This document shows positions 1 through 64,000 of a stretch of DNA of 64,000 nucleotides, one piece after another. The stretch is from the NCBI RefSeq assembly GCF_027474825.1, contig NZ_CP107030.1:3848001-3912000 (forward strand), written 5' to 3'. How positions within the stretch are numbered: the first letter of the stretch is position 1; every line of letters begins with the position of its first letter. A program made the position numbers and the translations under genes. Under the pieces are notes generated by a model that did no database searches, had not been told where the DNA came from, and saw only the letters and a program-made list of their open reading frames with translations. This DNA is from Maribacter halichondriae (GTDB lineage: Bacteria; Bacteroidota; Bacteroidia; Flavobacteriales; Flavobacteriaceae).

Positions 1-688
1 GTTTTTTGTATTTGATACTGTCGCTCTTCAAGGGCTTCGAATTGTTTCATGATACTGGTCTCTGAATCACGATACATATACAGCAGTTCTTGAATATTGG
101 CAAATTTTAAGTGCTGCACACAGCGAAATATGAAATCATAATCTTCACTTATAGGCAGTTCGGTGTTGTACCAAAGATCATGTTTTCTGATTTCGGACAT
201 ACGGAGCATAGCCGTCGCATTCGGAATGGTGGCGGGTCTGAAGAGCAATGACGCCTTGATATCTTCAGCATTTGCGAGGGCTTTTAAAACACTAGAGGTG
301 TGCGAACCTTTGAACCTCCTCAGCCAAGTGCCACAACCCCCGTAGTCAGGGTTTTTACTCAAAAATCCAACTGTTTTTCAAACCTTGTGGGAAGGCTTAC
401 ATCATCGCAATCGGCCCAGCACAAAAACGCTCCTTTTGCCTCTTTTAAACCTAGATTTCTATTATACGGAATACCTTGGTTTTTTATATTGTTGATGATT
501 CTAATCCTATTATCTTGATACGATTTTATGATATCTAAAGACCCGTCTGTCGATCCATCGTTAATGATAATCAGCTCAAAATCGGCAAAAGTCTGCCTTA
601 AAATACTATCGATGGCCTCGCCGACGTATCGCTCCCCATTGTAAATGGGCATTACCACTGTCAAAACAGGAATTTTCGTCTTATCCAT
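1..688 (-). CDS. Family 2 glycosyltransferase, cut by window edge, one frameshift
   Basis: A GT-A fold glycosyltransferase that adds a sugar to the growing polysaccharide repeat unit at the inner membrane. The N-terminus (start codon 688-686) has the GT2 signature VVMPIYNGERYVGEAIDSIL, then ELIIINDGSTDGSL and a DCDD metal-binding motif. The frame stops after EKQLDF near 360. Adding one base to the A5 run at 361-365 (plus strand) restores LSKNPDYGGCGTWL and a GT2-like continuation (SEDYDFIFR) to the window edge, so the gene is almost certainly intact. It is the last visible gene of the exopolysaccharide operon. It is also in frame with the polymerase upstream, with no stop between them. Donor and acceptor sugars cannot be told. 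Confidence 0.85.
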
Positions 689-1929
689 TTTTTGAGAAGT
701 AGCGTTTTCATCGTTATTTTCAATGTACTCTTCTTGTAATGGTCCTGCACGTCTGGTATAGCCGACCATTTGATACATATAAAGCACAAAAACAGTTATC
801 AACAGGTAATCATGATGGTACGTAGTGTACCACGTTAGGCTGGTCATTAACAAGAACCAGAAATAGTATTTCAAATAATAATAATCTTTGGGTACAGAAA
901 TAATAAAACTCATGATCCAGATAAGTGCAAAAGCCAAAATTGCCAAGATTCCGAATTGTGCATAGACCGTGATAAGACCTACATCTGAAAGAAAATAATA
1001 TTGTTCTACTCCCAGCATATTCACAAAAATACCATAGTTGGAAACACCTGAGTATGGAACGCCGTTTCCAAATATTGCAGGTATGGTATCCGGTGAAAAA
1101 TCGAACAAGAAATATTCTCCGGCCAATATCCGTATATAATCACCCCTTCATCCGCATCGTTTTGGGTCGATTCTATAAGACCTTCGATAACTGGAATTTC
1201 CAAATTTGAAATAATGATTACAGCTATGACAGAAGAAACAAGAATGAGCGTTTTTTTTGTGATACTGAAATTGCGGATGGCATGATATAAATAGATCAGA
1301 AGTATTCCTGCAATGAATTGTCGGGTAACCTGTAGAATTGGTATTATAATGCCGAAAAGGGCCATGACTAACCAAAACCATTGATGTCTACTTTTAGAAG
1401 TCAGCTTGTTAATGGCTATAAACGAGGTCAGCACAAAAATACCGCCTCCAGGAAAAATAATTCGAACAATACCTCGTGTTGTAGTAAATTCATCGCCCCA
1501 TAATGATTTGCCGAACAAAACGGTCGGAGCATTCATTAATTGGAAGAAATATAACAGTATATATATCACGCCATATACAACGATAATTTTCTCAAGGGTC
1601 TTCACAGGAAATTTTACGCTCAGCAAATAGAAAAAGAAAATAACGACCAAGTACGGGGCGGTTGCGATCATACTATGTACTGCGCTCTGTTCCCAAAAAA
1701 GGTAGGCCATGAAAATTGATATCATAAAGGAGACGAACAGTAATTGTACGGGAAATACAAAGCCCCGGTTCTTAGGAACTATATACGGTATCGATACTGC
1801 AACTGCCATTATCGTGTAGAGATATAGCGCATAGTGGATTATGGAGTCATCTATAAATTGGGCATCGAAAAACTTTATGGAAACGAGTACCAAGAAAAAA
1901 ATAAATATTATTTGAAGTTTTCTTGTCAT
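689..1929 (-). CDS. Wzy-like polysaccharide polymerase / O-antigen ligase-type membrane protein, frameshifted
   Basis: A polytopic inner-membrane protein of about 410 residues with roughly ten hydrophobic segments and a large loop between the late helices, as in Wzy polymerases, which join lipid-linked repeat units in the periplasm. Family assignment rests on topology and position between the flippase and a GT2, because Wzy proteins share little sequence. The first frame loses its membrane pattern near 1140, and the next frame continues with AGEYFLFDFSP and more helices. One missing base near 1138-1145 explains this. At the 3' end the frame runs straight into the GT2 start. One more A in the A6 run before ATG 688 would instead give a TAA at 683-681 overlapping that ATG, which is the arrangement I expect. 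The start overlaps the flippase stop by 4 bp. Confidence 0.75.
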
Positions 1930-3329
1930 TTAACCTGAATCGATTTGTAGGATTTAAACAGATATGTTGCTATGCCCATTAAAATCAATGTTGATAACAA
2001 GAGTTTGTAGCCCAAAGCCATATCGTAAGGTAGAAAATACGAAATCAAGAACAAGGATATTCCCATGGCCCAAATAAAGCCATTGTGCTTAAGTTCTAAA
2101 CCGAGCGTTCTTTTAAAAGTTAGCCAAACATATATCAAACAGGCTCCGAAAGCGATGACATAACTATACGACAGACCGAGGGCTCCATATTTACTGCCAT
2201 AGTATAGGGCCGGGGTACATATGAAAAAGTAAACAATGCCGAATCTAAGAATCAATTTTTCTTTGTTGGCGGCCCCAAGAATCACACCGATAAGACTATC
2301 TATTGAGGTCAGGAATAAATACCAGACCTGTATTTGGCATACGGCCACGGCCGGAAGGTATTCCACGGGAAATAATAAAATGACCACTTCCTTGGCAAAT
2401 AGGGTAAACAAAAAACAGAATATCATGGATGCCAACATGAAAAAGCGAAAACCTTTTGAAAGATAATTGTTGAATTTTATTTTGTCCTTTACCCAAAGTG
2501 CCGATAAATTCGGAAAAATCGCCGTCAACATCATCGTAATGATCAACGAAAGTGGACCTATCAATCTTTGTGACAAATTGAAATATCCTATTTGTTGGTT
2601 ATCTGAATTTATGTCCAAAAAGTTGTTGGAAAGACTTGTTAACGGCAGCATAATAAGTATTAGCACGAAGTAGGGCCAACTTTCTTTGATGAGTTGTCTT
2701 GTTGAGACCATGAAATTCTGTACCCTACCGATCAATAGCTTGTGATACTTAAGAAAAATAAGAAAAAGTACCGCTTTGAGAAAGGTCACGGCAATATAGA
2801 GCGAGAAAATAATGGTGATGTCTATTGCTTTATTCGGAAGGAAAAAAATAATCGAGAACCAAATAACACTATAGATCAAATTGATCATTGACGACGGAAA
2901 CATTTTTTGGTTTCCCATGAATATAAGTTCAAAAAGGCTGGCAAAACAACTGATAAGGGTAAATACGAATATGAGTGCCAAATGTTCGTTCGAGAGACTG
3001 CCTAGAAAATGATTGTAAACGACATAAATCAAAAAGAGCACTATAATTGCAAATGACCTTACAATACCTCCGTTTACCAAAAGATCGTTCGTCTGTATCG
3101 GTTCGCGGGCGACGGTTCTGATTACGATATTGCGATTACCAAGGTCTCCTATTTTCAATAAAAGTGACCCTTGCGCTATCAAAAAAGTAAATAAACCGTA
3201 ATCATTGGGGTTTAATATACTGGTAATTTTCAAGATGGTGACCAGTGCAATGAGCTGTGAGATTACAGTGCTAACGGTTAGATAAGAAAAATTTCTGAAG
3301 ACAATATTGTTCAGTAATTTTTTAAGCAT
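1926..3329 (-). CDS. Wzx-type polysaccharide flippase (MATE/MOP superfamily)
   Basis: A 467-residue integral membrane protein with about twelve to fourteen hydrophobic segments and the N-terminal pattern of polysaccharide biosynthesis proteins (FSYLTVSTVISQLIALVTIL). Members of this family flip undecaprenyl-linked repeat units to the periplasmic face for Wzy. It overlaps the polymerase by 4 bp, which suggests translational coupling, and lies 112 bp downstream of wzc with a stem-loop between. No indel is visible. Confidence 0.85.
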   Translation of the reverse strand: MLKKLLNNIVFRNFSYLTVSTVISQLIALVTILKITSILNPNDYGLFTFLIAQGSLLLKIGDLGNRNIVIRTVAREPIQTNDLLVNGGIVRSFAIIVLFLIYVVYNHFLGSLSNEHLALIFVFTLISCFASLFELIFMGNQKMFPSSMINLIYSVIWFSIIFFLPNKAIDITIIFSLYIAVTFLKAVLFLIFLKYHKLLIGRVQNFMVSTRQLIKESWPYFVLILIMLPLTSLSNNFLDINSDNQQIGYFNLSQRLIGPLSLIITMMLTAIFPNLSALWVKDKIKFNNYLSKGFRFFMLASMIFCFLFTLFAKEVVILLFPVEYLPAVAVCQIQVWYLFLTSIDSLIGVILGAANKEKLILRFGIVYFFICTPALYYGSKYGALGLSYSYVIAFGACLIYVWLTFKRTLGLELKHNGFIWAMGISLFLISYFLPYDMALGYKLLLSTLILMGIATYLFKSYKSIQVK

Positions 3330-3395
3330 CAGGAAGCTTTTTTAAGAGCCGAAAAAAGGCTATGGTGAACAATTTGCTTTTGAATAAAATTTTTA

Positions 3396-3428
3396 GCCGT
3401 ATCATCGAGCTATCAAAGATGATACGGC
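3396..3428 (-). other. Stem-loop between wzc and the flippase gene
   Basis: A perfect 11-bp inverted repeat (GCCGTATCATC / GATGATACGGC) with an 11-nt loop, starting 14 bp after the wzc stop codon. On the coding strand it is followed by TAAAAATTTTATT rather than a clean T run. It may be a weak terminator or a processing/stabilising hairpin that lowers expression of the downstream flippase and polymerase relative to wzc. Confidence 0.5.
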
Positions 3429-3441
3429 AATTACTTCTTAA

Positions 3442-5771
3442 CTACATCTGCGATCCATAAGGGATGTTATAGTCATATTCGATACCATACCCATACCCAT
3501 AATCTCCTTTGATCATTCCTCTCTTCTTAACGCCGTTGAAAATTATGCCCACATCATTGAACGGGGCCAATTTGGCCGATTGACGTAAACGTTTAATGAT
3601 TCGTTTCGGAGTATGCCCGTGTCGTACGACAAACAGGGTCTTGTCGCAGAACTCACTGAGAAAATTTACTTCCGAGACAAAATCCAGCGGTGCAGAATCG
3701 ATTACGATATAATCAAAATTATCGGTCAAATAATCAAAAAGAATTTCCATTCTACCGTTTAGCAACAACTTTGAATGATACCCCCCTTTGGTTCCTGCGG
3801 GTACAATTTTGAGCAAATCGTTCTCTTGTGATGGGTGCAGTATGTCATTGAACTTGGCCTCGCCCTTCAGATAATTAATCAAACCATTTTCAGCTCCTAG
3901 ACTATATAGGTTCGTAGTATTCGGTTTTCTTAAATCCATATCGAGCAGAGCGACCTTTTTACCTGACAAGGCAAGACTATTGGCAAGATTTGAACTTACG
4001 AAGCTTTTACCTTCGCCAGAAACACTGGAAGTTACAAGTATCTTGTTTTTGTCCGATTTTCGTCTGTACAACCCCAATTTGGCACAAAGTTGTCGGAATT
4101 GTTCCAGTATACCAAGATCATATGACAATACGGGATGAGCCTTCACACCTTTATTCTTTAAATGGGAGAACTCTGCAACGATAGGTAAATTTGTATTCTC
4201 CTCGATTTCGGACCTGAAAAGCACTTTGTTGTTAAAACGTTCTTTGAAGATAACGAAGCAGACCCCGATGGTCACTGCTAGGGCCAAACCGGCCAAGTAA
4301 GCAAAAAGGGACTTAGGACTCACAGGCACCAGAGATGATTCGGCAGCATCTACCAATCTACTATCGCTTGAGTTAGGCGCATAGGTCAGTGCAGTTTCTT
4401 CTCTTTTTTGTTGAAGGAATAAGAAAAGGTTGCTCTTTATTCCCTTCCTTCTAGTAATCTCTAAAAGATTTCTTTCTTGTTCTGGAATATTTTTGAACGC
4501 GGTACTCGATTTTCCAGAATTGTAGCTTAAACTGCCCAAACTGGCATTAAGATTGCCCTGTTGGTTTCGAATATTCTCAAGAATACTAGGTCTGATTTTT
4601 TCGATTTCGTTCCGTATGGAAACTAAGATCGGGTTATTTTCTGCGGTGGTTTTTTTGAGCCTCGCATATTTGATTTCCGCCTCGTATAGTTTTTCCAGCA
4701 ACCTTGCCAAGACGGGGTCGTTTACGCCAAGTGTGGAAGGAACCAACCCGCCTTCATTCTTTTTAGATACGACATAGGACTCTACCTCGTTCAAAACTTG
4801 CAATTGACGATTAATATCGCCTATTTGTCTATCGTAGTCGCCCATGTCTTTCAGGTAAAGCCTACCTTGTTCACTTAGATCAATGACGCCCTTTGTGGCT
4901 CTATACTCTTGAATTTCCTTTTCGAGATCGGCTAATTCGTTCCCGACTTTTTCCATTCTATCCTCGATAAACTTCAATGTATTGGCGGCCAGCGCGTTGC
5001 GATCAGAAACGGCCTTCTGGTTATAACTGATTATCAGGCCATTAAGGACGTCTTCCCCTCTTTCCGGCACGGCATCTTTATATGATAGACTTACAATTGT
5101 AGAAAGCTTATTCGTAGACTTCACCTTTAGGTTGTCCAATAATTCCATAGTCACGACCTTTGGATTGGTAAGTGTAAAGTATAAGAGGTCTTTGGGTTCG
5201 CCAAATTGCCTTTCGTTCAAAAGAAACCGTAAGTCGCCCATGGGCAGATCGGTAATCCAGCTATCCACGGCATATGATTTGCCTCCGAATCTGACTTTTT
5301 TTGTACTGGTATCAAAAGAAAAATAATACTTTTTGGGTTCTCCTTCATATACCAAAGGAATTTTGTTGGGCTCTCTCAACTCAATTTTAACGGGCGAAGT
5401 AGTGTAGGCCGAACGACTTTTTAAACTACCATCTTCAAAAGTCTGTGCATATAGTGCAAGATCGTTGGCAACTTCACTCATTAATGAGCGTGAACTGATG
5501 ACCTCAATTTCGTTTTCAACTATTTTCTTGGAATCGAAAACGTTCATCGACTCCATCACATTGGGGTCGTCGACTCCTTTTTCTCATCCTTTATAATCAA
5601 GGTCGCCGAAGTTTCATAGATGGGCGTCGCCCATTTCAGATAGCCCCATGAACCCAGTACCCCCAAAACTGCCAAAACTGCAAAAAGAGGCCAATACGGT
5701 AGGTAACGTGAAATAATCAGACCGAATAGGTTTTGATCCGAACCCTGTTTGCTATTTGTATCTGTATTCAA
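3442..5771 (-). CDS. wzc: Wzc-type polysaccharide co-polymerase with tyrosine kinase domain, frameshifted
   Basis: Inner-membrane chain-length regulator and autokinase that works with Wza in exopolysaccharide export. The first segment has a TM helix (PYWPLFAVLAVLGVLGSWGY) and the start of the Wzz domain. The long middle part is periplasmic coiled coil, then a second TM helix (SLFAYLAGLALAVTIGVCFV). The cytoplasmic BY-kinase domain has Walker A SSVSGEGKS, Walker A' LLDMDLRKP, Walker B YIVIDSAP, and a tyrosine-rich tail (GDYGYGYGIEYDY), the usual autophosphorylation cluster. The frame breaks after KDEKK near 5570. One extra G restores GVDDPNVMESMNVF, giving about 776 residues. It starts 8 bp after the wza stop. 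Confidence 0.92.
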
Positions 5772-5778
5772 GACGTTT

Positions 5779-6609
5779 TTATTTAAAGTTTACAATTGTT
5801 ATTACGGCAAGTGAAATGGCACTTAATGCAACGGGAACCCATTGTGTGGCTAGACTCGTACTGGCCACTTTCGATTTATTGGGTTCTACATATACAATAT
5901 CGTTCGGCCTGAGATAGTAGAAGGGCGAACTGAAAATTTCATTGGAGGTCAAATCAACACGGTTAAAGTTCTTAAGCCCGAATCCTTCTTCCCTGATGAT
6001 GACTACGTTATCTCGCTTCCCATAAATGGTGATATCGCCTGCGAGACCCAAGGCTTCCAATAATGATATCTTTTCATTGGGTATGGTCAAGACTGAAGGG
6101 TTTTGAACTTCGCCCAGTACCGATACCTTAAAATTAAGATATCGTATGTCAACGATAGGTTCTAATAAAAGCTTACGCGTTTCAAGTTCTTTTGTTATCT
6201 CTTCCCTTAGTGCCTTTTTTGATTTGCCCGCAGCTTTTATCTTTCCCAATACTGGAAATCGAATAAACCCATCTTGATCAACGAGGTATCCCGAGATTTG
6301 AGATGTGGATCCAGAGACGGTAGACGATTGCACAGATGTTACGTTAGACACGTTGAATATTTCGGCCGCTTCAGGGTTTACACTGCTTACCGTAATGCTC
6401 AGCATGTCATTCGCCTGTAAGATAGGCTCCAAACTTTCCATATTGTATGGAAAGGTGGTATCTTGAATATCATTGAAATAGGTTGCATCTTTAATATTGC
6501 CGCATGAGGTCAATACCATTGCGGTCATACAGCAAACTATAACGGCATTACTATTTGAACGGAGTGTAAAAGCAGGATTGTATTTGATCAACTTGGAGAA
6601 ATAGTTCAT
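5779..6609 (-). CDS. wza: Wza-type polysaccharide export lipoprotein
   Basis: Outer-membrane polysaccharide export protein of 276 residues. The N-terminus has a hydrophobic segment ending in the lipobox-like MVLTSC, giving a lipidated cysteine near residue 36. Poly_export/SLBB content follows: ANDMLSITVSSVNPEAA, DGFIRFPVLGKI and ISLLEALGLAGDITIYGKRD. A C-terminal hydrophobic helix (SLATQWVPVALSAISLAVIT) matches the amphipathic/TM helix of Wza. Its partner wzc follows after 7 bp. In the Wzx/Wzy pathway it forms the exit channel for the finished polymer. Confidence 0.92.
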   Translation of the reverse strand: MNYFSKLIKYNPAFTLRSNSNAVIVCCMTAMVLTSCGNIKDATYFNDIQDTTFPYNMESLEPILQANDMLSITVSSVNPEAAEIFNVSNVTSVQSSTVSGSTSQISGYLVDQDGFIRFPVLGKIKAAGKSKKALREEITKELETRKLLLEPIVDIRYLNFKVSVLGEVQNPSVLTIPNEKISLLEALGLAGDITIYGKRDNVVIIREEGFGLKNFNRVDLTSNEIFSSPFYYLRPNDIVYVEPNKSKVASTSLATQWVPVALSAISLAVITIVNFK

Positions 6610-6804
6610 TTTTAAATTCTTTTGATGGTAGCCTCAAACTTTTTGTTCTTGGTTTCTTAAAATTGGCAACGAAAGTACAAAATTGGCCATACTAAAATAG
6701 ATTACAAAAAAAATCGGATAGTCGGTCAATTCTTACTGTAAATGACCGTTATCTTGTTAATGTTTATTTTCCAAAGCGAATATCGTTGTAATCCCAGACT
6801 AAAT

Positions 6805-8151
6805 TTAATAAGCCCGTTCTTCTTGAGAAAAGGCATTGTAAATTGTTTGTAATATTATTTTTAAATCCAGGGCCATAGACCATCGTTCCACATAAAAAAT
6901 ATCAAAACGGGTTCTATTTTTAATATCCGAAGAGCAAAGTATTTCACCTCTATAGCCTTTAATTTGCGCTAGTCCCGTTATTCCAGGTTTAACGAAATGG
7001 CGAACTAGATATTTATCTACAGAGCTTTCATAGTCCTCGGTATGGAACATCATGTGCGGTCTGGGCCCCACAACGCTCATATTACCGAGCAGTACATTGA
7101 AAAATTGTGGAAGTTCATCGATGCTGGTTCGTCGCATAAATCGACCGATCCGTGTAACACGCATGTCATTTTTAGTGGTCATCTTAATATCCGCCTCTCC
7201 GTTGATCGCCATGGACCTGAATTTATAACACCAGAAAACCTTTCTTTTTAGTCCGTGTCGCTCTTGCTTGAAAAATACCGGTCCTGAAGATTCCAACCTG
7301 ATTAAAATGGCCAATAGGGGTGTCAACCATGATAAAATAAATATAATTGCGAAAAGAGAGAAGAAGATATCAAAAATACGCTTCGTAATACGGGCATAAT
7401 CAGTATCTAACGGTACTTTTCTTAAGTTCAGTATAGGAAGACTACCATATCGCTCGATGCTCATGGCCCTTGTCAGAATTTCTTTGTTATCGGGTATAAT
7501 TTTGAATTTAATCAAGTTGTTATCGGCGAAATCGATGAGATTGTCCAGCTCATTCTTACTAAATTTTGATACCGAACAATAAATCTCGTCAATTCTATTT
7601 TCAAGCATGTACAAGAAGCTATCTTCGATTGCTCCGAGGTAATCGGGCCTTTTATAAGACCTGTTGTCGAAAAACCCTTTGTAGCGATACCCCAAATACG
7701 AATCTTCGAAAATCTGACGCATTTTTTTCAGATTGGTATCTTTTCCTAAGACGACCACATTCACCGAATTGCCCCCGAGCATTCTATATCTTCGTCTTGC
7801 CCAAAAGAAAAACCAGCGATATGCAGAAAGACAGAAACATAAAACCGCAAATACAAGAAGTTGATATGAAAGGGAGAAAGGCATGTTTTGATTGAAACCA
7901 AAGGCCGAGAAATAGACGAAACCAAAAATGACATATAATTTTATCATCTTTTCGAAATTGGTCAAAAACCTTTCTTTTCTATCTGTAGGGTAGAAGTCAA
8001 GAGTATATGTAATGAGTAACCAAGCTACATTGTAATAGATGATATGAAAAGAATGTAGATAGGTTTCAGGTGTTAAAATATATAACAGACCATTTATTAT
8101 CGCCAAGTTTATGGCAATAGAAATAGGAATTATGAGGTCTGAATTTTTCAC
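6805..8151 (-). CDS. Undecaprenyl-phosphate sugar phosphotransferase (WcaJ/WbaP-like initiating enzyme)
   Basis: A 448-residue polyisoprenyl-phosphate hexose-1-phosphate transferase that loads the first sugar-phosphate onto undecaprenyl phosphate. The N-terminal half has four to five TM helices and a degenerate nucleotide-binding CoA_binding_3-like domain. The C-terminal bacterial sugar transferase domain starts near residue 262 with a re-entrant helix, then [43 protein letters not shown] and KPGITGLAQ, all family hallmarks. It opens the operon after a leader of about 220 nt from a -7 box at 8375-8382. The sugar (glucose or galactose) is not determinable. Confidence 0.93.
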
Positions 8152-8715
8152 GATTTATCGCTATGGGTTGAACTCAAACTAATTAAGAAAAAAGATTTTG
8201 CCTTCGTAATGAAGTCAACTGACTTCGCCGAACGGAAAGGAAGATTTTGTAAGAGCAGACCTAAGACGCCCATATTTCGGTTTTGGTTTGGTTAAAAAAA
8301 TAAAATGGTATTCGTTAATGGCGAACAGTTTTGGAGCAAGAAAAAAATAATAAATACTTTTTTTCAAAAGTCGGCAAATATAAATGTAATTCGATTTATT
8401 AACAGTATTTACAACGGGTAATTTTGCACTCACCCACTTTTATATTTCAAAGATGTAACTATCGAAGTTTATTTGAAAATAATCCCCTTAGAATGGTATT
8501 ATGATCGATGAAATGCACATTCTATCAACATCTTAAAAGTGGAATTATTGGCACGATTTTGATTATCGTTCTTTTCATGCATTTAGTGGGGCGTGGATAT
8601 GGTTTAATAACCGGCCAATGACTTTTTGATGTTCAATTCTAAAAAAGTAAATTATGACAGGGGAAATTAATGACAGAAGCAAAAAATGTTTAGCAGTATT
8701 GGCCAATTATGATTA
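8152..8715. other. Intergenic region with exopolysaccharide promoter and leader
   Basis: A 564-bp region without a convincing gene. It is AT-rich and holds the putative operon promoter at 8375-8382 and, inside the leader, a perfect hairpin GAAGTCAACTGACTTC at 8211-8226. An open frame on the minus strand between 8215 and 8433 crosses the promoter and has no protein-like features. I see nothing recognisable in 8434-8715. Confidence 0.5.
8375..8382 (-). promoter_or_regulatory. Putative -7 box of the exopolysaccharide operon
   Basis: Reading leftwards the bases are TATATTTG, a full match to the Bacteroidota -7 consensus TAnnTTTG. No good -33 TTG lies at the ideal distance. Transcription from here would give a leader of about 220 nt before the sugar transferase. 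Confidence 0.45.
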
Positions 8716-9599
8716 TTAACTGACAACTTTTTCAGTTTTACCCACCGTTTGTTTGCGACCATTTCTGGTTTTAATAAAATCCCAAAGACCACTTACTTTG
8801 GCAATTAATTCGTTCTTATCATACGAATCGTCGAGGCCAAGTCTTTTTAAGATGAACAAATCAGATTCCAGGTCGTTAAAACCATATTCTACCGTCAAAC
8901 CACATTGGTACCCGGCTTCTTTCGATAATCGTATGGTTCTTTCACAATAATCTCCGTTGGGGTAAGCGATAGCGTTTATTTCCAGTCCGAACTTATTCTC
9001 AAGTGCTTCCTTGGTCCCAAAAATTTCAGTGCGAACCTCTTCATCATCGCAGTTCGGAAATATCGGATGGTACATCGCATGGGCCTGAAAATTGACGTAC
9101 GGTCTCATTTCTTCAATATGTTTTCTTTGCAGGGCACTAGCAGAATCGTATTCATGATTTTTGTCAAATCCGGCTTTTCTTAAAATTTTAAGTCGCTCGT
9201 TATTTTTCTTCTTCTTTAATTTTTCAGCGGACATCGGAAGTTCGTCATATTGAAACCAAAATTGGCGATTGGTATCAATAATCGATGCACATAAAAATAT
9301 GGTAACCGGAATATTCAATTTTTTTATGATAGGCAACAACTCGTAATTGCCGATATGCCCATCATCAAAAGTGATGACCATAGCTTTTGAGGGCAATTTG
9401 GTTCGATTTTTAACGGCATTGATGTAGGTGTCCAAAGAAATCAGGGCATACTTTTTTTTAGATACTCAAACGTCATTTCTGCCGTGGTCACATCGATATC
9501 GTGCAATAGTATAATTGTAGTCTTATACTTTTGTACAAACTCATGGAATAAATAGGCGAGGCCTGAAAAACGCATTATAGCGAAAATAATTTTCTTCAT
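8716..9599 (-). CDS. Polysaccharide deacetylase (NodB/CE4 family), frameshifted
   Basis: A carbohydrate esterase family 4 protein of about 294 residues that removes N- or O-acetyl groups from polysaccharide. The catalytic half has the NodB motif VITFDDGHIGNYELL, the metal-binding HAMYHP motif, and IAYPNGDY. The true start is ATG 9599-9597 (MKKIIFAIMRFSG), giving an upstream segment with ILLHDIDV. The frame breaks in an A8 run (plus-strand T8, 9451-9460 area), and nine A's rejoin LKKKYALISLDTYI. It lies just upstream of the exopolysaccharide operon in the same direction and probably modifies that polymer. No signal peptide is clear, only a hydrophobic start. Confidence 0.85.
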
Positions 9600-9843
9600 A
9601 TCACGTACTTCTTTACCAGTACTTTATGTTGGGGGAGATAGTGAAAAGTTAAAATCATTGGGGTAGTTCTGGAAATGTACAAAATTTTGTTAAAAAAAAC
9701 CAAAGTATGAATTCCTAAAATATCAAAGTCACTTTTAGATACCAAATTAAATCGTCGATCAGGCAAAATTGATTGCTCATTATCGCTTTGGGAATGGTTA
9801 GCCGCTATCCAAAAAAAATTTATCGAGTGTGTGGATGTGCTAC

Positions 9844-11246
9844 TTATTTACCGATGCAAAAATTCGAAAAAATATTTCCTAAAAGCTCATCATTGGTTAC
9901 TTGCCCCGTTATCTCTCCTAAATGATACAGCGCTTCACGTACATCTATGGCCATCAAATCGCTAGGGAGGTCTTCCTCCATCCCAAATTGAACTTTTTCA
10001 ATTTCCTCCAGAGCCTTTAAAAGTGAGTCATAATGCCTTGTATTGGTCACAATGGTTTCATTGTTGCGAAGTACGCCGGTATTTACAAATTCCAAAAGTT
10101 TGGATTGCAGTTCTTCAAGACCCTCGCCAGTTTTTGCGGAAATCAAAAGTGCGGTCGATAGCTTTTTGTTAATCGCCGTTAGTTGTTCTTTTGAAAGCAT
10201 ATCTTTCTTATTGACCAGAACGATAAACGGTTTTTGTGGATACTGATTTTTTATCTTTTCAGATTCGATTCTGAAGTCTTCCAACGTTTTCCCAGCGATC
10301 ATCAACCACGAACCGTCAACTAAAAAAATAACCACCTGTGCCTTTTCTATCTTCTCAAAAGTCTTTCGAATACCGATGCCTTCAACAACATCTTCAGTTT
10401 CTCGAATACCTGCTGTGTCTATAAAACGAAAACCGAAACCACCAATTGAGATTTCATCTTCAATGGTGTCTCTTGTGGTGCCGGCTATTTCAGATACTAT
10501 AGCTCTTTCTTCATTGAGGAGTTCGTTCAACAAAGTAGACTTACCGACATTAGGTTCCCCAACAATAGCTACCGGAATTCCAGTTTTAATCACATTGCCC
10601 ACTGCAAAAGAGTCAATAAGGTTTTTGAGCACTTTTTGAATACGATTTAAGAGTTGCGAGAATTGCTTCCTGTCAGCAAACTCAACATCTTCTTCAGAAA
10701 AATCGAGCTCCAATTCCAATAAGGATGCAAAATTGAGCAGTTCTTCGCGAAGCTTTTTTATTTCCGAAGAAAAACCACCTCGCATTTGATTGATTGCGAT
10801 TTGATGGCTTGCCTCATTATTGGAAGCAATCAAATCGGCAACGGCCTCGGCCTGACTAAGATCCATCTTTCCGTTAAGAAATGCCCGGAGGGTAAATTCC
10901 CCTGCGTCGGCCATACGGCAACCGTTTCTAAGGAACAGTTGTATGATTTGCTGTTGAACGTAAGGTGATCCATGGCATGAGATTTCGACAACATCTTCCC
11001 CAGTATACGAATGGGGTCCCTTGAAAATGGAAACGAGTACTTCGTCCATGACCTTTTTTCCATCCGTAATGTGACCGAGATGTATGGTGTGGCCTTGTTG
11101 TTTTGAAAGTTTTTTTTTTTTCTATTTGAAAATTTAAAAAACGGATTTGCGAATTCGATGGCACCATCGCCCGAAAGACGTATTACGGCAATCGCACCCA
11201 CACCGGACGGGGTCGCCAAAGCAATTATGATATCATTTGGAACCAT
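9844..11246 (-). CDS. mnmE: tRNA uridine-5-carboxymethylaminomethyl modification GTPase MnmE, frameshifted
   Basis: Cytosolic GTPase that with MnmG builds the cmnm5 group on U34 of certain tRNAs. The N-terminal formyl-THF-binding domain begins MVPNDIIIALATPSGVGAIA. Next come HGSPYVQQQI, the helical domain, and a G domain with G1 GEPNVGKST, the TTRD switch, G3 DTAGIRET and G4 NKKD. The protein ends in the invariant CIGK. The two halves are split at a 12-base A run (plus-strand T12 at 11110-11121). Thirteen A's join NRKKKK to LSKQQGHTIHLGHI and give 467 residues, close to the family length. A broken mnmE is unlikely in a healthy genome, so this looks like a sequencing error. Confidence 0.95.
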
Positions 11247-11261
11247 GGTATAATTTGCTTA

Positions 11262-11269
11262 CAAAAGTA
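11262..11269 (-). promoter_or_regulatory. Putative -7 box of mnmE
   Basis: Reading leftwards TACTTTTG matches TAnnTTTG, 15 bp upstream of the mnmE start codon. No matching -33 TTG at the usual distance was seen. Confidence 0.4.
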
Positions 11270-11394
11270 GTCAAAAAGCTTTGATGATATTATCTACGGG
11301 TCATAGGCCAAAGTGTTAGATAATTGGTAAAGTCGGGTCTTGCACCCACTTATTTTATATCTTCGATAAGCATTAACTTAAAAAATAAAATAGA

Positions 11395-11853
11395 ATGAAA
11401 ACCATATTTATTTCGATTGCGGCTGTTTTCCTTGTAGGCTTTTCAATACAAGCGCAAGAGACGACTCAAGTAAAAGATTCAATGGCCACACAAGTGCAAG
11501 ATGCAGATAGAATAAGTGATGAAGTGAAGGCGGACACCAAAGACACTAAGGAGGCCGAAGACGCCATTAAGAAAGCCGAAAAAGAGGCAAAAAAAGCAGA
11601 AAAAGCCCAGAGTAAAGCCGAGCGAGAGGCCAACAGGATGAAGCGTTTGACAAAATCCATCGGTAAAAAAAGAAAGTCGATTGATAAAAGCGAACGTAAT
11701 ATACAAAAACTACAAAGCAAACTCACGAAGGGAAAAAGTAAGGGAAAATTGTCTCCTGTGGATGAAATGGAAATGAACCAGAAAATCGATAAATTAAAAA
11801 TCGAAATCGTGAAGGAAAAAGCGAAGTTAGCGAAGTTGGAGCGAAAGCAATAG
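11395..11853 (+). CDS. Secreted, highly charged coiled-coil protein
   Basis: A 152-residue protein with a clean signal peptide (MKTIFISIAAVFLVGFSIQA, cleavage before QETT). The mature part is almost wholly Lys/Glu/Ala-rich helix (for example KKAEKEAKKAEKAQSKAE), predicted to form a long coiled coil from about residue 50 to the end. I know no function. Such small periplasmic helical proteins are common in flavobacteria and may act as envelope spacers. TATCTTCG at 11358-11365, with TTG at 11340-11342, resembles a promoter. Confidence 0.7.
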   Translation: MKTIFISIAAVFLVGFSIQAQETTQVKDSMATQVQDADRISDEVKADTKDTKEAEDAIKKAEKEAKKAEKAQSKAEREANRMKRLTKSIGKKRKSIDKSERNIQKLQSKLTKGKSKGKLSPVDEMEMNQKIDKLKIEIVKEKAKLAKLERKQ

Positions 11854-11943
11854 CACTATTAAAATTGGATTTTTATGTAAAATTGTAACAAAACGGGAAT
11901 TTTTTCGTCATATTATTGTATAACCCCGAAAAACAATCAAAAA

Positions 11944-12309
11944 ATGGAAATCATCAATCAAAATGCAGCATTACGGACCGATAACCAGTTATTGGTCATT
12001 ACACATTTATCACAATTGCTTACGTATATTACCGGATTTGGAGGACTTATCGTTCCATTGGTCATATGGTTGACCTCAAAGGATAAGGTACAAGGTATGG
12101 ACGAACACGGAAAGGCAATTGTCAATTTTCAATTGAGCTTGATTCTTTTGGCCATATTAAGTATTCCTGCAATACTCTTGTTCGGATTGGGAATCATAAG
12201 TCTTATCGTCATCGGAATTACTTCATTTGTCTTACCCATTGTAAATGCGGTTCGTGCAAGTAATGGAGAAGCACCGAGTAAGTTTATGACAATACCTTTT
12301 ATTTCTTAA
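11944..12309 (+). CDS. DUF4870 (Tic20-like) small membrane protein
   Basis: A 121-residue membrane protein with three hydrophobic segments. It begins with a short polar head, then LLVITHLSQLLTYITGFGG, a loop VIWLTSKDKVQGMDEHGKA ending in the conserved NFQLS, and two closely spaced helices. The DUF4870 family is named after a Tic20-like fold and its role is unknown. It ends just before a strong bidirectional terminator shared with dnaN. Confidence 0.8.
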   Translation: MEIINQNAALRTDNQLLVITHLSQLLTYITGFGGLIVPLVIWLTSKDKVQGMDEHGKAIVNFQLSLILLAILSIPAILLFGLGIISLIVIGITSFVLPIVNAVRASNGEAPSKFMTIPFIS

Positions 12310-12330
12310 TAAGTTCATAGGTTAAAATAA

Positions 12331-12362
12331 AAATGCCCTGACCGCGGTCAGGGCATTTTTTA
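12331..12362. terminator. Bidirectional terminator between DUF4870 gene and dnaN
   Basis: A perfect palindrome (ATGCCCTGACC-GC-GGTCAGGGCAT) flanked by A's on the left and T's on the right, so it can terminate both convergent transcripts. Confidence 0.92.
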
Positions 12363-12427
12363 TAGCCGTCATTCAATATGTTTATATATCTCGAACGACC
12401 GATTGCTGCGCTGCGCACACCATGACA

Positions 12428-13545
12428 TCAATTATTTAGCATAACGGGCATGACCAGCATGGTCACATTTTCACCTTCATCAAGGCCATCGACAGGCGTC
12501 AATATTCCTGCGCGGTTGGGCAAGCTCATTTCAAGGGAAACTTCCTCAGAATCTAAATTATTCAACATTTCAGTTAGAAACCTTGAATTGAAACCTATTT
12601 GCATGTCGTCACCTTGATACGAACAGGTAAGACGCTCTTCGGCCTTGTTGCTATAATCGATATCCTCTGCCGATATATTCAATTCGGCTCCGGCAATTTT
12701 CAACCGGATCTGGTGCGTGGTCTTGTTCGAGAAAATAGATACCCTTCTCACCGAACTCAAAAATTGATTCCGTGAAATCGAAAGTTTATTCGGATTTTCC
12801 TTCGGGATGACCGCTTCATAATTTGGATATTTTCCATCAATCAGACGGCAAATCAATTCTGAATTGTCAAAGCTGAACTTTGCATTGCTATCATTGTATT
12901 CTATAGTTACTTCCGATTCACTTCCGGCTAAAATTCCTTTTAACAATGTCAGCGGTTTTTTAGGCATAATAAATTCCGCCACCTGAGACGCCGTAACATC
13001 TGAACGTTGGTATTTTACCAATTTATGTGCATCCGTTGCAACGAATGTCAAATTTTCGGGTGAGAACTGAAAGAACACACCACTCATTACCGGGCGCAAA
13101 TCATCATTTCCAGCGGCAAAAATCGTCTTATTAATGGCCGTTGCCAAAATATCCGCCAAAAGCGTCGTAGAAATTGGATTGGCCAGTTCAACGGCTTTCG
13201 GAAATTCCGCCCCATCTGCATACGCCAAGGCATATTTACCGTGATTGCTGCTGATTTCTACCGTATTGTTATCCTCGACAACGAAGGTCAAGGGTTGCTC
13301 AGGGAAGGTTTTCAAAGTTTCCAGTAACAAACGGGCGGGTACTGCTATGACTCCTTCATTGTCTGAATCGACCTTGAGCACCGAGCTCATCGTTGTTTCG
13401 AGATCGATGCCGAAACAGTCAAAGTATCCTGCTTTAAATCGAATAAAAAATTGTCTAAAATGGGTAGCGTATTACTATTGTTGATAACACCGCCCAAAAC
13501 CTGCAACTGTTTCAATAAATACGTACTGGAAACTATAAACTTCAT
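12428..13545 (-). CDS. dnaN: DNA polymerase III sliding clamp (beta subunit), frameshifted
   Basis: Processivity clamp of the replicative polymerase. The start is ATG 13545-13543 (MKFIVSSTYLLKQLQVLGGV), the typical Bacteroidota N-terminus, and the protein ends in the clamp signature MLVMPVMLNN. Three DNA-clamp domains are recognisable (PARLLLETLKTFP; SGVFFQFSPENLTFVATDAHKL; SRFLTEMLNN). The frame is lost near 13404, where GCATCGATCTC should read GCATCGGATCTC. With one G added it encodes 372 residues, a normal length. Because dnaN is essential, this is strong evidence for assembly error. Putative -7 box: TATCTTTG (13638-13631). Confidence 0.96.
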
Positions 13546-13630
13546 GCGTTTTTTAATTTTCTATTAGTTGGTGCGGATTCGAATATTCTGAGGCACATTT
13601 ATACGGATAGCCGACGAAATCGAAATCAAA

Positions 13631-13638
13631 CAAAGATA
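13631..13638 (-). promoter_or_regulatory. Putative -7 box of dnaN
   Basis: TATCTTTG on the minus strand is a full match to TAnnTTTG, 85 bp upstream of the dnaN start codon, in the short gap after gldG. Confidence 0.45.
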
Positions 13639-13677
13639 TTTGAATTGTACTTTTTACCGAAACAAACTTATCAACAC

Positions 13678-15342
13678 TCAACTACCATATTTACGCCTTC
13701 TAAAAAAGTTGAAGAGAAGGCCCAAAACCAAGGTGAGTACTACTGGAAGTGCAATATTTAGTAGCTGCCATTTGGTTCTTTGCCCACTGATTTTCTTTTC
13801 ATCCAAAAATGGGATGGCCACTTTTTTATTCCGAATGTTTATAAGTCCGGTATCGTCCAACATATAATTGAAGGCGTTTATCAAAAATTCCTTGTTGCCA
13901 TAGTAGTTGTTCGTCCATTTGTCGTAACCGAGTTCCAAGGGCCTGCCATTGCGTAATTGGTTCTTGATAATGTCCCCGTCAGCGACTACGAGCATTTTAT
14001 TTTCAATATCTTTTTCGACAGGGTTTTCCAATGCCACGGGCTTAATGCGATTTGCATACGCCGAGGTAAATGTGCCTTCTATCAAAACCGCCATAGGTCG
14101 GTCACCTTCGTTGAACTGTTCTCTTTCTGGTGGGGTATTGATGAGGTCAAGACTAATCTGTCGCGGAGTGCCGTCTACCTTTGAAAGTGGGGAGCTTTGA
14201 AATAAAATCGTTTTTTTATAGGAATTGGATATCGTGTCTATTGTATTGGCAAATTGAAAACGTAAGGCTTCAATATTATTATTAATGGGATGGTCGTTCT
14301 TTGAAAATACCATAGGATTGTACAACCAAGGTACCGGTTCATATTGGGAGGCATTGCCGTCGCCCGTGGCCAATACGATTTGGGTAAAATACATATCGTT
14401 TACCAAAACAGGATTGATCCTGACCCCATAACGAAATAGAAAATCGTTCAAGTTCAAATCGCGCGGAAGAGCCATAGCCCTGCCACTTTCGTTAAAAAGG
14501 CTATCGAGTTCCATATTGACCTGATCGATGAGCCAGACCGATTTTCCACCATTGACCATATATTGGTCCATGATATACTTTTCGGCATCCGTAAAGGCAT
14601 CCGTAGGTTTGGCGATCAGGGCGAGGTCGTAGCCCTTTAACTGCTCTAAAGTCTTTTTCGGATTCGTACTGACGGAATCCAAAGTGATTGCACCGATATT
14701 ATAATAATCGCGAATGGTGGTCAAGAAATCGGCGAGATAAATGTCTTCCAACTCACCATTGCCTTTTATGACCGCAATACGTTTTTTCTCCTTGATGTTT
14801 ATTTTGGTAAAGGCATCTGCAAAAGCATATTCGAGATGTTGCACCGAGTTGTTCACACGCTCTTCGGTCGATACACCCAACTTATTTTTCAACAATGAAA
14901 CCTTGACCGTTGTATTGTTATAGTTGACCATCGCCCATGGAAAAACGATTTCCTGCGAAACCTTTGTATCGTTTTCTACGGTTACCCGGGCAGGGGTCAG
15001 CCCTAAGGCCTGAAGTTCGGTAATCGTACCTTCAATACTTTCAACATTTACCAAGGGGTCTACAAAACTGAATTTGATATTCGAATTTACGGAGGCGAAT
15101 TCTTCCAGAATTTGTTGCGTCTCGGTCTTGAGTTTTATAAACTCCGGGGGAAGATTTCCACCCAACAATACATCAACAATCACTGGACTCTGAAAGGATT
15201 CCGCGGACCGCTCCGCAGGTTCGGAAAGGGTATAGCGCTTATCTTCAGTCAAATCAAATCGTGTGTAGATCAGACTGGCCAATAGGTTAATTAGAATTAG
15301 TCCTGCCAAAGCCATCAAAATTTTAACAAGAGGCTTTTTCAT
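13678..15342 (-). CDS. gldG: Gliding motility ABC transporter substrate-binding protein GldG
   Basis: A 554-residue membrane-anchored protein of the GldA-GldF-GldG transporter needed for gliding in some flavobacteria. It has an N-terminal TM helix (LVKILMALAGLILINLLASL), a DUF4350/ABC-type-uncharacterised periplasmic domain with FDLTEDKRYTLSEP near residue 30 (a hallmark) and YDLALIAKPTDAFTDAEKY, and a C-terminal TM helix (LLNIALPVVLTLVLGLLFNF) followed by a basic tail. It overlaps gldF by 4 bp, so the two are coupled. The adjacent dnaN is a conserved neighbour in this family as far as I recall. Confidence 0.94.
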   Translation of the reverse strand: MKKPLVKILMALAGLILINLLASLIYTRFDLTEDKRYTLSEPAERSAESFQSPVIVDVLLGGNLPPEFIKLKTETQQILEEFASVNSNIKFSFVDPLVNVESIEGTITELQALGLTPARVTVENDTKVSQEIVFPWAMVNYNNTTVKVSLLKNKLGVSTEERVNNSVQHLEYAFADAFTKINIKEKKRIAVIKGNGELEDIYLADFLTTIRDYYNIGAITLDSVSTNPKKTLEQLKGYDLALIAKPTDAFTDAEKYIMDQYMVNGGKSVWLIDQVNMELDSLFNESGRAMALPRDLNLNDFLFRYGVRINPVLVNDMYFTQIVLATGDGNASQYEPVPWLYNPMVFSKNDHPINNNIEALRFQFANTIDTISNSYKKTILFQSSPLSKVDGTPRQISLDLINTPPEREQFNEGDRPMAVLIEGTFTSAYANRIKPVALENPVEKDIENKMLVVADGDIIKNQLRNGRPLELGYDKWTNNYYGNKEFLINAFNYMLDDTGLINIRNKKVAIPFLDEKKISGQRTKWQLLNIALPVVLTLVLGLLFNFFRRRKYGS

Positions 15343-16073
15343 GACCGGTCCGTATTTTTAAGTTGAACAACGGTAAGAAAGAGGAAGAAAATCGTTAGGC
15401 CCGTAAAATAAACCAAATCACGTGTATCAAGTACGCCCCTCGCCAGACCTTCGGAATGTGCTTTCATGCCCAATTGCAGAACAAACAATGCTGCACTTCC
15501 TTCACTGAACAACGTGGATAAGGCCTCAAAACCGTAAAAGGCCGAAAAACAGATGGCAATGCCTAAAATAAACGCTACGATTTGATTATCCGACAGGGTA
15601 GAGGCGAACAGTCCTATTGCGGTATAACATCCGATTAAAAAAAGAAGGCCGAAATACGATCCGATGACAAGACCCATATCCAAATTTCCAACAGTCGTTC
15701 CCAATTGTGAAACCGAGTGGACATAAAGTAACGTTGGCAGCAAGGCAATCAAGGCCAATGCAAACGTGCCCAAGTACTTGCCCAATACCGTCTGCCAAAT
15801 GCCTATCGGTTTGATAAAAAGCAATTCTAAAGTGCCCAATTTCCGTTCTTCCGAAAAACTTTTCATCGTAATAGCAGGTATCAGGAACAAAAATACCCAT
15901 GGCGCCAATAAAAAGAAGTTTCCCAAGTCTGCAAAACCGTAATCAAAAATATTAAAAGGGCCTTTGAAAACCCATAGAAACAAACCGCTTAGCACCAAAA
16001 AAAGCCCAATGACCAGATATCCTATGGGCGAGGTGAAGAACGACTGTATTTCACGTTTGAAGATGGCAAACAT
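15339..16073 (-). CDS. gldF: Gliding motility ABC transporter permease GldF
   Basis: A 244-residue permease with about six TM helices. The N-terminus MFAIFKREIQSFFTSPIGYL and the central SFSEERKLGTLELLFIKPIG are typical of ABC-2-type permeases such as GldF/NosY. The ATPase GldA is not in this window and is usually encoded elsewhere. The substrate is unknown. Its role in motility is known from Flavobacterium johnsoniae genetics. Confidence 0.94.
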   Translation of the reverse strand: MFAIFKREIQSFFTSPIGYLVIGLFLVLSGLFLWVFKGPFNIFDYGFADLGNFFLLAPWVFLFLIPAITMKSFSEERKLGTLELLFIKPIGIWQTVLGKYLGTFALALIALLPTLLYVHSVSQLGTTVGNLDMGLVIGSYFGLLFLIGCYTAIGLFASTLSDNQIVAFILGIAICFSAFYGFEALSTLFSEGSAALFVLQLGMKAHSEGLARGVLDTRDLVYFTGLTIFFLFLTVVQLKNTDRS

Positions 16074-16188
16074 TATTTAGTTTATGGTACGTTGTTATGG
16101 TTTGTAATCATAGGTCTCAATGAAAATCCGTTCAAAACTAGCAATATTTTCTTTTTAAAAAATCAAGCAGACCGTCATTTTTAAAATT

Positions 16189-17019
16189 TTATTCGAAGCT
16201 AATGGTGATGGTATCCCTATAATCAAGGCCCAATAGTGTAGAAGCTCCCCCGACCGTATTAAGGTCACTTTTATAGATGGCCAATTCTATATATTCAGCA
16301 GAATTAAAAAGTGCCATAAGATCGCCCGCACCTTTGCGCTTACCTTTTTCCAAATCGAAATTTATGATATCGCTATACTTATTATGTATGCGCTTGATTT
16401 TAGTCGTACGGGCGCTCAGTTCATAATCCCTTCCCTTTCGGTAGGCTTCAAAGAATTTCTTATGAATATTGGTCACTACATTGCCATAGTTGTCGATATA
16501 TATTACGCTTCCTATAATTTTCTTGCCATTATCGGTGACCGTAGGTGCAAATTCGCGTAATTCCTTAAGTCCTTCGAACGACTTGCCTACGACTTCAAGC
16601 GTACCTCCACGGGCGATATGACAGGCTACCTGTACGAATACATCCAAAACGGGAAAAGACCCGTGAATAGGATTCGGAATATTTATCTTCACAACTTTCT
16701 CCGGATTGATCTCTGAGGTTATCAACCCCACAACACCATTGTTGGCACTGACAAAATAATGTCCGTCAACAAATACGGCAATATGTTCGTTTTCGGGCGT
16801 AGGCTCCGAATCGACACCTACGATATGTACGGTGCCATCAGGAAAGTTCTTATAGGCGTTCTCAAGAATATAGGCACATTCCTGTATATTGAACGGACTG
16901 ATATGATGTGAGATATCAACGATTTTGACATCGGCCAATTCTTTGTAGATACTCCCCTTTAAAGCACCTACGAAGTGATCTTTGAGTCCGAAATCAGTAG
17001 TTAAGGTAATAATTGCCAT
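16189..17019 (-). CDS. S-adenosylmethionine hydrolase / hydroxide adenosyltransferase (DUF62 family)
   Basis: A 276-residue cytosolic enzyme of the SAM hydroxide adenosyltransferase family, which splits SAM to adenosine and methionine. The N-terminus MAIITLTTDFGLKDHFVGAL carries the conserved DFG..D motif. Further blocks are VDISHHISPFNIQECAYIL, GVDSEPTPENEH and GSVIYIDNYGNVVTNI. Length is normal. It is transcribed away from phoH with a 128-bp gap. Its physiological purpose in flavobacteria is not established. Confidence 0.9.
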   Translation of the reverse strand: MAIITLTTDFGLKDHFVGALKGSIYKELADVKIVDISHHISPFNIQECAYILENAYKNFPDGTVHIVGVDSEPTPENEHIAVFVDGHYFVSANNGVVGLITSEINPEKVVKINIPNPIHGSFPVLDVFVQVACHIARGGTLEVVGKSFEGLKELREFAPTVTDNGKKIIGSVIYIDNYGNVVTNIHKKFFEAYRKGRDYELSARTTKIKRIHNKYSDIINFDLEKGKRKGAGDLMALFNSAEYIELAIYKSDLNTVGGASTLLGLDYRDTITISFE

Positions 17020-17147
17020 ACAGCAATGTTGATATGTTTTTACATGGGCAAACCTAATTTTTGGTTAAGTTTGTATCACAAAATTAGAACAAAAAAACAG
17101 CCTTCCGAAATTTATCTTTTGGCTTCATCCTTAAACCGCGACATTCT

Positions 17148-18101
17148 TTGAACGAAATAGTACTAGAGCTTACCGAGATTAGTCCGAGAGATTTTTTCGG
17201 ACAACAGAACGAGAACATCAATCTACTTAAGAAGTATTTTCCAAAGCTAAAAATAGTTGCCCGGGGAAGCAAAATCAAAGTCTATGGTGACGAAGAACTT
17301 CTTGAGGAATTCGAAAGACGTTTCGATATGCTATCGACCCATTTTGCCAAGTACAACAAGTTAGATGAAAATATCATTGAACGGGTACTCACCAGTAATG
17401 GCGCTTCGGACTATCAATCGCCAGCAAATAGTGAGGAAACCTTGGTTCATGGTGTAAACGGCAAACTTATCAAGGCGCAGACTTTGAACCAAAGAAAATT
17501 GGTCGATGCCGCCAAAAAGAACGATATGGTCTTTGCCATTGGCCCTGCGGGTACAGGTAAAACATATACAGGAGTGGCTTTGGCGGTTAAAGCACTGAAA
17601 GAGAAGCAGGTAAAACGAATTATCTTAACAAGACCTGCGGTCGAGGCCGGCGAGAACCTGGGATTTCTTCCTGGAGATTTAAAAGAAAAACTAGATCCCT
17701 ACATGCAACCGCTCTATGATGCTTTGAGAGACATGATTCCTGGGGAAAAACTTTCACATCTTATTGAGAATGGTACAATTCAGATTGCGCCTTTGGCATT
17801 TATGAGGGGACGCACGTTAGACCATGCCTTCGTGATTTTGGACGAGGCCCAAAATACGACCCACGCACAAATGAAAATGTTCCTGACCCGAATGGGGAAA
17901 AGTGCGAAATTCATGATTACGGGCGATCCCGGTCAAATCGATTTGCCCAGAAGGGTAATCTCAGGACTCAAAGAAGCACTTTTAGTACTAAAGGATGTCG
18001 AGGGCATCGAGATTATATATTTGGACGATAAAGACGTCATTCGCCATAAATTGGTCAAAAAAGTTATTGATGCCTACAAAAATATCGAACATCAGAATTG
18101 A
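17148..18101 (+). CDS. PhoH-like ATPase
   Basis: A 317-residue PhoH family protein. It has an N-terminal KH-like segment ([20 protein letters not shown]), Walker A GPAGTGKT near residues 132-139, [18 protein letters not shown], Walker B VILDEAQN, and the GDPGQIDLP motif. PhoH proteins are linked to RNA metabolism and ribosome maturation with YbeY. The only start giving the full domain is TTG at 17148. Its stop overlaps the region where purC begins, so the pair looks like one transcript. Confidence 0.93.
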
Positions 18102-18109
18102 GCATTTCC

Positions 18110-19060
18110 ATGAGTAATACCATAGTAAATACCAATTTCAATTTTCCGAATCAAAAAAGCGTTTATAAAGGCAAGGTAAGAGAAGTTTATTCCTTGAAAA
18201 ATGATTTGTTGGTCATGGTAGCCACTGATCGGCTTTCCGCATTTGATGTGGTCATGCCCAAAGGTATCCCTTATAAGGGTCAAATTCTAAACCAAATAGC
18301 CACCAAGATGATGGCCGCTACTCAAGACATTGTGCCTAACTGGCTTTTGGCAATCCCAGACCCCAATGTCGCTATTGGCCATGCTTGTGAACCTTTCAAG
18401 GTCGAAATGGTCATACGGGGTTATTTATCGGGCCATGCCGCAAGGGAATATAAGACGGGAAAAAGAATTTTGTGTGGAGTTGCGATGCCTGACGGAATGA
18501 AAGAAAATGATAAGTTTCCTAATCCTATCATTACCCCTGCGACCAAAGCCGAAAAGGGCGACCATGATGAGGATATTTCCAAAGAAGATATTTTAAATAG
18601 GGAAATCGTATTAAAAGAAGATTACGAAGTACTCGAAAAATATACCCGGGCACTTTTTCAAAGAGGAACGGAAATAGCCGCAGAACGAGGCCTTATTTTG
18701 GTCGATACCAAATATGAATTCGGCAAGACCAGAGCCGGTAAGATCGTGTTAATAGACGAAATACATACACCCGATTCTTCAAGATATTTTTATGCCGATG
18801 GGTATCAAGAGCGCCAAGATTTGGGAGAGCCACAAAAACAGCTTTCGAAGGAGTTCGTTCGTCAATGGCTCATCAGTAACGGTTTTCAAGGGTTGGAGGG
18901 TCAAAACGTGCCTGAAATGTCTGATGATTATATAGAAACGGTTTCTGAAAGGTATATTGAGCTGTACGAGAATATCACTGGAGAAACGTTTGTTAAGGCC
19001 GATATTTCGGATATTCAAGAGCGTATCGAGAAGAATGTATTGGAATATCTTAAAAAGTGA
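18110..19060 (+). CDS. purC: Phosphoribosylaminoimidazole-succinocarboxamide synthase
   Basis: SAICAR synthetase of purine biosynthesis (CAIR + Asp + ATP to SAICAR), 316 residues and of the longer eukaryote-like type. Motifs are [47 protein letters not shown] and [17 protein letters not shown] 18110 is preferred to the upstream TTG 18098, which lies inside the phoH stop. It starts 8 bp after phoH. A strong terminator follows. Confidence 0.96.
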
Positions 19061-19078
19061 TTTTTTCGAAATGAGAAT

Positions 19079-19113
19079 AAAAAACCCTTTCAAAATTTTT
19101 GAAAGGGTTTTTT
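19079..19113. terminator. Bidirectional terminator between purC and tRNA-Met
   Basis: AAAAAACCCTTTCAAAA and its complement TTTTGAAAGGGTTTTTT form a near-continuous stem with A- and T-rich flanks. It serves purC (plus) and the tRNA-Met transcript (minus). Confidence 0.9.
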
Positions 19114-19115
19114 CG

Positions 19116-19189
19116 TAGCGAGAGGGAGACTTGAACTCCCGACCTCAGGGTTATGAATCCTGCGCTCTAACCGCCTGAGCTACCTCGCC
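19116..19189 (-). tRNA. tRNA-Met (CAU), elongator type
   Basis: A 74-nt cloverleaf. The acceptor GGCGAGG pairs with UCUCGCU plus discriminator A, the D arm is GCTC..GAGC, the anticodon loop is TTCATAA, and the T loop is TTCAAGT. No CCA is encoded. G1-U72 and an anticodon stem without three G:C pairs argue against the initiator. Elongator Met is more likely than Ile2 (k2C), but sequence alone does not fully exclude the latter. Confidence 0.95.
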
Positions 19190-19257
19190 AAATATTGTTT
19201 TTCTTTATTTCTGGGCCAAGGTTATGAATCCGATGCCCGTCATAATCAAAACGGCTG

Positions 19258-19289
19258 CAAATATAAAGTTTAATTTTATGGTCATCAAA
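19258..19289 (-). promoter_or_regulatory. Promoter of tRNA-Met
   Basis: Reading leftwards: TTTG (19289-19286), 20-nt spacer, TATATTTG (19265-19258). Both boxes match the Bacteroidota consensus at ideal spacing, about 70 bp before the tRNA. Confidence 0.75.
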
Positions 19290-19373
19290 CTTCATATGGC
19301 AAAAATATTCCCTCCGTTTTATTTTTTTATCATCTATAAATATATATATTGCCCGAAGTAAAGAATTATAAAA

Positions 19374-19757
19374 ATGAGCGATAAGGTTAAGTTTGAAATG
19401 GAGTTTGTGATTCAATCGTCACCACAATTACTATATCAGTATTTGGCCACTCCATCAGGACTTTCGGAGTGGTTTGCCGATAATGTGAATTCCCGTGGCG
19501 AAATGTTTAGTTTTATTTGGGATGGTGCCGAAGAAGAAGCCAAACTTTTAAAAAGAAAGAGTGATGAGTTCGTAAAATTTTCATGGGAAGAAAACGACGA
19601 CGGAAGTTTTTTCGAAATGAAGATTATCGTCGACGAGATTACGAAAGATGTTTCTTTGTTTATAACTGATTTTGCCGAAGAAGACGAAATCGACGAAGCA
19701 AAAATGTTATGGACGAACCAAGTATCCGATTTGAAACAGGTCTTGGGTTCTCGATAG
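19374..19757 (+). CDS. START-like (SRPBCC) domain protein
   Basis: A 127-residue soluble protein with the Bacteroidota START-like fold: KFEMEFVIQSSPQLLYQYLA, GLSEWFADNVNSRGEMFSF, a central KFSWEENDD and a long C-terminal helix ending KQVLGSR. It resembles AHSA1/SRPBCC lipid- or ligand-binding domains, but the ligand is unknown. A terminator hairpin follows 28 bp after its stop. Confidence 0.8.
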   Translation: MSDKVKFEMEFVIQSSPQLLYQYLATPSGLSEWFADNVNSRGEMFSFIWDGAEEEAKLLKRKSDEFVKFSWEENDDGSFFEMKIIVDEITKDVSLFITDFAEEDEIDEAKMLWTNQVSDLKQVLGSR

Positions 19758-19785
19758 AGACGTTCTGCAATAATCAGTATATTTG

Positions 19786-19810
19786 ATCCCGATTAAAATC
19801 GGGATTTTTT
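19786..19810 (+). terminator. Terminator-like hairpin abutting the next start codon
   Basis: ATCCCGAT-TAAA-ATCGGGAT followed by T6, ending at 19810. The next gene starts with ATG at 19811, so the T run is also its entire near-upstream sequence. Confidence 0.85.
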
Positions 19811-20652
19811 ATGGTCAATTATAATGGTGAACTTTTCTCGAATACGACCAAATTTCTAAATCAAGAAAATAGGGGGCTGCGCTACGGAGACGCTCTTTTT
19901 GAATCAATACGCTTTGTTCAGGGGCACATTCCTTTTTGGGAGGATCACTATCTTCGACTAATGTCTTCCATGCGGATGTTGCGCATGGAAATACCCATGA
20001 ATTTCACCATGGAATTTTTGCAAGAGCAAATCGTCAAGACCGTAGAAGCCAACAATTTACAAAAAGGAGCACGTATGAGGGTGTTGGTTTTTAGAGACGA
20101 TGGAGGTCTGTACACTCCTTTGACCAATACAATATCCTATATTATTCAGGCAGAACCCCTGGAATCTCCTTTTTCGTTTGGGAAGATGACAACTACGAAG
20201 TGGAACTCTTCAAAGATTTCTATGTTAACCCTGATATGCTTTCCACGCTTAAGACCAATAATAAAATAATACATGTTCTCGGCAGTATTTTTGCCAAGGA
20301 AAATGACTATGACAATTGTTTGCTTTTAAACCATTCAAAACAGGTAGTTGAAGCTTTGAACGGAAATTTATTCATGGTCAATGGAACTGTTCTGACTACA
20401 CCGCCCCTTAAAGACGGTAGTCTGAATGGAATCATTAGAAAAAAACTTATCGAAATTGTAAATAAACTTGATGGTTATACCATTGAAGAGAAGTCTATCT
20501 CACCTTTTGATTTGCAAAAAGCCGATGAACTCTTTATAACCAACGCGGTAATTGGAATAAAATCTATAACAAAATATAGAAAAAAGACTTTTGAGGTATC
20601 CGTAGCCAAGGATATGTTGGGCAAGCTAAATGCTTCTGCAAGGCTAAACTAA
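19811..20652 (+). CDS. Class IV aminotransferase (4-amino-4-deoxychorismate lyase or branched-chain type), frameshifted
   Basis: PLP fold-type IV enzyme of about 280 residues. The N-terminus MVNYNGELF and NRGLRYGDALFESIRF are family signatures. The C-terminal half has NGNLFMVNGTVLTTPPLKDGSLNGIIR, and the PLP lysine probably lies in the central region. The two halves are in different frames. One extra T in the T5 run near 20171-20175 joins EPLESPFF to VWEDDNYEVELFKDF. Short class IV proteins of this kind in flavobacteria are often called PabC-like (folate pathway), but branched-chain aminotransferase or D-amino acid transaminase activity cannot be excluded. It is convergent with yqgE. Confidence 0.85.
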
Positions 20653-20670
20653 GTTTTGCTACTACTGACT

Positions 20671-21237
20671 TTAATTCAGACTTGGATTTTCCGGAGCATT
20701 CGACCACAGAAGATAATTACCGCCTAGTTCGATCATTTTTTCTTTCCAGAATGCATTCGAAGACTTTTGGATAATCGCGCTTTCGTATTCGTTCTTTACA
20801 ACGATCCAAGATTTTGAAGACAACTCGGCATCCAATTGTAGGCTCGACCAACCTGAATATCCCAAAAAGAAACGTATGTCTTCTTCTGTAATCATTTTTT
20901 CGTTGATGAGGGTAATGGCGTTTTCAAAGTCGCCGCCCCAAAAAATTCCGTCTGAAATTTCAACGCTATTGCTGATCAAATGCGGCACTTTGTGAATGAA
21001 ATACAGATTGTCTTGTTCTACGGGACCCCCATTATAGACCTGAAAAGGTATTTGGATCTCTGTAACGAGGTCATTGATATTATAATCCAAAGGTTTGTTC
21101 AAGATAAATCCTACAGAACCCTCTTCATTGTGCTCGGCCAAGAGCACTACAGATCTATTGAAGGAAACATCCCCGGTCAGGGCAGGTTCTGCAATGAGCA
21201 ACTTTCCTTTTTTGGGCTTAAGGCCGACCATAGTCAA
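20671..21237 (-). CDS. YqgE/AlgH family protein (DUF179)
   Basis: A 188-residue protein of the UPF0301/AlgH family: LKPKKGKLLIAEPALTGDVS, FNRSVVLLAEHNEEGSVGFI, NKPLDY, YNGGPV, and FFLGYSGWSSLQLDAEL. The biochemical role is unknown. Some members are reported as transcriptional regulators. It is transcribed towards the aminotransferase, with an 18-bp gap. Confidence 0.92.
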   Translation of the reverse strand: MTMVGLKPKKGKLLIAEPALTGDVSFNRSVVLLAEHNEEGSVGFILNKPLDYNINDLVTEIQIPFQVYNGGPVEQDNLYFIHKVPHLISNSVEISDGIFWGGDFENAITLINEKMITEEDIRFFLGYSGWSSLQLDAELSSKSWIVVKNEYESAIIQKSSNAFWKEKMIELGGNYLLWSNAPENPSLN

Positions 21238-21298
21238 TGCGTGTTAGTCTAACTAAAATAAGATAATTCTTATAACTGGCAAAAAAGGTGGAAATAAA

Positions 21299-21327
21299 AA
21301 AAGCATCACGTCATACGTGATGCTTTT
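21299..21327 (-). terminator. Terminator of the HU gene
   Basis: AAAAGCATCACGT-CAT-ACGTGATGCTTTT, a 13-bp perfect stem, 21 bp after the HU stop. Confidence 0.9.
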
Positions 21328-21347
21328 CAGTATTGAAAAGATGTAAA

Positions 21348-21620
21348 TTAGTTTACGGAATCCGCCAAATCAGATCCTGCCTTGAACTTCACAACATTTT
21401 TTGCTTTAATCTGGATAGTCTTTCCAGTTGATGGGTTTCTACCTTCTCTTGCATTTCTTCTAGAAACTGACCAAGATCCAAAACCTACTAAAGAAACACG
21501 GTTTCCTTTCTTAAGAGATCCCTCAACGTTACCCAAGAAAGATTCCAATGATTTCTTTGCCGCTGCTTTTGTGATGCCAGCGTCAGCTGCCATTGCATCG
21601 ATTAATTCTGTTTTGTTCAT
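21348..21620 (-). CDS. HU family DNA-binding protein
   Basis: A 90-residue nucleoid protein: MNKTELIDAMAADAGITKAA, KKGNRVSLVGFGSWSVSRRN with the beta-arm signature GRNPSTGKTIQI. Length and motifs are those of HU alpha/beta. It has its own promoter and terminator and is monocistronic. It is expected to be highly expressed. Confidence 0.96.
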   Translation of the reverse strand: MNKTELIDAMAADAGITKAAAKKSLESFLGNVEGSLKKGNRVSLVGFGSWSVSRRNAREGRNPSTGKTIQIKAKNVVKFKAGSDLADSVN

Positions 21621-21665
21621 AATGTGATTAAATTAATTGTTGTTAAAATAATTTTAAATCTAAAA

Positions 21666-21695
21666 CAAATTTATAGGTATTTGTGCGCAACGCAA
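21666..21695 (-). promoter_or_regulatory. Promoter of the HU gene
   Basis: TTG (21695-21693), 19-nt spacer, TAAATTTG (21673-21666) on the minus strand, a textbook Bacteroidota promoter. Transcription would start about 40 bp upstream of the HU ATG. Confidence 0.75.
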
Positions 21696-21796
21696 GTAAA
21701 TACAAGGGAAATCCCTGTTTTTGTTGATAACTCGAAGCGTTTGTTAATAAAGTAGGGCATTTTTTACGTTTCTCGCAGCCCAATGATGGCGGGACT

Positions 21797-22753
21797 TCAC
21801 GAGATATGCGCAGATTTTGACAAATTTAGGCCGTTCAACACTTCGTTTGTCCACATTTTTCGTTTCCCGGGAAGCTGAATTTCCAACAATTGAATGTAAC
21901 CCTCATGTACCGCCACTTTCATCTCTTTTTTTGAAAAATGTATCGTACCAATCTTCAAAGAGTGATCGTTATATTCTTTTGATGCCCCGTAGATTTTTAA
22001 GAATATCTTTTCTTGGTCGTTAACCAGTGAAGTCCATGCAGTCGGGTAGGGGCTAAGACCCCTTATATGATTGAAGATAGTATCGATTGGCTGTTCCCAA
22101 TCTATTTTGCAGGTTTCCTTGTGTATTTTGGGAGCTAGTTTTTTTGTCTTTTCCTCTTTCTGTTTTTTGGTTTTAACCGGACCTTTTTCTAATAGTACCA
22201 CAGTTTTAATAACAAGCTTCGCCCCTAAATGCATTAGTTTATCATGCAGTGTGCCTGCTGTATCTTCAGGTTCTATGCTGGTTTTTTCCTGTAGGATGAT
22301 TTCGCCGGTATCGATTTTGTCATCGATAAAAAAAGTTGTGACTCCCGTCTCGGTCTCCCCATTTATAATGGCCCAATTGATTGGTGCTGCCCCACGATAA
22401 TCAGGAAGTAACGATGCATGAAGATTAAACGTGCCATATTCCGGCATATTCCAAACGGACTTTGGCAACATGCGAAAAGCCACGACGATTTGAAGGTTGG
22501 CGCTTAAACTTTTCAACTCCTGCAAAAACTCGGGTTGGTTTAGGTTTTTCGGTTGTAGAACCGGAATATCTTTGTCGATGGCATATTTTTTTACAGCCGA
22601 TTCTTGCAGTTTTCTTCCTCGACCTGCAGGTCTATCTGGAGCCGTAACCACTCCTACTACGTTATACCCTTCTCGTACTAGGGAATCTAAAGTTGCCACA
22701 GCAAAGTCAGGAGTGCCCATAAATACAATGCGCAAGTTCTTATCTTTTTTCAA
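21797..22753 (-). CDS. fmt: Methionyl-tRNA formyltransferase
   Basis: A 318-residue enzyme that formylates initiator Met-tRNA. It has the N-terminal Rossmann start RIVFMGTPDFAV, VTAPDRPAGRGRK, the catalytic FNLHASLLPDYRGAAPINWA with GETETGV, and a C-terminal OB-like domain (RGLSPYPTAWTSL). It overlaps recQ by 14 bp and is last of three co-directional genes. Confidence 0.96.
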   Translation of the reverse strand: MKKDKNLRIVFMGTPDFAVATLDSLVREGYNVVGVVTAPDRPAGRGRKLQESAVKKYAIDKDIPVLQPKNLNQPEFLQELKSLSANLQIVVAFRMLPKSVWNMPEYGTFNLHASLLPDYRGAAPINWAIINGETETGVTTFFIDDKIDTGEIILQEKTSIEPEDTAGTLHDKLMHLGAKLVIKTVVLLEKGPVKTKKQKEEKTKKLAPKIHKETCKIDWEQPIDTIFNHIRGLSPYPTAWTSLVNDQEKIFLKIYGASKEYNDHSLKIGTIHFSKKEMKVAVHEGYIQLLEIQLPGKRKMWTNEVLNGLNLSKSAHIS

Positions 22754-24650
22754 GTTCGTATTCGTTTTTGGAGTTTATACTAATTCTTTCATCTTCCAAA
22801 AGATTTTGTAATACGCCGAGAACAAGGGTTGAATCACAATCCAATTCTTGAATTAATTCTCTTGAGGTACGACTTGTTTCTTCCAAAAGTTCTAGTATAC
22901 GGTGTTGAACCGATTCATGACCGACCTCACTTCGCCGTTTGCGGCTCGAACAAATATCGCAAACCCCGCAATCCGTATTTTTTTCTTCCCCGAAATAGGA
23001 CAATAGCTGCCGATTTCGGCAGCGCGAATTATTTTTAATATAATCCAATATACTTTCGACATTGTCCTTTTTAATGCCATTACGTTCCTTTATTTTTCTC
23101 GAAAAAACGTTTATAGTACGGTCATCATCCCGCGGAACTAAAAAGGTAATTTCGAGATCGTTATTCGATGCGGTATACTGAACAATACCGTCTTTTTGTA
23201 ATTTTTCCAACGTATGAAGCACCGTATGTTCTGGGATGTTTATCTTTTTTGCGATTGACCAAGTATTTATTTTAGTTTCATAATCAAAAATGCCTCCATA
23301 CGTGCGCAAAATTAGCTGAACGATCGGTACCATTTTTTGATTTGCCTCCAGGTATTCGAATAACCTTTCTTTGGACGCCAAAAATTGCAACACGGTCTTT
23401 CTATGAAACGCTTCAGAAAGTGCGATAACAGAATTTTGGTCTAGTATGCGCAGCGCATTATACGTTATCAGACCGTTCAATCTGTAGACTGAACAAAATT
23501 CATTGAAGTTAAGCTGAAAGGTTTGATCAAAACCTTCCCCATAGGCGATTTGAAAAAAATTGTTTAGTCTATTGTATACTTTTTTCAGAAAATCAACATC
23601 GGGCAAGGTGCTTAGAAATTGGCTTTTGACCAAATTGACATCATTTTGATTGGTTAAGAGAATGGCTTGGGCCGGTGACCCGTCCCTACCTGCTCTGCCG
23701 GCCTCTTGAAAATAATTTTCCAAGCAATCCGGTATTTGATAGTGTACGACCAGTTCTACGTCGGGTTTATCGATTCCCATTCCGAACGCATTGGTGGCGA
23801 CCATGACCTTTACTTTATTTTGTAACCATGAATTCAATCGGTCTTTTTTATCCGTTTGGGAAATACCTCCATGAAAATAGGTTGCGGTGCATCCGTTTTC
23901 ATCTAAGAAATGTGCCAATTCTTGTGATAAACGTCGCGTACGAACGTAGACAATGGCACTCTTTTTCACTTTAGAACAAAGCTGTTGTAGGTGGTAGCGC
24001 TTATCTTCTTTCCAAAAAACCTTGAACGCGATATTATCCCTTGAAAAAGAGTCTTTGACGATGAGAGGTTCGACAAACTTTAAATTATCAACGATATCTT
24101 TTACTACTTGTTTTGTGGCCGTTGCGGTGAGGGCAATCATAGGGGTGTCGGGCAACAGACCGCGTAATTTTGAGCATTCCAAATAGGCCGGTCGAAAATC
24201 GTGTCCCCATTGCGAAATACAATGCGACTCGTCAATGGCGATCAAATTTACATTCATTTGTTGGATGCGGGTTTGAATCAATTCTTGCTGTAGACGTTCG
24301 GGGGAAAGGTAGAGAAACTTATAATTACCATACATACAATTGTCCAATAGATTATTTAACTCATTGAAGGGCAGTCCTCCGGTCAAGGCAATAACCTTTA
24401 TCCCTTTTTCCTGTAAGGTATCGACCTGGTTTTGAATCAAGGCAATCAGGGGAGATATGACGATACAGATTCCATCCATGGCCATTGCCGGAATTTGGTA
24501 ACAGAGCGATTTCCCACCCCCGGTGGGCATTAGGGCCAACACGTCTTGCCCCTGAAGTATTGCATCGATACTTTCTTTTTGAGAACCTTTGAAATCGGAA
24601 AACCCCCAATACTGCCTTAAAATTTCCTTTGGTTCTTTAGTTGTTATCAT
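22740..24650 (-). CDS. recQ: ATP-dependent DNA helicase RecQ
   Basis: A 636-residue superfamily 2 helicase acting in recombination and repair. Motif 0 is YWGFSDFKGSQKESI, Walker A is TGGGKSLCYQIPA, the DEAH-like box is IAIDESHCISQWGHDFRP, motif VI is QEAGRAGRDG, and there is a zinc-binding RQC cysteine set (CRNRQL..CGVCDIC). A short HRDC-like or winged C-terminus follows. Its ATG overlaps the stop of the upstream ATPase gene (ATGA), and it overlaps fmt downstream. Confidence 0.95.
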   Translation of the reverse strand: MITTKEPKEILRQYWGFSDFKGSQKESIDAILQGQDVLALMPTGGGKSLCYQIPAMAMDGICIVISPLIALIQNQVDTLQEKGIKVIALTGGLPFNELNNLLDNCMYGNYKFLYLSPERLQQELIQTRIQQMNVNLIAIDESHCISQWGHDFRPAYLECSKLRGLLPDTPMIALTATATKQVVKDIVDNLKFVEPLIVKDSFSRDNIAFKVFWKEDKRYHLQQLCSKVKKSAIVYVRTRRLSQELAHFLDENGCTATYFHGGISQTDKKDRLNSWLQNKVKVMVATNAFGMGIDKPDVELVVHYQIPDCLENYFQEAGRAGRDGSPAQAILLTNQNDVNLVKSQFLSTLPDVDFLKKVYNRLNNFFQIAYGEGFDQTFQLNFNEFCSVYRLNGLITYNALRILDQNSVIALSEAFHRKTVLQFLASKERLFEYLEANQKMVPIVQLILRTYGGIFDYETKINTWSIAKKINIPEHTVLHTLEKLQKDGIVQYTASNNDLEITFLVPRDDDRTINVFSRKIKERNGIKKDNVESILDYIKNNSRCRNRQLLSYFGEEKNTDCGVCDICSSRKRRSEVGHESVQHRILELLEETSRTSRELIQELDCDSTLVLGVLQNLLEDERISINSKNEYELEKR

Positions 24651-25228
24651 CCTTTCAATTTTTGAAGGATGAATTCCAAACGCTCCTGAATACTGTATTT
24701 GGGCACTTCGATTACATCATAGTTTAGCTCGTTATAGGTCTGAACAAGGCAATCATGAATTTTAAGGGCATCTTCATAACTTTCAAAACGCTCATCATCC
24801 TGCACAAAAATATCGCGCCACATAGGGAGCACAAAGACCATATCATAAGCACTTTTTTTGACTATCGAAATAAATTCCTTCGGATGACTTTGTTTGTAAT
24901 ATGTCATATAGGCCAATACATCGGGCATGCCACGATCAAAAAAATTAATGGAATCTTTGAGTTGCAACGAATCTTTATAATGTGCTAAACGTGCATCCAA
25001 TATTTTTCTATTGAAGTCCAAAGGATTTGAAACTGCGGCAATCGGATTTGTGTTGAGGTTAATCAATGCTCCCTTATCTTTTGCTTCAAGGGTCATTTGA
25101 CGAATGACTTCCGGATAACAGAAATGGCCGGCATTTTGCAATCCTTTGATTAAGGAAGTTTTTCCGGTACTGGGCCCTCCCGTGATTACTATTTTTTTAG
25201 CGCTCAAGCGTAATGGTTTATAATACAA
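24647..25228 (-). CDS. P-loop ATPase/kinase (AAA_28, NadR-like)
   Basis: A 193-residue ATP-binding protein with Walker A ITGGPSTGKTSLIKGL, FFDRGMPDVLAYM, and a C-terminal region ending RLEFILQKLKG. It resembles the ribosylnicotinamide kinase domain of NadR and other AAA_28 proteins, but no substrate can be assigned. It is first in the ATPase-recQ-fmt operon, with ATGA coupling to recQ. Divergent from the DUF493 gene. Confidence 0.85.
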   Translation of the reverse strand: MYYKPLRLSAKKIVITGGPSTGKTSLIKGLQNAGHFCYPEVIRQMTLEAKDKGALINLNTNPIAAVSNPLDFNRKILDARLAHYKDSLQLKDSINFFDRGMPDVLAYMTYYKQSHPKEFISIVKKSAYDMVFVLPMWRDIFVQDDERFESYEDALKIHDCLVQTYNELNYDVIEVPKYSIQERLEFILQKLKG

Positions 25229-25268
25229 AAGTAATCAAATACGCCCTAAATATTGTCGTCAAGACCTC

Positions 25269-25301
25269 TTGGCCCAAATTGTGAACGAAGCGTTATCTTT
25301 G
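25269..25301 (+). promoter_or_regulatory. Promoter of the DUF493 gene
   Basis: TTG at 25269-25271, 22-nt spacer, TATCTTTG at 25294-25301. It places transcription start near 25308, so the coding start must be downstream of that. Confidence 0.65.
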
Positions 25302-25316
25302 TAGCAAAATGGTCGT

Positions 25317-25603
25317 ATGGAAAAAAGAATACCGAAGAATTTTACAAAAGACTGAGAGAGCAGTTGCAAGACAGTGCGCAATGGCCTTCGAATTATCTTT
25401 ATAAATTTATTGTTCCGACAGATACACGGAAAATCGAACAGATCCATGCGGTATTTGATAATACGGGAGCTGTGATCGAGTCCAAACAATCAAAAAAAGG
25501 AAAATATACCAGTATTTCAGTGACCGTGCATTTGAAAAATCCCGATGCGGTTATTGAAAAATACAAGGAAGTGGGACTGGTCGAAGGAGTTATATCCCTA
25601 TAA
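25317..25603 (+). CDS. DUF493 family protein (YbeD-like), probable one-base deletion at the start
   Basis: Small ACT-like-fold protein: EEFYKRLREQLQDSAQWPSN, YLYKFIVPTD, KKGKYTSISVTVHLKNPDAV, ending LVEGVISL. The family is of unknown function (YbeD). No ATG lies in the coding frame near the domain start. ATG 25317 is out of frame by one base, and one more A in the A6 run after it gives MEKKNTEEFYKRL, which fits the family N-terminus and a total of 95 residues. The in-frame TTG at 25253 lies upstream of the promoter and is not credible. Confidence 0.85.
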
Positions 25604-25690
25604 ACTAGTATTACACGTATAATTTTGTTAATTTGCCGTCGTTATAGAAGTACACTTCCCTAATAGAATATTCATACAAAAGACTTCAAT

Positions 25691-26339
25691 TTGAATTTAG
25701 TAGAAAACTTAGAATACAATACTGAGCGTCCGCATCTTATTATTCCCGAATACGGGCGACATTTTCAGAAGATGGTAGATCATGCCGTTTCCATAGCCGA
25801 TAGGGATGAACGCAACAAGGTCGCCAAGGCCATTATCGATGTGATGGGAAATCTGCAGCCCCATTTGAGGGATGTGCCGGATTTTCAGCATAAGCTTTGG
25901 GATCAATTGTTCATCATGTCCGACTTTAACTTGGACGTCGATTCTCCCTTTCCTATCACTTCCAAGGAGGTTTTACGACAACGGCCAGAACCGCTTGAAT
26001 ATCCGCAGAACCACCCGAAATACAGATTTTATGGCAACAATATCAAAAGAATGATCGATGTTGCGGTAAAATGGAACAAGGAGACATGCGCGATGGACTC
26101 GAATACGCCATAGCAAATCACATGAAGAAGTGTTATCTCAATTGGAACAAAGATACCGTTGACGACCAAGCTATCTTCAAACACTTGCTTGAATTGAGCG
26201 ATGGTCAAATTGACTTGACGGGGGAAAACCTTACCGAAAGTGGTCAGTTTCTAAAGAATCGTGTGGCTAAAACACCGAGATCCAATAATTCTGGCAAAAA
26301 AATCAAAGAAATAATAACCGCGGTAAGAAGCGGTACTAA
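25691..26339 (+). CDS. DUF4290 family protein, two frameshifts
   Basis: A Bacteroidota-specific protein of unknown function. It starts at TTG 25691 (MNLVENLEYNTERPHLIIPEYGRH spans the conserved N-terminus), then QKMVDHAVSIADRDERNKVA and PKYRFYGNNIKRMIDVAVKW. The frame breaks near 26080 (one G missing joins WNKEGDMRDGLEYAIANHM) and again in the A7 run near 26295-26301. One A there gives a basic tail NQRNNNRGKKRY and stop at 26337-26339. Repaired length is 216 residues. The basic tail suggests nucleic acid or membrane contact (inference). It precedes murA by 15 bp. Confidence 0.88.
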
Positions 26340-26354
26340 CATTCTCCATTCTAC

Positions 26355-27662
26355 ATGGGTACATTCAAAATCGAAGGCGGCCACCGACTTTCAGGTGAAA
26401 TCACGCCACAAGGTGCCAAGAACGAAGCCTTACAAATTCTCTGTGCAGTACTATTGACTCCCGAAGAAGTCACGATCAGCAATATTCCAGATATTGTAGA
26501 TGTCAATAAATTGATTTCACTATTGGAAGATTTGGGTGTAAAAATCCAAAAGAAAAATAAGGGTACGTATTCCTTCAAGGCCGATAACGTAAATCTGGAG
26601 TATCTACAATCACCTCAGTTCAAAAAAGATGGCGCGGGTCTGCGGGGATCCATTATGTTGGTAGGGCCTTTATTGGCACGTTTTGGAAAAGGATACATTC
26701 CCAAGCCCGGAGGCGATAAAATCGGTCGCCGTCGCTTGGACACCCATTTTGAAGGTTTCATTAAACTGGGAGCCAAATTTAGATACAATAGAGAAGAACA
26801 TTTCTATGGCGTAGAGGCCAAGAAATTAAAGGGAACCTATATGTTGCTCGATGAAGCTTCGGTAACCGGAACAGCGAATATCGTAATGGCCGCCGTTCTT
26901 GCCGAGGGTGAAACGACGATTTACAATGCCGCCTGCGAACCGTATTTGCAACAGCTTTGTAAGATGTTGAATCGAATGGGGGCTAAGATCAAAGGTGTGG
27001 GCTCAAATTTATTGGTTATAGAGGGTGTTGAAGAACTTGGTGGTACCGAGCATCGAATGCTTCCTGATATGATAGAAATAGGAAGTTGGATCGGACTGGC
27101 CGCGATGACCCAAAGCGAACTGACCATAAAAAATGTAAGCTGGGACGATTTGGGACAAATTCCTTCAGTCTTCAAAAAGCTTGGCATACAACTTGAGCGA
27201 AGGGGTGATGATATTTACGTTCCTGCCCATACTGATGGATATGAAATACAAAACTACATCGATGGCTCTATCTTGACCATCGCCGATGCCCCATGGCCGG
27301 GAATGACCCCTGATCTTTTGAGTATCATTCTAGTTATCGCGACTCAGGCTAGGGGTGAAGTGATCATCCACCAAAAAATGTTCGAAAGTCGCTTGTTCTT
27401 CGTAGACAAACTTTTGGATATGGGCGCAAAAATCATTTTATGTGATCCACATCGCGCTACGGTGATTGGGCACGATTTCAAATCGACCCTTAAGGCAACG
27501 ACGATGACTTCCCCTGACATTCGTGCGGGTGTTTCGTTGTTGATTGCCGCATTATCTGCAAAAGGTACTTCGACCATTCACAATATCGAGCAAATCGATA
27601 GGGGGTATGAGGATATCGATACAAGATTGCGTGCCATCGGGGCTAAGATTACGCGGGTGTAG
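26355..27662 (+). CDS. murA: UDP-N-acetylglucosamine 1-carboxyvinyltransferase
   Basis: First committed enzyme of peptidoglycan synthesis (enolpyruvyl transfer from PEP to UDP-GlcNAc), 435 residues. It has the N-terminal IEGGHRLSGEITPQGAKNEA, GAGLRGSIMLVGPLLARFGKG, and the active-site loop KPGGDKIGRRRLDTH, where Asp121 stands in place of the usual catalytic Cys. EPSP-fold repeats follow, ending in the conserved IDRGYEDIDTRLRAIGAKI. The Asp variant is active in other bacteria but not alkylated by fosfomycin. It is probably co-transcribed with the DUF4290 gene and is convergent with the next gene, overlapping its 3' end by 14 bp. Confidence 0.97.
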   Translation: MGTFKIEGGHRLSGEITPQGAKNEALQILCAVLLTPEEVTISNIPDIVDVNKLISLLEDLGVKIQKKNKGTYSFKADNVNLEYLQSPQFKKDGAGLRGSIMLVGPLLARFGKGYIPKPGGDKIGRRRLDTHFEGFIKLGAKFRYNREEHFYGVEAKKLKGTYMLLDEASVTGTANIVMAAVLAEGETTIYNAACEPYLQQLCKMLNRMGAKIKGVGSNLLVIEGVEELGGTEHRMLPDMIEIGSWIGLAAMTQSELTIKNVSWDDLGQIPSVFKKLGIQLERRGDDIYVPAHTDGYEIQNYIDGSILTIADAPWPGMTPDLLSIILVIATQARGEVIIHQKMFESRLFFVDKLLDMGAKIILCDPHRATVIGHDFKSTLKATTMTSPDIRAGVSLLIAALSAKGTSTIHNIEQIDRGYEDIDTRLRAIGAKITRV

Positions 27663-28074
27663 TTCGATTTCGGTAGTCAATAATTCCCCATATAAAAATA
27701 AAATTCCATACTGCTGTTCGTAACCAATTTTTGGTTACGAGGTTCTTCAATGTTTCCTCCGTATAGTTTCCACTTGCTATTTGGTCGTGCAAAGGCACAA
27801 AAATGGCAAATGTCAACACCCAAACGAGCAGCACCAATAGCAGACTTCCAATAGTGTACGTGCTACGTTTTTGAAAGGCGATAAGTGCCGAGAGGATGAC
27901 TTGTCCAAACATTAGCGGGATAACCACAAAACTGATATTTTGAACATACTCGGAATGCCAGGCATCAAGTTCCGTTGCTGAAAAAAAACTAAAACTTGGA
28001 TAAATGGTCAGTTGTACGAGCCAAATTAGTGCCACAAGACCAAAATCGAACAGAAGTCGAAGCTGAATTAACAT
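27649..28074 (-). CDS. Four-helix membrane protein of unknown function
   Basis: A 141-residue membrane protein with four hydrophobic segments: an N-terminal LLFDFGLVALIWLVQLTIYP, two central helices, and VWNFIFIWGIIDYR near the end. WLVQLTIYPSF and the later FVPLHDQI resemble DUF1772-like membrane proteins, but the match is only suggestive. Its start overlaps the pirin stop by one base (TAATG), so it is probably coupled to pirin. Confidence 0.65.
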   Translation of the reverse strand: MLIQLRLLFDFGLVALIWLVQLTIYPSFSFFSATELDAWHSEYVQNISFVVIPLMFGQVILSALIAFQKRSTYTIGSLLLVLLVWVLTFAIFVPLHDQIASGNYTEETLKNLVTKNWLRTAVWNFIFIWGIIDYRNRTTPA

Positions 28075-29075
28075 TATGGCTTTTCTACGACAGTCCCATC
28101 CGGGTATTTGGCAAAACGACCTTTATCTCGATCATGCACGTTATCAGGGTATTGCCATGGCCAACCCCCGAACTGTGTCGTACCATATTCCCGCATTGCA
28201 TCACGAATTTCATCTTGGGTGTTCATGACGAACGGACCGTGCTGAACTACGGGTTCGTCAATCGGTCTTCCCTGAAGCATTAGAAAATGGGCTTTCGTAT
28301 CGTTGGTGTTTATTCTGACTTCTTGTGAAGCATCCAATTCGATGCCAAAGTTTGGTTTTATTAACCGCCCATCGATTTCGATTTCGGAACCTTCATAAAA
28401 ATATAGCGTTCTATTTACTTCAGATTCAGCAATAGGTATTATAAAGCTCGAATTTGCCTCCACATGAATATTCCAAATGGCAACCTCGTTCTGGGAATCC
28501 GCCGCCCACGAATTTGGTGCGGGATTCGGAGCTTTTTGATTTTGAAACGTCCCTGCGATGACTTTGACTTCAGCGGTGTCGGATTTTACTATAGGAATGT
28601 CTTCATGCCATAACATGGCAAAATGCGGGTCGACAAATTTGTCTTTTTTAGGAAGGTTCAACCAGATTTGGAACAGCTCCAGCGTATTTTCGGAATCGGT
28701 GTTCAACAACGGAAACATCTCGGAATGTTGTACGCCACGCCCTGCGGTCATCCATTGTACGTCGCCTTGGCCAAAGCGACCTGCCGCACCCAACGAATCG
28801 GAATGGTCACAAAACCCTTTGTTCGCAATCGTAATCGTCTCGAATCCTCGATGGGGGTGATACGGAAACCCAGGAATGGTCTGCCCGTGGTACATACGCC
28901 AACCATCTTTGATGACAAAATCATTGCCAAGGTTTCGGCCTCTCAAAGAGGCATCAGGGCCCATCTCTTCGTTGCCTTTGGGGTAATGATCCAGATGATA
29001 GACGCAGAATAAAAAGGGATCTTGTGTTTGCCATGGGAAACCTAATGGGAAAACAGATTTGATTGGGGTGTTCAT
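28074..29075 (-). CDS. Pirin family protein
   Basis: A 333-residue bicupin. The N-terminal pirin cupin has the metal-binding set around [15 protein letters not shown] and [19 protein letters not shown] (three His and a Glu), and a C-terminal pirin_C cupin follows ([12 protein letters not shown]). Pirins are Fe-containing proteins. Some have quercetinase activity and others modulate metabolism. N-terminal [21 protein letters not shown] shows the conserved pirin start. The role here is unknown. Confidence 0.92.
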
Positions 29076-29151
29076 ATTTATATTTTTTGTAAATGGGTTG
29101 ATGTGAAACTGGACTGTGACTTTTCATAAGAGGCTTTGTCATTACACTTAC

Positions 29152-29771
29152 TTATTGCCAAATAATATCTTCAATTTCGTCAATAATCCATTCTCCATTA
29201 AGTTCTTTTATGTACACTAGCGAAGTCACTCCGCATTGTTGACCGCAAGTCAAACTGCTCTCAAGTATTCCATATTTACGCTCTTTATCAAACCTAATTC
29301 GGGAGAAGCTAGTAATTCCCGCAAGAAAAAGTCCTCAGTCTTTTTCCATCTGCGAGGTCCGGTTGGAATCTGCGATAATTTCTTGAAGTTGAAAATATCA
29401 CTTGATTTGATTCTCGAAATCTCCAGTTTAATCGTTTTAGCCGTATTGGAAGTGTCCAAATCTACTTTTTCTTCAGAAAAATGATGAATAAACTTAGAAT
29501 CTTCGGATTTGCCTAAATCGTAAATAGAGTCCACAATTCCCACCACTAAAAACGGAAGGTTTTCTTTCTTGTTTAGATCTACATTTTCATCAGAGAATTC
29601 TTGAACAAGTTTAGGGTAGATTTCTCTGACTTCGTGGTAAAGTGAATCAATTATCTTTGGTGCAATCTCATAAAACACTCTTTGTTCAAAAGGCAATTCG
29701 GATTGTTTTTCCTTGCAGTTCGAAAGAACGAAAAAAATTAAAAATCCAACTAAAATTCGTTCTAAGTTCAT
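29152..29771 (-). CDS. Small lipoprotein of unknown function, frameshifted
   Basis: A repaired length of 206 residues. The signal peptide ends in the lipobox-like FVLSNC, so it is probably lipidated near residue 19. The body is acidic and unfamiliar (VDSLYHEV-like helices, SQIPTGPRRWKKTEDFF). The frame turns into nonsense after ELGLI. One T added near 29290-29292 gives DKERKYGILESS-LTCGQQCG and ends WIIDEIEDIIWQ at 29152. The CGQQCG pair may bind metal or form a disulfide. No family is recognised. Confidence 0.65.
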
Positions 29772-29865
29772 ACGTGCTCTAACTTGTTCATCTAGATATA
29801 AAATAAATCGTTATTCACTCGTAAAGTCCTATAAAAAATGCCTCCATCTGTTTATTATAAAACAA

Positions 29866-30309
29866 TCAATGCTCCGCCGTATTGATCTCGATCCAATTGT
29901 TCTCCGGATCCTTGATGTAGATTTGTTTAACACCGTCGGCACGATCGGTGATAGTATTTTCTTTTCCGGGCCAATCCCAAAAAGTGATATTATTGGTTTT
30001 TAAGTGTTCAATAAAACCTTCAAGATTTTGGGTTGCCAAACAAAGATGCACACTTTTACTGTGTTCCATGGCTACGCTATCTTTCCCGATAAGGTGCAAT
30101 TGGGAGTTTCCGTTCACTATGAACCATCGAAATCCCGAAGAGGCCGATGGGTGCGGAATTTCTTCCAGTTGTAAGACATCCGCATAGAAATCGCCGACCT
30201 TTTCCAAATCTTTGACGATAAAGGAATAATGGTCGTATTGAAAATCAAATGATTGTGCGCTTAGGTTTAGGCAAAAGGCAAATGCCAGAAGGGATACTAA
30301 TTTTTTCAT
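29866..30309 (-). CDS. VOC family protein with signal peptide
   Basis: A 147-residue glyoxalase/bleomycin-resistance-fold protein with a signal peptide (MKKLVSLLAFAFCLNLSAQS). The core shows the VOC pattern YDHYSFIVKDLEKVGDFYAD, SVHLCLATQNLEGFIEHLK, and a C-terminal KQIYIKDPENNWIEIN with metal-ligand-like His and Glu. Export to the periplasm is unusual for the superfamily but common in flavobacteria. Substrate unknown. Confidence 0.88.
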   Translation of the reverse strand: MKKLVSLLAFAFCLNLSAQSFDFQYDHYSFIVKDLEKVGDFYADVLQLEEIPHPSASSGFRWFIVNGNSQLHLIGKDSVAMEHSKSVHLCLATQNLEGFIEHLKTNNITFWDWPGKENTITDRADGVKQIYIKDPENNWIEINTAEH

Positions 30310-30330
30310 TTTATTGATTATTTTGGTGAT

Positions 30331-31017
30331 TCACAAGGTACTTAAATTTTTGATGGGTTCGTTTTCCCGTACGATACCTGATACGATCAAATATTGTGCC
30401 GTGGCGTAGGTTCCCATAATTAAGACATTCGAAAACGGAATTTCAAATTTGAACATGTTGATGGCTAGAATGCTGTCAGAGGCTATAAAGAACAAGGCAC
30501 CAACAAAAACCCATAGAAAACTTGAAGGGCGTACTTTTCCAACACGTAGTAATGCCGTAATCGCCATAAAAAGAATGCCAAGCACATATACCATCACCGG
30601 ATAGGTAAGGTCTCCCAAACTGTCGTTTATATAAAAGAACAGCAGCATTCCGATACCTATAAGAAGCATCATGACACCGTACAGGAAAAAAGGCAATTTT
30701 TTATTTCTCTTTTTAAGAAATACAGTCCCGTAGGTAATATGAGCCAATAAAAAGGATACTAGCCCAAGTATGAAAAATGTATTTGAACGCTCATCAAAGA
30801 GCAAGAAAATGTCACCCATCAAAGAAAACAACAGAGCAAGCAACATTATGTAATAGGTGGATTTTGGAAGGCGCTTCCCAGAAATCGCAAAATAGGTCAA
30901 AAGCGAAATAAGGATGAGCGGTTTTGTTACCACCCGGTATTGGGCTAAATCAAAACTTCCTATAACAATATCCATAAGAACCAGTAGGATATAAATCTGC
31001 CAGAATTGTACTTTCAC
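30331..31017 (-). CDS. Lysoplasmalogenase-like YhhN/TMEM86 membrane protein
   Basis: About 228 residues with seven to eight TM helices, matching the YhhN family: LLALLFSLMGDIFLLFDERS, FILGLVSFLLAHITYGTVF, and late FFIASDSILAINMFK containing the conserved Asp. Some members hydrolyse lysoplasmalogens. The GTG at 31017, 6 bp after the upstream stop with AGGATAACC ahead of it, is preferred to an upstream ATG at 31089 inside the CDGSH gene. Co-transcribed with the CDGSH gene. Confidence 0.85.
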   Translation of the reverse strand: MKVQFWQIYILLVLMDIVIGSFDLAQYRVVTKPLILISLLTYFAISGKRLPKSTYYIMLLALLFSLMGDIFLLFDERSNTFFILGLVSFLLAHITYGTVFLKKRNKKLPFFLYGVMMLLIGIGMLLFFYINDSLGDLTYPVMVYVLGILFMAITALLRVGKVRPSSFLWVFVGALFFIASDSILAINMFKFEIPFSNVLIMGTYATAQYLIVSGIVRENEPIKNLSTL

Positions 31018-31022
31018 GATGG

Positions 31023-31457
31023 TTATCCTTCGAATCCGACCGAATTGTGTGCTCCATCGCAATAGGGTTTGTTTTCCGAAGCGCCACATCTACAGAAGGC
31101 GGTAATCCGTTCTTTCTTTTCTGTGTTGCCCTCGGCATCGGTTACCTCCAGATTTCCGTGAACCAATAAAGGTCCGTTTTTACGCAGCACGACTTTTGTG
31201 TCTTCCATAGCAGTATCTTCTTTTTCTTGTTTTTGATTTTCTATTTCGTAAGCTAGCGCTCCCGAAGGACATTTTGCGATCTGTGCTTTCAACGCTTCCA
31301 CAGAGGCGTTCTCTTGCTTGATCCAAGGTTTTTCATTGGGATTGTACACCTCGGGAAGCTCTTTTACGCATATCGCCGAATGAATGCATAATTTTGGTTT
31401 CCAAACTATTGCAAAATCGTCTTTTCGATATTTTTTGATGATTTCTTTTTCTTTCAT
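31023..31457 (-). CDS. Fer4_19 plus CDGSH iron-sulfur protein
   Basis: A 144-residue soluble protein with two metal sites. The N-terminal half is a divergent Fer4_19 4Fe-4S-like domain (WKPKLCIHSAICVKELP, AQIAKCPSGALAYE). The C-terminal half is a CDGSH [2Fe-2S] domain, with CRCGASENKPYCDGAH giving three Cys and one His as ligands. A charged linker joins them. An electron-transfer or redox-sensing role is inferred. It begins 8 bp after the M20 gene ends. Confidence 0.92.
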   Translation of the reverse strand: MKEKEIIKKYRKDDFAIVWKPKLCIHSAICVKELPEVYNPNEKPWIKQENASVEALKAQIAKCPSGALAYEIENQKQEKEDTAMEDTKVVLRKNGPLLVHGNLEVTDAEGNTEKKERITAFCRCGASENKPYCDGAHNSVGFEG

Positions 31458-31465
31458 AGCTAAAA

Positions 31466-32904
31466 TTATTTGTTATCTCCTATAGGCGGGGGGCCGTCTA
31501 TCATCGGCTCATAGACCTCACTGCCCTTTCGCTGTTTGAACTCTTCGGTAATCTCGGTTCTTAATTTTTGATTTTCAAACAAATCGACCGCCGTAATCCC
31601 CAGAGCCTTGGTAGCATGCAACATGCCCTTGTGGCCGATAGACATGCCGCCGCAGGCCACTACGGCCCAAGAGTGCCAAGGGGTATCATAGGGCGCGACG
31701 GAGACACCAAGGTTTATATTGGGTACGTTCCAACTCACATCGCCGACATCGGTAGAGCCACCACCGGCATTGGGGTCGGTTTCCTTAAAGGGTTTTACTC
31801 CGCCTGCCATGCCGACTTCTGGTTTTCCCGTCGCTTTCTGAATTGCTTTTCCAAATGCGATTTCTTCCTCGGTATAGGTAATCGGGCCGAGTAACTCTAG
31901 GTTTTTTTGCATGGCCATACCACCGGTCCTGTTGACGAGTGTTTCGTAAATGCCCGATACCAGACTTATCTTATAATCTACGTTGGCCATGATGGCCGCT
32001 CCTTCGGCCATTGCCTTTACCCGCTCGTAAGTGGGTAGCATTTTTGTACGTTTCGGATCTCGAACGCGAACCCATAATTTAGCATAGTCGGGCACAACGT
32101 TCACGACTTGCCCGCCATCTTGAATGTGGTAATGGATCCGGGTAGTTGGTAAAATATGTTCGCGATAATAATTGATTCCCGTGGTATAAAGTTCTAGGGC
32201 ATCGGAGGCGCTTCGACCGTTCCAGGGATCCATCGAGGCGTGTGCTGCCTGCCCCGAAAATTCGACGATAAAATCGATCAGGGAGAGTCCTGTCTGTTGG
32301 TCCGCCTCAATGGTCGAACCTGGATGCCAGCTTAGGTTGATATCGACATCGTCCCATAATCCGGCCTTGACCATCCAAACCTTGGCAAAATATTTTTCTT
32401 CGGCAGGGGTGCCTAAAAATTTGATCGTACCCTTGATTTTACCTGCATCCATCAATTCCTTAATGGCGATTGCCGCGCCAAGACTTGCCGTTCCGAACAT
32501 ATTATGGCCGCAACCGTGACCGGCTGCCCCTTCGTTCAAAGGTTCTTTTACCGGAGATGCTTTTTGGGATATCCCCGGAAGGGCATCGAATTCCCCAAAA
32601 TACTGATTACAGGTTTTCCTGAACCATAAGTGGCGGTGAAAGCGGTAGGAATATCAGCAACACCACGTGTAACGGCCAAGCCGTTCTTTTCAGCATAATC
32701 GGCCAATATTTTTGAAGAACCATGTTCGTTAAAAGCTGTTTCTGCCAGCTCCCAAATGGAATCACTGATTTTGATCAATTCGGCCTTGTGATTCTCTACC
32801 GAAGCCATAACGGCCTTTTTATTGGCATTCATTTTCTGGGCGGAAAGGGAAATGCCGGTGCATATCAAAATCCCTAAAAGTAATGTTCTCTTCATTTTTA
32901 TCAT
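31466..32904 (-). CDS. M20 family amidohydrolase (AbgB-like), secreted, frameshifted
   Basis: A zinc metallohydrolase of about 479 residues resembling aminobenzoyl-glutamate hydrolase subunit B. The signal peptide is MKRTLLLGILICTGISLSAQ (ATG 32904 or 32895). Metal-site motifs are GHGCGHNMFG and GTPAEEKYF, with LSWHPGS and the dimerisation domain DFIVEFSGQAAHASMDPW. It ends in a late SIGHKGM. The frame breaks at a G4 run (plus-strand C4, 32593-32596). Five G's join ISILGEFDALPG to the rest and supply the conserved GEFDALP metal ligand. Substrate unknown, probably an N-acylated amino acid or peptide. Confidence 0.92.
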
Positions 32905-33201
32905 TGAATTAGCTGTTGATTTTATGTTTTAAGGAAAGATTTTAGTTCGGAGGCTAAAAAAATCCAAGTGAGGTAAATATAACATTTTCCAAGCTCACAA
33001 AGAAGTGTTCAAAATAGAAGGATTTAGGTAGTATTAGAAAGGATTGGTTGTTTTTTTCCACTTGTATCCTGCCAAGTAAAAAATAACGGTGCATTTGGTC
33101 GATAATATTACTCGAAATGCAATATTAGGTTCTTTTACATGTTAATAATCAAGTATTTATGCAAAAACCTAAATCGAAAACCAATCTAACCTATTTATCC
33201 T

Positions 33202-34251
33202 ATGAAAAATTTGAATCGAATAGCAATATTGCTCCTTATCGGCCTACTATTCGGTGCCTGTGGTGCCACCAATAGACTTACCATGGGTGCCGCAGAACCA
33301 GCACGGATTACGATACCATCTGATGTAATGAAGATAGGAATCATCAATCGAAGTGTTCCTTCGGAAGGAAACAAGACCCTTGACCAAATCGACAAGATTT
33401 TATCATTGGAAGGTCTTAAAATGGACAAGGAAGGCGCAGAGGCCGCTGTAGCTGGAGTACAAGATGAACTTACCCGATTTGTACGGTATGAAAGCGTTGA
33501 TATCATTGAAGATAGTAAAGTACAACGAAAAGGTCTTGGTGTATTCCCCGCGGCTTTGAGCTGGCAAGATGTGGACCGAATTTGTGAGGAGAACGATGTA
33601 GATTTATTGATTTCCCTTGAATTCTATGATACCGATACAAAGGCCGATGTGGCCGCCGAAATGGTAGAGGTGCCAAATAATTTTGGAATAAAGGCCAAGG
33701 TGCCCCATACGAGAATAACGTTGAATACTGTTATTAAGAACGGATGGCGCGTGTATTATCCACCGACAAAGGATATTTTGGACGAAGTGGCCTCGAACAA
33801 CTATGTAACATCGACTGGGCAAGGTATCAATCCGGTTAAGGCGATGGAAGCTGTTGTTGGAAGAAAAGAAGCCGTATTACAGAACAGTACGTATATTGGC
33901 AATCTCTACGGTTTGGACACCAGACCAAAAAGCAGAAGAGTTACCAGAGACTATTTTGTTTCTGGCACCGATAACTTTGTAGTGGCGAGAAGAAGAGCAC
34001 AGGCGGGAGACTGGCAAGGTGCAGCACAACTATGGGAACAAGAGGTCAATAACCCTAAAGGTAAAATTGCCGGCAGGGCCTGCTATAATATGGCCATCAT
34101 TAATGAAATCAATGGCGACTTAGATGCCGCCATAGACTGGGCCTCTAGATCGTACTCCGACTATGGCACTAACGAAGCCTTACGCTATATCAATATTTTG
34201 AGGAATAGAGTGAACGATGAGCGAAGGGTCGACCAACAGTTATCTAGGTAA
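33202..34251 (+). CDS. DUF6340-like lipoprotein
   Basis: A 349-residue lipoprotein with lipobox LLFGAC, so Cys20 is lipidated. The middle has LSWQDVDRICEENDVDLLISLEFYDTD, a CsgG/curli-like nucleotide-less alpha/beta pattern. The C-terminal third is TPR-like (ARRRAQAGDWQGAAQLWEQE, CYNMAIINEINGDLDAAIDW). I place it in the DUF6340 type of Bacteroidota proteins, with function unknown. A terminator shared with the photolyase gene follows. Confidence 0.75.
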   Translation: MKNLNRIAILLLIGLLFGACGATNRLTMGAAEPARITIPSDVMKIGIINRSVPSEGNKTLDQIDKILSLEGLKMDKEGAEAAVAGVQDELTRFVRYESVDIIEDSKVQRKGLGVFPAALSWQDVDRICEENDVDLLISLEFYDTDTKADVAAEMVEVPNNFGIKAKVPHTRITLNTVIKNGWRVYYPPTKDILDEVASNNYVTSTGQGINPVKAMEAVVGRKEAVLQNSTYIGNLYGLDTRPKSRRVTRDYFVSGTDNFVVARRRAQAGDWQGAAQLWEQEVNNPKGKIAGRACYNMAIINEINGDLDAAIDWASRSYSDYGTNEALRYINILRNRVNDERRVDQQLSR

Positions 34252-34272
34252 AAACTTCAAGGATATATTCTT

Positions 34273-34309
34273 AAAGAGGCGGTTGTATAATTTATGCAAC
34301 CGCCTCTTT
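34273..34309. terminator. Terminator shared by the DUF6340-like gene and photolyase
   Basis: AAAGAGGCGGTTG and CAACCGCCTCTTT, a 13-bp stem with an 11-nt loop. The right arm also encodes the last codons of the photolyase gene, whose stop lies in the loop. Confidence 0.85.
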
Positions 34310-35602
34310 ATATGTTTTTAAGCAACGCTCTCTAGCAAATTTATGATCTACCATTTTTTCAGGATAGGTCAGCTCTTGTAGTTCGGGCACCCATGTGTTA
34401 ATATATTTTTTTTGTTTGTCAAATTTTTCAACCTGCGTCATCGGATTGAAAATACGGAAATAGGGAGCAGCATCGACACCACTTCCTGCCGCCCATTGCC
34501 AATTTCCGACATTTGCGCTCATATCGTAATCCAATAGTTTTTCTGCGAAATAGGCTTCACCCCATCGCCAATCGATTAAGAGATGCTTGCATAGAAAACT
34601 AGCGACCAACATACGCACACGGTTGTGCATATATCCGGTGGTGTTCAACTCTCGAATTCCGGCATCGACCAAGGCATAACCGGTTTGCCCGTTTTTCCAT
34701 TTTTCAAATTCGGCTTCGTTGTTGCGCCATTCGATCCTGTCATATTTCGGTCTGAAGGATTTTGTCGCCGTATGGGGATAGTGCCATAGGATCTGCATAA
34801 AAAACTCACGCCATATCAACTCGCTCCAAAAAACCTCGTTTTTTTCTGCAATGGCCTTTTTCATCATTTTACGAACAGATACGGTACCAAACCTTAGGTG
34901 AGGCCCTAATCTAGAAGTACCATTTTCAATGGCGGGATAATTTCTGGTATCCTCATAATTCTGAATGAGGGTAGGGGTAACCATATATTCAGGCACCTTT
35001 ATAGACGAAGTCTCAAAACCCATCTCCGATAATGATAGATTCGGCAATCGGGTATGTGCTATCAAATTGTCAAGATATTGACTGGTGTAATGAATTTTCA
35101 AATCCTCGTCAGCATCAAAATTCTCCTTCCACTTATTTTTATAGGGCGTATAGACCACATAAGGGTCGCCATCACCCTTAACGATTTCATCCTTTTCGAA
35201 AATTACTTGGTCTTTAAAGGTTTCGAATTCGATTTCCTGTTCCGCTAAAAGTTTACGAATGTGCTTATCACGTTGTAGGGCGTAAGGCTCGTAATCATGA
35301 TTGGTAAATACCTTCTGAACTTCATAATCCTCCAGCAAATTTTTGAAAACTTCTTCAGGTTTGCCATAAAATAAAGCTATGGAACTGTCATGCTCGTCTT
35401 GAAGTTCTTTTCGCATTTCTTGCAGTGTTTCATAAATAAACGTCACGCGCGCATCATTTTTGGGAAGCTTATCGAGAATTTCGCTATCGAATATAAAGAG
35501 CGGTAGAATGGGAAAATTCCCCTTTAAACCCTCAAGAAAACCCATATTGTCATCCAGGCGCAAATCCCTTCGAAACCAGAATATGGAGATTTTTTTACTC
35601 AT
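34292..35602 (-). CDS. Deoxyribodipyrimidine photolyase / cryptochrome
   Basis: A 436-residue FAD flavoprotein that repairs UV pyrimidine dimers with blue light. It has the N-terminal photolyase alpha/beta domain (ISIFWFRRDLRLDDNMGF), and the FAD domain has TSRLGPHLRFGTVSVR, WREFFMQILWHYP, GYALVDAGIRELNTTGYMHNR and WQWAAGSGVDAAPYFRIFNP. These match class I CPD photolyases. The antenna cofactor is not clear. It is the third gene of the SRPBCC-SDR-photolyase group, separated from the SDR by two tandem repeat arrays. Confidence 0.94.
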   Translation of the reverse strand: MSKKISIFWFRRDLRLDDNMGFLEGLKGNFPILPLFIFDSEILDKLPKNDARVTFIYETLQEMRKELQDEHDSSIALFYGKPEEVFKNLLEDYEVQKVFTNHDYEPYALQRDKHIRKLLAEQEIEFETFKDQVIFEKDEIVKGDGDPYVVYTPYKNKWKENFDADEDLKIHYTSQYLDNLIAHTRLPNLSLSEMGFETSSIKVPEYMVTPTLIQNYEDTRNYPAIENGTSRLGPHLRFGTVSVRKMMKKAIAEKNEVFWSELIWREFFMQILWHYPHTATKSFRPKYDRIEWRNNEAEFEKWKNGQTGYALVDAGIRELNTTGYMHNRVRMLVASFLCKHLLIDWRWGEAYFAEKLLDYDMSANVGNWQWAAGSGVDAAPYFRIFNPMTQVEKFDKQKKYINTWVPELQELTYPEKMVDHKFARERCLKTYKEAVA

Positions 35603-35622
35603 CTGTCATCAAGTTCAAAAAA

Positions 35623-35654
35623 GTTTATAAGTTTATTGGTTTATGAGTTTATAA
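35623..35654 (+). repeat. Tandem repeat, 4 x 8 bp (GTTTATNN)
   Basis: GTTTATAA, GTTTATTG, GTTTATGA, GTTTATAA in direct succession, starting 21 bp from the photolyase start codon. Confidence 0.8.
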
Positions 35655-35675
35655 GGACTGAAAAGAGCTTTCTTC

Positions 35676-35731
35676 GATTACTGATTACTGATTACTGATT
35701 ACTGATTACTGATTACTGATTACTGATTACT
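35676..35731 (+). repeat. Tandem repeat, 8 x 7 bp (GATTACT)
   Basis: Eight perfect copies of GATTACT, 56 bp, ending on the first base of the SDR stop codon complement. With the octamer array it fills most of the SDR-photolyase gap. Confidence 0.95.
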
Positions 35732-36423
35732 TAACTAACGTTTAAACTCCCGATTCCGCCATCGACCCCCAGTACTTGACCGGTTATCCAACTGCTTTTT
35801 TCGGTTAAAAGAAAAATGGCCGCATTGGCAATATCCTCAGCATTTCCTACTCGTTTTAACGGATGGCGTTCAGACATCATTTCTCTTTTCTTATCATTGT
35901 TGAGCAGTCTTACGGCCAGTGGAGTGTCAACCAAAGAGGGTGCAATTACGTTCACCCTGATTTTCGGGGCATACTCCGCGGCCAAAGACCTTGCAAAACC
36001 TTCAATGGCGCCTTTTGCGGCCGCAACACTGGTGTGATATGGCATTCCGGTGCCTACGGCTACGGTACTAAAAAATACCATACTTGAATTCTCTTCCATT
36101 TTAGGTATTATATCCTTTACCATGCGAACCATGCTAAAAAAATTAAGCTGCATATCTTCTTCAAAAGTATCCATCGACATCATTTTGAAGGGTTTTAAAT
36201 TGATACTTCCTGGAAGATAGGCAAAACCATGAAGTTGGTCGGGTAGTCCATCCGTATCCAGTGCATCAGAAGTAGCATCGTATTGAATATGGGTAATGTC
36301 TAGGTCTTCCAACCCCTCCTTGGTTCGGGATGCAATAAAAACATTTTGGTCTTCATGCAGCTTTTTTACCATGGAAAGCCCGATTCCGTGGGAGCCACCA
36401 ATCAATAAAATATTCTTTTTCAT
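35731..36423 (-). CDS. SDR family protein lacking the catalytic tyrosine
   Basis: A 230-residue Rossmann-fold protein of the short-chain dehydrogenase type: cofactor motif LLIGGSHGIGLSMVKKL, SSMVFFSTVAVG at the active-site serine, IRVNVIAPSLVDTPLA, and a C-terminal ITGQVLGVDGG. Where the family has YxxxK, this protein reads HTSVAAAKGAIEGF, with Val in the Tyr position and the Lys kept. It may bind a dinucleotide without normal oxidoreductase chemistry. It lies between the SRPBCC gene (3-bp gap) and the photolyase gene. Confidence 0.9.
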   Translation of the reverse strand: MKKNILLIGGSHGIGLSMVKKLHEDQNVFIASRTKEGLEDLDITHIQYDATSDALDTDGLPDQLHGFAYLPGSINLKPFKMMSMDTFEEDMQLNFFSMVRMVKDIIPKMEENSSMVFFSTVAVGTGMPYHTSVAAAKGAIEGFARSLAAEYAPKIRVNVIAPSLVDTPLAVRLLNNDKKREMMSERHPLKRVGNAEDIANAAIFLLTEKSSWITGQVLGVDGGIGSLNVS

Positions 36424-36426
36424 CTT

Positions 36427-36924
36427 TTAAAAGGATTTAAATTTAAGTTCCTTCGGACTATTTTCAATAGTACCAAAAAGCTCGATCAGCTTTTGCTCTC
36501 GATAGGAAAAAATCTGTTGCAGTTGTTTTTTTACCACGATGGGATGTGCCATTTGTCCCAAAACGCCAAAGGGAATTTTATAATCGATGATATCTTCCAT
36601 TTCGACACCGCCTTCTATCGGTTTGATAAAATGTTTGTGGTGCCACAAGGCGTATGGCCCGAAGCGTTGTTCATCCACAAAATATTCACCCTCTTTCACA
36701 TGGGTTATTTCGGTGACCCATTTGGTACTGTAAAAGGGAAAAGGGCTTACCTTATATTGTATGATTTGACCTGGAAACATGGGTCTATCGGCCCCCGAAA
36801 GGATGTTAAAACCCATATGATCCGGAGTAATCGTAGCTAGATTGGCCGGACTTGAAAGAAAATCCCAAGCTTCTTTTTGTGAAATGGGCAGCGATTGCCT
36901 AGAACGGAGTTGATATAGTTTCAT
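36427..36924 (-). CDS. SRPBCC family protein (cell-division-inhibitor-like)
   Basis: A 165-residue START/Bet v1-fold protein: LRSRQSLPISQKEAWDFLSS, ATITPDHMGFNIL, QIIQYKVSPFPFYSTKWVTE, EQRFGPYALWHHKHF. Homologues are often labelled cell division inhibitor SulA-like or CDP-paratose 2-epimerase-related, without proof. Its location ahead of an SDR and a photolyase suggests a light- or UV-response unit in which it binds a hydrophobic ligand (inference). Confidence 0.85.
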   Translation of the reverse strand: MKLYQLRSRQSLPISQKEAWDFLSSPANLATITPDHMGFNILSGADRPMFPGQIIQYKVSPFPFYSTKWVTEITHVKEGEYFVDEQRFGPYALWHHKHFIKPIEGGVEMEDIIDYKIPFGVLGQMAHPIVVKKQLQQIFSYREQKLIELFGTIENSPKELKFKSF

Positions 36925-37047
36925 AAAAATGTTTCCTGCAAAAGTAATGGTATATAGTGTTTAATAAAAAAATTAAAAGTTAAACAATTTATAATTACGA
37001 TGAACGAGAGCCCTAGAATCCATTCGAAGGGAACTCTTATTTAAGAT

Positions 37048-37085
37048 TTTGTTAACAGATAAGAAAGGGTTTATACCTAGTTTTG
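37048..37085 (+). promoter_or_regulatory. Putative promoter of the DUF2911 gene
   Basis: TAGTTTTG at 37078-37085 fully matches TAnnTTTG. A TTTG at 37048-37051 is 26 nt upstream, longer than ideal. It excludes coding starts upstream of about 37090. Confidence 0.5.
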
Positions 37086-37108
37086 TGGAAATTGAAAACT
37101 CTAACAAA

Positions 37109-37960
37109 ATGAAAAAACTAGTACTATTTTTATGTGTTGCTGCCATGACCTATACCGTTGAGGCACAAATCAATACGCCGGCGCCTAGCCCATCATCGAC
37201 TTTGATGCAAACAGTGGGCTTGACCGACGTAACGGTCGAATATTCAAGACCGTCTATGCGAGGAAGAACAATCTTTGGAGATCTTGTGCCGTACGATAAA
37301 ATATGGCGAACTGGGGCCAATGCCCGAACAAAGGTAACCTTCAATAAAGATGTAACCGTTGACGGAAAGACTCTGGAGGCTGGTTCGTATGCCCTTTTCG
37401 CGAAACCAAGTGCTTCTTCTTGGGATGTATATTTTTATACAGAAACTGCAGGCGGTGGAACTCCACAAAACTGGGACGAATCAAAAGTTGCGGCTAAATT
37501 GACAGCTCCTATAATTGAAATGCCTAAGGAAATGGCCGTGGAAACGTTCACGATTACCATAGATGACCTAACAGACAATGGAGCCGTTATTGGGCTGTTG
37601 TGGTCAAATGTTTATGTGCCCGTGAAGTTTGGTGTCGGTACCGACGCTGTGGTATCTGAAAATATTGATAGAGTTCTAAATGGTCCGGGAGCTGGCGATT
37701 ATTACGCCGCCGCTGTATACTACATGAACTCCGGCAAAGATATCAACAAAGCCAAAGAATGGATGGACAAGGCAATGTCCATGACTGAAAAGCCTGCCTA
37801 TTGGCAATTGCGCCAGCAGTCTTTGATCTATGCCAAGGCTGGAGATAAGAAAGGCGCAATCGAAACCGCTAAGAAATCATTGGCCGCCGCTAAAGAGGCT
37901 GGTAATGATGACTATGTTAAAATGAATACCGACTCTTTGAAAGAGTGGGGGGCGATGTAA
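37109..37960 (+). CDS. DUF2911 domain secreted protein
   Basis: A 283-residue periplasmic protein. The signal peptide MKKLVLFLCVAAMTYTVEAQ begins at ATG 37109. An in-frame upstream extension to 37049 crosses the promoter and is rejected. The DUF2911 core is TVEYSRPSMRGRTIFG, YDKIWRTGANARTKVTFNKD, ETAGGGTPQNWDE. The C-terminus has TPR-like helices (MNSGKDINKAKEWMDKAM). Function unknown. This family is abundant in Bacteroidota. Confidence 0.88.
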   Translation: MKKLVLFLCVAAMTYTVEAQINTPAPSPSSTLMQTVGLTDVTVEYSRPSMRGRTIFGDLVPYDKIWRTGANARTKVTFNKDVTVDGKTLEAGSYALFAKPSASSWDVYFYTETAGGGTPQNWDESKVAAKLTAPIIEMPKEMAVETFTITIDDLTDNGAVIGLLWSNVYVPVKFGVGTDAVVSENIDRVLNGPGAGDYYAAAVYYMNSGKDINKAKEWMDKAMSMTEKPAYWQLRQQSLIYAKAGDKKGAIETAKKSLAAAKEAGNDDYVKMNTDSLKEWGAM

Positions 37961-37982
37961 TTTTCATTAAAGCCTATATAAT

Positions 37983-38016
37983 AAAAACCCGTAATGCATC
38001 AGCATTACGGGTTTTT
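37983..38016 (+). terminator. Terminator of the DUF2911 gene
   Basis: AAAAACCCGTAATGC-ATCA-GCATTACGGGTTTTT, a 15-bp perfect stem. Confidence 0.93.
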
Positions 38017-38118
38017 GATTCTTCAAAGTAACACCTTGAGGCTCGACTAGTTTATCATTAAAGTTTGAATGACAACAAGAGCCGGTTAAACCCAAAGGGA
38101 TAGATATTTTCTAATTAT

Positions 38119-39336
38119 CTAGATTCCGCTGTGATACACTGTGGTCATTGCCACTGTACTTCCGCTAGAGTTGTTCAGGTTTATTCTGGTTAATCGATTA
38201 GTATTGCTTTGGGGATTGGGCATGTAAACAATAATTGTCCTGGGCGCTGTAAAGCTAAGGGTTGTTCCAGTGGTTGATCCATTTTGAAGCAATATACCGG
38301 AATCGCCTGTTAATGTTAAGGTTACGGGGCCTGTGCCTGTTATACTTACGGAAGTATTACCATTATTAGCCTGAGTTAGGTTCAAGCTGGCTGGGGTCAT
38401 GGATAAAGGAATAGGCCTAGGATATAGTGAAAGCGCTCCCGTCCTATCATGAGTGGAGAACCCTATAGTGGTTCCACCAATATTGTGGTTCATGATTGAG
38501 TTGGCATCTGCCCCTGTCGGGGTACCGGCGACATGAACATATCCATATTGTGTTCCGTAATTGTTATTACCAGTGGTGTGTTCGTTTCTTCCTCCCAGTC
38601 TAGAATCGGTATGTCTGAAGCCAATAAGGTGACCAATCTCATGGATCATTACCGTAGTTTTTTGTGCCACGGAGTAAGTATTAAAAAAGGGGTCAATTTC
38701 CATAATTGTACCTGGCCTTCCAGTATTATTGGGAAAGTCTGCTCTAGCAACGGTAGTTCTGACACCACCGACTAAAGGTAAGTTGGCATGATTTACGGTA
38801 ACATTTAAGTTATCCGTGTTGGCAGGAAGTGTGGTAACGGCGCTAAGACGGATTCCACAAACCCCATTCCATGCATTGACCGCATTCGTAATGGCCGTTT
38901 CCCAACCATTTTCAAGAGCTGGATTTCTATGGATTCTTACAACTCTATTCAAATAGTTGCCCACCTTATTGCCTGTGAACCATTGCCCATCTATATTTAA
39001 TTCAATTTCTTCATCCTTGTCTTTGTCTGAATTCTGCTTACCCGCTTTGAAGTCAATAGCATCCAGACTATAGTCCTCGTCTTTGTGGAAAATCATATCG
39101 CCCTCGACTACATAATAATCCCCGAAGTCAAGAATATTGTCCTCCATATATCCCCATTTCCGAATATCCTTTAGAACCAATGTTTCTTCCAAAGCCTCTA
39201 AAGGTTCTAGTATGAGGTCTTTGGCTATTTCCTCTTGCGAATATTCGTCTGTTGATATCTCATCCTTGTTACATCCCTGAAGTAAAACTAATGACCATCC
39301 TACTCCAAACGCTAAATTTTTAAAGAATTTTTTCAT
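38119..39336 (-). CDS. M57-type zinc metalloprotease lipoprotein
   Basis: A 405-residue lipoprotein with signal peptide ending LVLLQGC (Cys22). After an acidic propeptide-like region, the metzincin-type zinc site HEIGHLIGFRH (HExxHxxGxxH, residues 232-242) is complete, and a Met-turn-like NSIMNHN follows. This fits the M57 (myxobacterial protease B) group. The C-terminal ~90 residues form a beta-rich Ser/Thr/Asn-rich domain (SGSTVAMTTVYH), probably an accessory domain. Predicted to act at the cell surface on proteins. Confidence 0.87.
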   Translation of the reverse strand: MKKFFKNLAFGVGWSLVLLQGCNKDEISTDEYSQEEIAKDLILEPLEALEETLVLKDIRKWGYMEDNILDFGDYYVVEGDMIFHKDEDYSLDAIDFKAGKQNSDKDKDEEIELNIDGQWFTGNKVGNYLNRVVRIHRNPALENGWETAITNAVNAWNGVCGIRLSAVTTLPANTDNLNVTVNHANLPLVGGVRTTVARADFPNNTGRPGTIMEIDPFFNTYSVAQKTTVMIHEIGHLIGFRHTDSRLGGRNEHTTGNNNYGTQYGYVHVAGTPTGADANSIMNHNIGGTTIGFSTHDRTGALSLYPRPIPLSMTPASLNLTQANNGNTSVSITGTGPVTLTLTGDSGILLQNGSTTGTTLSFTAPRTIIVYMPNPQSNTNRLTRINLNNSSGSTVAMTTVYHSGI

Positions 39337-39511
39337 GATTTATTTGTTTTAAATTATTATTTAAATTTTCATCAAATGTAGTATTATTCCGTATATAAAA
39401 TATTTTTCTGACGGAAAAAATCACAATGATAAATAATTGATAATTAATGTATTGATATCAATTATGAGGAATTATAACAAAAAATACACGAAAATGATAT
39501 TTTTATTTATT

Positions 39512-41245
39512 TTATGAGGTAGTCCTTAATACTCGGTCAAAACCTTCCATTAGAACGGCAAGGGTAATGACCAACGCAGCACCGATAAAGTTAAGCCACA
39601 GGTAGCCTAGTTTTTCTTCCCCGGACGGGTAAATATGTATGTAGTAGTAATAAATCACGCAAACAATAAGTTGCGTTAGCAATGCAGCAAAAAACACGGC
39701 ATTTCCTCTGACGAACTTAAAAAAGAACGCCAGTAGGAATATACCCAAGACATTTCCATAAAAAATGGAACCTATAATGTTAACGAGCTGTATAAGGTTA
39801 TCGAAAAGATCGGCTACACCCGCAATTAAAATGGCCAATACACCCCACATTAGGGTAAAACCTTTTGAGGCGGTAACATAATGCTTTTGGGTGAACGTAC
39901 CTTTTTTATTACGCTTATAAAGATCCAAAGCGGTGATAGTGCCAAGGGCGTTCAGTTCAGAAGCAGTTGATGACATGGCCGCTGAGAGTATGACGGCTAA
40001 AAGTAGCCCAATAAGTCCTTTAGGAAGATGGTGAATAATGAAATGGATAAAAACATAATCCTTATCATTGGTCTCAGCGCCATCATCGGCCTTTTCAATC
40101 AACGATTTTGCCGCAATCCTACTGGCGCTATCCTTTTTATTGATGGCGATAATATGCAATTTTGCCTCTTCAATGGCCGCAAACTCCTTGAGTTCCAAAG
40201 CAGCCGAGAATTCATCTTGTGCCATCTTTTTTTCGACTTCAAGCTTGTCATGCTCTTCCTGTAACAGTTTATAATCTGAGGCGTATTCGGACTCCATAAC
40301 GGTTTTAGTCGCCGAGGGGTTAAAATTTAATGGCGAAGAGTTATACTGGTAAAAAACAAAGACCATAACACCTACCAAAAGAATAAAGAACTGCATAGGA
40401 ATTTTGAAAATTCCATTGAAAATCAATCCCAATTGACTTTCCCTAACGGATTTTCCCGATAGATAACGCTGTACTTGACTTTGGTCCGTTCCGAAATAGG
40501 CCAAGGCCAAGAAGAGTCCCCCTGTGATTCCACTCCAAAACGTATATCGGCTTTTAGGATCGAAACTGAAGTCGAGAATGTTTAATTTATCACTGGCTCC
40601 AGCAATTTTGAGCGCCTTACTAAAATTTATATCCGCAGGAAGATATCCCAAGATAAAAAAGAACGTGATGAACATGCCGGTCATAATGATGAACATCTGC
40701 TGTTTTTGGGTAACGCTGACCGCCTTGGTTCCTCCTGAGACGGTATAGATGATTACCAAAGTACCGATAATGATGTTCAGGGTCTGCAAATCCCACCCCA
40801 GTATGGCCGATAGTATGATAGAAGGTGCATAAATGGTAATCCCCGCGGCCAGACCGCGCTGTATCAAGAATAGGATAGCCGCCAACGAACGGGTTTTGAG
40901 ATCGAACCGATTTTCGAGAAATTCATAGGCCGTATAGACCTTTAGCCTATGGTAAATAGGAACGAAAACCAGACAGATAATGACCATGGCTATCGGAAGC
41001 CCAAAATAGAACTGCACAAAGCCCATACCATCATGAAAGGCTTGCCCGGGAGTGGATAGAAAAGTGATGGCACTGGCTTGTGTCGCCATTACGGAAAGCC
41101 CTATGGTCCACCATTTGGCATCGTTACCACCACGTACATAATCGTTGACGTTTTGGCTTCCACGGGTTCTCCAAACACCGTAGACTACGATAAACAACAA
41201 GGTTCCAACAAGTATTGACCAATCTAATGTGCTTAATGTTCCCAT
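39512..41245 (-). CDS. Sodium:solute symporter (SSS family)
   Basis: A 577-residue transporter with about 13 TM helices. SSS motifs are GGNDAKWWTIGLSVMATQAS (TM1-2) and FGTDQSQVQRYLSGKSVRES. Between two late helices lies a hydrophilic insertion of roughly 90 residues, predicted coiled coil (DKLEVEKKMAQDEFSAALEL). The substrate is not predictable, although the operon partner PIG-L deacetylase hints at an N-acetylated compound or sugar. It starts one base after the stop of the 35-residue microprotein. Confidence 0.92.
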   Translation of the reverse strand: MGTLSTLDWSILVGTLLFIVVYGVWRTRGSQNVNDYVRGGNDAKWWTIGLSVMATQASAITFLSTPGQAFHDGMGFVQFYFGLPIAMVIICLVFVPIYHRLKVYTAYEFLENRFDLKTRSLAAILFLIQRGLAAGITIYAPSIILSAILGWDLQTLNIIIGTLVIIYTVSGGTKAVSVTQKQQMFIIMTGMFITFFFILGYLPADINFSKALKIAGASDKLNILDFSFDPKSRYTFWSGITGGLFLALAYFGTDQSQVQRYLSGKSVRESQLGLIFNGIFKIPMQFFILLVGVMVFVFYQYNSSPLNFNPSATKTVMESEYASDYKLLQEEHDKLEVEKKMAQDEFSAALELKEFAAIEEAKLHIIAINKKDSASRIAAKSLIEKADDGAETNDKDYVFIHFIIHHLPKGLIGLLLAVILSAAMSSTASELNALGTITALDLYKRNKKGTFTQKHYVTASKGFTLMWGVLAILIAGVADLFDNLIQLVNIIGSIFYGNVLGIFLLAFFFKFVRGNAVFFAALLTQLIVCVIYYYYIHIYPSGEEKLGYLWLNFIGAALVITLAVLMEGFDRVLRTTS

Positions 41246-41246
41246 A

Positions 41247-41354
41247 TTACATATTAGAAGTCATTAGATAATAAAAGAAAAGCACGTAGATGATATTCAA
41301 TATCAATACCAAGGAGTATTCTTTTTTCCAGATAAAATTATCTTTTTCGTTCAT
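41247..41354 (-). CDS. Single-helix membrane microprotein, 35 residues
   Basis: ATG 41354 to TAA 41247 encodes MNEKDNFIWKKEYSL followed by a strongly hydrophobic helix (VLILNIIYVLFFYYLM) and a short tail. Its ATG overlaps the PIG-L stop (ATGA), and its stop is one base before the transporter ATG (TAATATG). This tight coupling argues it is real. Charged N-terminus, TM helix and location fit a small SSS accessory subunit, comparable in concept to YhdT/PanF pairs (inference; no homology shown). Confidence 0.75.
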   Translation of the reverse strand: MNEKDNFIWKKEYSLVLILNIIYVLFFYYLMTSNM

Positions 41355-43885
41355 CCCTTTATTTGATCGTCGGTTTCGATTTTATCCCTGCCCAATGACA
41401 GCATATTGGCAAATAGTTTATACGCCCCTGTAACGCCCGCAGGCAGTTCTCTGAAAAAACTTAGTCCCGTATAAATATAGTTTCCTTTGCCATATGGGGC
41501 GACCAATAGACTACCTTTTGTCGCTTTTTCCCCTTCGTCGTTCATTTCAAGTATGGGTGTAAATTTAGCATCCCACTCATTCGGAAAGTAAAGACCGCGT
41601 TCTTGGACCCATCCATTAAAATCGCTCTCAGCAATTTTATTAGGGAAATTGACCAACGAATGGTCGTTCGCCAAAATCTTAACGGGTGAATTTTCGTTCG
41701 TGACCCGATCTCGAGAAAGTTTAAGGTCAAACGGGGCAATATCTTCGAATTGTGAGGACCACCTTCCCGCAGTGTTATATTGCACAATAAGATTACCACC
41801 TTCCTTTACATAGTCCAATAAATAGCGTTGTTTGAATTTAAGTGCTTCCACCACGTTATACGCCCGGATACCGACCACTATGGCGTCGTACTTTTGTAAA
41901 GTGCCCTCACTGATATCATTGGGGTCTATTGTTTGAACAGTATACCCGATTTGCTCCAAACTCTCTGGTACCGCATCGCCTGCTCCCATGATATAACCAA
42001 TGTTTTCGCCGACTTTTTGGATATTTAACCGTACGACCTTGGCCTCTGCATTTTGAAGCACCGACTGGGTGGGAATGTGGTCATAAGCTATGGTGATCAA
42101 TTCTTTGGAAATCTCTTTCCCGTTGATTTTGATAATAGGAGAAATATAGCTTTCATTTTCTTCTTCGGGAGGCCACAGTTTAAAAATCAAGGTTTGCTGA
42201 TCACCCTTTTTGGCTATTTCAAAGGCTTGGGTCTCATTGTCGACTTTCCATCCTTTCGAAAAGCATAATTGCACTTCACCTTTTATACTATCTTTTTGTG
42301 CCTTGACGGTAACGGGGATTTCCTTCGCCTTTCCATCCGCAAAAATGATTATGGTATCATCAAAACTTGCGGTGGCCTCGGGCAATATTTCAAAAGGTTC
42401 GTATAATTCACCTTTGTCGGGTTTTGCGAATCGATAGACTATTGGCCTTTCAAATACAATCGGGTATTGGTCGAATTGTAGCTCGAATTCGACATAAAAG
42501 GCCCTGGGAGTTTCGGGCAAGCCTATAAGATTTTGATCCTCGACCTTATACATGCCTAAAGAACCTTTTTCGTTCAACCAATAGGGACTGGTGTATTGTG
42601 TCGTCTCTGGTATTTCGAATTCAAGTTCAAAATTATTTTTTTCATTATTTCTTAAAGGGACGTGAGGAGTTTCACTCACCAACGAAGGGTCTACCTTCAA
42701 TGAACTTAGGGAAACCGATGTATCGGACCGATTTAGAACTTCGACGTCGATTTTCACTTTCCCACCAGGATTTGCACTGGAAGCATCGGCGGATGCTTCT
42801 AAATAAATTCCTGATATGGCTAAAATCAAATCTTTAAGTTCTTCTGTTTTTTGGTTTCGCCAATGTTCGTCAGGTACTTTTTGTAATAGTTTATAGGCCG
42901 CAATGAGTTGTGGAAGATGTTCTGAAGGATCCTTGAAATTAAAATTACTTTCTACATCATAGAGAATCTGACCAATGGACGCTCCGCCTTCGATGCGTGA
43001 CCATGTCGTATCGATACCCTCAAATAAGTTGTTTTGGTCCGTTGGCATATCTCCCACTAAAAGTTCAACATACTCATTCTCGAAACCCCTTGAAGTCAAT
43101 CTGCCAAAGCCCTGGCAAAGGTGTTGGCTACTGGCCAGAGAAGCGATTTCGTTATTCGACATTCCCAAAGATGGATAATAGGCCCCAATGTCAACATTCA
43201 ACATTTTTGATTTATCCGCAGCCTCGAATTTTTCTTGACTCCCGTAAAACCACCATGAAGTATTGAAAAAAAGACGTTTGGGTTGCCAAGTTTCGGTACC
43301 CTCCAATTGTTTAGCATAGGCATTTTCATCATTTACAATATCAAAAGCCTCGACGCTGAGCATCGCCGAAGAAGTATGGTGCCCATGGGTGCTTCCCGGA
43401 CTTCGATGGTCGAAACGGTTGATAATGACATCGGGCTTTAGGTTGCGAATAATCCAGACCACGTCACCCAGTACCTCTTGTTTATTCCATATTTTTAGCG
43501 TTTCATCGGGGTGTTTGGAATATCCAAAATCCACAGCTCTTGAAAAATATTGTTCTCCGCCGTCAACTCTTCTGGCCGCCAAAAGCTCCTGTGTTCGCAA
43601 GACACCCAGTAGTTCCTTAAGTTCGGGACCGATTAGATTCTGCCCCCCGTCGCCACGGGTCATTGAAAGGTATGCGGTCCGCGCCTTGGTATTATTTGAC
43701 AAGTATGAAATCAACCTTGTATTTTCATCATCAGGATGTGCCGCGATGTAAAGGGCGGTGCCCAAAAAGTTCAATTTTTGTAGGGAGTGGTAAATATCGG
43801 TGGCAGATTGCTTCTTAGGAGCTTGACAAAATGAAGGATTGGCTACAAACAGAAAAGTAGCAAGCAGTACCAGAAAATGACGCAT
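41351..43885 (-). CDS. Large PIG-L/LmbE family deacetylase, secreted
   Basis: An 844-residue protein from MRHFLVLLATFLFVANPSFC (signal peptide; an upstream ATG at 43906 adds seven polar residues). The N-terminal PIG-L zinc hydrolase domain has IAAHPDDENTRLI and STHGHHTSSAM. The middle is beta-rich, and the C-terminus has a ThuA/glutamine-amidotransferase-like segment (YDAIVVGIRAYNVVEALKF, GNLIVQYNT). PIG-L enzymes remove N-acetyl groups from sugars. Operon with the microprotein and the SSS symporter suggests outside processing followed by uptake. Not bacillithiol BshB, which is at 57143. Confidence 0.88.
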   Translation of the reverse strand: MRHFLVLLATFLFVANPSFCQAPKKQSATDIYHSLQKLNFLGTALYIAAHPDDENTRLISYLSNNTKARTAYLSMTRGDGGQNLIGPELKELLGVLRTQELLAARRVDGGEQYFSRAVDFGYSKHPDETLKIWNKQEVLGDVVWIIRNLKPDVIINRFDHRSPGSTHGHHTSSAMLSVEAFDIVNDENAYAKQLEGTETWQPKRLFFNTSWWFYGSQEKFEAADKSKMLNVDIGAYYPSLGMSNNEIASLASSQHLCQGFGRLTSRGFENEYVELLVGDMPTDQNNLFEGIDTTWSRIEGGASIGQILYDVESNFNFKDPSEHLPQLIAAYKLLQKVPDEHWRNQKTEELKDLILAISGIYLEASADASSANPGGKVKIDVEVLNRSDTSVSLSSLKVDPSLVSETPHVPLRNNEKNNFELEFEIPETTQYTSPYWLNEKGSLGMYKVEDQNLIGLPETPRAFYVEFELQFDQYPIVFERPIVYRFAKPDKGELYEPFEILPEATASFDDTIIIFADGKAKEIPVTVKAQKDSIKGEVQLCFSKGWKVDNETQAFEIAKKGDQQTLIFKLWPPEEENESYISPIIKINGKEISKELITIAYDHIPTQSVLQNAEAKVVRLNIQKVGENIGYIMGAGDAVPESLEQIGYTVQTIDPNDISEGTLQKYDAIVVGIRAYNVVEALKFKQRYLLDYVKEGGNLIVQYNTAGRWSSQFEDIAPFDLKLSRDRVTNENSPVKILANDHSLVNFPNKIAESDFNGWVQERGLYFPNEWDAKFTPILEMNDEGEKATKGSLLVAPYGKGNYIYTGLSFFRELPAGVTGAYKLFANMLSLGRDKIETDDQIKG

Positions 43886-43961
43886 GAGCTTGAATTTAGT
43901 TGGCAATCAAAGATAGAAAGATTAAAGGCTAACGATTGTTTTTTAGAACTTCTTTAACAAA

Positions 43962-44507
43962 CTAGAGGATTTCACTATCGTCAGGGGTGTCATTGTAATG
44001 ATAAACCAAGGTGACGGCCTTTTGGATCATGAGGTTGTTGGGGTACACCAATAACTCACCGTTGTCTTTTCTGAGGTTGACATGAAACGCCTTTATATCT
44101 TCGATGAGATAGGGTTCTTCAGATTCGACATCTTTATCCAGAATTTTTACGCGATCCCCAATTTTAAAGGGAAAGGAGAAGAATAAAATCACCCCGGCCG
44201 TAATATTGCTTAAGATGGACCAACTTGCAAAAAGAGCTACCCCGATGACCGCAAAAATAGATGAGAAAAGCAGCCCTAAATCCTTAAAATTAACTCCCCA
44301 AATAAAAGTCAATGCACCAACGCCAAGAAACGTCAATAAGACGGATACATATTTGGTTATGAGCAACGTACGGGCTTCGACGATGTCGCTAATCTTCCCA
44401 ATCTTCCGAACCATCTTATTTATTACATACCGCAGAATGATAAGGACCAAAAGCGTCACGAACGTCGCGAACAACTCGCTTTGATGGTTGGCTATAAAAT
44501 TTTCCAT
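43962..44507 (-). CDS. Small MscS-type mechanosensitive channel
   Basis: A 181-residue channel: TM helices at the N-terminus (LFATFVTLLVLIILRYVINK), TM3 with VIGVALFASWSILSNITAGV and the beta domain IGDRVKILDKDVE ... VYPNNLMIQKAV. This is the minimal MscS core of three helices and a beta domain, with a truncated C-terminal cage. It relieves hypo-osmotic stress. Confidence 0.9.
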   Translation of the reverse strand: MENFIANHQSELFATFVTLLVLIILRYVINKMVRKIGKISDIVEARTLLITKYVSVLLTFLGVGALTFIWGVNFKDLGLLFSSIFAVIGVALFASWSILSNITAGVILFFSFPFKIGDRVKILDKDVESEEPYLIEDIKAFHVNLRKDNGELLVYPNNLMIQKAVTLVYHYNDTPDDSEIL

Positions 44508-44519
44508 ACGATTATATTC

Positions 44520-45458
44520 CTAAACTATCGCGTAAAGATAAATCGTTATTTCCGTTCTGTCTCCAATAGGGGTTTTTAACCTTTTTAATTTTATGGCGGT
44601 GGAAGTCATAGATTTGGCATTGTCGCCGAATCCGCTTGTAAAAGTCTCTGTCCAGCTTTCTATTGTATAGGGAAAGGAAGAAGTAAAGTTGATTTTTAAA
44701 GTGCGCCCAAGTTCGGGATAGTTTAATTCATAGGAACTTAGTTCATTATTTTCACTTAAAGTAACAGTTGCTTTATATGATTTTAATTCTTTATGAGACA
44801 GTCGAATATATTCCAAGGACGGAATTATTTCTAGATTTCCGATCGGCAATGTGTTCGGATCGATTCGAATCTTGTTCCAAAGTTCGTTTTCCAGTATTGT
44901 TTTCTCCAATTCGATATTCTGGTCGGCCTCCGATTCGAAATACGAATGTGACATAATTTCGAATTTTGAGCGGTTGTTCAATTGAGCATACACCTGACCA
45001 CACCATTCTTGCGCGGAGAAAGAAACTTTCAGTGCATGTCGATTATCATGAACGGGATAAAAACTACTGCTCATTATGGAATACGGATAAATACCGGTCA
45101 AGTAGTTTTTGGTACTGTTTAACTTTAATACGGGTATGTTGCTCTTGTCGTTACCGTCGGCTTTGACTTGTTTCTCGGGCAAAAATGGCTCTGTTACATA
45201 AATGAGCACCGAATTTCCTTCGCGTAGTTCCCCATATCTTGCCTGCTCAAGTTTGTATGAGGTTATTTCAGCATTGCCGGCATACCAATATTTTTTAAAT
45301 TCTTCTGAGAGTTGCTTTTTTGGAGCCGCTTCGCGAGAATCTTCAATCGTTGCGACATCATTTCCAGAATTTATTTCTCGCTCCTTGCAGGATTCCATGA
45401 CCGCAAAAATTGCCGCTAACAAGAGAACGGTAAGCTCCCATTTCAACCACTTTTTCAT
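44520..45458 (-). CDS. Lipoprotein of unknown function
   Basis: A 312-residue lipoprotein with signal peptide ending FAVMESC. Repeated beta-strand-like stretches (KNYLTGIYPYSIMSSSFYPV, KVSFSAQEWCGQVYAQLNN) suggest a beta-rich fold. Such proteins are sometimes labelled septum formation inhibitor Maf in databases. The sequence shares nothing with the true Maf at 47117, so that label would be wrong. It follows the MscS gene in the same direction with a 12-bp gap. Confidence 0.7.
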   Translation of the reverse strand: MKKWLKWELTVLLLAAIFAVMESCKEREINSGNDVATIEDSREAAPKKQLSEEFKKYWYAGNAEITSYKLEQARYGELREGNSVLIYVTEPFLPEKQVKADGNDKSNIPVLKLNSTKNYLTGIYPYSIMSSSFYPVHDNRHALKVSFSAQEWCGQVYAQLNNRSKFEIMSHSYFESEADQNIELEKTILENELWNKIRIDPNTLPIGNLEIIPSLEYIRLSHKELKSYKATVTLSENNELSSYELNYPELGRTLKINFTSSFPYTIESWTETFTSGFGDNAKSMTSTAIKLKRLKTPIGDRTEITIYLYAIV

Positions 45459-45562
45459 AACCCTTATATTTTACTACTAAAGTACCATGCTTTTTTAAAA
45501 ATTAAAAATGCTATAGTCACATAGATAGTGGGCTAGAGATATTGGATAAGGGTCATGGTATT

Positions 45563-47035
45563 TTAGTTGGAACTTGAAACCAATTGTCTGAATTCACTGC
45601 GATAACCGAATGGGTCGGTTCCGATTGCGTTTTGCGTAAGTTCCAAAATCATTTCTTTAGAAATACTTCCCTTGAACTCGGAATCCTTCATGAGTAAACC
45701 GAATGCCGCTACACCCGTTGCGAACCTCATACTTTCAGAGGCGTTTTGTATTTCGGATGCATCTGAACCAATCGATAATGCCAATTCGCGACTACTTTCG
45801 GTATTCGGTTTTTTATATCGAAAATCGAAGGTTGCCAATGGTGACTGGCTCGCATTCTCGATCAAGACGATTTCATATAGCGCAGTGATTGTCTGTCCGG
45901 ATCCTATTTCCCCTGCATCAATGGTATCATCCTCGAAATCATCTTCGTTAAGTGATCTGTTCTCATAACCGATGAGTCGGTACGAGTCTACCTGGTCGGC
46001 ATTGAAAGTAACCTGTATTTTAGAATCTTTGGCCACGGCAAAAAACTTGCCTTTCTCGTGAATAAAAACTTTTTTGAGTTGCTCGATATTGTCGACGTAT
46101 TCATAATTTCCATTTCCTTTGTTCGCTATCTGTTCCATGGCGTCGTCGTTGAGATTGCCGCTTCCTACACCTAAAACAGTAAGATAGACTCCGTTTTCTC
46201 TTTTTTCCTCGATCAGTTTTACCAATTCTTCGGTCGAGGACGGACCGACATTAAAATCGCCATCGGAACCTAAAATAATTCGATTGTTGCCATTGGGAAC
46301 AAAGTTTTTCTCCGCAATCTCATAGGCGGTCAGAATACCCTCGGCACCTGCAGTGGATCCACCGGCACCCAATTGGTCGATGGCCGCTTTTATTCTTTCT
46401 TTGTCGTCCCCGAAGGTCGATTCCAACAAAACCCCGGCACTTCCAGCATAGGTGACGATTGCCATCTTATCCGTATCCCGCATTTCGTCTACCATCAATT
46501 TGAAGCCGGTTTTCAAGAGTTCGAGCTTTTCAGGACTGCTCATAGAACCAGACACATCGATAAGAAAAACATAGTTCGCATCAGGAATCTCCTCTTCAGC
46601 CACAGTTTTGCCCTTCATGCCCAACCGCATGAGATGGTGACCGTTGGCCCATGGGCAATTTGTAAGTTCTGCATTAAGAGTGACATTTTCTTCACCCTGC
46701 GGCTCTTCATAATCAAAAGTGAAATAATTCAGGAATTCTTCGATTCGAACGGCTTCAGGGGGTGGATTTTGCCCTAGGCTCAAAAACCGCCTTGAATTGG
46801 AATATGACGCTCCATCTGCATCCACGGAAAATGTGGAGACTTCTTGATCCGAGACTTTTATGAAGGCATTTTCTCCGTAATCGGTATATTTTTCGACCTG
46901 CGGGACCTCTAGTCCCGGTTCAAAAGAATTTGAACTAAAGTCCCCATCTAAAAAAGAGGCACTCGTACTATCGGAGTTGTCTTCACATCCGACCAACAAA
47001 ACAAAGGCATAGCAATAAAGGGCTAATCTTTTCAT
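45563..47035 (-). CDS. VWA-domain lipoprotein (YfbK/DUF3520-like)
   Basis: A 490-residue lipoprotein with lipobox LLVGC. After a Ser-rich linker comes a VWF-binding-like segment (TFSVDADGASYSNSRRFL, EAVRIEEFLNYFTFDYEEP), then the VWA domain with MIDAS FLIDVSGSMSSPEKLELLKTGF. VTYAGSAG and ILGSDGDFNVG follow (most homologues have ATDGDF). The C-terminal DUF3520 region ends TQNAIGTDPFGYRSEFRQLV. Such proteins are predicted to bind metal-dependent partners in the envelope. Role unknown. Confidence 0.9.
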   Translation of the reverse strand: MKRLALYCYAFVLLVGCEDNSDSTSASFLDGDFSSNSFEPGLEVPQVEKYTDYGENAFIKVSDQEVSTFSVDADGASYSNSRRFLSLGQNPPPEAVRIEEFLNYFTFDYEEPQGEENVTLNAELTNCPWANGHHLMRLGMKGKTVAEEEIPDANYVFLIDVSGSMSSPEKLELLKTGFKLMVDEMRDTDKMAIVTYAGSAGVLLESTFGDDKERIKAAIDQLGAGGSTAGAEGILTAYEIAEKNFVPNGNNRIILGSDGDFNVGPSSTEELVKLIEEKRENGVYLTVLGVGSGNLNDDAMEQIANKGNGNYEYVDNIEQLKKVFIHEKGKFFAVAKDSKIQVTFNADQVDSYRLIGYENRSLNEDDFEDDTIDAGEIGSGQTITALYEIVLIENASQSPLATFDFRYKKPNTESSRELALSIGSDASEIQNASESMRFATGVAAFGLLMKDSEFKGSISKEMILELTQNAIGTDPFGYRSEFRQLVSSSN

Positions 47036-47116
47036 AACAGTTTTCTTTAAAGATTTCGAAAAACAGAAAAGGTTGCGCCAGTATATATTGAAATTGTAAA
47101 TAGCGTGGTGTTGGCG

Positions 47117-47704
47117 TTAAGAGACAAGTTCGTTCAAGACCTTGTAGACCAATTGTGTGGGTAGCCCGACCACATTGGTGTACGAGCCCTCTATTTCTTC
47201 GATTCCTATAAGGCCTATCCATTCTTGAATGCCGTAGGCACCGGCTTTGTCGTAGGGTTTGTAATTTGTTATGTAATAGTCTATTTCATCGTCCGAGAGG
47301 TTCTTGAACTTGACTTTGGTGACATGACTCACTGTTTTCTGCTTCTTTGTCGTAGTAAAGCAGACCGAGGTAATGACCTCGTGCCAGTCATCTGAGAGTT
47401 TTCGTAGCATTTGAAAGGCTTCTTCATAATTTTCCGCTTTTGCCAACGATTCATTTTTATACCAGACCACGGTATCTGAGGTAATCAATATTTCGTTATT
47501 AGCCAAGCTTCCTTGAAACGCGGAGGCTTTCAAAACGGCCAAATAATCCGATATTTCGATTTCGGTCAATTCTGGAGGATAAATTTCTTCCACGGATTTT
47601 ATCCGGATTTCAAAATCCAATCCCATTTCTTTAAAGAACTGTTGCCTGCGCGGAGAGGCGGAAGCCAATATAATCCGATACTCCTTTAGTTTATCCTGTA
47701 ACAT
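47117..47704 (-). CDS. Maf-like nucleoside triphosphate pyrophosphatase
   Basis: A 195-residue house-cleaning NTP pyrophosphatase: IILASASPRRQQFFKEMGLD, LITSDTVVWYKNESL (the TxVxxD-type acid), GAYGIQEW and SYTNVVGLPTQLVYKVL. It hydrolyses non-canonical nucleotides such as dTTP/UTP analogues and modified NTPs. Last of the DUF2520-KdsC-Maf operon, with a 6-bp gap. Confidence 0.95.
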   Translation of the reverse strand: MLQDKLKEYRIILASASPRRQQFFKEMGLDFEIRIKSVEEIYPPELTEIEISDYLAVLKASAFQGSLANNEILITSDTVVWYKNESLAKAENYEEAFQMLRKLSDDWHEVITSVCFTTTKKQKTVSHVTKVKFKNLSDDEIDYYITNYKPYDKAGAYGIQEWIGLIGIEEIEGSYTNVVGLPTQLVYKVLNELVS

Positions 47705-47710
47705 AAAGTC

Positions 47711-48238
47711 TTATGCATTTTGGGCATCAAAATTCTCGAACCAATCACCGCGCACTTTCAATACTTGTTCGATAACGTCGCGCACACATTCGTCGCCCCC
47801 TTTTCTATGCGAGATATATTTTGAAATGGCCTTCACCTCTTGGGCGGCATCTTGCGGGCAGCAGGGTAGTGCCACTAGCTGCATAGGTGGAATGTCGGGT
47901 AGGTCATCACCCATATAGAGCACGTTTTCTGAATTGATTTCGTATATATCTAGAAACTCTTTTAAGGGTTCCTCTTTATGATGTGCGCCCATATAAATGT
48001 CGGTTACGCCCAAACCCTTCAAACGTTCACGGACGCCTTCGTTCGTGCCTCCTGTGATAATGCACACGTTATACCCTTTTTGAAGTGCGGACTTCAGAGC
48101 ATAGCCATCTTTAACACTCATTTTCCGGAGCATCTCACCCTTTGTAGTAATTAAAAGTGTACCGTCTGTGAAGACACCGTCTACATCAAAAATGAAGGTC
48201 GTAATATCTTTTAAGTATTCTTTATAGCTTTTTTCCAT
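47711..48238 (-). CDS. HAD phosphatase, KdsC-like (KDO 8-phosphate phosphatase)
   Basis: A 175-residue HAD superfamily IIIA phosphatase. The nucleophile motif FIFDVDGVFTDG has D18 and D20. Then come SVKDGYALKSALQKG, ITGGTNEG, and YMGDDLPDIPPM. The GDDLPD acid cluster and lack of a cap are typical of KdsC and its relatives. KDO-8-P in lipopolysaccharide synthesis is the likely substrate. It overlaps the DUF2520 gene by 17 bp. Confidence 0.93.
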   Translation of the reverse strand: MEKSYKEYLKDITTFIFDVDGVFTDGTLLITTKGEMLRKMSVKDGYALKSALQKGYNVCIITGGTNEGVRERLKGLGVTDIYMGAHHKEEPLKEFLDIYEINSENVLYMGDDLPDIPPMQLVALPCCPQDAAQEVKAISKYISHRKGGDECVRDVIEQVLKVRGDWFENFDAQNA

Positions 48239-48982
48239 AGGTTTCGGATATTGATTGGCTTAGTAGTGAATAGATTTCTTCATGTATGGTATTCCCCTTT
48301 AAAAGTTCAAGATGTGTATCGATGGTATTGGAGTCGTCCCTTTTTGAAGGACCGGTTTGCGCTTTTTCGGGGCCGAGCTCTTCTATTTTATGTGCAGTCT
48401 CGAGTATCAAAGGTTTCAAAATATCAAATTCGAAGTTTTGATTTTGGCAAATATCCGCCCCGATTTTATATAAATGATTAACAAAATTGTTCACGAAGAC
48501 TGCTGCCAAATGCAAATATGCCCGTTTCTGTGAAGATACTTGATGAATTGTGGTGGAAATACTCTCAGCCAATTTTTGTAATAGCAATACATCTTTTTCT
48601 CGTTCCGCTTCAATGCAAAGGGGAATACTGTCGAATAGCACCTTCCTTTTTTTACTAAAGGTCTGAAGGGGATAAAAAACACCTCTTCTGATGTTCTTAG
48701 GAAGTACTTGCATATCTGCACTACCTGAGGTGTGTACTACTAAACCTCTAACATCAACAAATTCTTGCGAAACTTTTGAAATGGCATCATCGCTCACGGC
48801 AAGAATATAGATATCGGCCTTTTTAATTGTAGATTTTGTTAGCTCGGCGAACTGTTCATTATCGCCTAAAACATCTTTTTTCTACCAAAAACCTGGATTA
48901 CCTGCACCTCATTGCTGTTAGAAAAAGCATGATAAAGGTGATAGGCAACATTTCCGGTGCCGATGAGGGTAACATGGATCAT
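48222..48982 (-). CDS. Rossmann-like/DUF2520 protein, frameshifted
   Basis: A repaired 253-residue protein. The N-terminal dinucleotide-binding fold is MIHVTLIGTGNVAYHLYHAF (ATG 48982), followed by EQFAELTKSTIKKADIYIL and AVSDDAISKV. The DUF2520 C-terminal part is GVFYPLQTFSKKRK and the helical HLAAVFVNNFVNHLYKIGAD. The frame is lost at an A6 run (plus-strand T6, 48876-48881). Seven A's give FGRKKDVLGDNE. It resembles ketopantoate- or pyrroline-reductase-like proteins. The reaction is unknown. Confidence 0.9.
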
Positions 48983-49104
48983 TCCGTAAAACTAGCAATA
49001 TATTTTCACGATAATCAAATCAACTAACAGTCTTTAAAAATGATATCAAAAAAAGTAAACCGTTTAGGAACGGTTCACTTGATTAATTTTCAAAAAGCAA
49101 GGAA

Positions 49105-49497
49105 TCACGCACAAGAAACTGATATTGAATGTGTATGACTGTCATCATTTGAGGACACTACCGAAATAGCACTGTTGTTCATCAAAGTAGTGAAGTTGGC
49201 AGCGGTCAAGGTAACCGTATGGTCATGACCTGACGACCCCTGAATCGAATATGTTTTTTCGGCCCCAGCAGCTACATCGGCCTTCGATACAACTAATGTA
49301 TGTCCATGATTTCCCCCAATAGAGCTATTGGTTCCGTTGGCCCCACAATCTGCCTCTGCCTGAGGGTCTTCTTCTGGCAACATTGGGGTGGCCGTGCCAT
49401 CATCGGAAGAGGAACAAGCGATAAACGATGCCACGGGCAATGCTACCAACATTGCGCCCGCGGTCTTTTTGATAAATGTTTTTCTGTTCATTTTCAT
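49105..49497 (-). CDS. Histidine-rich small lipoprotein
   Basis: A 130-residue lipoprotein (signal peptide ending VASFIAC, Cys28). The mature part carries three similar beta-strand units, each with a His-x-His pair: NHGHTLVVSKADV, GHDHTVTLTAANF, SHTHSISV. Together they suggest a repeated beta structure that could chelate a metal such as copper or zinc (inference). A C-terminal Cys and CGANG form a possible disulfide. The function is unknown. Confidence 0.7.
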   Translation of the reverse strand: MKMNRKTFIKKTAGAMLVALPVASFIACSSSDDGTATPMLPEEDPQAEADCGANGTNSSIGGNHGHTLVVSKADVAAGAEKTYSIQGSSGHDHTVTLTAANFTTLMNNSAISVVSSNDDSHTHSISVSCA

Positions 49498-49645
49498 AGC
49501 TTTTATATTTTTTATTACAAGATACTAATAATTAGGCATTTGTCGCAAATTGCAATGTAAGAGACAAGGGCACCGACAAAATTTTAAGAAAGCACTCCAC
49601 AGAAATGACATTTGTTAAATCCCGTTTTTTCTTTTTAAAATACCT

Positions 49646-49653
49646 TATTTTTG
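49646..49653 (+). promoter_or_regulatory. Putative -7 box of ccsBA
   Basis: TATTTTTG matches TAnnTTTG, 25 bp upstream of the ATG. No TTG at ideal -33 spacing was found. Confidence 0.45.
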
Positions 49654-49678
49654 CATCCTGAAAAAGAAAATTTCTCCG

Positions 49679-52600
49679 ATGACGGAACTTCTAAAAAAGA
49701 TTTTTTTCTCCACACGTTTAATGGCCATTTTATTCTTGGTTTTTGCCACGGCCATGGCTTTCGGAACCTTTATCGAGAGTAAATATAGTACCGAGACCGC
49801 CAGAATCTGGATCTACAATACCACTTGGTTCGAGGTGATCATGGTGTTTTTTGTGATTAATTTTATCGGGAATATGTTCCGCTATCGACTATTCCGTTGG
49901 GAAAAATGGCCCGTCTTGACCCTACATCTTTCTTGGATATTGATCATCGTCGGTGCTTTTGTAACGCGCTATATTAGTTTTGAGGGCATGATGCCGATTC
50001 GGGAAGGAAAAACGGAAAAAGTTTTCTATTCCGATAAGACATTTCTAACGGCCTACGTCGATGGGGAAATCAATGGCGAACCGCAACGAAAAGTCCTTCA
50101 ACATGACCTGATCGTTACCTCGGAAGCCCTAAAATCGAACCTTCCCTGGGACAGTGATTTTAATGGACAGGATTTTACGATTAGGTATGTCGATTTTATT
50201 AAAGGTGCCGAATTGGGCATTATTCCTTCCGAGGAAGGCCAACAATTTTTAAAAATCGTTGAGGCCGGTCAAGGGCAGCGGGAAGAACATTATCTGGAGA
50301 ACGGACAGGTGAGCAATGTCCATAATGTTCTGTTCGCACTGAATAAGCCCACCGACGGAGCTATCAACATTTTTACGACTGATTTTACCTATCAAATCCA
50401 ATCACCTTTCGAAGGAAGTTTTATGCGGATGGCGGATCAATTTCAAGGACAGGTCGTCAAGGATAGTTTGCAAGAATTTCAACTACGCTCCCTTTATACT
50501 TTGGCGGGAATGCAATTCGTCATCCCCGAACCTATGTTAACGGGAACATACGGAGTGGTCAAAATACCGAAGGAAAGAGTTACTGAAGCAACGCTGGATG
50601 CATTGGTGGTTGAGGTCGCGAGCAACGGTAAGACCATTGAGAAAAAAATATTGGGCGGAAAGGGCATTTCCAATTTCTCCGAAAAGTTCGAAGTAGGTGG
50701 GCTTGATTTTTCACTGGCCTACGGGTCAAAAGTATACGAGCTTCCTTTTAGTATCAAGTTGAACGACTTTATTGCTGAAAAATATCCAGGTACCGAGCAA
50801 GGTTATAAATCGTATATGAGTAAAGTAACCGTGGAGGATGACCGGCCTTTTGATTATGACATCTTTATGAACAACATTTTGGATCATGAAGGGTACCGTT
50901 TTTTTCAGGCAAGTTTTAACCCCGATGAAAAAGGGACCATTCTGTCGGTCAATCATGACCAATGGGGCACTTGGATCACCTATATCGGGTATTTTTTGTT
51001 GTATCTGGGTCTCATGGGCATTATGTTCTTTGGAAAGACCCGTTTTAAGGATTTGGCTAATTCGCTTGACAAATTGAAGAAAAAGAAAAAAACCATACTG
51101 ACGTCGCTACTCGTTCTCGGCATGGTTTCACAACTAGCTGCACAAGAAGAACATTCCGCCGATGATGGACACGACCATACGACCGGAATTCCCACTCAAA
51201 ATCAAATCGATTCATTGTTACAGGCTACCGTCGTGTCTAAAGAGCACGCCGATAAATTTGGGGCTCTCATTATTCAGGATGAAGGAGGGCGTATGAAACC
51301 GATCAATACGTTTTCTTCTGAATTATTGCGCAAACTTAGCGGAGAGGACAAGTACAAGGGGCTAAACGCGGATCAAGTATTTCTTTCCATGGTGATGAAC
51401 CCCCCACTTTGGTACAATACCGAATTTGTGCTGTTGGATAAAAAAAGTGATAATGATAGTCTGCACCGGTTGATAGGGGTTCCTGAAGGACAAGAATTTG
51501 TCAAAGCAACCGATTTTTTTGATGAAAAGGGAAACTATAAGTTGGAATCTTTTCTAAGGGAAGCGACTGCCACGAACAATCCGAACCAGTTTCAAAAAGA
51601 TTTTAAGGAAGCCAATATCCGGCTGATGCTGCTCAACCAGGCTTTGAGCGGAGAGATTATGAAAATTTTCCCTCTATTGAACGATGAGAACAATAAATGG
51701 ATTTCCGCTGTCGAATACCGGGGCGGGCAGTTCCAGATAAAGGATTCCCTCTATGCCAACTTTGTTAAAAATGCGCTTCCCTATTACAAAATGACTCTGG
51801 GGAATGCGCTGCAGACCGGCGATTACGGAGAGGCCGATAAATTGCTGGAAGCATTTAAGCAAAATCAAAAGAACCACGGCAGTGAAATTCTACCTTCCCC
51901 TGAAAAGGTAAAGACCGAAATTATTTATAACAAACTAAATATTTTCAACCACCTATACCGCTTATACGGATTGGTAGGAATCGTGCTTTTCTTCGTGCTC
52001 ATTTTCCAGATTTTCAAAGATCGCGAAATATGGCGGGTGGCTGCCTATTTCTTCAAAGGAACCATTGTGCTCTTTTTTATATGGCATACGGTAGGGCTGA
52101 TTTTACGATGGTATATTTCGGGGCACGCCCCTTGGAGTAATGCTTACGAAAGTATTTTGTACGTTTCATGGGCCACGATGGGTATGGGGCTGCTGTTTAT
52201 CCGAAAAAGTGATATTACGTTGGCGGCGGCAGCTTTTGTTACGGCACTTCTTCTTTGGATCGCGCATCAGAATTGGGTTGATCCTGCCATTGGTAATTTG
52301 GTTCCTGTTTTGGATAGTTATTGGTTAATGATTCATGTCGCCGTAATCGTTGGTAGCTACGGCCCCTTGACCGTAGGAATGATTTTGGGCTTGGTGTGTT
52401 TGATTTTAATGATTCTGACCAATAAAAAGAACAAGTCTCGCATGGAAATGAACATCAAGGAACTGACGATTATCAACGAACTTTCTTTGACCGTTGGACT
52501 CATCATGCTGACTATCGGAAATTTTTTGGGTGGACAATGGGCCAATGAAAGTTGGGGTCGCTATTGGGGCTGGGACCCGAAGGAAACTTGGGCCTTAATT

Positions 52601-52867
52601 TCCATTATGGTCTACGCATTTGTGATTCACACACGATTGGTACCGGGCCTTCGGGGCAAATGGACCTTTAACTTTTTGAGCTTAATCGCTTTTGCCAGTA
52701 TTATGATGACCTATTTCGGGGTCAATTACTATTTGGTCGGTTTACACAGCTACGGTCAGAGCGGGGGAGCGGCAATTACGCCAGATTATATCAAGTATAT
52801 CGTTTTAGGTGCTATTTTTATAGGGGGTCTCAGTTATTGGCGCTATCGGGTCAATTATTCAAAATAG
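49679..52867 (+). CDS. ccsBA: Fused cytochrome c assembly protein CcsB(ResB)-CcsA
   Basis: A 1062-residue System II cytochrome c synthase that exports haem and attaches it to c-type apocytochromes. The N-terminal ResB/CcsB part has four TM helices in sequence, starting LFLVFATAMAFGTFIESKYS, and a large periplasmic domain. The C-terminal CcsA part has six to eight TM helices and the haem-binding WWD motif WGRYWGWDPKETWAL near residue 965, with conserved His in WHTVG and HVAVI. The fusion is usual in Bacteroidota and epsilon-proteobacteria. The linker contains the acidic stretch EEHSADDGHDHTTG. No indel seen. Confidence 0.95.
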   Translation: MTELLKKIFFSTRLMAILFLVFATAMAFGTFIESKYSTETARIWIYNTTWFEVIMVFFVINFIGNMFRYRLFRWEKWPVLTLHLSWILIIVGAFVTRYISFEGMMPIREGKTEKVFYSDKTFLTAYVDGEINGEPQRKVLQHDLIVTSEALKSNLPWDSDFNGQDFTIRYVDFIKGAELGIIPSEEGQQFLKIVEAGQGQREEHYLENGQVSNVHNVLFALNKPTDGAINIFTTDFTYQIQSPFEGSFMRMADQFQGQVVKDSLQEFQLRSLYTLAGMQFVIPEPMLTGTYGVVKIPKERVTEATLDALVVEVASNGKTIEKKILGGKGISNFSEKFEVGGLDFSLAYGSKVYELPFSIKLNDFIAEKYPGTEQGYKSYMSKVTVEDDRPFDYDIFMNNILDHEGYRFFQASFNPDEKGTILSVNHDQWGTWITYIGYFLLYLGLMGIMFFGKTRFKDLANSLDKLKKKKKTILTSLLVLGMVSQLAAQEEHSADDGHDHTTGIPTQNQIDSLLQATVVSKEHADKFGALIIQDEGGRMKPINTFSSELLRKLSGEDKYKGLNADQVFLSMVMNPPLWYNTEFVLLDKKSDNDSLHRLIGVPEGQEFVKATDFFDEKGNYKLESFLREATATNNPNQFQKDFKEANIRLMLLNQALSGEIMKIFPLLNDENNKWISAVEYRGGQFQIKDSLYANFVKNALPYYKMTLGNALQTGDYGEADKLLEAFKQNQKNHGSEILPSPEKVKTEIIYNKLNIFNHLYRLYGLVGIVLFFVLIFQIFKDREIWRVAAYFFKGTIVLFFIWHTVGLILRWYISGHAPWSNAYESILYVSWATMGMGLLFIRKSDITLAAAAFVTALLLWIAHQNWVDPAIGNLVPVLDSYWLMIHVAVIVGSYGPLTVGMILGLVCLILMILTNKKNKSRMEMNIKELTIINELSLTVGLIMLTIGNFLGGQWANESWGRYWGWDPKETWALISIMVYAFVIHTRLVPGLRGKWTFNFLSLIAFASIMMTYFGVNYYLVGLHSYGQSGGAAITPDYIKYIVLGAIFIGGLSYWRYRVNYSK

Positions 52868-52883
52868 CAATAAACAACATAGT

Positions 52884-54182
52884 TTACTCCATCAAAAGTT
52901 TCATGAGTTCTTCTGCCGCAACTCTTCCCTTTAACTTTAAAAAAGGTCTTGGTGTATTGTCCCCTAGTTCAAAAACAATAGCCGGCATATCGTGGTTCAC
53001 GTAAAAATAGTTTCGGGATACCATGGTCGGGTCGATTTTGGTCGAAGCACTTATATTGGTTTTTTTACTGGCTAATCTTTGGCTAATATTTTCAATCCAA
53101 TCAAAGACAATTTTACCTTTCTCTTTTGTAACTACGGTATCTATGGGATAGTAGATATCGTCCCAAGTGGAGTGAAAATCGATTCCGAAATCGAACTCGA
53201 ATCCTTCCTTGTTTTTGGTAGTCAGAAAATCACGGACACCGGAAGTTTCGGGCTGGTTGAACTCCTCCCAATCGCGATTCAGATCGATTCCGCCCATATT
53301 ATGACGCCAATGCCCGTTATCCACACCATCCGGATTCATTAAGGGGCTAACGAAAACTTTATATTTTTCCCGAAAGGCAATGGCTTCTTTTGTGGTTCCA
53401 CAAACGGTTTCGATGAAGGATTTCATGGCCAAAAATCCTGTCACTTCTGGAGGATGTTGCCTTGAAATGATCATGATTCCCTTTTTGGTATCTGAATTTC
53501 CTATTTCCAAAAGGTGCAAAGGTCGGCCCTCCTTACTTTTTCCAATTTCATAATTTTTAATGAATTGCAATGTTGAAAGGGAATCGATCCATTGTTTAAC
53601 ACGGGTCGAACCGTATAGTTCTTGAGCGGTTATCCAAGTCGGGTTTTCATCTATGGCCAACGTAATCTCGGCAAATTCAGGAGCAGCATTGATTCCGAAT
53701 TCCCCTTCGCCCAAATTTATGGGTTTGTAATTAAGACTGTCCAGTACCTTGAAATGAAGGCCATCTGAACTGATTTTTGGATAATAACGACTTCGTGAAT
53801 CTTGATACGTTAATTTGATGGTAACACGTCTTGGGGAAGTCGTCCAAGCCTTGAAAGCATACCATGGACTTACATTGATGGGCGTATTTTCCGCCGTAAT
53901 CAAAATAGTATAATGATTATTGCCGTCATCGACGATGCCGTTCAGTCTTCCTCCTTCAAAATCATTACTAAAAAAAGTAGTGCTATCGGTTAGGGCCCAT
54001 ACCCCCTTCCATTGCTTTTGAACTGGTTTTGACTTGGTCGAAACAATGGGGCTTGGCCCTTGTCCCTGATAACCTGCAACAGTTTTTTTGGTATTCTTGC
54101 AGGAATAATACGTAAGTAAAAAAGTGATTAACAGAATTAAACGCAACGCTAATTTCATGGCTTTAAGATGATTTTTGACCAA
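52884..54182 (-). CDS. M14 family zinc carboxypeptidase lipoprotein
   Basis: A 432-residue lipoprotein (signal peptide with TYYSC). The N-terminal domain is of the beta-sandwich type seen before M14 domains. The peptidase core has SRQHPPEVTGFLAMKSFIE (HxxE zinc ligands), FVSPLMNPDGVDNGHWRHN with NRDWEEF, and HSTWDDIYYP supplying the third His. It is of the M14 subfamily D-like (cytosolic carboxypeptidase-like) type. Probably cleaves peptides in the periplasm or at the surface. Substrate unknown. Convergent with ccsBA. Confidence 0.92.
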   Translation of the reverse strand: MVKNHLKAMKLALRLILLITFLLTYYSCKNTKKTVAGYQGQGPSPIVSTKSKPVQKQWKGVWALTDSTTFFSNDFEGGRLNGIVDDGNNHYTILITAENTPINVSPWYAFKAWTTSPRRVTIKLTYQDSRSRYYPKISSDGLHFKVLDSLNYKPINLGEGEFGINAAPEFAEITLAIDENPTWITAQELYGSTRVKQWIDSLSTLQFIKNYEIGKSKEGRPLHLLEIGNSDTKKGIMIISRQHPPEVTGFLAMKSFIETVCGTTKEAIAFREKYKVFVSPLMNPDGVDNGHWRHNMGGIDLNRDWEEFNQPETSGVRDFLTTKNKEGFEFDFGIDFHSTWDDIYYPIDTVVTKEKGKIVFDWIENISQRLASKKTNISASTKIDPTMVSRNYFYVNHDMPAIVFELGDNTPRPFLKLKGRVAAEELMKLLME

Positions 54183-54280
54183 AATACGTCGAAATTTTTT
54201 GTTCCGGCTTAAAAAATTTTGGCGTATAGTTTACTGAGCAATTGATTTTTTTCGCATCTTTATACTCTCATGAAGTTATA

Positions 54281-54386
54281 AGAATTATGTTTTTTAGAAA
54301 TGTCATAGGGCTCAAGCCCAGAAAGTAATCGACTTGCTTAAGTCGACGTGTTGACATTTTTTACTTCTTCCGTTTAACATAATTCT
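54281..54386 (+). ncRNA. Candidate structured leader RNA upstream of the MATE gene
   Basis: P1 is an 11-bp stem (AGAATTATGTT at 54281-54291, AACATAATTCT at 54376-54386). P2 inside it is 10 bp (54296-54305 with 54352-54361, one G-U). Within P2 lie two hairpins: GGGC-TCAA-GCCC (54308-54319) and TCGACTT-GCTT-AAGTCGA (54329-54346). Together they form a three-way junction with an asymmetric internal loop. P1 ends 7 bp before the MATE ATG, so folding could control translation. It might be a riboswitch, a mobile palindromic element, or a repeated RNA of the Flavo-1 kind. I cannot match it to a known class from memory. Confidence 0.5.
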
Positions 54387-54393
54387 ATTTATA

Positions 54394-55803
54394 ATGCAAT
54401 CAACCAATAAACTCACGTTAAAAAAATTATACGATTATTTTATTATTGCGATAACCGGTAGGGAAACCGAATTTACGACCGGGAGTATTCGCAAGGCTAT
54501 TTTTATGCTTTCCATTCCCATGATATTGGAAATGATGATGGAAAGTATTTTCGCCATTGTCGATATCGCCTATGTGTCTCAGGTCAGTGTCAATGCTGTC
54601 GCTACTATCGGCCTCACGGAATCGGTCATCACTTTAGTGTACGCCATAGCTATCGGACTCAGTATGGCCGCAACGGCAGTAGTTGCCCGAAGAATTGGGG
54701 AAAAGGATGTTAGGGGTGCAAGGGAGTCAGCTGTTCAAGCTATTATCCTAGGTGTGATTGTTTCACTATTGGTAGGGGTCATCGGATTTTTTTATGCACG
54801 GGAAATTCTTTCGCTAATGGGAGCCGAACAAGACCTAATCGATGAAGGTTATGGCTATACCCAACTGCTTATCGGTGGCAACATCACCATACTGCTTTTG
54901 TTCTTGATAAACGCCATATTCCGCGGTGCGGGAGATGCTTCCATTGCCATGTGGGCATTGGTACTTTCCAACGGACTAAATATCATTCTGGATCCCATTT
55001 TTATTTTTGGATGGGGACCTATTCCCGAGTATGGAGTCATGGGCGCAGCTATTGCGACGAACATCGGTCGAGGCACAGCAGTTTTATTTCAATTGGCCAT
55101 CTTGTTTGTCGGATGGAGCAGAATAAAAATAGGTTTTAAGGATGTCGTGATTCGATTCGAGGTTATGCTCAATTTGGTCAAGGTTTCTTTGGGTGGCATC
55201 GCACAATTTCTTATCGGAACAACCAGTTGGGTGTTCTTAATGCGAATGATCTCCGAATTCGGCAGTGAGGTACTTGCCGGTTACACCATTGCCATTCGTG
55301 TCATGCTTTTTACGTTGATGCCCTCATGGGGCATGAGCAATGCTGCTGCGACTTTGGTAGGTCAAAATTTGGGAGCCAAAAAACTTGAACGTGCCGAAAC
55401 TTCCGTCTGGAAAACCGGTAAGTACAACGCAATTTTTATGGGTATTGTCTCGCTGGTCTATTTATTTTTTGCAAAAGAAATTGTTGGCTGGTTCAACGAT
55501 AATCCCGTTGTTGTCGAAAATGGAGGACTCTGCCTACGGATTATCGCCTTAGGGTATATTTTCTATGCCTATGGTATGGTGGTCACGCAAGCTTTCAATG
55601 GGGCAGGAGATACCGGTACACCGACCAAAATCAATTTTATTGCTTTTTGGCTCTTCCAGTTACCTTTCGCGTATTTGGCGGCCATAAAGTTCGAACTGGG
55701 TGCCCTGGGAGTATTCATTGCGATTACCACGGCTGAGGTCTTGTTGGCGGTAATAGCCATGATATGGTTCAGAAAAGGACATTGGAAGAAGTTTCAGGTG
55801 TAG
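54394..55803 (+). CDS. MATE family efflux transporter
   Basis: A 469-residue multidrug and toxin extrusion protein with twelve TM helices in two bundles. The first is SIPMILEMMMESIFAIVDIA, with the conserved acid in MESIF..VDIA, and the second begins NAVATIGLTESVITLVYAIA. NorM-like sodium or proton antiport is expected. No drug target is predictable. Its leader carries a structured RNA candidate. Confidence 0.93.
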   Translation: MQSTNKLTLKKLYDYFIIAITGRETEFTTGSIRKAIFMLSIPMILEMMMESIFAIVDIAYVSQVSVNAVATIGLTESVITLVYAIAIGLSMAATAVVARRIGEKDVRGARESAVQAIILGVIVSLLVGVIGFFYAREILSLMGAEQDLIDEGYGYTQLLIGGNITILLLFLINAIFRGAGDASIAMWALVLSNGLNIILDPIFIFGWGPIPEYGVMGAAIATNIGRGTAVLFQLAILFVGWSRIKIGFKDVVIRFEVMLNLVKVSLGGIAQFLIGTTSWVFLMRMISEFGSEVLAGYTIAIRVMLFTLMPSWGMSNAAATLVGQNLGAKKLERAETSVWKTGKYNAIFMGIVSLVYLFFAKEIVGWFNDNPVVVENGGLCLRIIALGYIFYAYGMVVTQAFNGAGDTGTPTKINFIAFWLFQLPFAYLAAIKFELGALGVFIAITTAEVLLAVIAMIWFRKGHWKKFQV

Positions 55804-55843
55804 TGCTTTTTTGTAACTTTAGCTTTTGCAAAATACAAGAAAG

Positions 55844-57010
55844 ATGGATTCAAAAAAGAAAGGTTTGAATACGATTTGCACCCATGAGGGACAATTGGAA
55901 GACAAGCAACATAGAGGTGCGGTTTCTCCATTATATATGGGAACTTCCTATGCTTTTGAAGATGTTGATGTAAAGCGCTACCCAAGATATTTTAATACGC
56001 CGAACCAAGTAGGTCTGGCGAAAAAAATCGCAGCGCTGGAACATGCTGAAGCAGCCTTGATTTTCGGTAGTGGCATGGCGGCCATTAGTACCGCACTAAT
56101 GGCTTTTCTTAAGGCTGGTGACCATATCGTGCTGCAAAATATGCTCTACGGAGGAACTTACAATCTGGTGACCGAGGAGTTTGAAAAATTCGGAATATCA
56201 TATTCGTTTACCGATGGTTTGGCCGCTTCTGATTTTGAGTCGAAAATACAGGAGAATACGAAGGTTATCTATATTGAAACACCTTCGAATCCGTTGTTGA
56301 CCATAACGGATATTGGTGCCATATCCCAAATTGCGAAAAAGCATGGATTGGTTTCGATGATCGATAATACTTTTGCCAGTCCCGTTAACCAGAACCCCAT
56401 TGATTTTAGTATTGATGTTGTTATCCATAGTGCCACAAAGTACATGGGCGGGCATTCCGATATCTGTGCCGGAGCCGTCGCATCTACCCAAGAGCATATG
56501 GAACGTATTTTTGGTCTGGCAAAAAACTTGGGCGGAAGTCTTAGTGATTATACCGTATGGCTTTTGGAGCGTAGTATTAAGACTATGGGCATTCGCGTGA
56601 GGGCACAGAATGTGAACGCTCAGCATATGGCAGAGTATCTTGAAAGTAATGGGGATATTGAAGCGGTCTACTATCCGGGCTTGAAAAACCATCCGGATTA
56701 TGAATTGGCCAAATCGCAAATGAAAGGTTTTGGGGGAATGTTGTCTTTTGAACTTAAAGAAGGATTGGACGCGTCTCAATTCCAAAAAAACCTAAAGCTT
56801 ATTAAGTCGTCCATGAGCCTTGCAGGAATAGAAAGTACAGTATTGTCACCGACTCAGACCTCGCATGCCCTTTTAAGTGCTGAAGAGAGAAAAAAACAGG
56901 GAATAAAGGATGGCTTGATTCGTTTTTCCGTAGGAATCGAAGAACCCGAAGATCTTATTGCGGATATTGAGCAGGCACTAAAAGTAGTGGGCAATTTACA
57001 GTTGCAGTAG
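55844..57010 (+). CDS. Trans-sulfuration PLP enzyme (cystathionine gamma-synthase/lyase or methionine gamma-lyase type)
   Basis: A 388-residue Cys/Met metabolism PLP enzyme starting MDSKKKGLNTICTHEG. Signature blocks are ALIFGSGMAAISTALMAFL, YGGTYNLV, ETPSNPLL, DNTFASP and the PLP-lysine motif SATKYMGGHSDICAGAV. ATG 55844 fits better than an upstream ATG at 55826, which adds six residues. It could make homocysteine/cystathionine or degrade Met. The bshB1 gene next to it suggests a link with cysteine/bacillithiol supply (inference). Confidence 0.93.
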   Translation: MDSKKKGLNTICTHEGQLEDKQHRGAVSPLYMGTSYAFEDVDVKRYPRYFNTPNQVGLAKKIAALEHAEAALIFGSGMAAISTALMAFLKAGDHIVLQNMLYGGTYNLVTEEFEKFGISYSFTDGLAASDFESKIQENTKVIYIETPSNPLLTITDIGAISQIAKKHGLVSMIDNTFASPVNQNPIDFSIDVVIHSATKYMGGHSDICAGAVASTQEHMERIFGLAKNLGGSLSDYTVWLLERSIKTMGIRVRAQNVNAQHMAEYLESNGDIEAVYYPGLKNHPDYELAKSQMKGFGGMLSFELKEGLDASQFQKNLKLIKSSMSLAGIESTVLSPTQTSHALLSAEERKKQGIKDGLIRFSVGIEEPEDLIADIEQALKVVGNLQLQ

Positions 57011-57112
57011 GTAGTTTTCAGTAAGTAGTAAAAAGTAAAAAGTGAACGGTAATCAGTAATAAGTGAAAAGCTGTGAGTTGAAATTGAATCTCTGAACGGA
57101 TAATTTTTTGAA

Positions 57113-57140
57113 CTTGAGCTTGAGCTTGAACTTGAACTTG
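57113..57140 (+). repeat. Short hexamer repeat (CTTGAR) before bshB1
   Basis: CTTGAG, CTTGAG, CTTGAA, CTTGAA, then CTTGG in direct succession, ending 2 bp before the bshB1 ATG. Confidence 0.8.
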
Positions 57141-57142
57141 GA

Positions 57143-57865
57143 ATGAAACTAGACATATTGGTATTTGGTTCGCATCCTGATGATGCGGAGCTAGGTGCGG
57201 GAGCGACCATAGCAAAAGAAGTTTCGGCTGGAAAAAAGATAGGCATCGTAGATTTGACCCGAGGGGAATTGGGAACAAGGGGTACCGCCGAAATCCGTGA
57301 TAAAGAGGCTGCGGCTTCCGCAAAGATATTAGGGGTTTCCGTTCGGAAGAATCTGGAATTTGCAGATGGTTTTTTCGTAAATGATAAAGAACATCAGTTA
57401 TCCGTCATACGAATGATCCGGAAATATAGACCTGAAATCGTGCTTTGCAATGCGGTCGATGATCGTCATATCGACCATGCAAAGGGAAGCAAGTTGGTCA
57501 GTGACTCCTGTTTTTTAAGCGGATTGGTCAAAATAGATACGAAGTTCGAAGGCGAGGAAGTATGGCAAGAACCGTGGCGGCCCAAACAAGTATACCATTA
57601 TATTCAATGGAAAAACCTACAACCTGATTTTGTGGTCGATGTCTCGGGATATATTGAAAAGAAAACAGAGGCCATTCGGGCGTATGCCTCTCAATTTTAC
57701 GACCCTAAGAGCAAAGATCCTGAAACGCCCATAAGTAGTAAAAACTTTACTGATAGCGTTGAATACCGAGCAAGGGATTTAGGCAGAATGGTAGGAGTAG
57801 ATTGCGCAGAAGGATTTACGGTTGAACGTTATGTGGCCGTCAATAGTTTCTCCGATCTCATTTAG
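57143..57865 (+). CDS. bshB1: Bacillithiol biosynthesis deacetylase BshB1
   Basis: A 240-residue PIG-L zinc deacetylase for GlcNAc-malate in bacillithiol synthesis. It has the zinc-ligand motif FGSHPDDAELGAGATIAKE, LTRGELGTRGT, NAVDDRHIDHAKGS (third ligand) and a C-terminal YRARDLGRMVGVDCAEGF. These follow the BshB1 pattern rather than that of the large PIG-L protein at 41351. Its stop overlaps the convergent histidine kinase stop by 4 bp. Confidence 0.95.
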   Translation: MKLDILVFGSHPDDAELGAGATIAKEVSAGKKIGIVDLTRGELGTRGTAEIRDKEAAASAKILGVSVRKNLEFADGFFVNDKEHQLSVIRMIRKYRPEIVLCNAVDDRHIDHAKGSKLVSDSCFLSGLVKIDTKFEGEEVWQEPWRPKQVYHYIQWKNLQPDFVVDVSGYIEKKTEAIRAYASQFYDPKSKDPETPISSKNFTDSVEYRARDLGRMVGVDCAEGFTVERYVAVNSFSDLI

Positions 57866-59949
57866 GCGGTTTTCTGATACTCTTTTTTTGCCTTTGGAAG
57901 GGTAAAGTAAAAACAAGATCCTTTTCTCGGAATACTTTCGACCCAAATACTTCCGTCGTTTTTTTCCACCATCTCTTTGCATAAAGATAGCCCAAGACCC
58001 GTACCTTTTTCATTATTGGTACCGTAGGTCGTGTGGCTTGAATTTTCCGCAAATATCTTTTCCTGGGTTTCCTTGTCCATTCCGACCCCAGTATCCCTGA
58101 CGAAAATTTCCCAATGGTTGTTCTTTTCGGCCGCACCGATAGTTATCATTCCATTTTCAGGAGTGAATTTTAGCGCATTGCTCAACAAGTTTCTGATAAC
58201 AATGTCGATTTGGTCCCCATCAGACCAGGCGAGGGTATTCGCTGAAAGACGACTTACGATTTTTATTGATTTGCTACTGGCGATTTCCGAAAGTAGTTTT
58301 ATGTTATCGGAAACGAGACCATCCAATGAAATAACGGATGGTTTGGTAATTGCCCCGTTCATTTGAGTTTGTCCCCATGACAATAAGTTGTTCAGCGTAA
58401 AAGAGATATGGTCCAAGTCGGTCCCCAGTTTGGGTATGAACTCCAAAAATTCTTTTTGTTTGATTTCCCCATCGCGGTAAAGCTTTAACAAACCTTGAAA
58501 AGCACCGATAGGCCCTCTGAGGTCGTGACCGATAATGGAGAATAACTTGTCTTTGGTTTCATTGATTTCGGTTAGCTCCCGTTCACTTTTTTCAAGTTCC
58601 TCTTTATTGGCATTCAGTTCGATGTTCAGTTTCTTTTGAATGTTCTCGTTTCTTCTTACCAGAAATGTAATGATTAAAAATATCGACAAAATACTTAGGG
58701 CCGCGTAGACATACTTTTTCTGTTGGGCCAAGGCTCTTTCATTTTCTAGTATTAGATCTCTTTTTTGTTCATCATATTCGAGTTTGGTCTTTAACATCGT
58801 CAAACTCTTTTTGTTCTCGTTTCTTGAAAGCGTATCCGATAGCTTCGAGTACAGTTCATGATAGGTTAGGGCTGTTGCAAAGTCTTTTCCTTTCTTACTT
58901 ATTTTATATAGTGTATTGGCACACTTTTGTGTACCTTCCTTAAACTTCAATTTGCGGGAAATATCATAGGCATGCAGTGCATAATGTTTCGAAACACTAT
59001 CCTTGCCAATACCGAAATACGCTTCTGCCATTCCGTTGTACAAATCGATGCGACCACGCTCATCTTGAATTTTTTTGTGTAGGGCCTCACTTTGACGATA
59101 CCAATACAATGCCCATTTGTGATCGTTTTGCTTTAAATAGGTCTTACCCTTTATTTCATAGGCATAGGCCAGCCAATCGATGATTTCTTGCTTTTCGAAA
59201 ATCGCAATACTGGCATTCACGTTAAACATGGCATACTCAAGCTCGTTCATATCCGCATAGACAGAGGCCATATTGCTCATGGTCTCGGCGGAATAGATTT
59301 CGTTACCAATCTCGGCATTAATCTTTTTGACCTTTTTATAAAATTCCAATGCCTGTTTGTAGTCTTTTTGGGATGCATATAAATTGGCGATGTTCTCGTT
59401 GATAATAGAGAGCATTTTGAGGTCATTTAATTTTTCAGCCTGTTCTATGCTTAACAAATAACCGCTCAGGGCTTTGGCATAGTTTCCATTGTATGCGTAT
59501 TCTCCTGAAAGATCATTGTGTATTCGAACGGTAAAGAGGCTATCTTTGATTTCTGTGGCCTTTTGCAGTGATTTTTCTAAATATGCTATGGCATTTGAAC
59601 TGTTTCCTTTGTCCGAGTGATAATTACCCAGGTTGAATAAGGCCCGACTTTCTCCTTTAGCATATTGAATGGCCTTACTGATTCTCAATGATTTTTCGGA
59701 TAACAGAAACAGGCTATCGGTCCGGTAATACCGCAATTCGGAGCCGAGATTCGAAAGCAGGTTTACGTAAGTGGTATCCTTTTCAATAAAATTGGTGCTT
59801 TGTTCCAATGTTCGAATGGCCTGCACTAAGCTATCCCTGGTTTTCTGTGCCTGACCGAAATGAAAGGTACATACCCAAAACAAGAGAAGAAATATCCTCT
59901 TTTTTGAAAAAGGTAATTTAGGTACAAAGCAGGTTAGTGCCAAGGTCAT
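57862..59949 (-). CDS. TPR-containing sensor histidine kinase
   Basis: A 695-residue membrane kinase. A signal-like N-terminus precedes five to six TPR-type repeats (ALFNLGNYHSDKGNSSNAIA, ALYWYRQSEALHKKIQ), which sense inside the periplasm. A single TM helix (YVYAALSILSIFLIITFLV) and a coiled coil follow, then HisKA with SIIGHDLRGPIGAFQGL (phospho-His) and HATPase_c boxes NLLSNALKFTPE, RDTGVGMD, GTGLGLSLCKEMVEK. No response regulator is adjacent, so it is an orphan kinase. Confidence 0.93.
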   Translation of the reverse strand: MTLALTCFVPKLPFSKKRIFLLLFWVCTFHFGQAQKTRDSLVQAIRTLEQSTNFIEKDTTYVNLLSNLGSELRYYRTDSLFLLSEKSLRISKAIQYAKGESRALFNLGNYHSDKGNSSNAIAYLEKSLQKATEIKDSLFTVRIHNDLSGEYAYNGNYAKALSGYLLSIEQAEKLNDLKMLSIINENIANLYASQKDYKQALEFYKKVKKINAEIGNEIYSAETMSNMASVYADMNELEYAMFNVNASIAIFEKQEIIDWLAYAYEIKGKTYLKQNDHKWALYWYRQSEALHKKIQDERGRIDLYNGMAEAYFGIGKDSVSKHYALHAYDISRKLKFKEGTQKCANTLYKISKKGKDFATALTYHELYSKLSDTLSRNENKKSLTMLKTKLEYDEQKRDLILENERALAQQKKYVYAALSILSIFLIITFLVRRNENIQKKLNIELNANKEELEKSERELTEINETKDKLFSIIGHDLRGPIGAFQGLLKLYRDGEIKQKEFLEFIPKLGTDLDHISFTLNNLLSWGQTQMNGAITKPSVISLDGLVSDNIKLLSEIASSKSIKIVSRLSANTLAWSDGDQIDIVIRNLLSNALKFTPENGMITIGAAEKNNHWEIFVRDTGVGMDKETQEKIFAENSSHTTYGTNNEKGTGLGLSLCKEMVEKNDGSIWVESIPRKGSCFYFTLPKAKKEYQKTA

Positions 59950-60158
59950 GATTTGGGAGATTAACTGGCAGTAAATTTAATCCTACAACGCAGCTTATTC
60001 TAAATTATGTTGTGAAACGACAATTTTTGTGTGTTTTGACCACTAAACTATGTATTTGGTCGATGTTTTTGCATTTTGACCTTAAGGATTGTAGAAACGA
60101 AAAAGCATGTGCTATGGTAAAATATTCTTTTGCGATAGGAAATAGAGGTTCATTTATT

Positions 60159-60189
60159 TTGATGGAATAGTTAAAAAAAATTACCTTTG
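60159..60189 (+). promoter_or_regulatory. Promoter of tRNA-His
   Basis: TTG at 60159-60161, 20-nt spacer, TACCTTTG at 60182-60189. Transcription would start near 60196, about 100 nt before the tRNA. Confidence 0.75.
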
Positions 60190-60202
60190 CCATCGCTTAC
60201 AA

Positions 60203-60290
60203 ATGGTGGTTGTAGCTTCTGCCTTCGCCCACAAAAAGTGGGACTACGTCGGTCAGGCAGCTTCGCCAAGTAAATTTTGAAGCAAATTAG
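60203..60290 (+). repeat. Partial tRNA-His copy plus palindromic element
   Basis: ATGGTGGTTGTAGCT at 60203-60217 repeats the tRNA 5' end (second copy 60295-60309, 92 bp away). It is followed by an imperfect hairpin with outer CTGCC/GGCAG and inner CCCAC-AAAAA-GTGGG. Confidence 0.7.
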
Positions 60291-60296
60291 TTACAT

Positions 60297-60371
60297 GGTG
60301 GTTGTAGCTCAGCTGGTTAGAGCATCGGTTTGTGGTACCGAGGGTCGCCGGTTCGAACCCGGTCTTCCACC
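60297..60371 (+). tRNA. tRNA-His (GUG)
   Basis: A 75-nt cloverleaf with extra G-1 opposite C73, anticodon loop TTGTGGT, and T loop TTCGAAC. No CCA is encoded. Two acceptor positions (5-68 and 6-67) are U-U oppositions. Otherwise the arms are complete. Confidence 0.92.
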
Positions 60372-60383
60372 CTAGAGGTTGTT

Positions 60384-60413
60384 AAAAGTCCTGTCATTAT
60401 TGATGGGACTTTT
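60384..60413 (+). terminator. Probable terminator of tRNA-His
   Basis: AAAAGTCC and GGACTTTT form an 8-bp stem with a 14-nt loop, 12 bp after the tRNA. Confidence 0.6.
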
Positions 60414-60535
60414 GTCTTCTATAATTTATGTGGTAGCGTGAGAAGCTTGTACTGACCACCTGTCTGAATGACATAGTAGGGCAGGCATGCGAAATGAATC
60501 CTGTCTACCGTAGATAGGTCTTTCACCCAAAAAGC

Positions 60536-60563
60536 AAAAGCCCTGTCGACGGACAGGGCTTTT
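60536..60563 (-). terminator. Terminator of the M28 peptidase gene
   Basis: AAAAGCCCTGTC-GACG-GACAGGGCTTTT, a 12-bp stem, 24 bp after the M28 stop, with T's on the coding-strand side. Confidence 0.88.
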
Positions 60564-60587
60564 TGTTCACCTATGTTCTCAATTTGT

Positions 60588-62154
60588 TTACTTGGTAGCC
60601 TTGTCAACTATTACTTTATTATCCCTATTGGCAACTTCCCAAGCGGTATGGAAGATGAGCCGAGATCTATTCTCTAGAAGGTCGTAATTTATTTTATCAG
60701 GAGTATCCCCTGGGCGATGGTAATCGTCGTGGGTTCCGTTGAAATAGAAAATAATGGGAATATTGTTCTTTGCAAAATTGTAGTGGTCACTGCGATAGTA
60801 GAACCGATTAGGGTCATTCTCGTCGTTATAGGTATAATCCAACTCTATATTGGCATATTTTTTATTGACCTCTTCAGAGAGTTCATGGAGTTCGGTACTC
60901 AATTTATCCGAACCGATTAAATAGACATAATTGCGGTCGCCTTCTCGCTTGGGATCGATGCGGCCTATCATATCGATATTCAAGTTGGCTACCGTTTGTG
61001 CCAATGGAAAAATGGGCTCAACATCTGTATAATATTGAGACCCTAGCAATCCTTTTTCTTCACCGGTTACATGCAAAAATACAATAGAACGTTTTGGTCC
61101 GTTGCCTTCATCGGCGGACTTTTTGAAGGCCTCTGCAATTTCAAGTAGGGCAACTGTTCCCGAACCATCATCGTCGGCTCCGTTATTGATATCACCATCG
61201 GCAGAAATTCCGATGTGATCCAAATGCGAAGAAATCACGACATATTCATTGGGTTTTTCACTTCCCTTGAGTATGGCCGCAACATTCTCAGAGTCTACCT
61301 CTTCGTTAGTGCTGGTCAAATTCATCGAAATCTTTGTCGCTATTGTCTCTGGAGCATTTTTTTCATCAATGTTTGGCATTAGTACTTTGGCCAACTTGGA
61401 ATTGATAAATAGATTGGCACGCTCATTCGCATCTTCATTCTTAAGGCCCATCTGTCCTCTATCGTTATTCTTCATATAGTCATAATATCCCTTGTAGCGT
61501 TGAAAGTTTCCGTCATCATAGTAGATGAAACCCTTAGCTCCTTTTTCGGCGGCCAACTCCATTCGTTTTCCGGGGGCTTCTGACATATTGCTCCAAACGG
61601 ACTTTTTCTTCACTTCCAGAAAATAGATAGGTACCATCTTCATTTTGAGGTTCCCCGGCTTTTACCAAAATCCACTTGTCTTTTACATCGACATCCTTAT
61701 AATCGGAATAATCGCCTTCTTCGATTCCGTAGCCGACATAAATTAGTTCTTCAATATCTCCGGTAGCATTTGAAAAAGTCAGCATATTCTCTCCGATGGG
61801 AAATTCGGTGCCATTGACGGTCATAGATCCAGTTGGGAGGTTTTTGACCTCTAATGGAACGTTTTGGAAATAATCACCATCACTTTTTGCCGCTGGGATT
61901 TCCATTTTTTCATATTCGGCCTTTAAGTAGGCTATCGCTTTTTTCTGTCCGGGTTTACCGGTCTCACGACCTTCGAATTCATCGGAAGAATAGGTATACA
62001 AATGTTCCTTAAGTTCAGCTTCGGTAATCGATTCGGCATAGGTAACCGGCCCAATTTTGGGTTTTGTCGGCTCAGCGTCCTGTTCTGTGACCGTTTTTTG
62101 TGAGGAATTACAGCCCATGGCCATGGCCACGATTATGAGTAGTACTTTTTTCAT
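60588..62154 (-). CDS. M28 family metallopeptidase lipoprotein, frameshifted
   Basis: A repaired 521-residue secreted aminopeptidase. It has a lipoprotein signal (MKKVLLIIVAMAMGC), then the PA-like domain (IYVGYGIEEGDYSDYKDVDV). The M28 zinc core has VISSHLDHIGI, NGADDDGSGTVALLEIAEAF, HVTGEEKGLLGSQYY, NIDMIGR and YYRSDHYNFAKNNIP. The two parts are in different frames around 61603-61607. Removing one A from the A5 run of the coding strand joins SGSEEKSVWSNMSEAPG. This is the only indel in the window that looks like an extra base. A terminator follows. Confidence 0.92.
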
Positions 62155-62265
62155 TTTATCTTTTTATAGTGTTCAAAATTTCCCAAAAATAGTGAAAATA
62201 GAGCGATTTGTGGTTTACGTACTTGATTATTACATCTCCATGAGGATGGTATAAATTTGTAACAC

Positions 62266-63132
62266 TTAATGGGTAGGTTCCGGCCTCATTTTTTTTGCGT
62301 ACTGGGAGGGAGAAGCCATTTTATTCTTCTTAAACTTTCTGTTGAAGTTGGAAATCGACTGAAAACCAGAGGCTTCCGATATTTCGGCAATCGACAGCTT
62401 TTCGTTCCCGGATAATAGTTGACAAGCATGTTCCAGTCGAAGCTCAATCAAAAATTCAAAAAACGTTTTGTTCGTTCGTTGCTTGAAAAACCGGCAGAAT
62501 GCCGGGGTGGTCATGTGCACTAAACTAGCGACATAGTTCAGTTTGATTTCTTTGTCAAAATGGTTCATGGCATAATCGAAAACCAGTTGAAGTCGGCGTC
62601 CCTCGTTGTTCGAAATGATTTTTTTGGACGGAACAAAAGTGGTCAGTTCTCCTATTGTGGCACCGTTTATTTTCTGAACCAATTTTAAAAATCTAATAAA
62701 TGCCTGCAATTTATCGACCGTTGGTAATTCTAGCAAAATTCTCCGAATCGATTTTTTTTTGGAAAGTACTCGTATTCCACCTTCAGAAGTCCTGAAAAAC
62801 TTTTTTACATCTTCCAATTCAGGAATCTGGAAAAAATCGTTTCCAAAACTTTCCTCGGTTACAAAAAGGGTAATCATGTGAGATAACTCTTTGGTAGGTA
62901 TGCTTTGAAAAAGATGCGGGATATTACTTCCAATAACATAAATATCCCCCGCTTCAAAACTATATACGCTGTTCGCAACGATCAATTTTCCCTGGCCCTG
63001 TACGATGTAGCTGATTTGTACCTCGGCGTGCTGGTGTAATTGATTATAGAAGATTCGGGCCTTGTCTTCTTGCACCACCAAAGTACTGTCAAAAGGCTTG
63101 GGAATCTTAAATGGGAGTACTTTCATAACCAA
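62266..63132 (-). CDS. AraC family transcriptional regulator with cupin sensor
   Basis: A 288-residue regulator. An N-terminal cupin (YNQLHQHAEVQISYIVQGQGK, FEAGDIYVIGSNIPHLF) binds a small ligand. The C-terminal AraC DNA-binding domain has two helix-turn-helix motifs (LNYVASLVHMTTPAFCRFFK; SIAEISEASGFQSISNFNRK). It is divergent from the DapA-family gene across a 138-bp gap with a palindrome, so it probably controls that operon. The hydroxyproline ligand idea is inference. Confidence 0.92.
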   Translation of the reverse strand: MVMKVLPFKIPKPFDSTLVVQEDKARIFYNQLHQHAEVQISYIVQGQGKLIVANSVYSFEAGDIYVIGSNIPHLFQSIPTKELSHMITLFVTEESFGNDFFQIPELEDVKKFFRTSEGGIRVLSKKKSIRRILLELPTVDKLQAFIRFLKLVQKINGATIGELTTFVPSKKIISNNEGRRLQLVFDYAMNHFDKEIKLNYVASLVHMTTPAFCRFFKQRTNKTFFEFLIELRLEHACQLLSGNEKLSIAEISEASGFQSISNFNRKFKKNKMASPSQYAKKMRPEPTH

Positions 63133-63220
63133 ATAATATGTTAATATTATGAATAAATATTTTAAAAAGTAACAGAGAGGGTTAAAATAATCATAGAATT
63201 GATTAAAATTGAATTAACAT

Positions 63221-63246
63221 AAAATAGCACCTCAATGCTATTTTTG
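63221..63246 (+). promoter_or_regulatory. Palindromic operator overlapping the -7 box of the DapA-family gene
   Basis: AAAATAGCA-CCTCAA-TGCTATTTT, a perfect 9-bp inverted repeat at 63221-63244. Its right arm lies in TATTTTTG (63239-63246), a full -7 consensus. Confidence 0.65.
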
Positions 63247-63270
63247 TTTCAAACTTGTAAACCGATAGCA

Positions 63271-64000
63271 ATGAAAGTACAATGGGAGGGTGTCATGCCC
63301 GCAGTAACTACAAAATTCACCGACGACGACCGATTAGATTTGGCTATGTTCAGAATCAACATCAACGCACAGGTCGATGCAGGAGTACATGGAATAGTAT
63401 TGGGGGGATCACTCGGCGAAGCCAGTACCTTGACCCAAGAGGAAAAGAATATTTTGGTCAAGGAAACAGTCGATATCTTGGAAGGAAAGATTCCTGTTAT
63501 TATGACCGTGGCCGAACAGTCGACTAGGATAGCAATTCAAGCTGTAAAAGAGGCAGAAGATGCAGGGGCTAACGGATTGATGATTTTACCACCGATGCGG
63601 TACAAATCGACCGACCATGAAACCGTAACCTATTTCAAGGAAATCGCAAAAAGCACATCGTTGCCCATCATGATCTATAATAATCCCGTGGATTATAAAA
63701 TCGAGGTAACGGTCGATATGTTCGAAGAGCTCATGGAACTTGACAATATTCAGGCCGTGAAAGAATCTACCCGCGATATTATCAATATTGGAAGACTACG
63801 CAATCGATTTGGCAACAACCTTAAGATCTTGACAGGTGTGGATCCCCTTGCGCTAGAAAGTTTATTAATCGGTGCCGATGGTTGGGTTGCCGGACTGGTG
63901 TGTGCATTTCCAGCCGAGACCGTTGCGATTTATGAACTGGCAAAAGCGGGACGCGCCAAAGAAGCTATCGAAATTTACCGCTGGTTCCTTCCTTTATTGG
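63271..64000 (+). CDS. DapA/NAL-family lyase, cut by window edge (probable 1-pyrroline-4-hydroxy-2-carboxylate deaminase)
   Basis: The first 243 residues of a (beta/alpha)8 class I lyase. N-terminus KVQWEGVMPAVTTKFT, the substrate-loop GGSLGEASTLT (usually GTTGE), the catalytic Tyr region PIMIYNNPVDYK, and the Schiff-base Lys in IQAVKESTRDI are visible. The downstream part is outside the window. Bacteroidota relatives with this N-terminus sit in hydroxyproline catabolic operons with an AraC regulator, where they deaminate pyrroline-4-hydroxy-2-carboxylate. 2-keto-3-deoxy acid aldolase/dehydratase activity is the alternative. Confidence 0.88.
   Translation, partial: MKVQWEGVMPAVTTKFTDDDRLDLAMFRININAQVDAGVHGIVLGGSLGEASTLTQEEKNILVKETVDILEGKIPVIMTVAEQSTRIAIQAVKEAEDAGANGLMILPPMRYKSTDHETVTYFKEIAKSTSLPIMIYNNPVDYKIEVTVDMFEELMELDNIQAVKESTRDIINIGRLRNRFGNNLKILTGVDPLALESLLIGADGWVAGLVCAFPAETVAIYELAKAGRAKEAIEIYRWFLPLL

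Follow-up and report, generated by a model that had tools for sequence, protein, structure and literature searches.

A conserved leader with two short ORFs upstream of a flavobacterial MATE efflux gene: a candidate ribosome-sensing translation attenuator

What is the function of the compact RNA fold that ends a few nucleotides before a MATE-family efflux transporter gene in Maribacter halichondriae? The locus lies within the window, i.e. the whole 64-kb stretch of DNA analysed here. A sequence-only reading of this DNA had offered three identities for the fold: a new ligand-binding leader, a copy of a repeated flavobacterial RNA or a palindromic mobile element. Our computational analysis points to a different answer, namely that the leader is a ribosome-sensing translation attenuator working like the three-codon upstream ORF (uORF) of vmlR and like toiL, to which we assign a probability of roughly 0.7. 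Control is probably antibiotic-triggered and not that of a metabolite-binding riboswitch. To our knowledge, little is known about RNA-level sensing of translation stress in Bacteroidota.

A conserved single-copy fold in front of the MATE gene

The candidate regulated gene (54394-55803, + strand) encodes a 469-aa protein matching Pfam PF01554 (E = 4.6e-64) and TIGR00797 (265.1 bits compared to a cut-off of 147.4), in agreement with its earlier assignment as a MATE transporter. Refolding of the region 54281-54386 returned every detail of the geometry that had been described: an 11-bp outer stem (54281-54291 pairing with 54376-54386), a 10-bp inner stem (54296-54305 with 54352-54361) and two hairpins (54308-54319 and 54329-54346), all on the + strand, with 7 nt between the end of the element and the MATE ATG at 54394. 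The 3′ arm of the outer stem thereby adjoins the MATE start. The minimum free energy (MFE) is -29.6 kcal/mol compared to a shuffle mean of -15.97 (s.d. 3.11; z = -4.38), and 0 of 200 shuffles are equally stable, in line with the earlier view that chance pairing is unlikely.

We then characterized the conservation of the fold in 77 leaders, comprising the window and 80 orthologous loci from which L044 (contig edge), L060 and L061 (no leader) and L037 (second AUG lost, see below) were removed. An outer stem of at least 8 bp joins the region of the second AUG to the 5′ flank of the MATE gene in all 77 MFE folds, compared to 545 of 3080 shuffles. The mean fold z is -4.2, with 72 of the 77 leaders below -2, and two hairpins are enclosed in 66 of the 77 MFE folds. 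Alignment A1 holds 75 rows, including L037, while L045, L075 and L085 are absent from it though among the 77. On A1 the outer helix is paired in 91.5% of cells, the inner stem, whose 3′ arm is seen both in the fold and in the helix counts, in 73.0% and the first hairpin in 61.0%. The second hairpin reaches just 48.6% on the MAFFT alignment, and therefore no covariation is claimed for it. The whole structure is 73.5% paired on A1 compared to 35.0-44.7% in slid controls; of 500 shuffles, none attains the A1 value for percentage paired or for covariation, and 11 attain that for the number of further pair types. On a quick tree of the MATE proteins, pair 15/154 switches from one paired state to another at least seven times and pair 16/153 at least nine times. 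RNAalifold on the MAFFT alignment recovered the outer stem only, because the interior is poorly aligned; helix counts were then made against a specified structure. The check at orthologous loci that the sequence-only reading had suggested thus identifies a conserved, MATE-associated cis RNA leader with repeated compensatory changes.

The outer arms are palindrome-like, as a repeat or palindromic mobile element might be, but copy number speaks so strongly against this identity that we consider it extremely remote. Searched as DNA, the element occurs once in full in its own genome, the other five matches being fragments of 16-28 nt, and covariance model R1, built from 75 leaders, likewise finds one copy, its next match having an E value of 5.62; these are far from the dozens of copies expected of a repeat. 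At E ≤ 0.001, R1 matches 20 of 199 Flavobacteriaceae genomes with one match each, and comparison of coordinates places all 20 matches directly upstream of a MATE match, so that a repeated flavobacterial RNA is not supported either. Among 295 genomes of the class the own genome is the sole match of R1, a model built on class-1 leaders and scored there with stricter filters.

Rfam at gathering scores gives no match to the leader, consistent with the earlier failure to match its junction to a known class; the sole matches in the 64-kb window are two tRNA genes (19116-19189 on the - strand and 60298-60371 on the + strand). A permissive Rfam scan of the leader yields matches on the - strand alone, three in number and below threshold (11.5-17.1 bits).

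Two short ORFs and a promoter-like box

Three elements of the leader had been overlooked: a -7-like box, a three-codon ORF 5′ of the fold and a 13-codon ORF running through it. The box CATCTTTA (54255-54262, + strand) is predicted from the sequence to be of the Bacteroidota TAnnTTTG type, a -7 consensus reported in PMC7366714 and PMC9723704, and lies 7 nt before the first ORF; the selection rule applied to the orthologues below picks it as well. A sigma-70-type promoter scan gave 2 matches with 1.5 expected and was not used. The first ORF, or mini-ORF (ATG AAG TTA TAA, encoding MKL; 54270-54281, + strand), is kept as an ORF across orthologues and is predicted to be near-leaderless. Bacteroidota largely do without Shine-Dalgarno signals. 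In the M. halichondriae leader the last base of the mini-ORF stop is the first base of the outer stem, and 5 nt separate this stop from the AUG of the second ORF, which lies within the 5′ arm. Orthologous leaders share a common order: a -7-like TTTG or TTTA, a few nucleotides, ATG AAG TTA TAA or a variant of it, and the outer stem with the second ATG.

A box followed by an ATG, picked on promoter score alone, is present in 85 of 107 MATE orthologues of the family compared to 33 of 352 upstream regions of other genes, these controls being neighbour genes at the orthologous loci and hence not independent; the other 22 orthologues lack it under the selection rule. An ORF of two or three codons follows in 69 of the 85 (66 with three codons, 3 with two) compared to 7 of the 33 controls. 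These 69 short ORFs comprise 19 distinct sequences, end in TAA (47), TAG (20) or TGA (2) and lie 4-8 nt from the box, 7 nt being the spacing in 46. Their residues vary (MKL, MK, MKY, MKS, MIV, MIA, MID, MIG, MEL), and therefore it is the length that is kept. Many more distant MATE orthologues carry ATG ATT GTT TAA or similar at the place of the mini-ORF (the MI class), and no ATG mini-ORF is present in L047, L062, L080 and L253. Searching the own genome for a box with a three-codon ORF gave 9 matches compared to 4 in the reversed control. Five lie inside long ORFs (L218, L219, L221, L222, L226), for L220 the stretch listed shows no nearby gene start in the same orientation, and L223 and L225 lie ahead of other genes, with ORFs at +44 and +249. 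In many MI leaders (e.g. L158, L167, L172) the mini-ORF is followed by ACTTCCG and a TCGAG-type hairpin.

The second leader ORF, MFFRNVIGLKPRK (13 codons and a stop; 54287-54328, + strand), is closely interwoven with the fold: codons 4-7 form the 5′ arm of the inner stem, the first hairpin lies within the ORF and the second hairpin directly 3′ of its stop. It has 13 codons in 45 of the 77 leaders, 14 in 20 and other lengths (8-15) in 12, and the peptide often reads M-[FY]-x-I-D-V...P-K-K. A frame test on 65 of the 77 second ORFs, which were chosen by length so that the absence of internal stops is by construction, shows milder substitutions in frame (mean BLOSUM -0.07 compared to -1.36 and -0.84 in the other frames; in the 14-codon class 0.41 compared to -0.52 and -0.81). 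The observed values are reached by 11 and 11, and by 5 and 13, of 300 column permutations. Judged from these sequence comparisons, support for coding by the 13-codon ORF is modest. The second AUG is lost in L037, and MI leaders mostly carry no second ORF at that place. L173 and L184 lack the usual second AUG; there the TGA stop of the MKL mini-ORF overlaps the ATG (as ATGA) of a second ORF of 15 codons. L115 has its first ATG in frame with the second ORF, so that both form a single fused ORF, MIGIMFFINVNGFSARI.

A second family of the same order (f7) has a MATE match at E ≤ 1e-150 in 7 of 88 genomes. The five loci of 64-66% MATE identity keep the outer stem, the inner stem and two or three hairpins; their second ORFs have 17 or 20 codons and encode other peptides, and a three-codon mini-ORF is present in four of the five. 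At the two loci of 53-54% identity neither the fold with the second ORF nor the mini-ORF was found, and inspection of 11 MATE homologues of genus g240 (46-48% identity) revealed no such leader. As far as the sequences indicate, the geometry is conserved more than the peptide.

Other arrangements occur before related MATE genes. MATE homologues of 48-50% identity in genus g128 of the same family (L232, L233, L235-L239, L241) have a five-codon ORF, MIVSA, further from the box. At most of these loci this ORF is followed by the segments CCTAATCCTA, TAATTAGGATAC and TTATCCTAA, which might form either of two mutually exclusive pairings ahead of the MATE start; one of these leaders was folded. L060 and L117 retain just the 3′ arm of the outer stem; in their 5′ part, the leaders consist instead of unrelated DNA bearing a separate GCGGGT/ACCCGC inverted repeat.

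These comparisons bear on two further readings. Codons 4-6 of the second ORF are mostly I-D-V in both length classes examined, which would suit an ErmCL-like arrest specific to the 13-codon nascent peptide, the mini-ORF having an accessory role. However, the I-D-V codons also form part of the inner stem, the f7 peptides differ while the geometry is kept, and the MI class is mostly devoid of the second ORF; we consider this reading improbable. Slightly less probable still is a metabolite- or drug-binding riboswitch, although a compact three-way junction upstream of a transporter would fit one. Besides the negative Rfam search, the interior differs in the MI class and in f7, and conservation falls mostly on the bases of starts, stops and stems. 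The new ligand-binding leader put forward previously is not supported because loops and junctions vary while the short ORFs and their positions are kept.

Pairing and modelled opening of the MATE start

In 77 of the 85 leaders with box and ATG we compared the pairing between the mini-ORF region and the MATE start with that of shuffled starts. The pairing exceeds that of the shuffles with a mean z of -2.42; 43 of the 77 leaders lie below -2, 34 fall short of this value, and in 28 none of 50 shuffles is as strong. The corresponding mid-leader control gives a mean z of +0.14 with 3 of 77 below -2. Complementarity between the mini-ORF region and the MATE start thus persists through changes in their sequences. 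Leaders of the MI class can form this pairing with the mini-ORF itself, as in L118, where TGATTGCAT can pair with ATGCAATCA.

We modelled opening of the MATE start in the 74 leaders of class 1 that have a mini-ORF and in a further 45, most of them from the MI class. Masking by a ribosome at the mini-ORF AUG lowers the modelled opening cost in the class-1 leaders from 8.3 to 2.5 kcal/mol, with a drop of more than 2 kcal/mol in 68 of the 74 and not in the other 6. A mask at the second AUG gives 2.4 kcal/mol and at codon 6 of the second ORF 4.5 kcal/mol, compared to 7.9 at the second-ORF stop and 8.4 in the mid-leader. In the 45 other leaders the cost falls from 5.6 to 2.4 kcal/mol, the drop exceeding 1 kcal/mol in 35 and not in 10. 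In the model, then, a ribosome held early is predicted to open the MATE start, whereas a ribosome that has reached the second-ORF stop is not. The + strand of 54150-54520 contains no terminator-like site, the sole site being on the - strand, where the second hairpin is read backwards; control of translation is therefore favoured.

We infer that transcription begins a few nucleotides before the mini-ORF and that both ORFs are translated. In undisturbed cells ribosomes would quickly finish the 3-codon and 13-codon ORFs and the outer stem would close, which would hide the MATE start region together with the second AUG. A ribosome held on the mini-ORF AUG or where the second ORF begins would cover the 5′ arm and block the stem, so that the MATE gene could be translated. 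Agents holding it may be those that act at start codons elsewhere, i.e. tetracycline, lincomycin and retapamulin. An ORF of two or three codons is too short for most nascent-chain-dependent arrest, and start-codon stallers are therefore the likeliest inducers, as far as can be deduced from the leader.

The same ORFs might instead act as a constitutive loader, with ribosomes entering near the 5′ end keeping the stem partly open and setting the MATE level without drug sensing. The predicted near-leaderless start of the mini-ORF would suit this arrangement, as would the 5 nt between its stop and the second AUG and the TGA/ATG overlap in L173 and L184. However, the second ORF ends 65 nt before the MATE gene and direct coupling is therefore unlikely; moreover, a closed stem over the MATE start with the opening cost modelled above would be costly for a constitutive gene. 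This explanation appears unlikely to us, yet it ranks first among the alternatives.

Relation to known attenuators

The ribosome-sensing attenuator draws on a short ORF upstream of the putatively regulated gene that is conserved as an ORF, and on a predicted and covarying structure that hides the start of this gene; in the thermodynamic model alone, a uORF-bound ribosome excludes this structure. Among the titles covered by an incomplete literature survey, none concerns a MATE leader of this kind, and the 64 structured 5′ regions reported for F. psychrophilum (as outlined in PMC9723704) may already include it. More tentatively, and with somewhat less than even confidence, we propose a two-input attenuator, undescribed so far and present in two or more families of the same order. 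An ORF of two or three codons, near-leaderless, and a second short ORF would share a start-hiding stem with the MATE gene, and arrest at either upstream AUG would turn on efflux; the geometry would be kept while RNA and peptide sequences are replaced, some lineages having dropped one ORF. The 2-3-codon uORF, predicted to be near-leaderless and conserved upstream of a chromosomal MATE pump in 69 of the 107 orthologues, offers a simple, testable system for drug-induced efflux in Bacteroidota and suggests that this MATE family exports ribosome-targeting compounds.

The tetQ leader of Bacteroides CTnDOT reportedly encodes a very short leader peptide. We liken the two leaders by description: both belong to Bacteroidota and would place a drug-resistance gene under translational control, whereas tetQ is a ribosome-protection gene on a conjugative element. 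The tetQ leader is named as a translation attenuator in PMC5418344. ErmC-type leader peptides, as summarized in the same source, likewise combine a leader ORF with a structure hiding the next start. In contrast to the MATE leader, whose peptides differ between families, they need a drug-specific arrest peptide (PMC5418344).

Closer in its mode of action is the toiL uORF of topAI in E. coli: the uORF region pairs with the surroundings of the start of the following gene, and ribosomes held on the uORF free that start. As described for this system in PMC12121999, ribosomes stall at start codons under tetracycline, and induction by retapamulin takes the same route. According to that description toiL is a single uORF tied to Rho-dependent termination, whereas the class-1 MATE leader has two ORFs.

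The Bacillus subtilis vmlR leader has a three-codon uORF, MIN, of which MDN, MDK and MRK variants are competent, and lincomycin and retapamulin act through it, as reported in PMC9226507. The MATE leader is alike in having a three-codon uORF whose residues vary (three codons in 66 of 85 leaders, two in 3) upstream of a gene of antibiotic resistance, and ribosomes held at the uORF start exert the control in vmlR. The vmlR uORF has, according to the same account, a Shine-Dalgarno sequence, whereas the MATE mini-ORF is predicted to be near-leaderless, and in vmlR translation attenuation is combined with RNA polymerase pausing and an intrinsic terminator. Because no terminator-like site was found on the + strand of the MATE leader, we do not file it as a member of the vmlR type but regard it as a leader that probably works alike.
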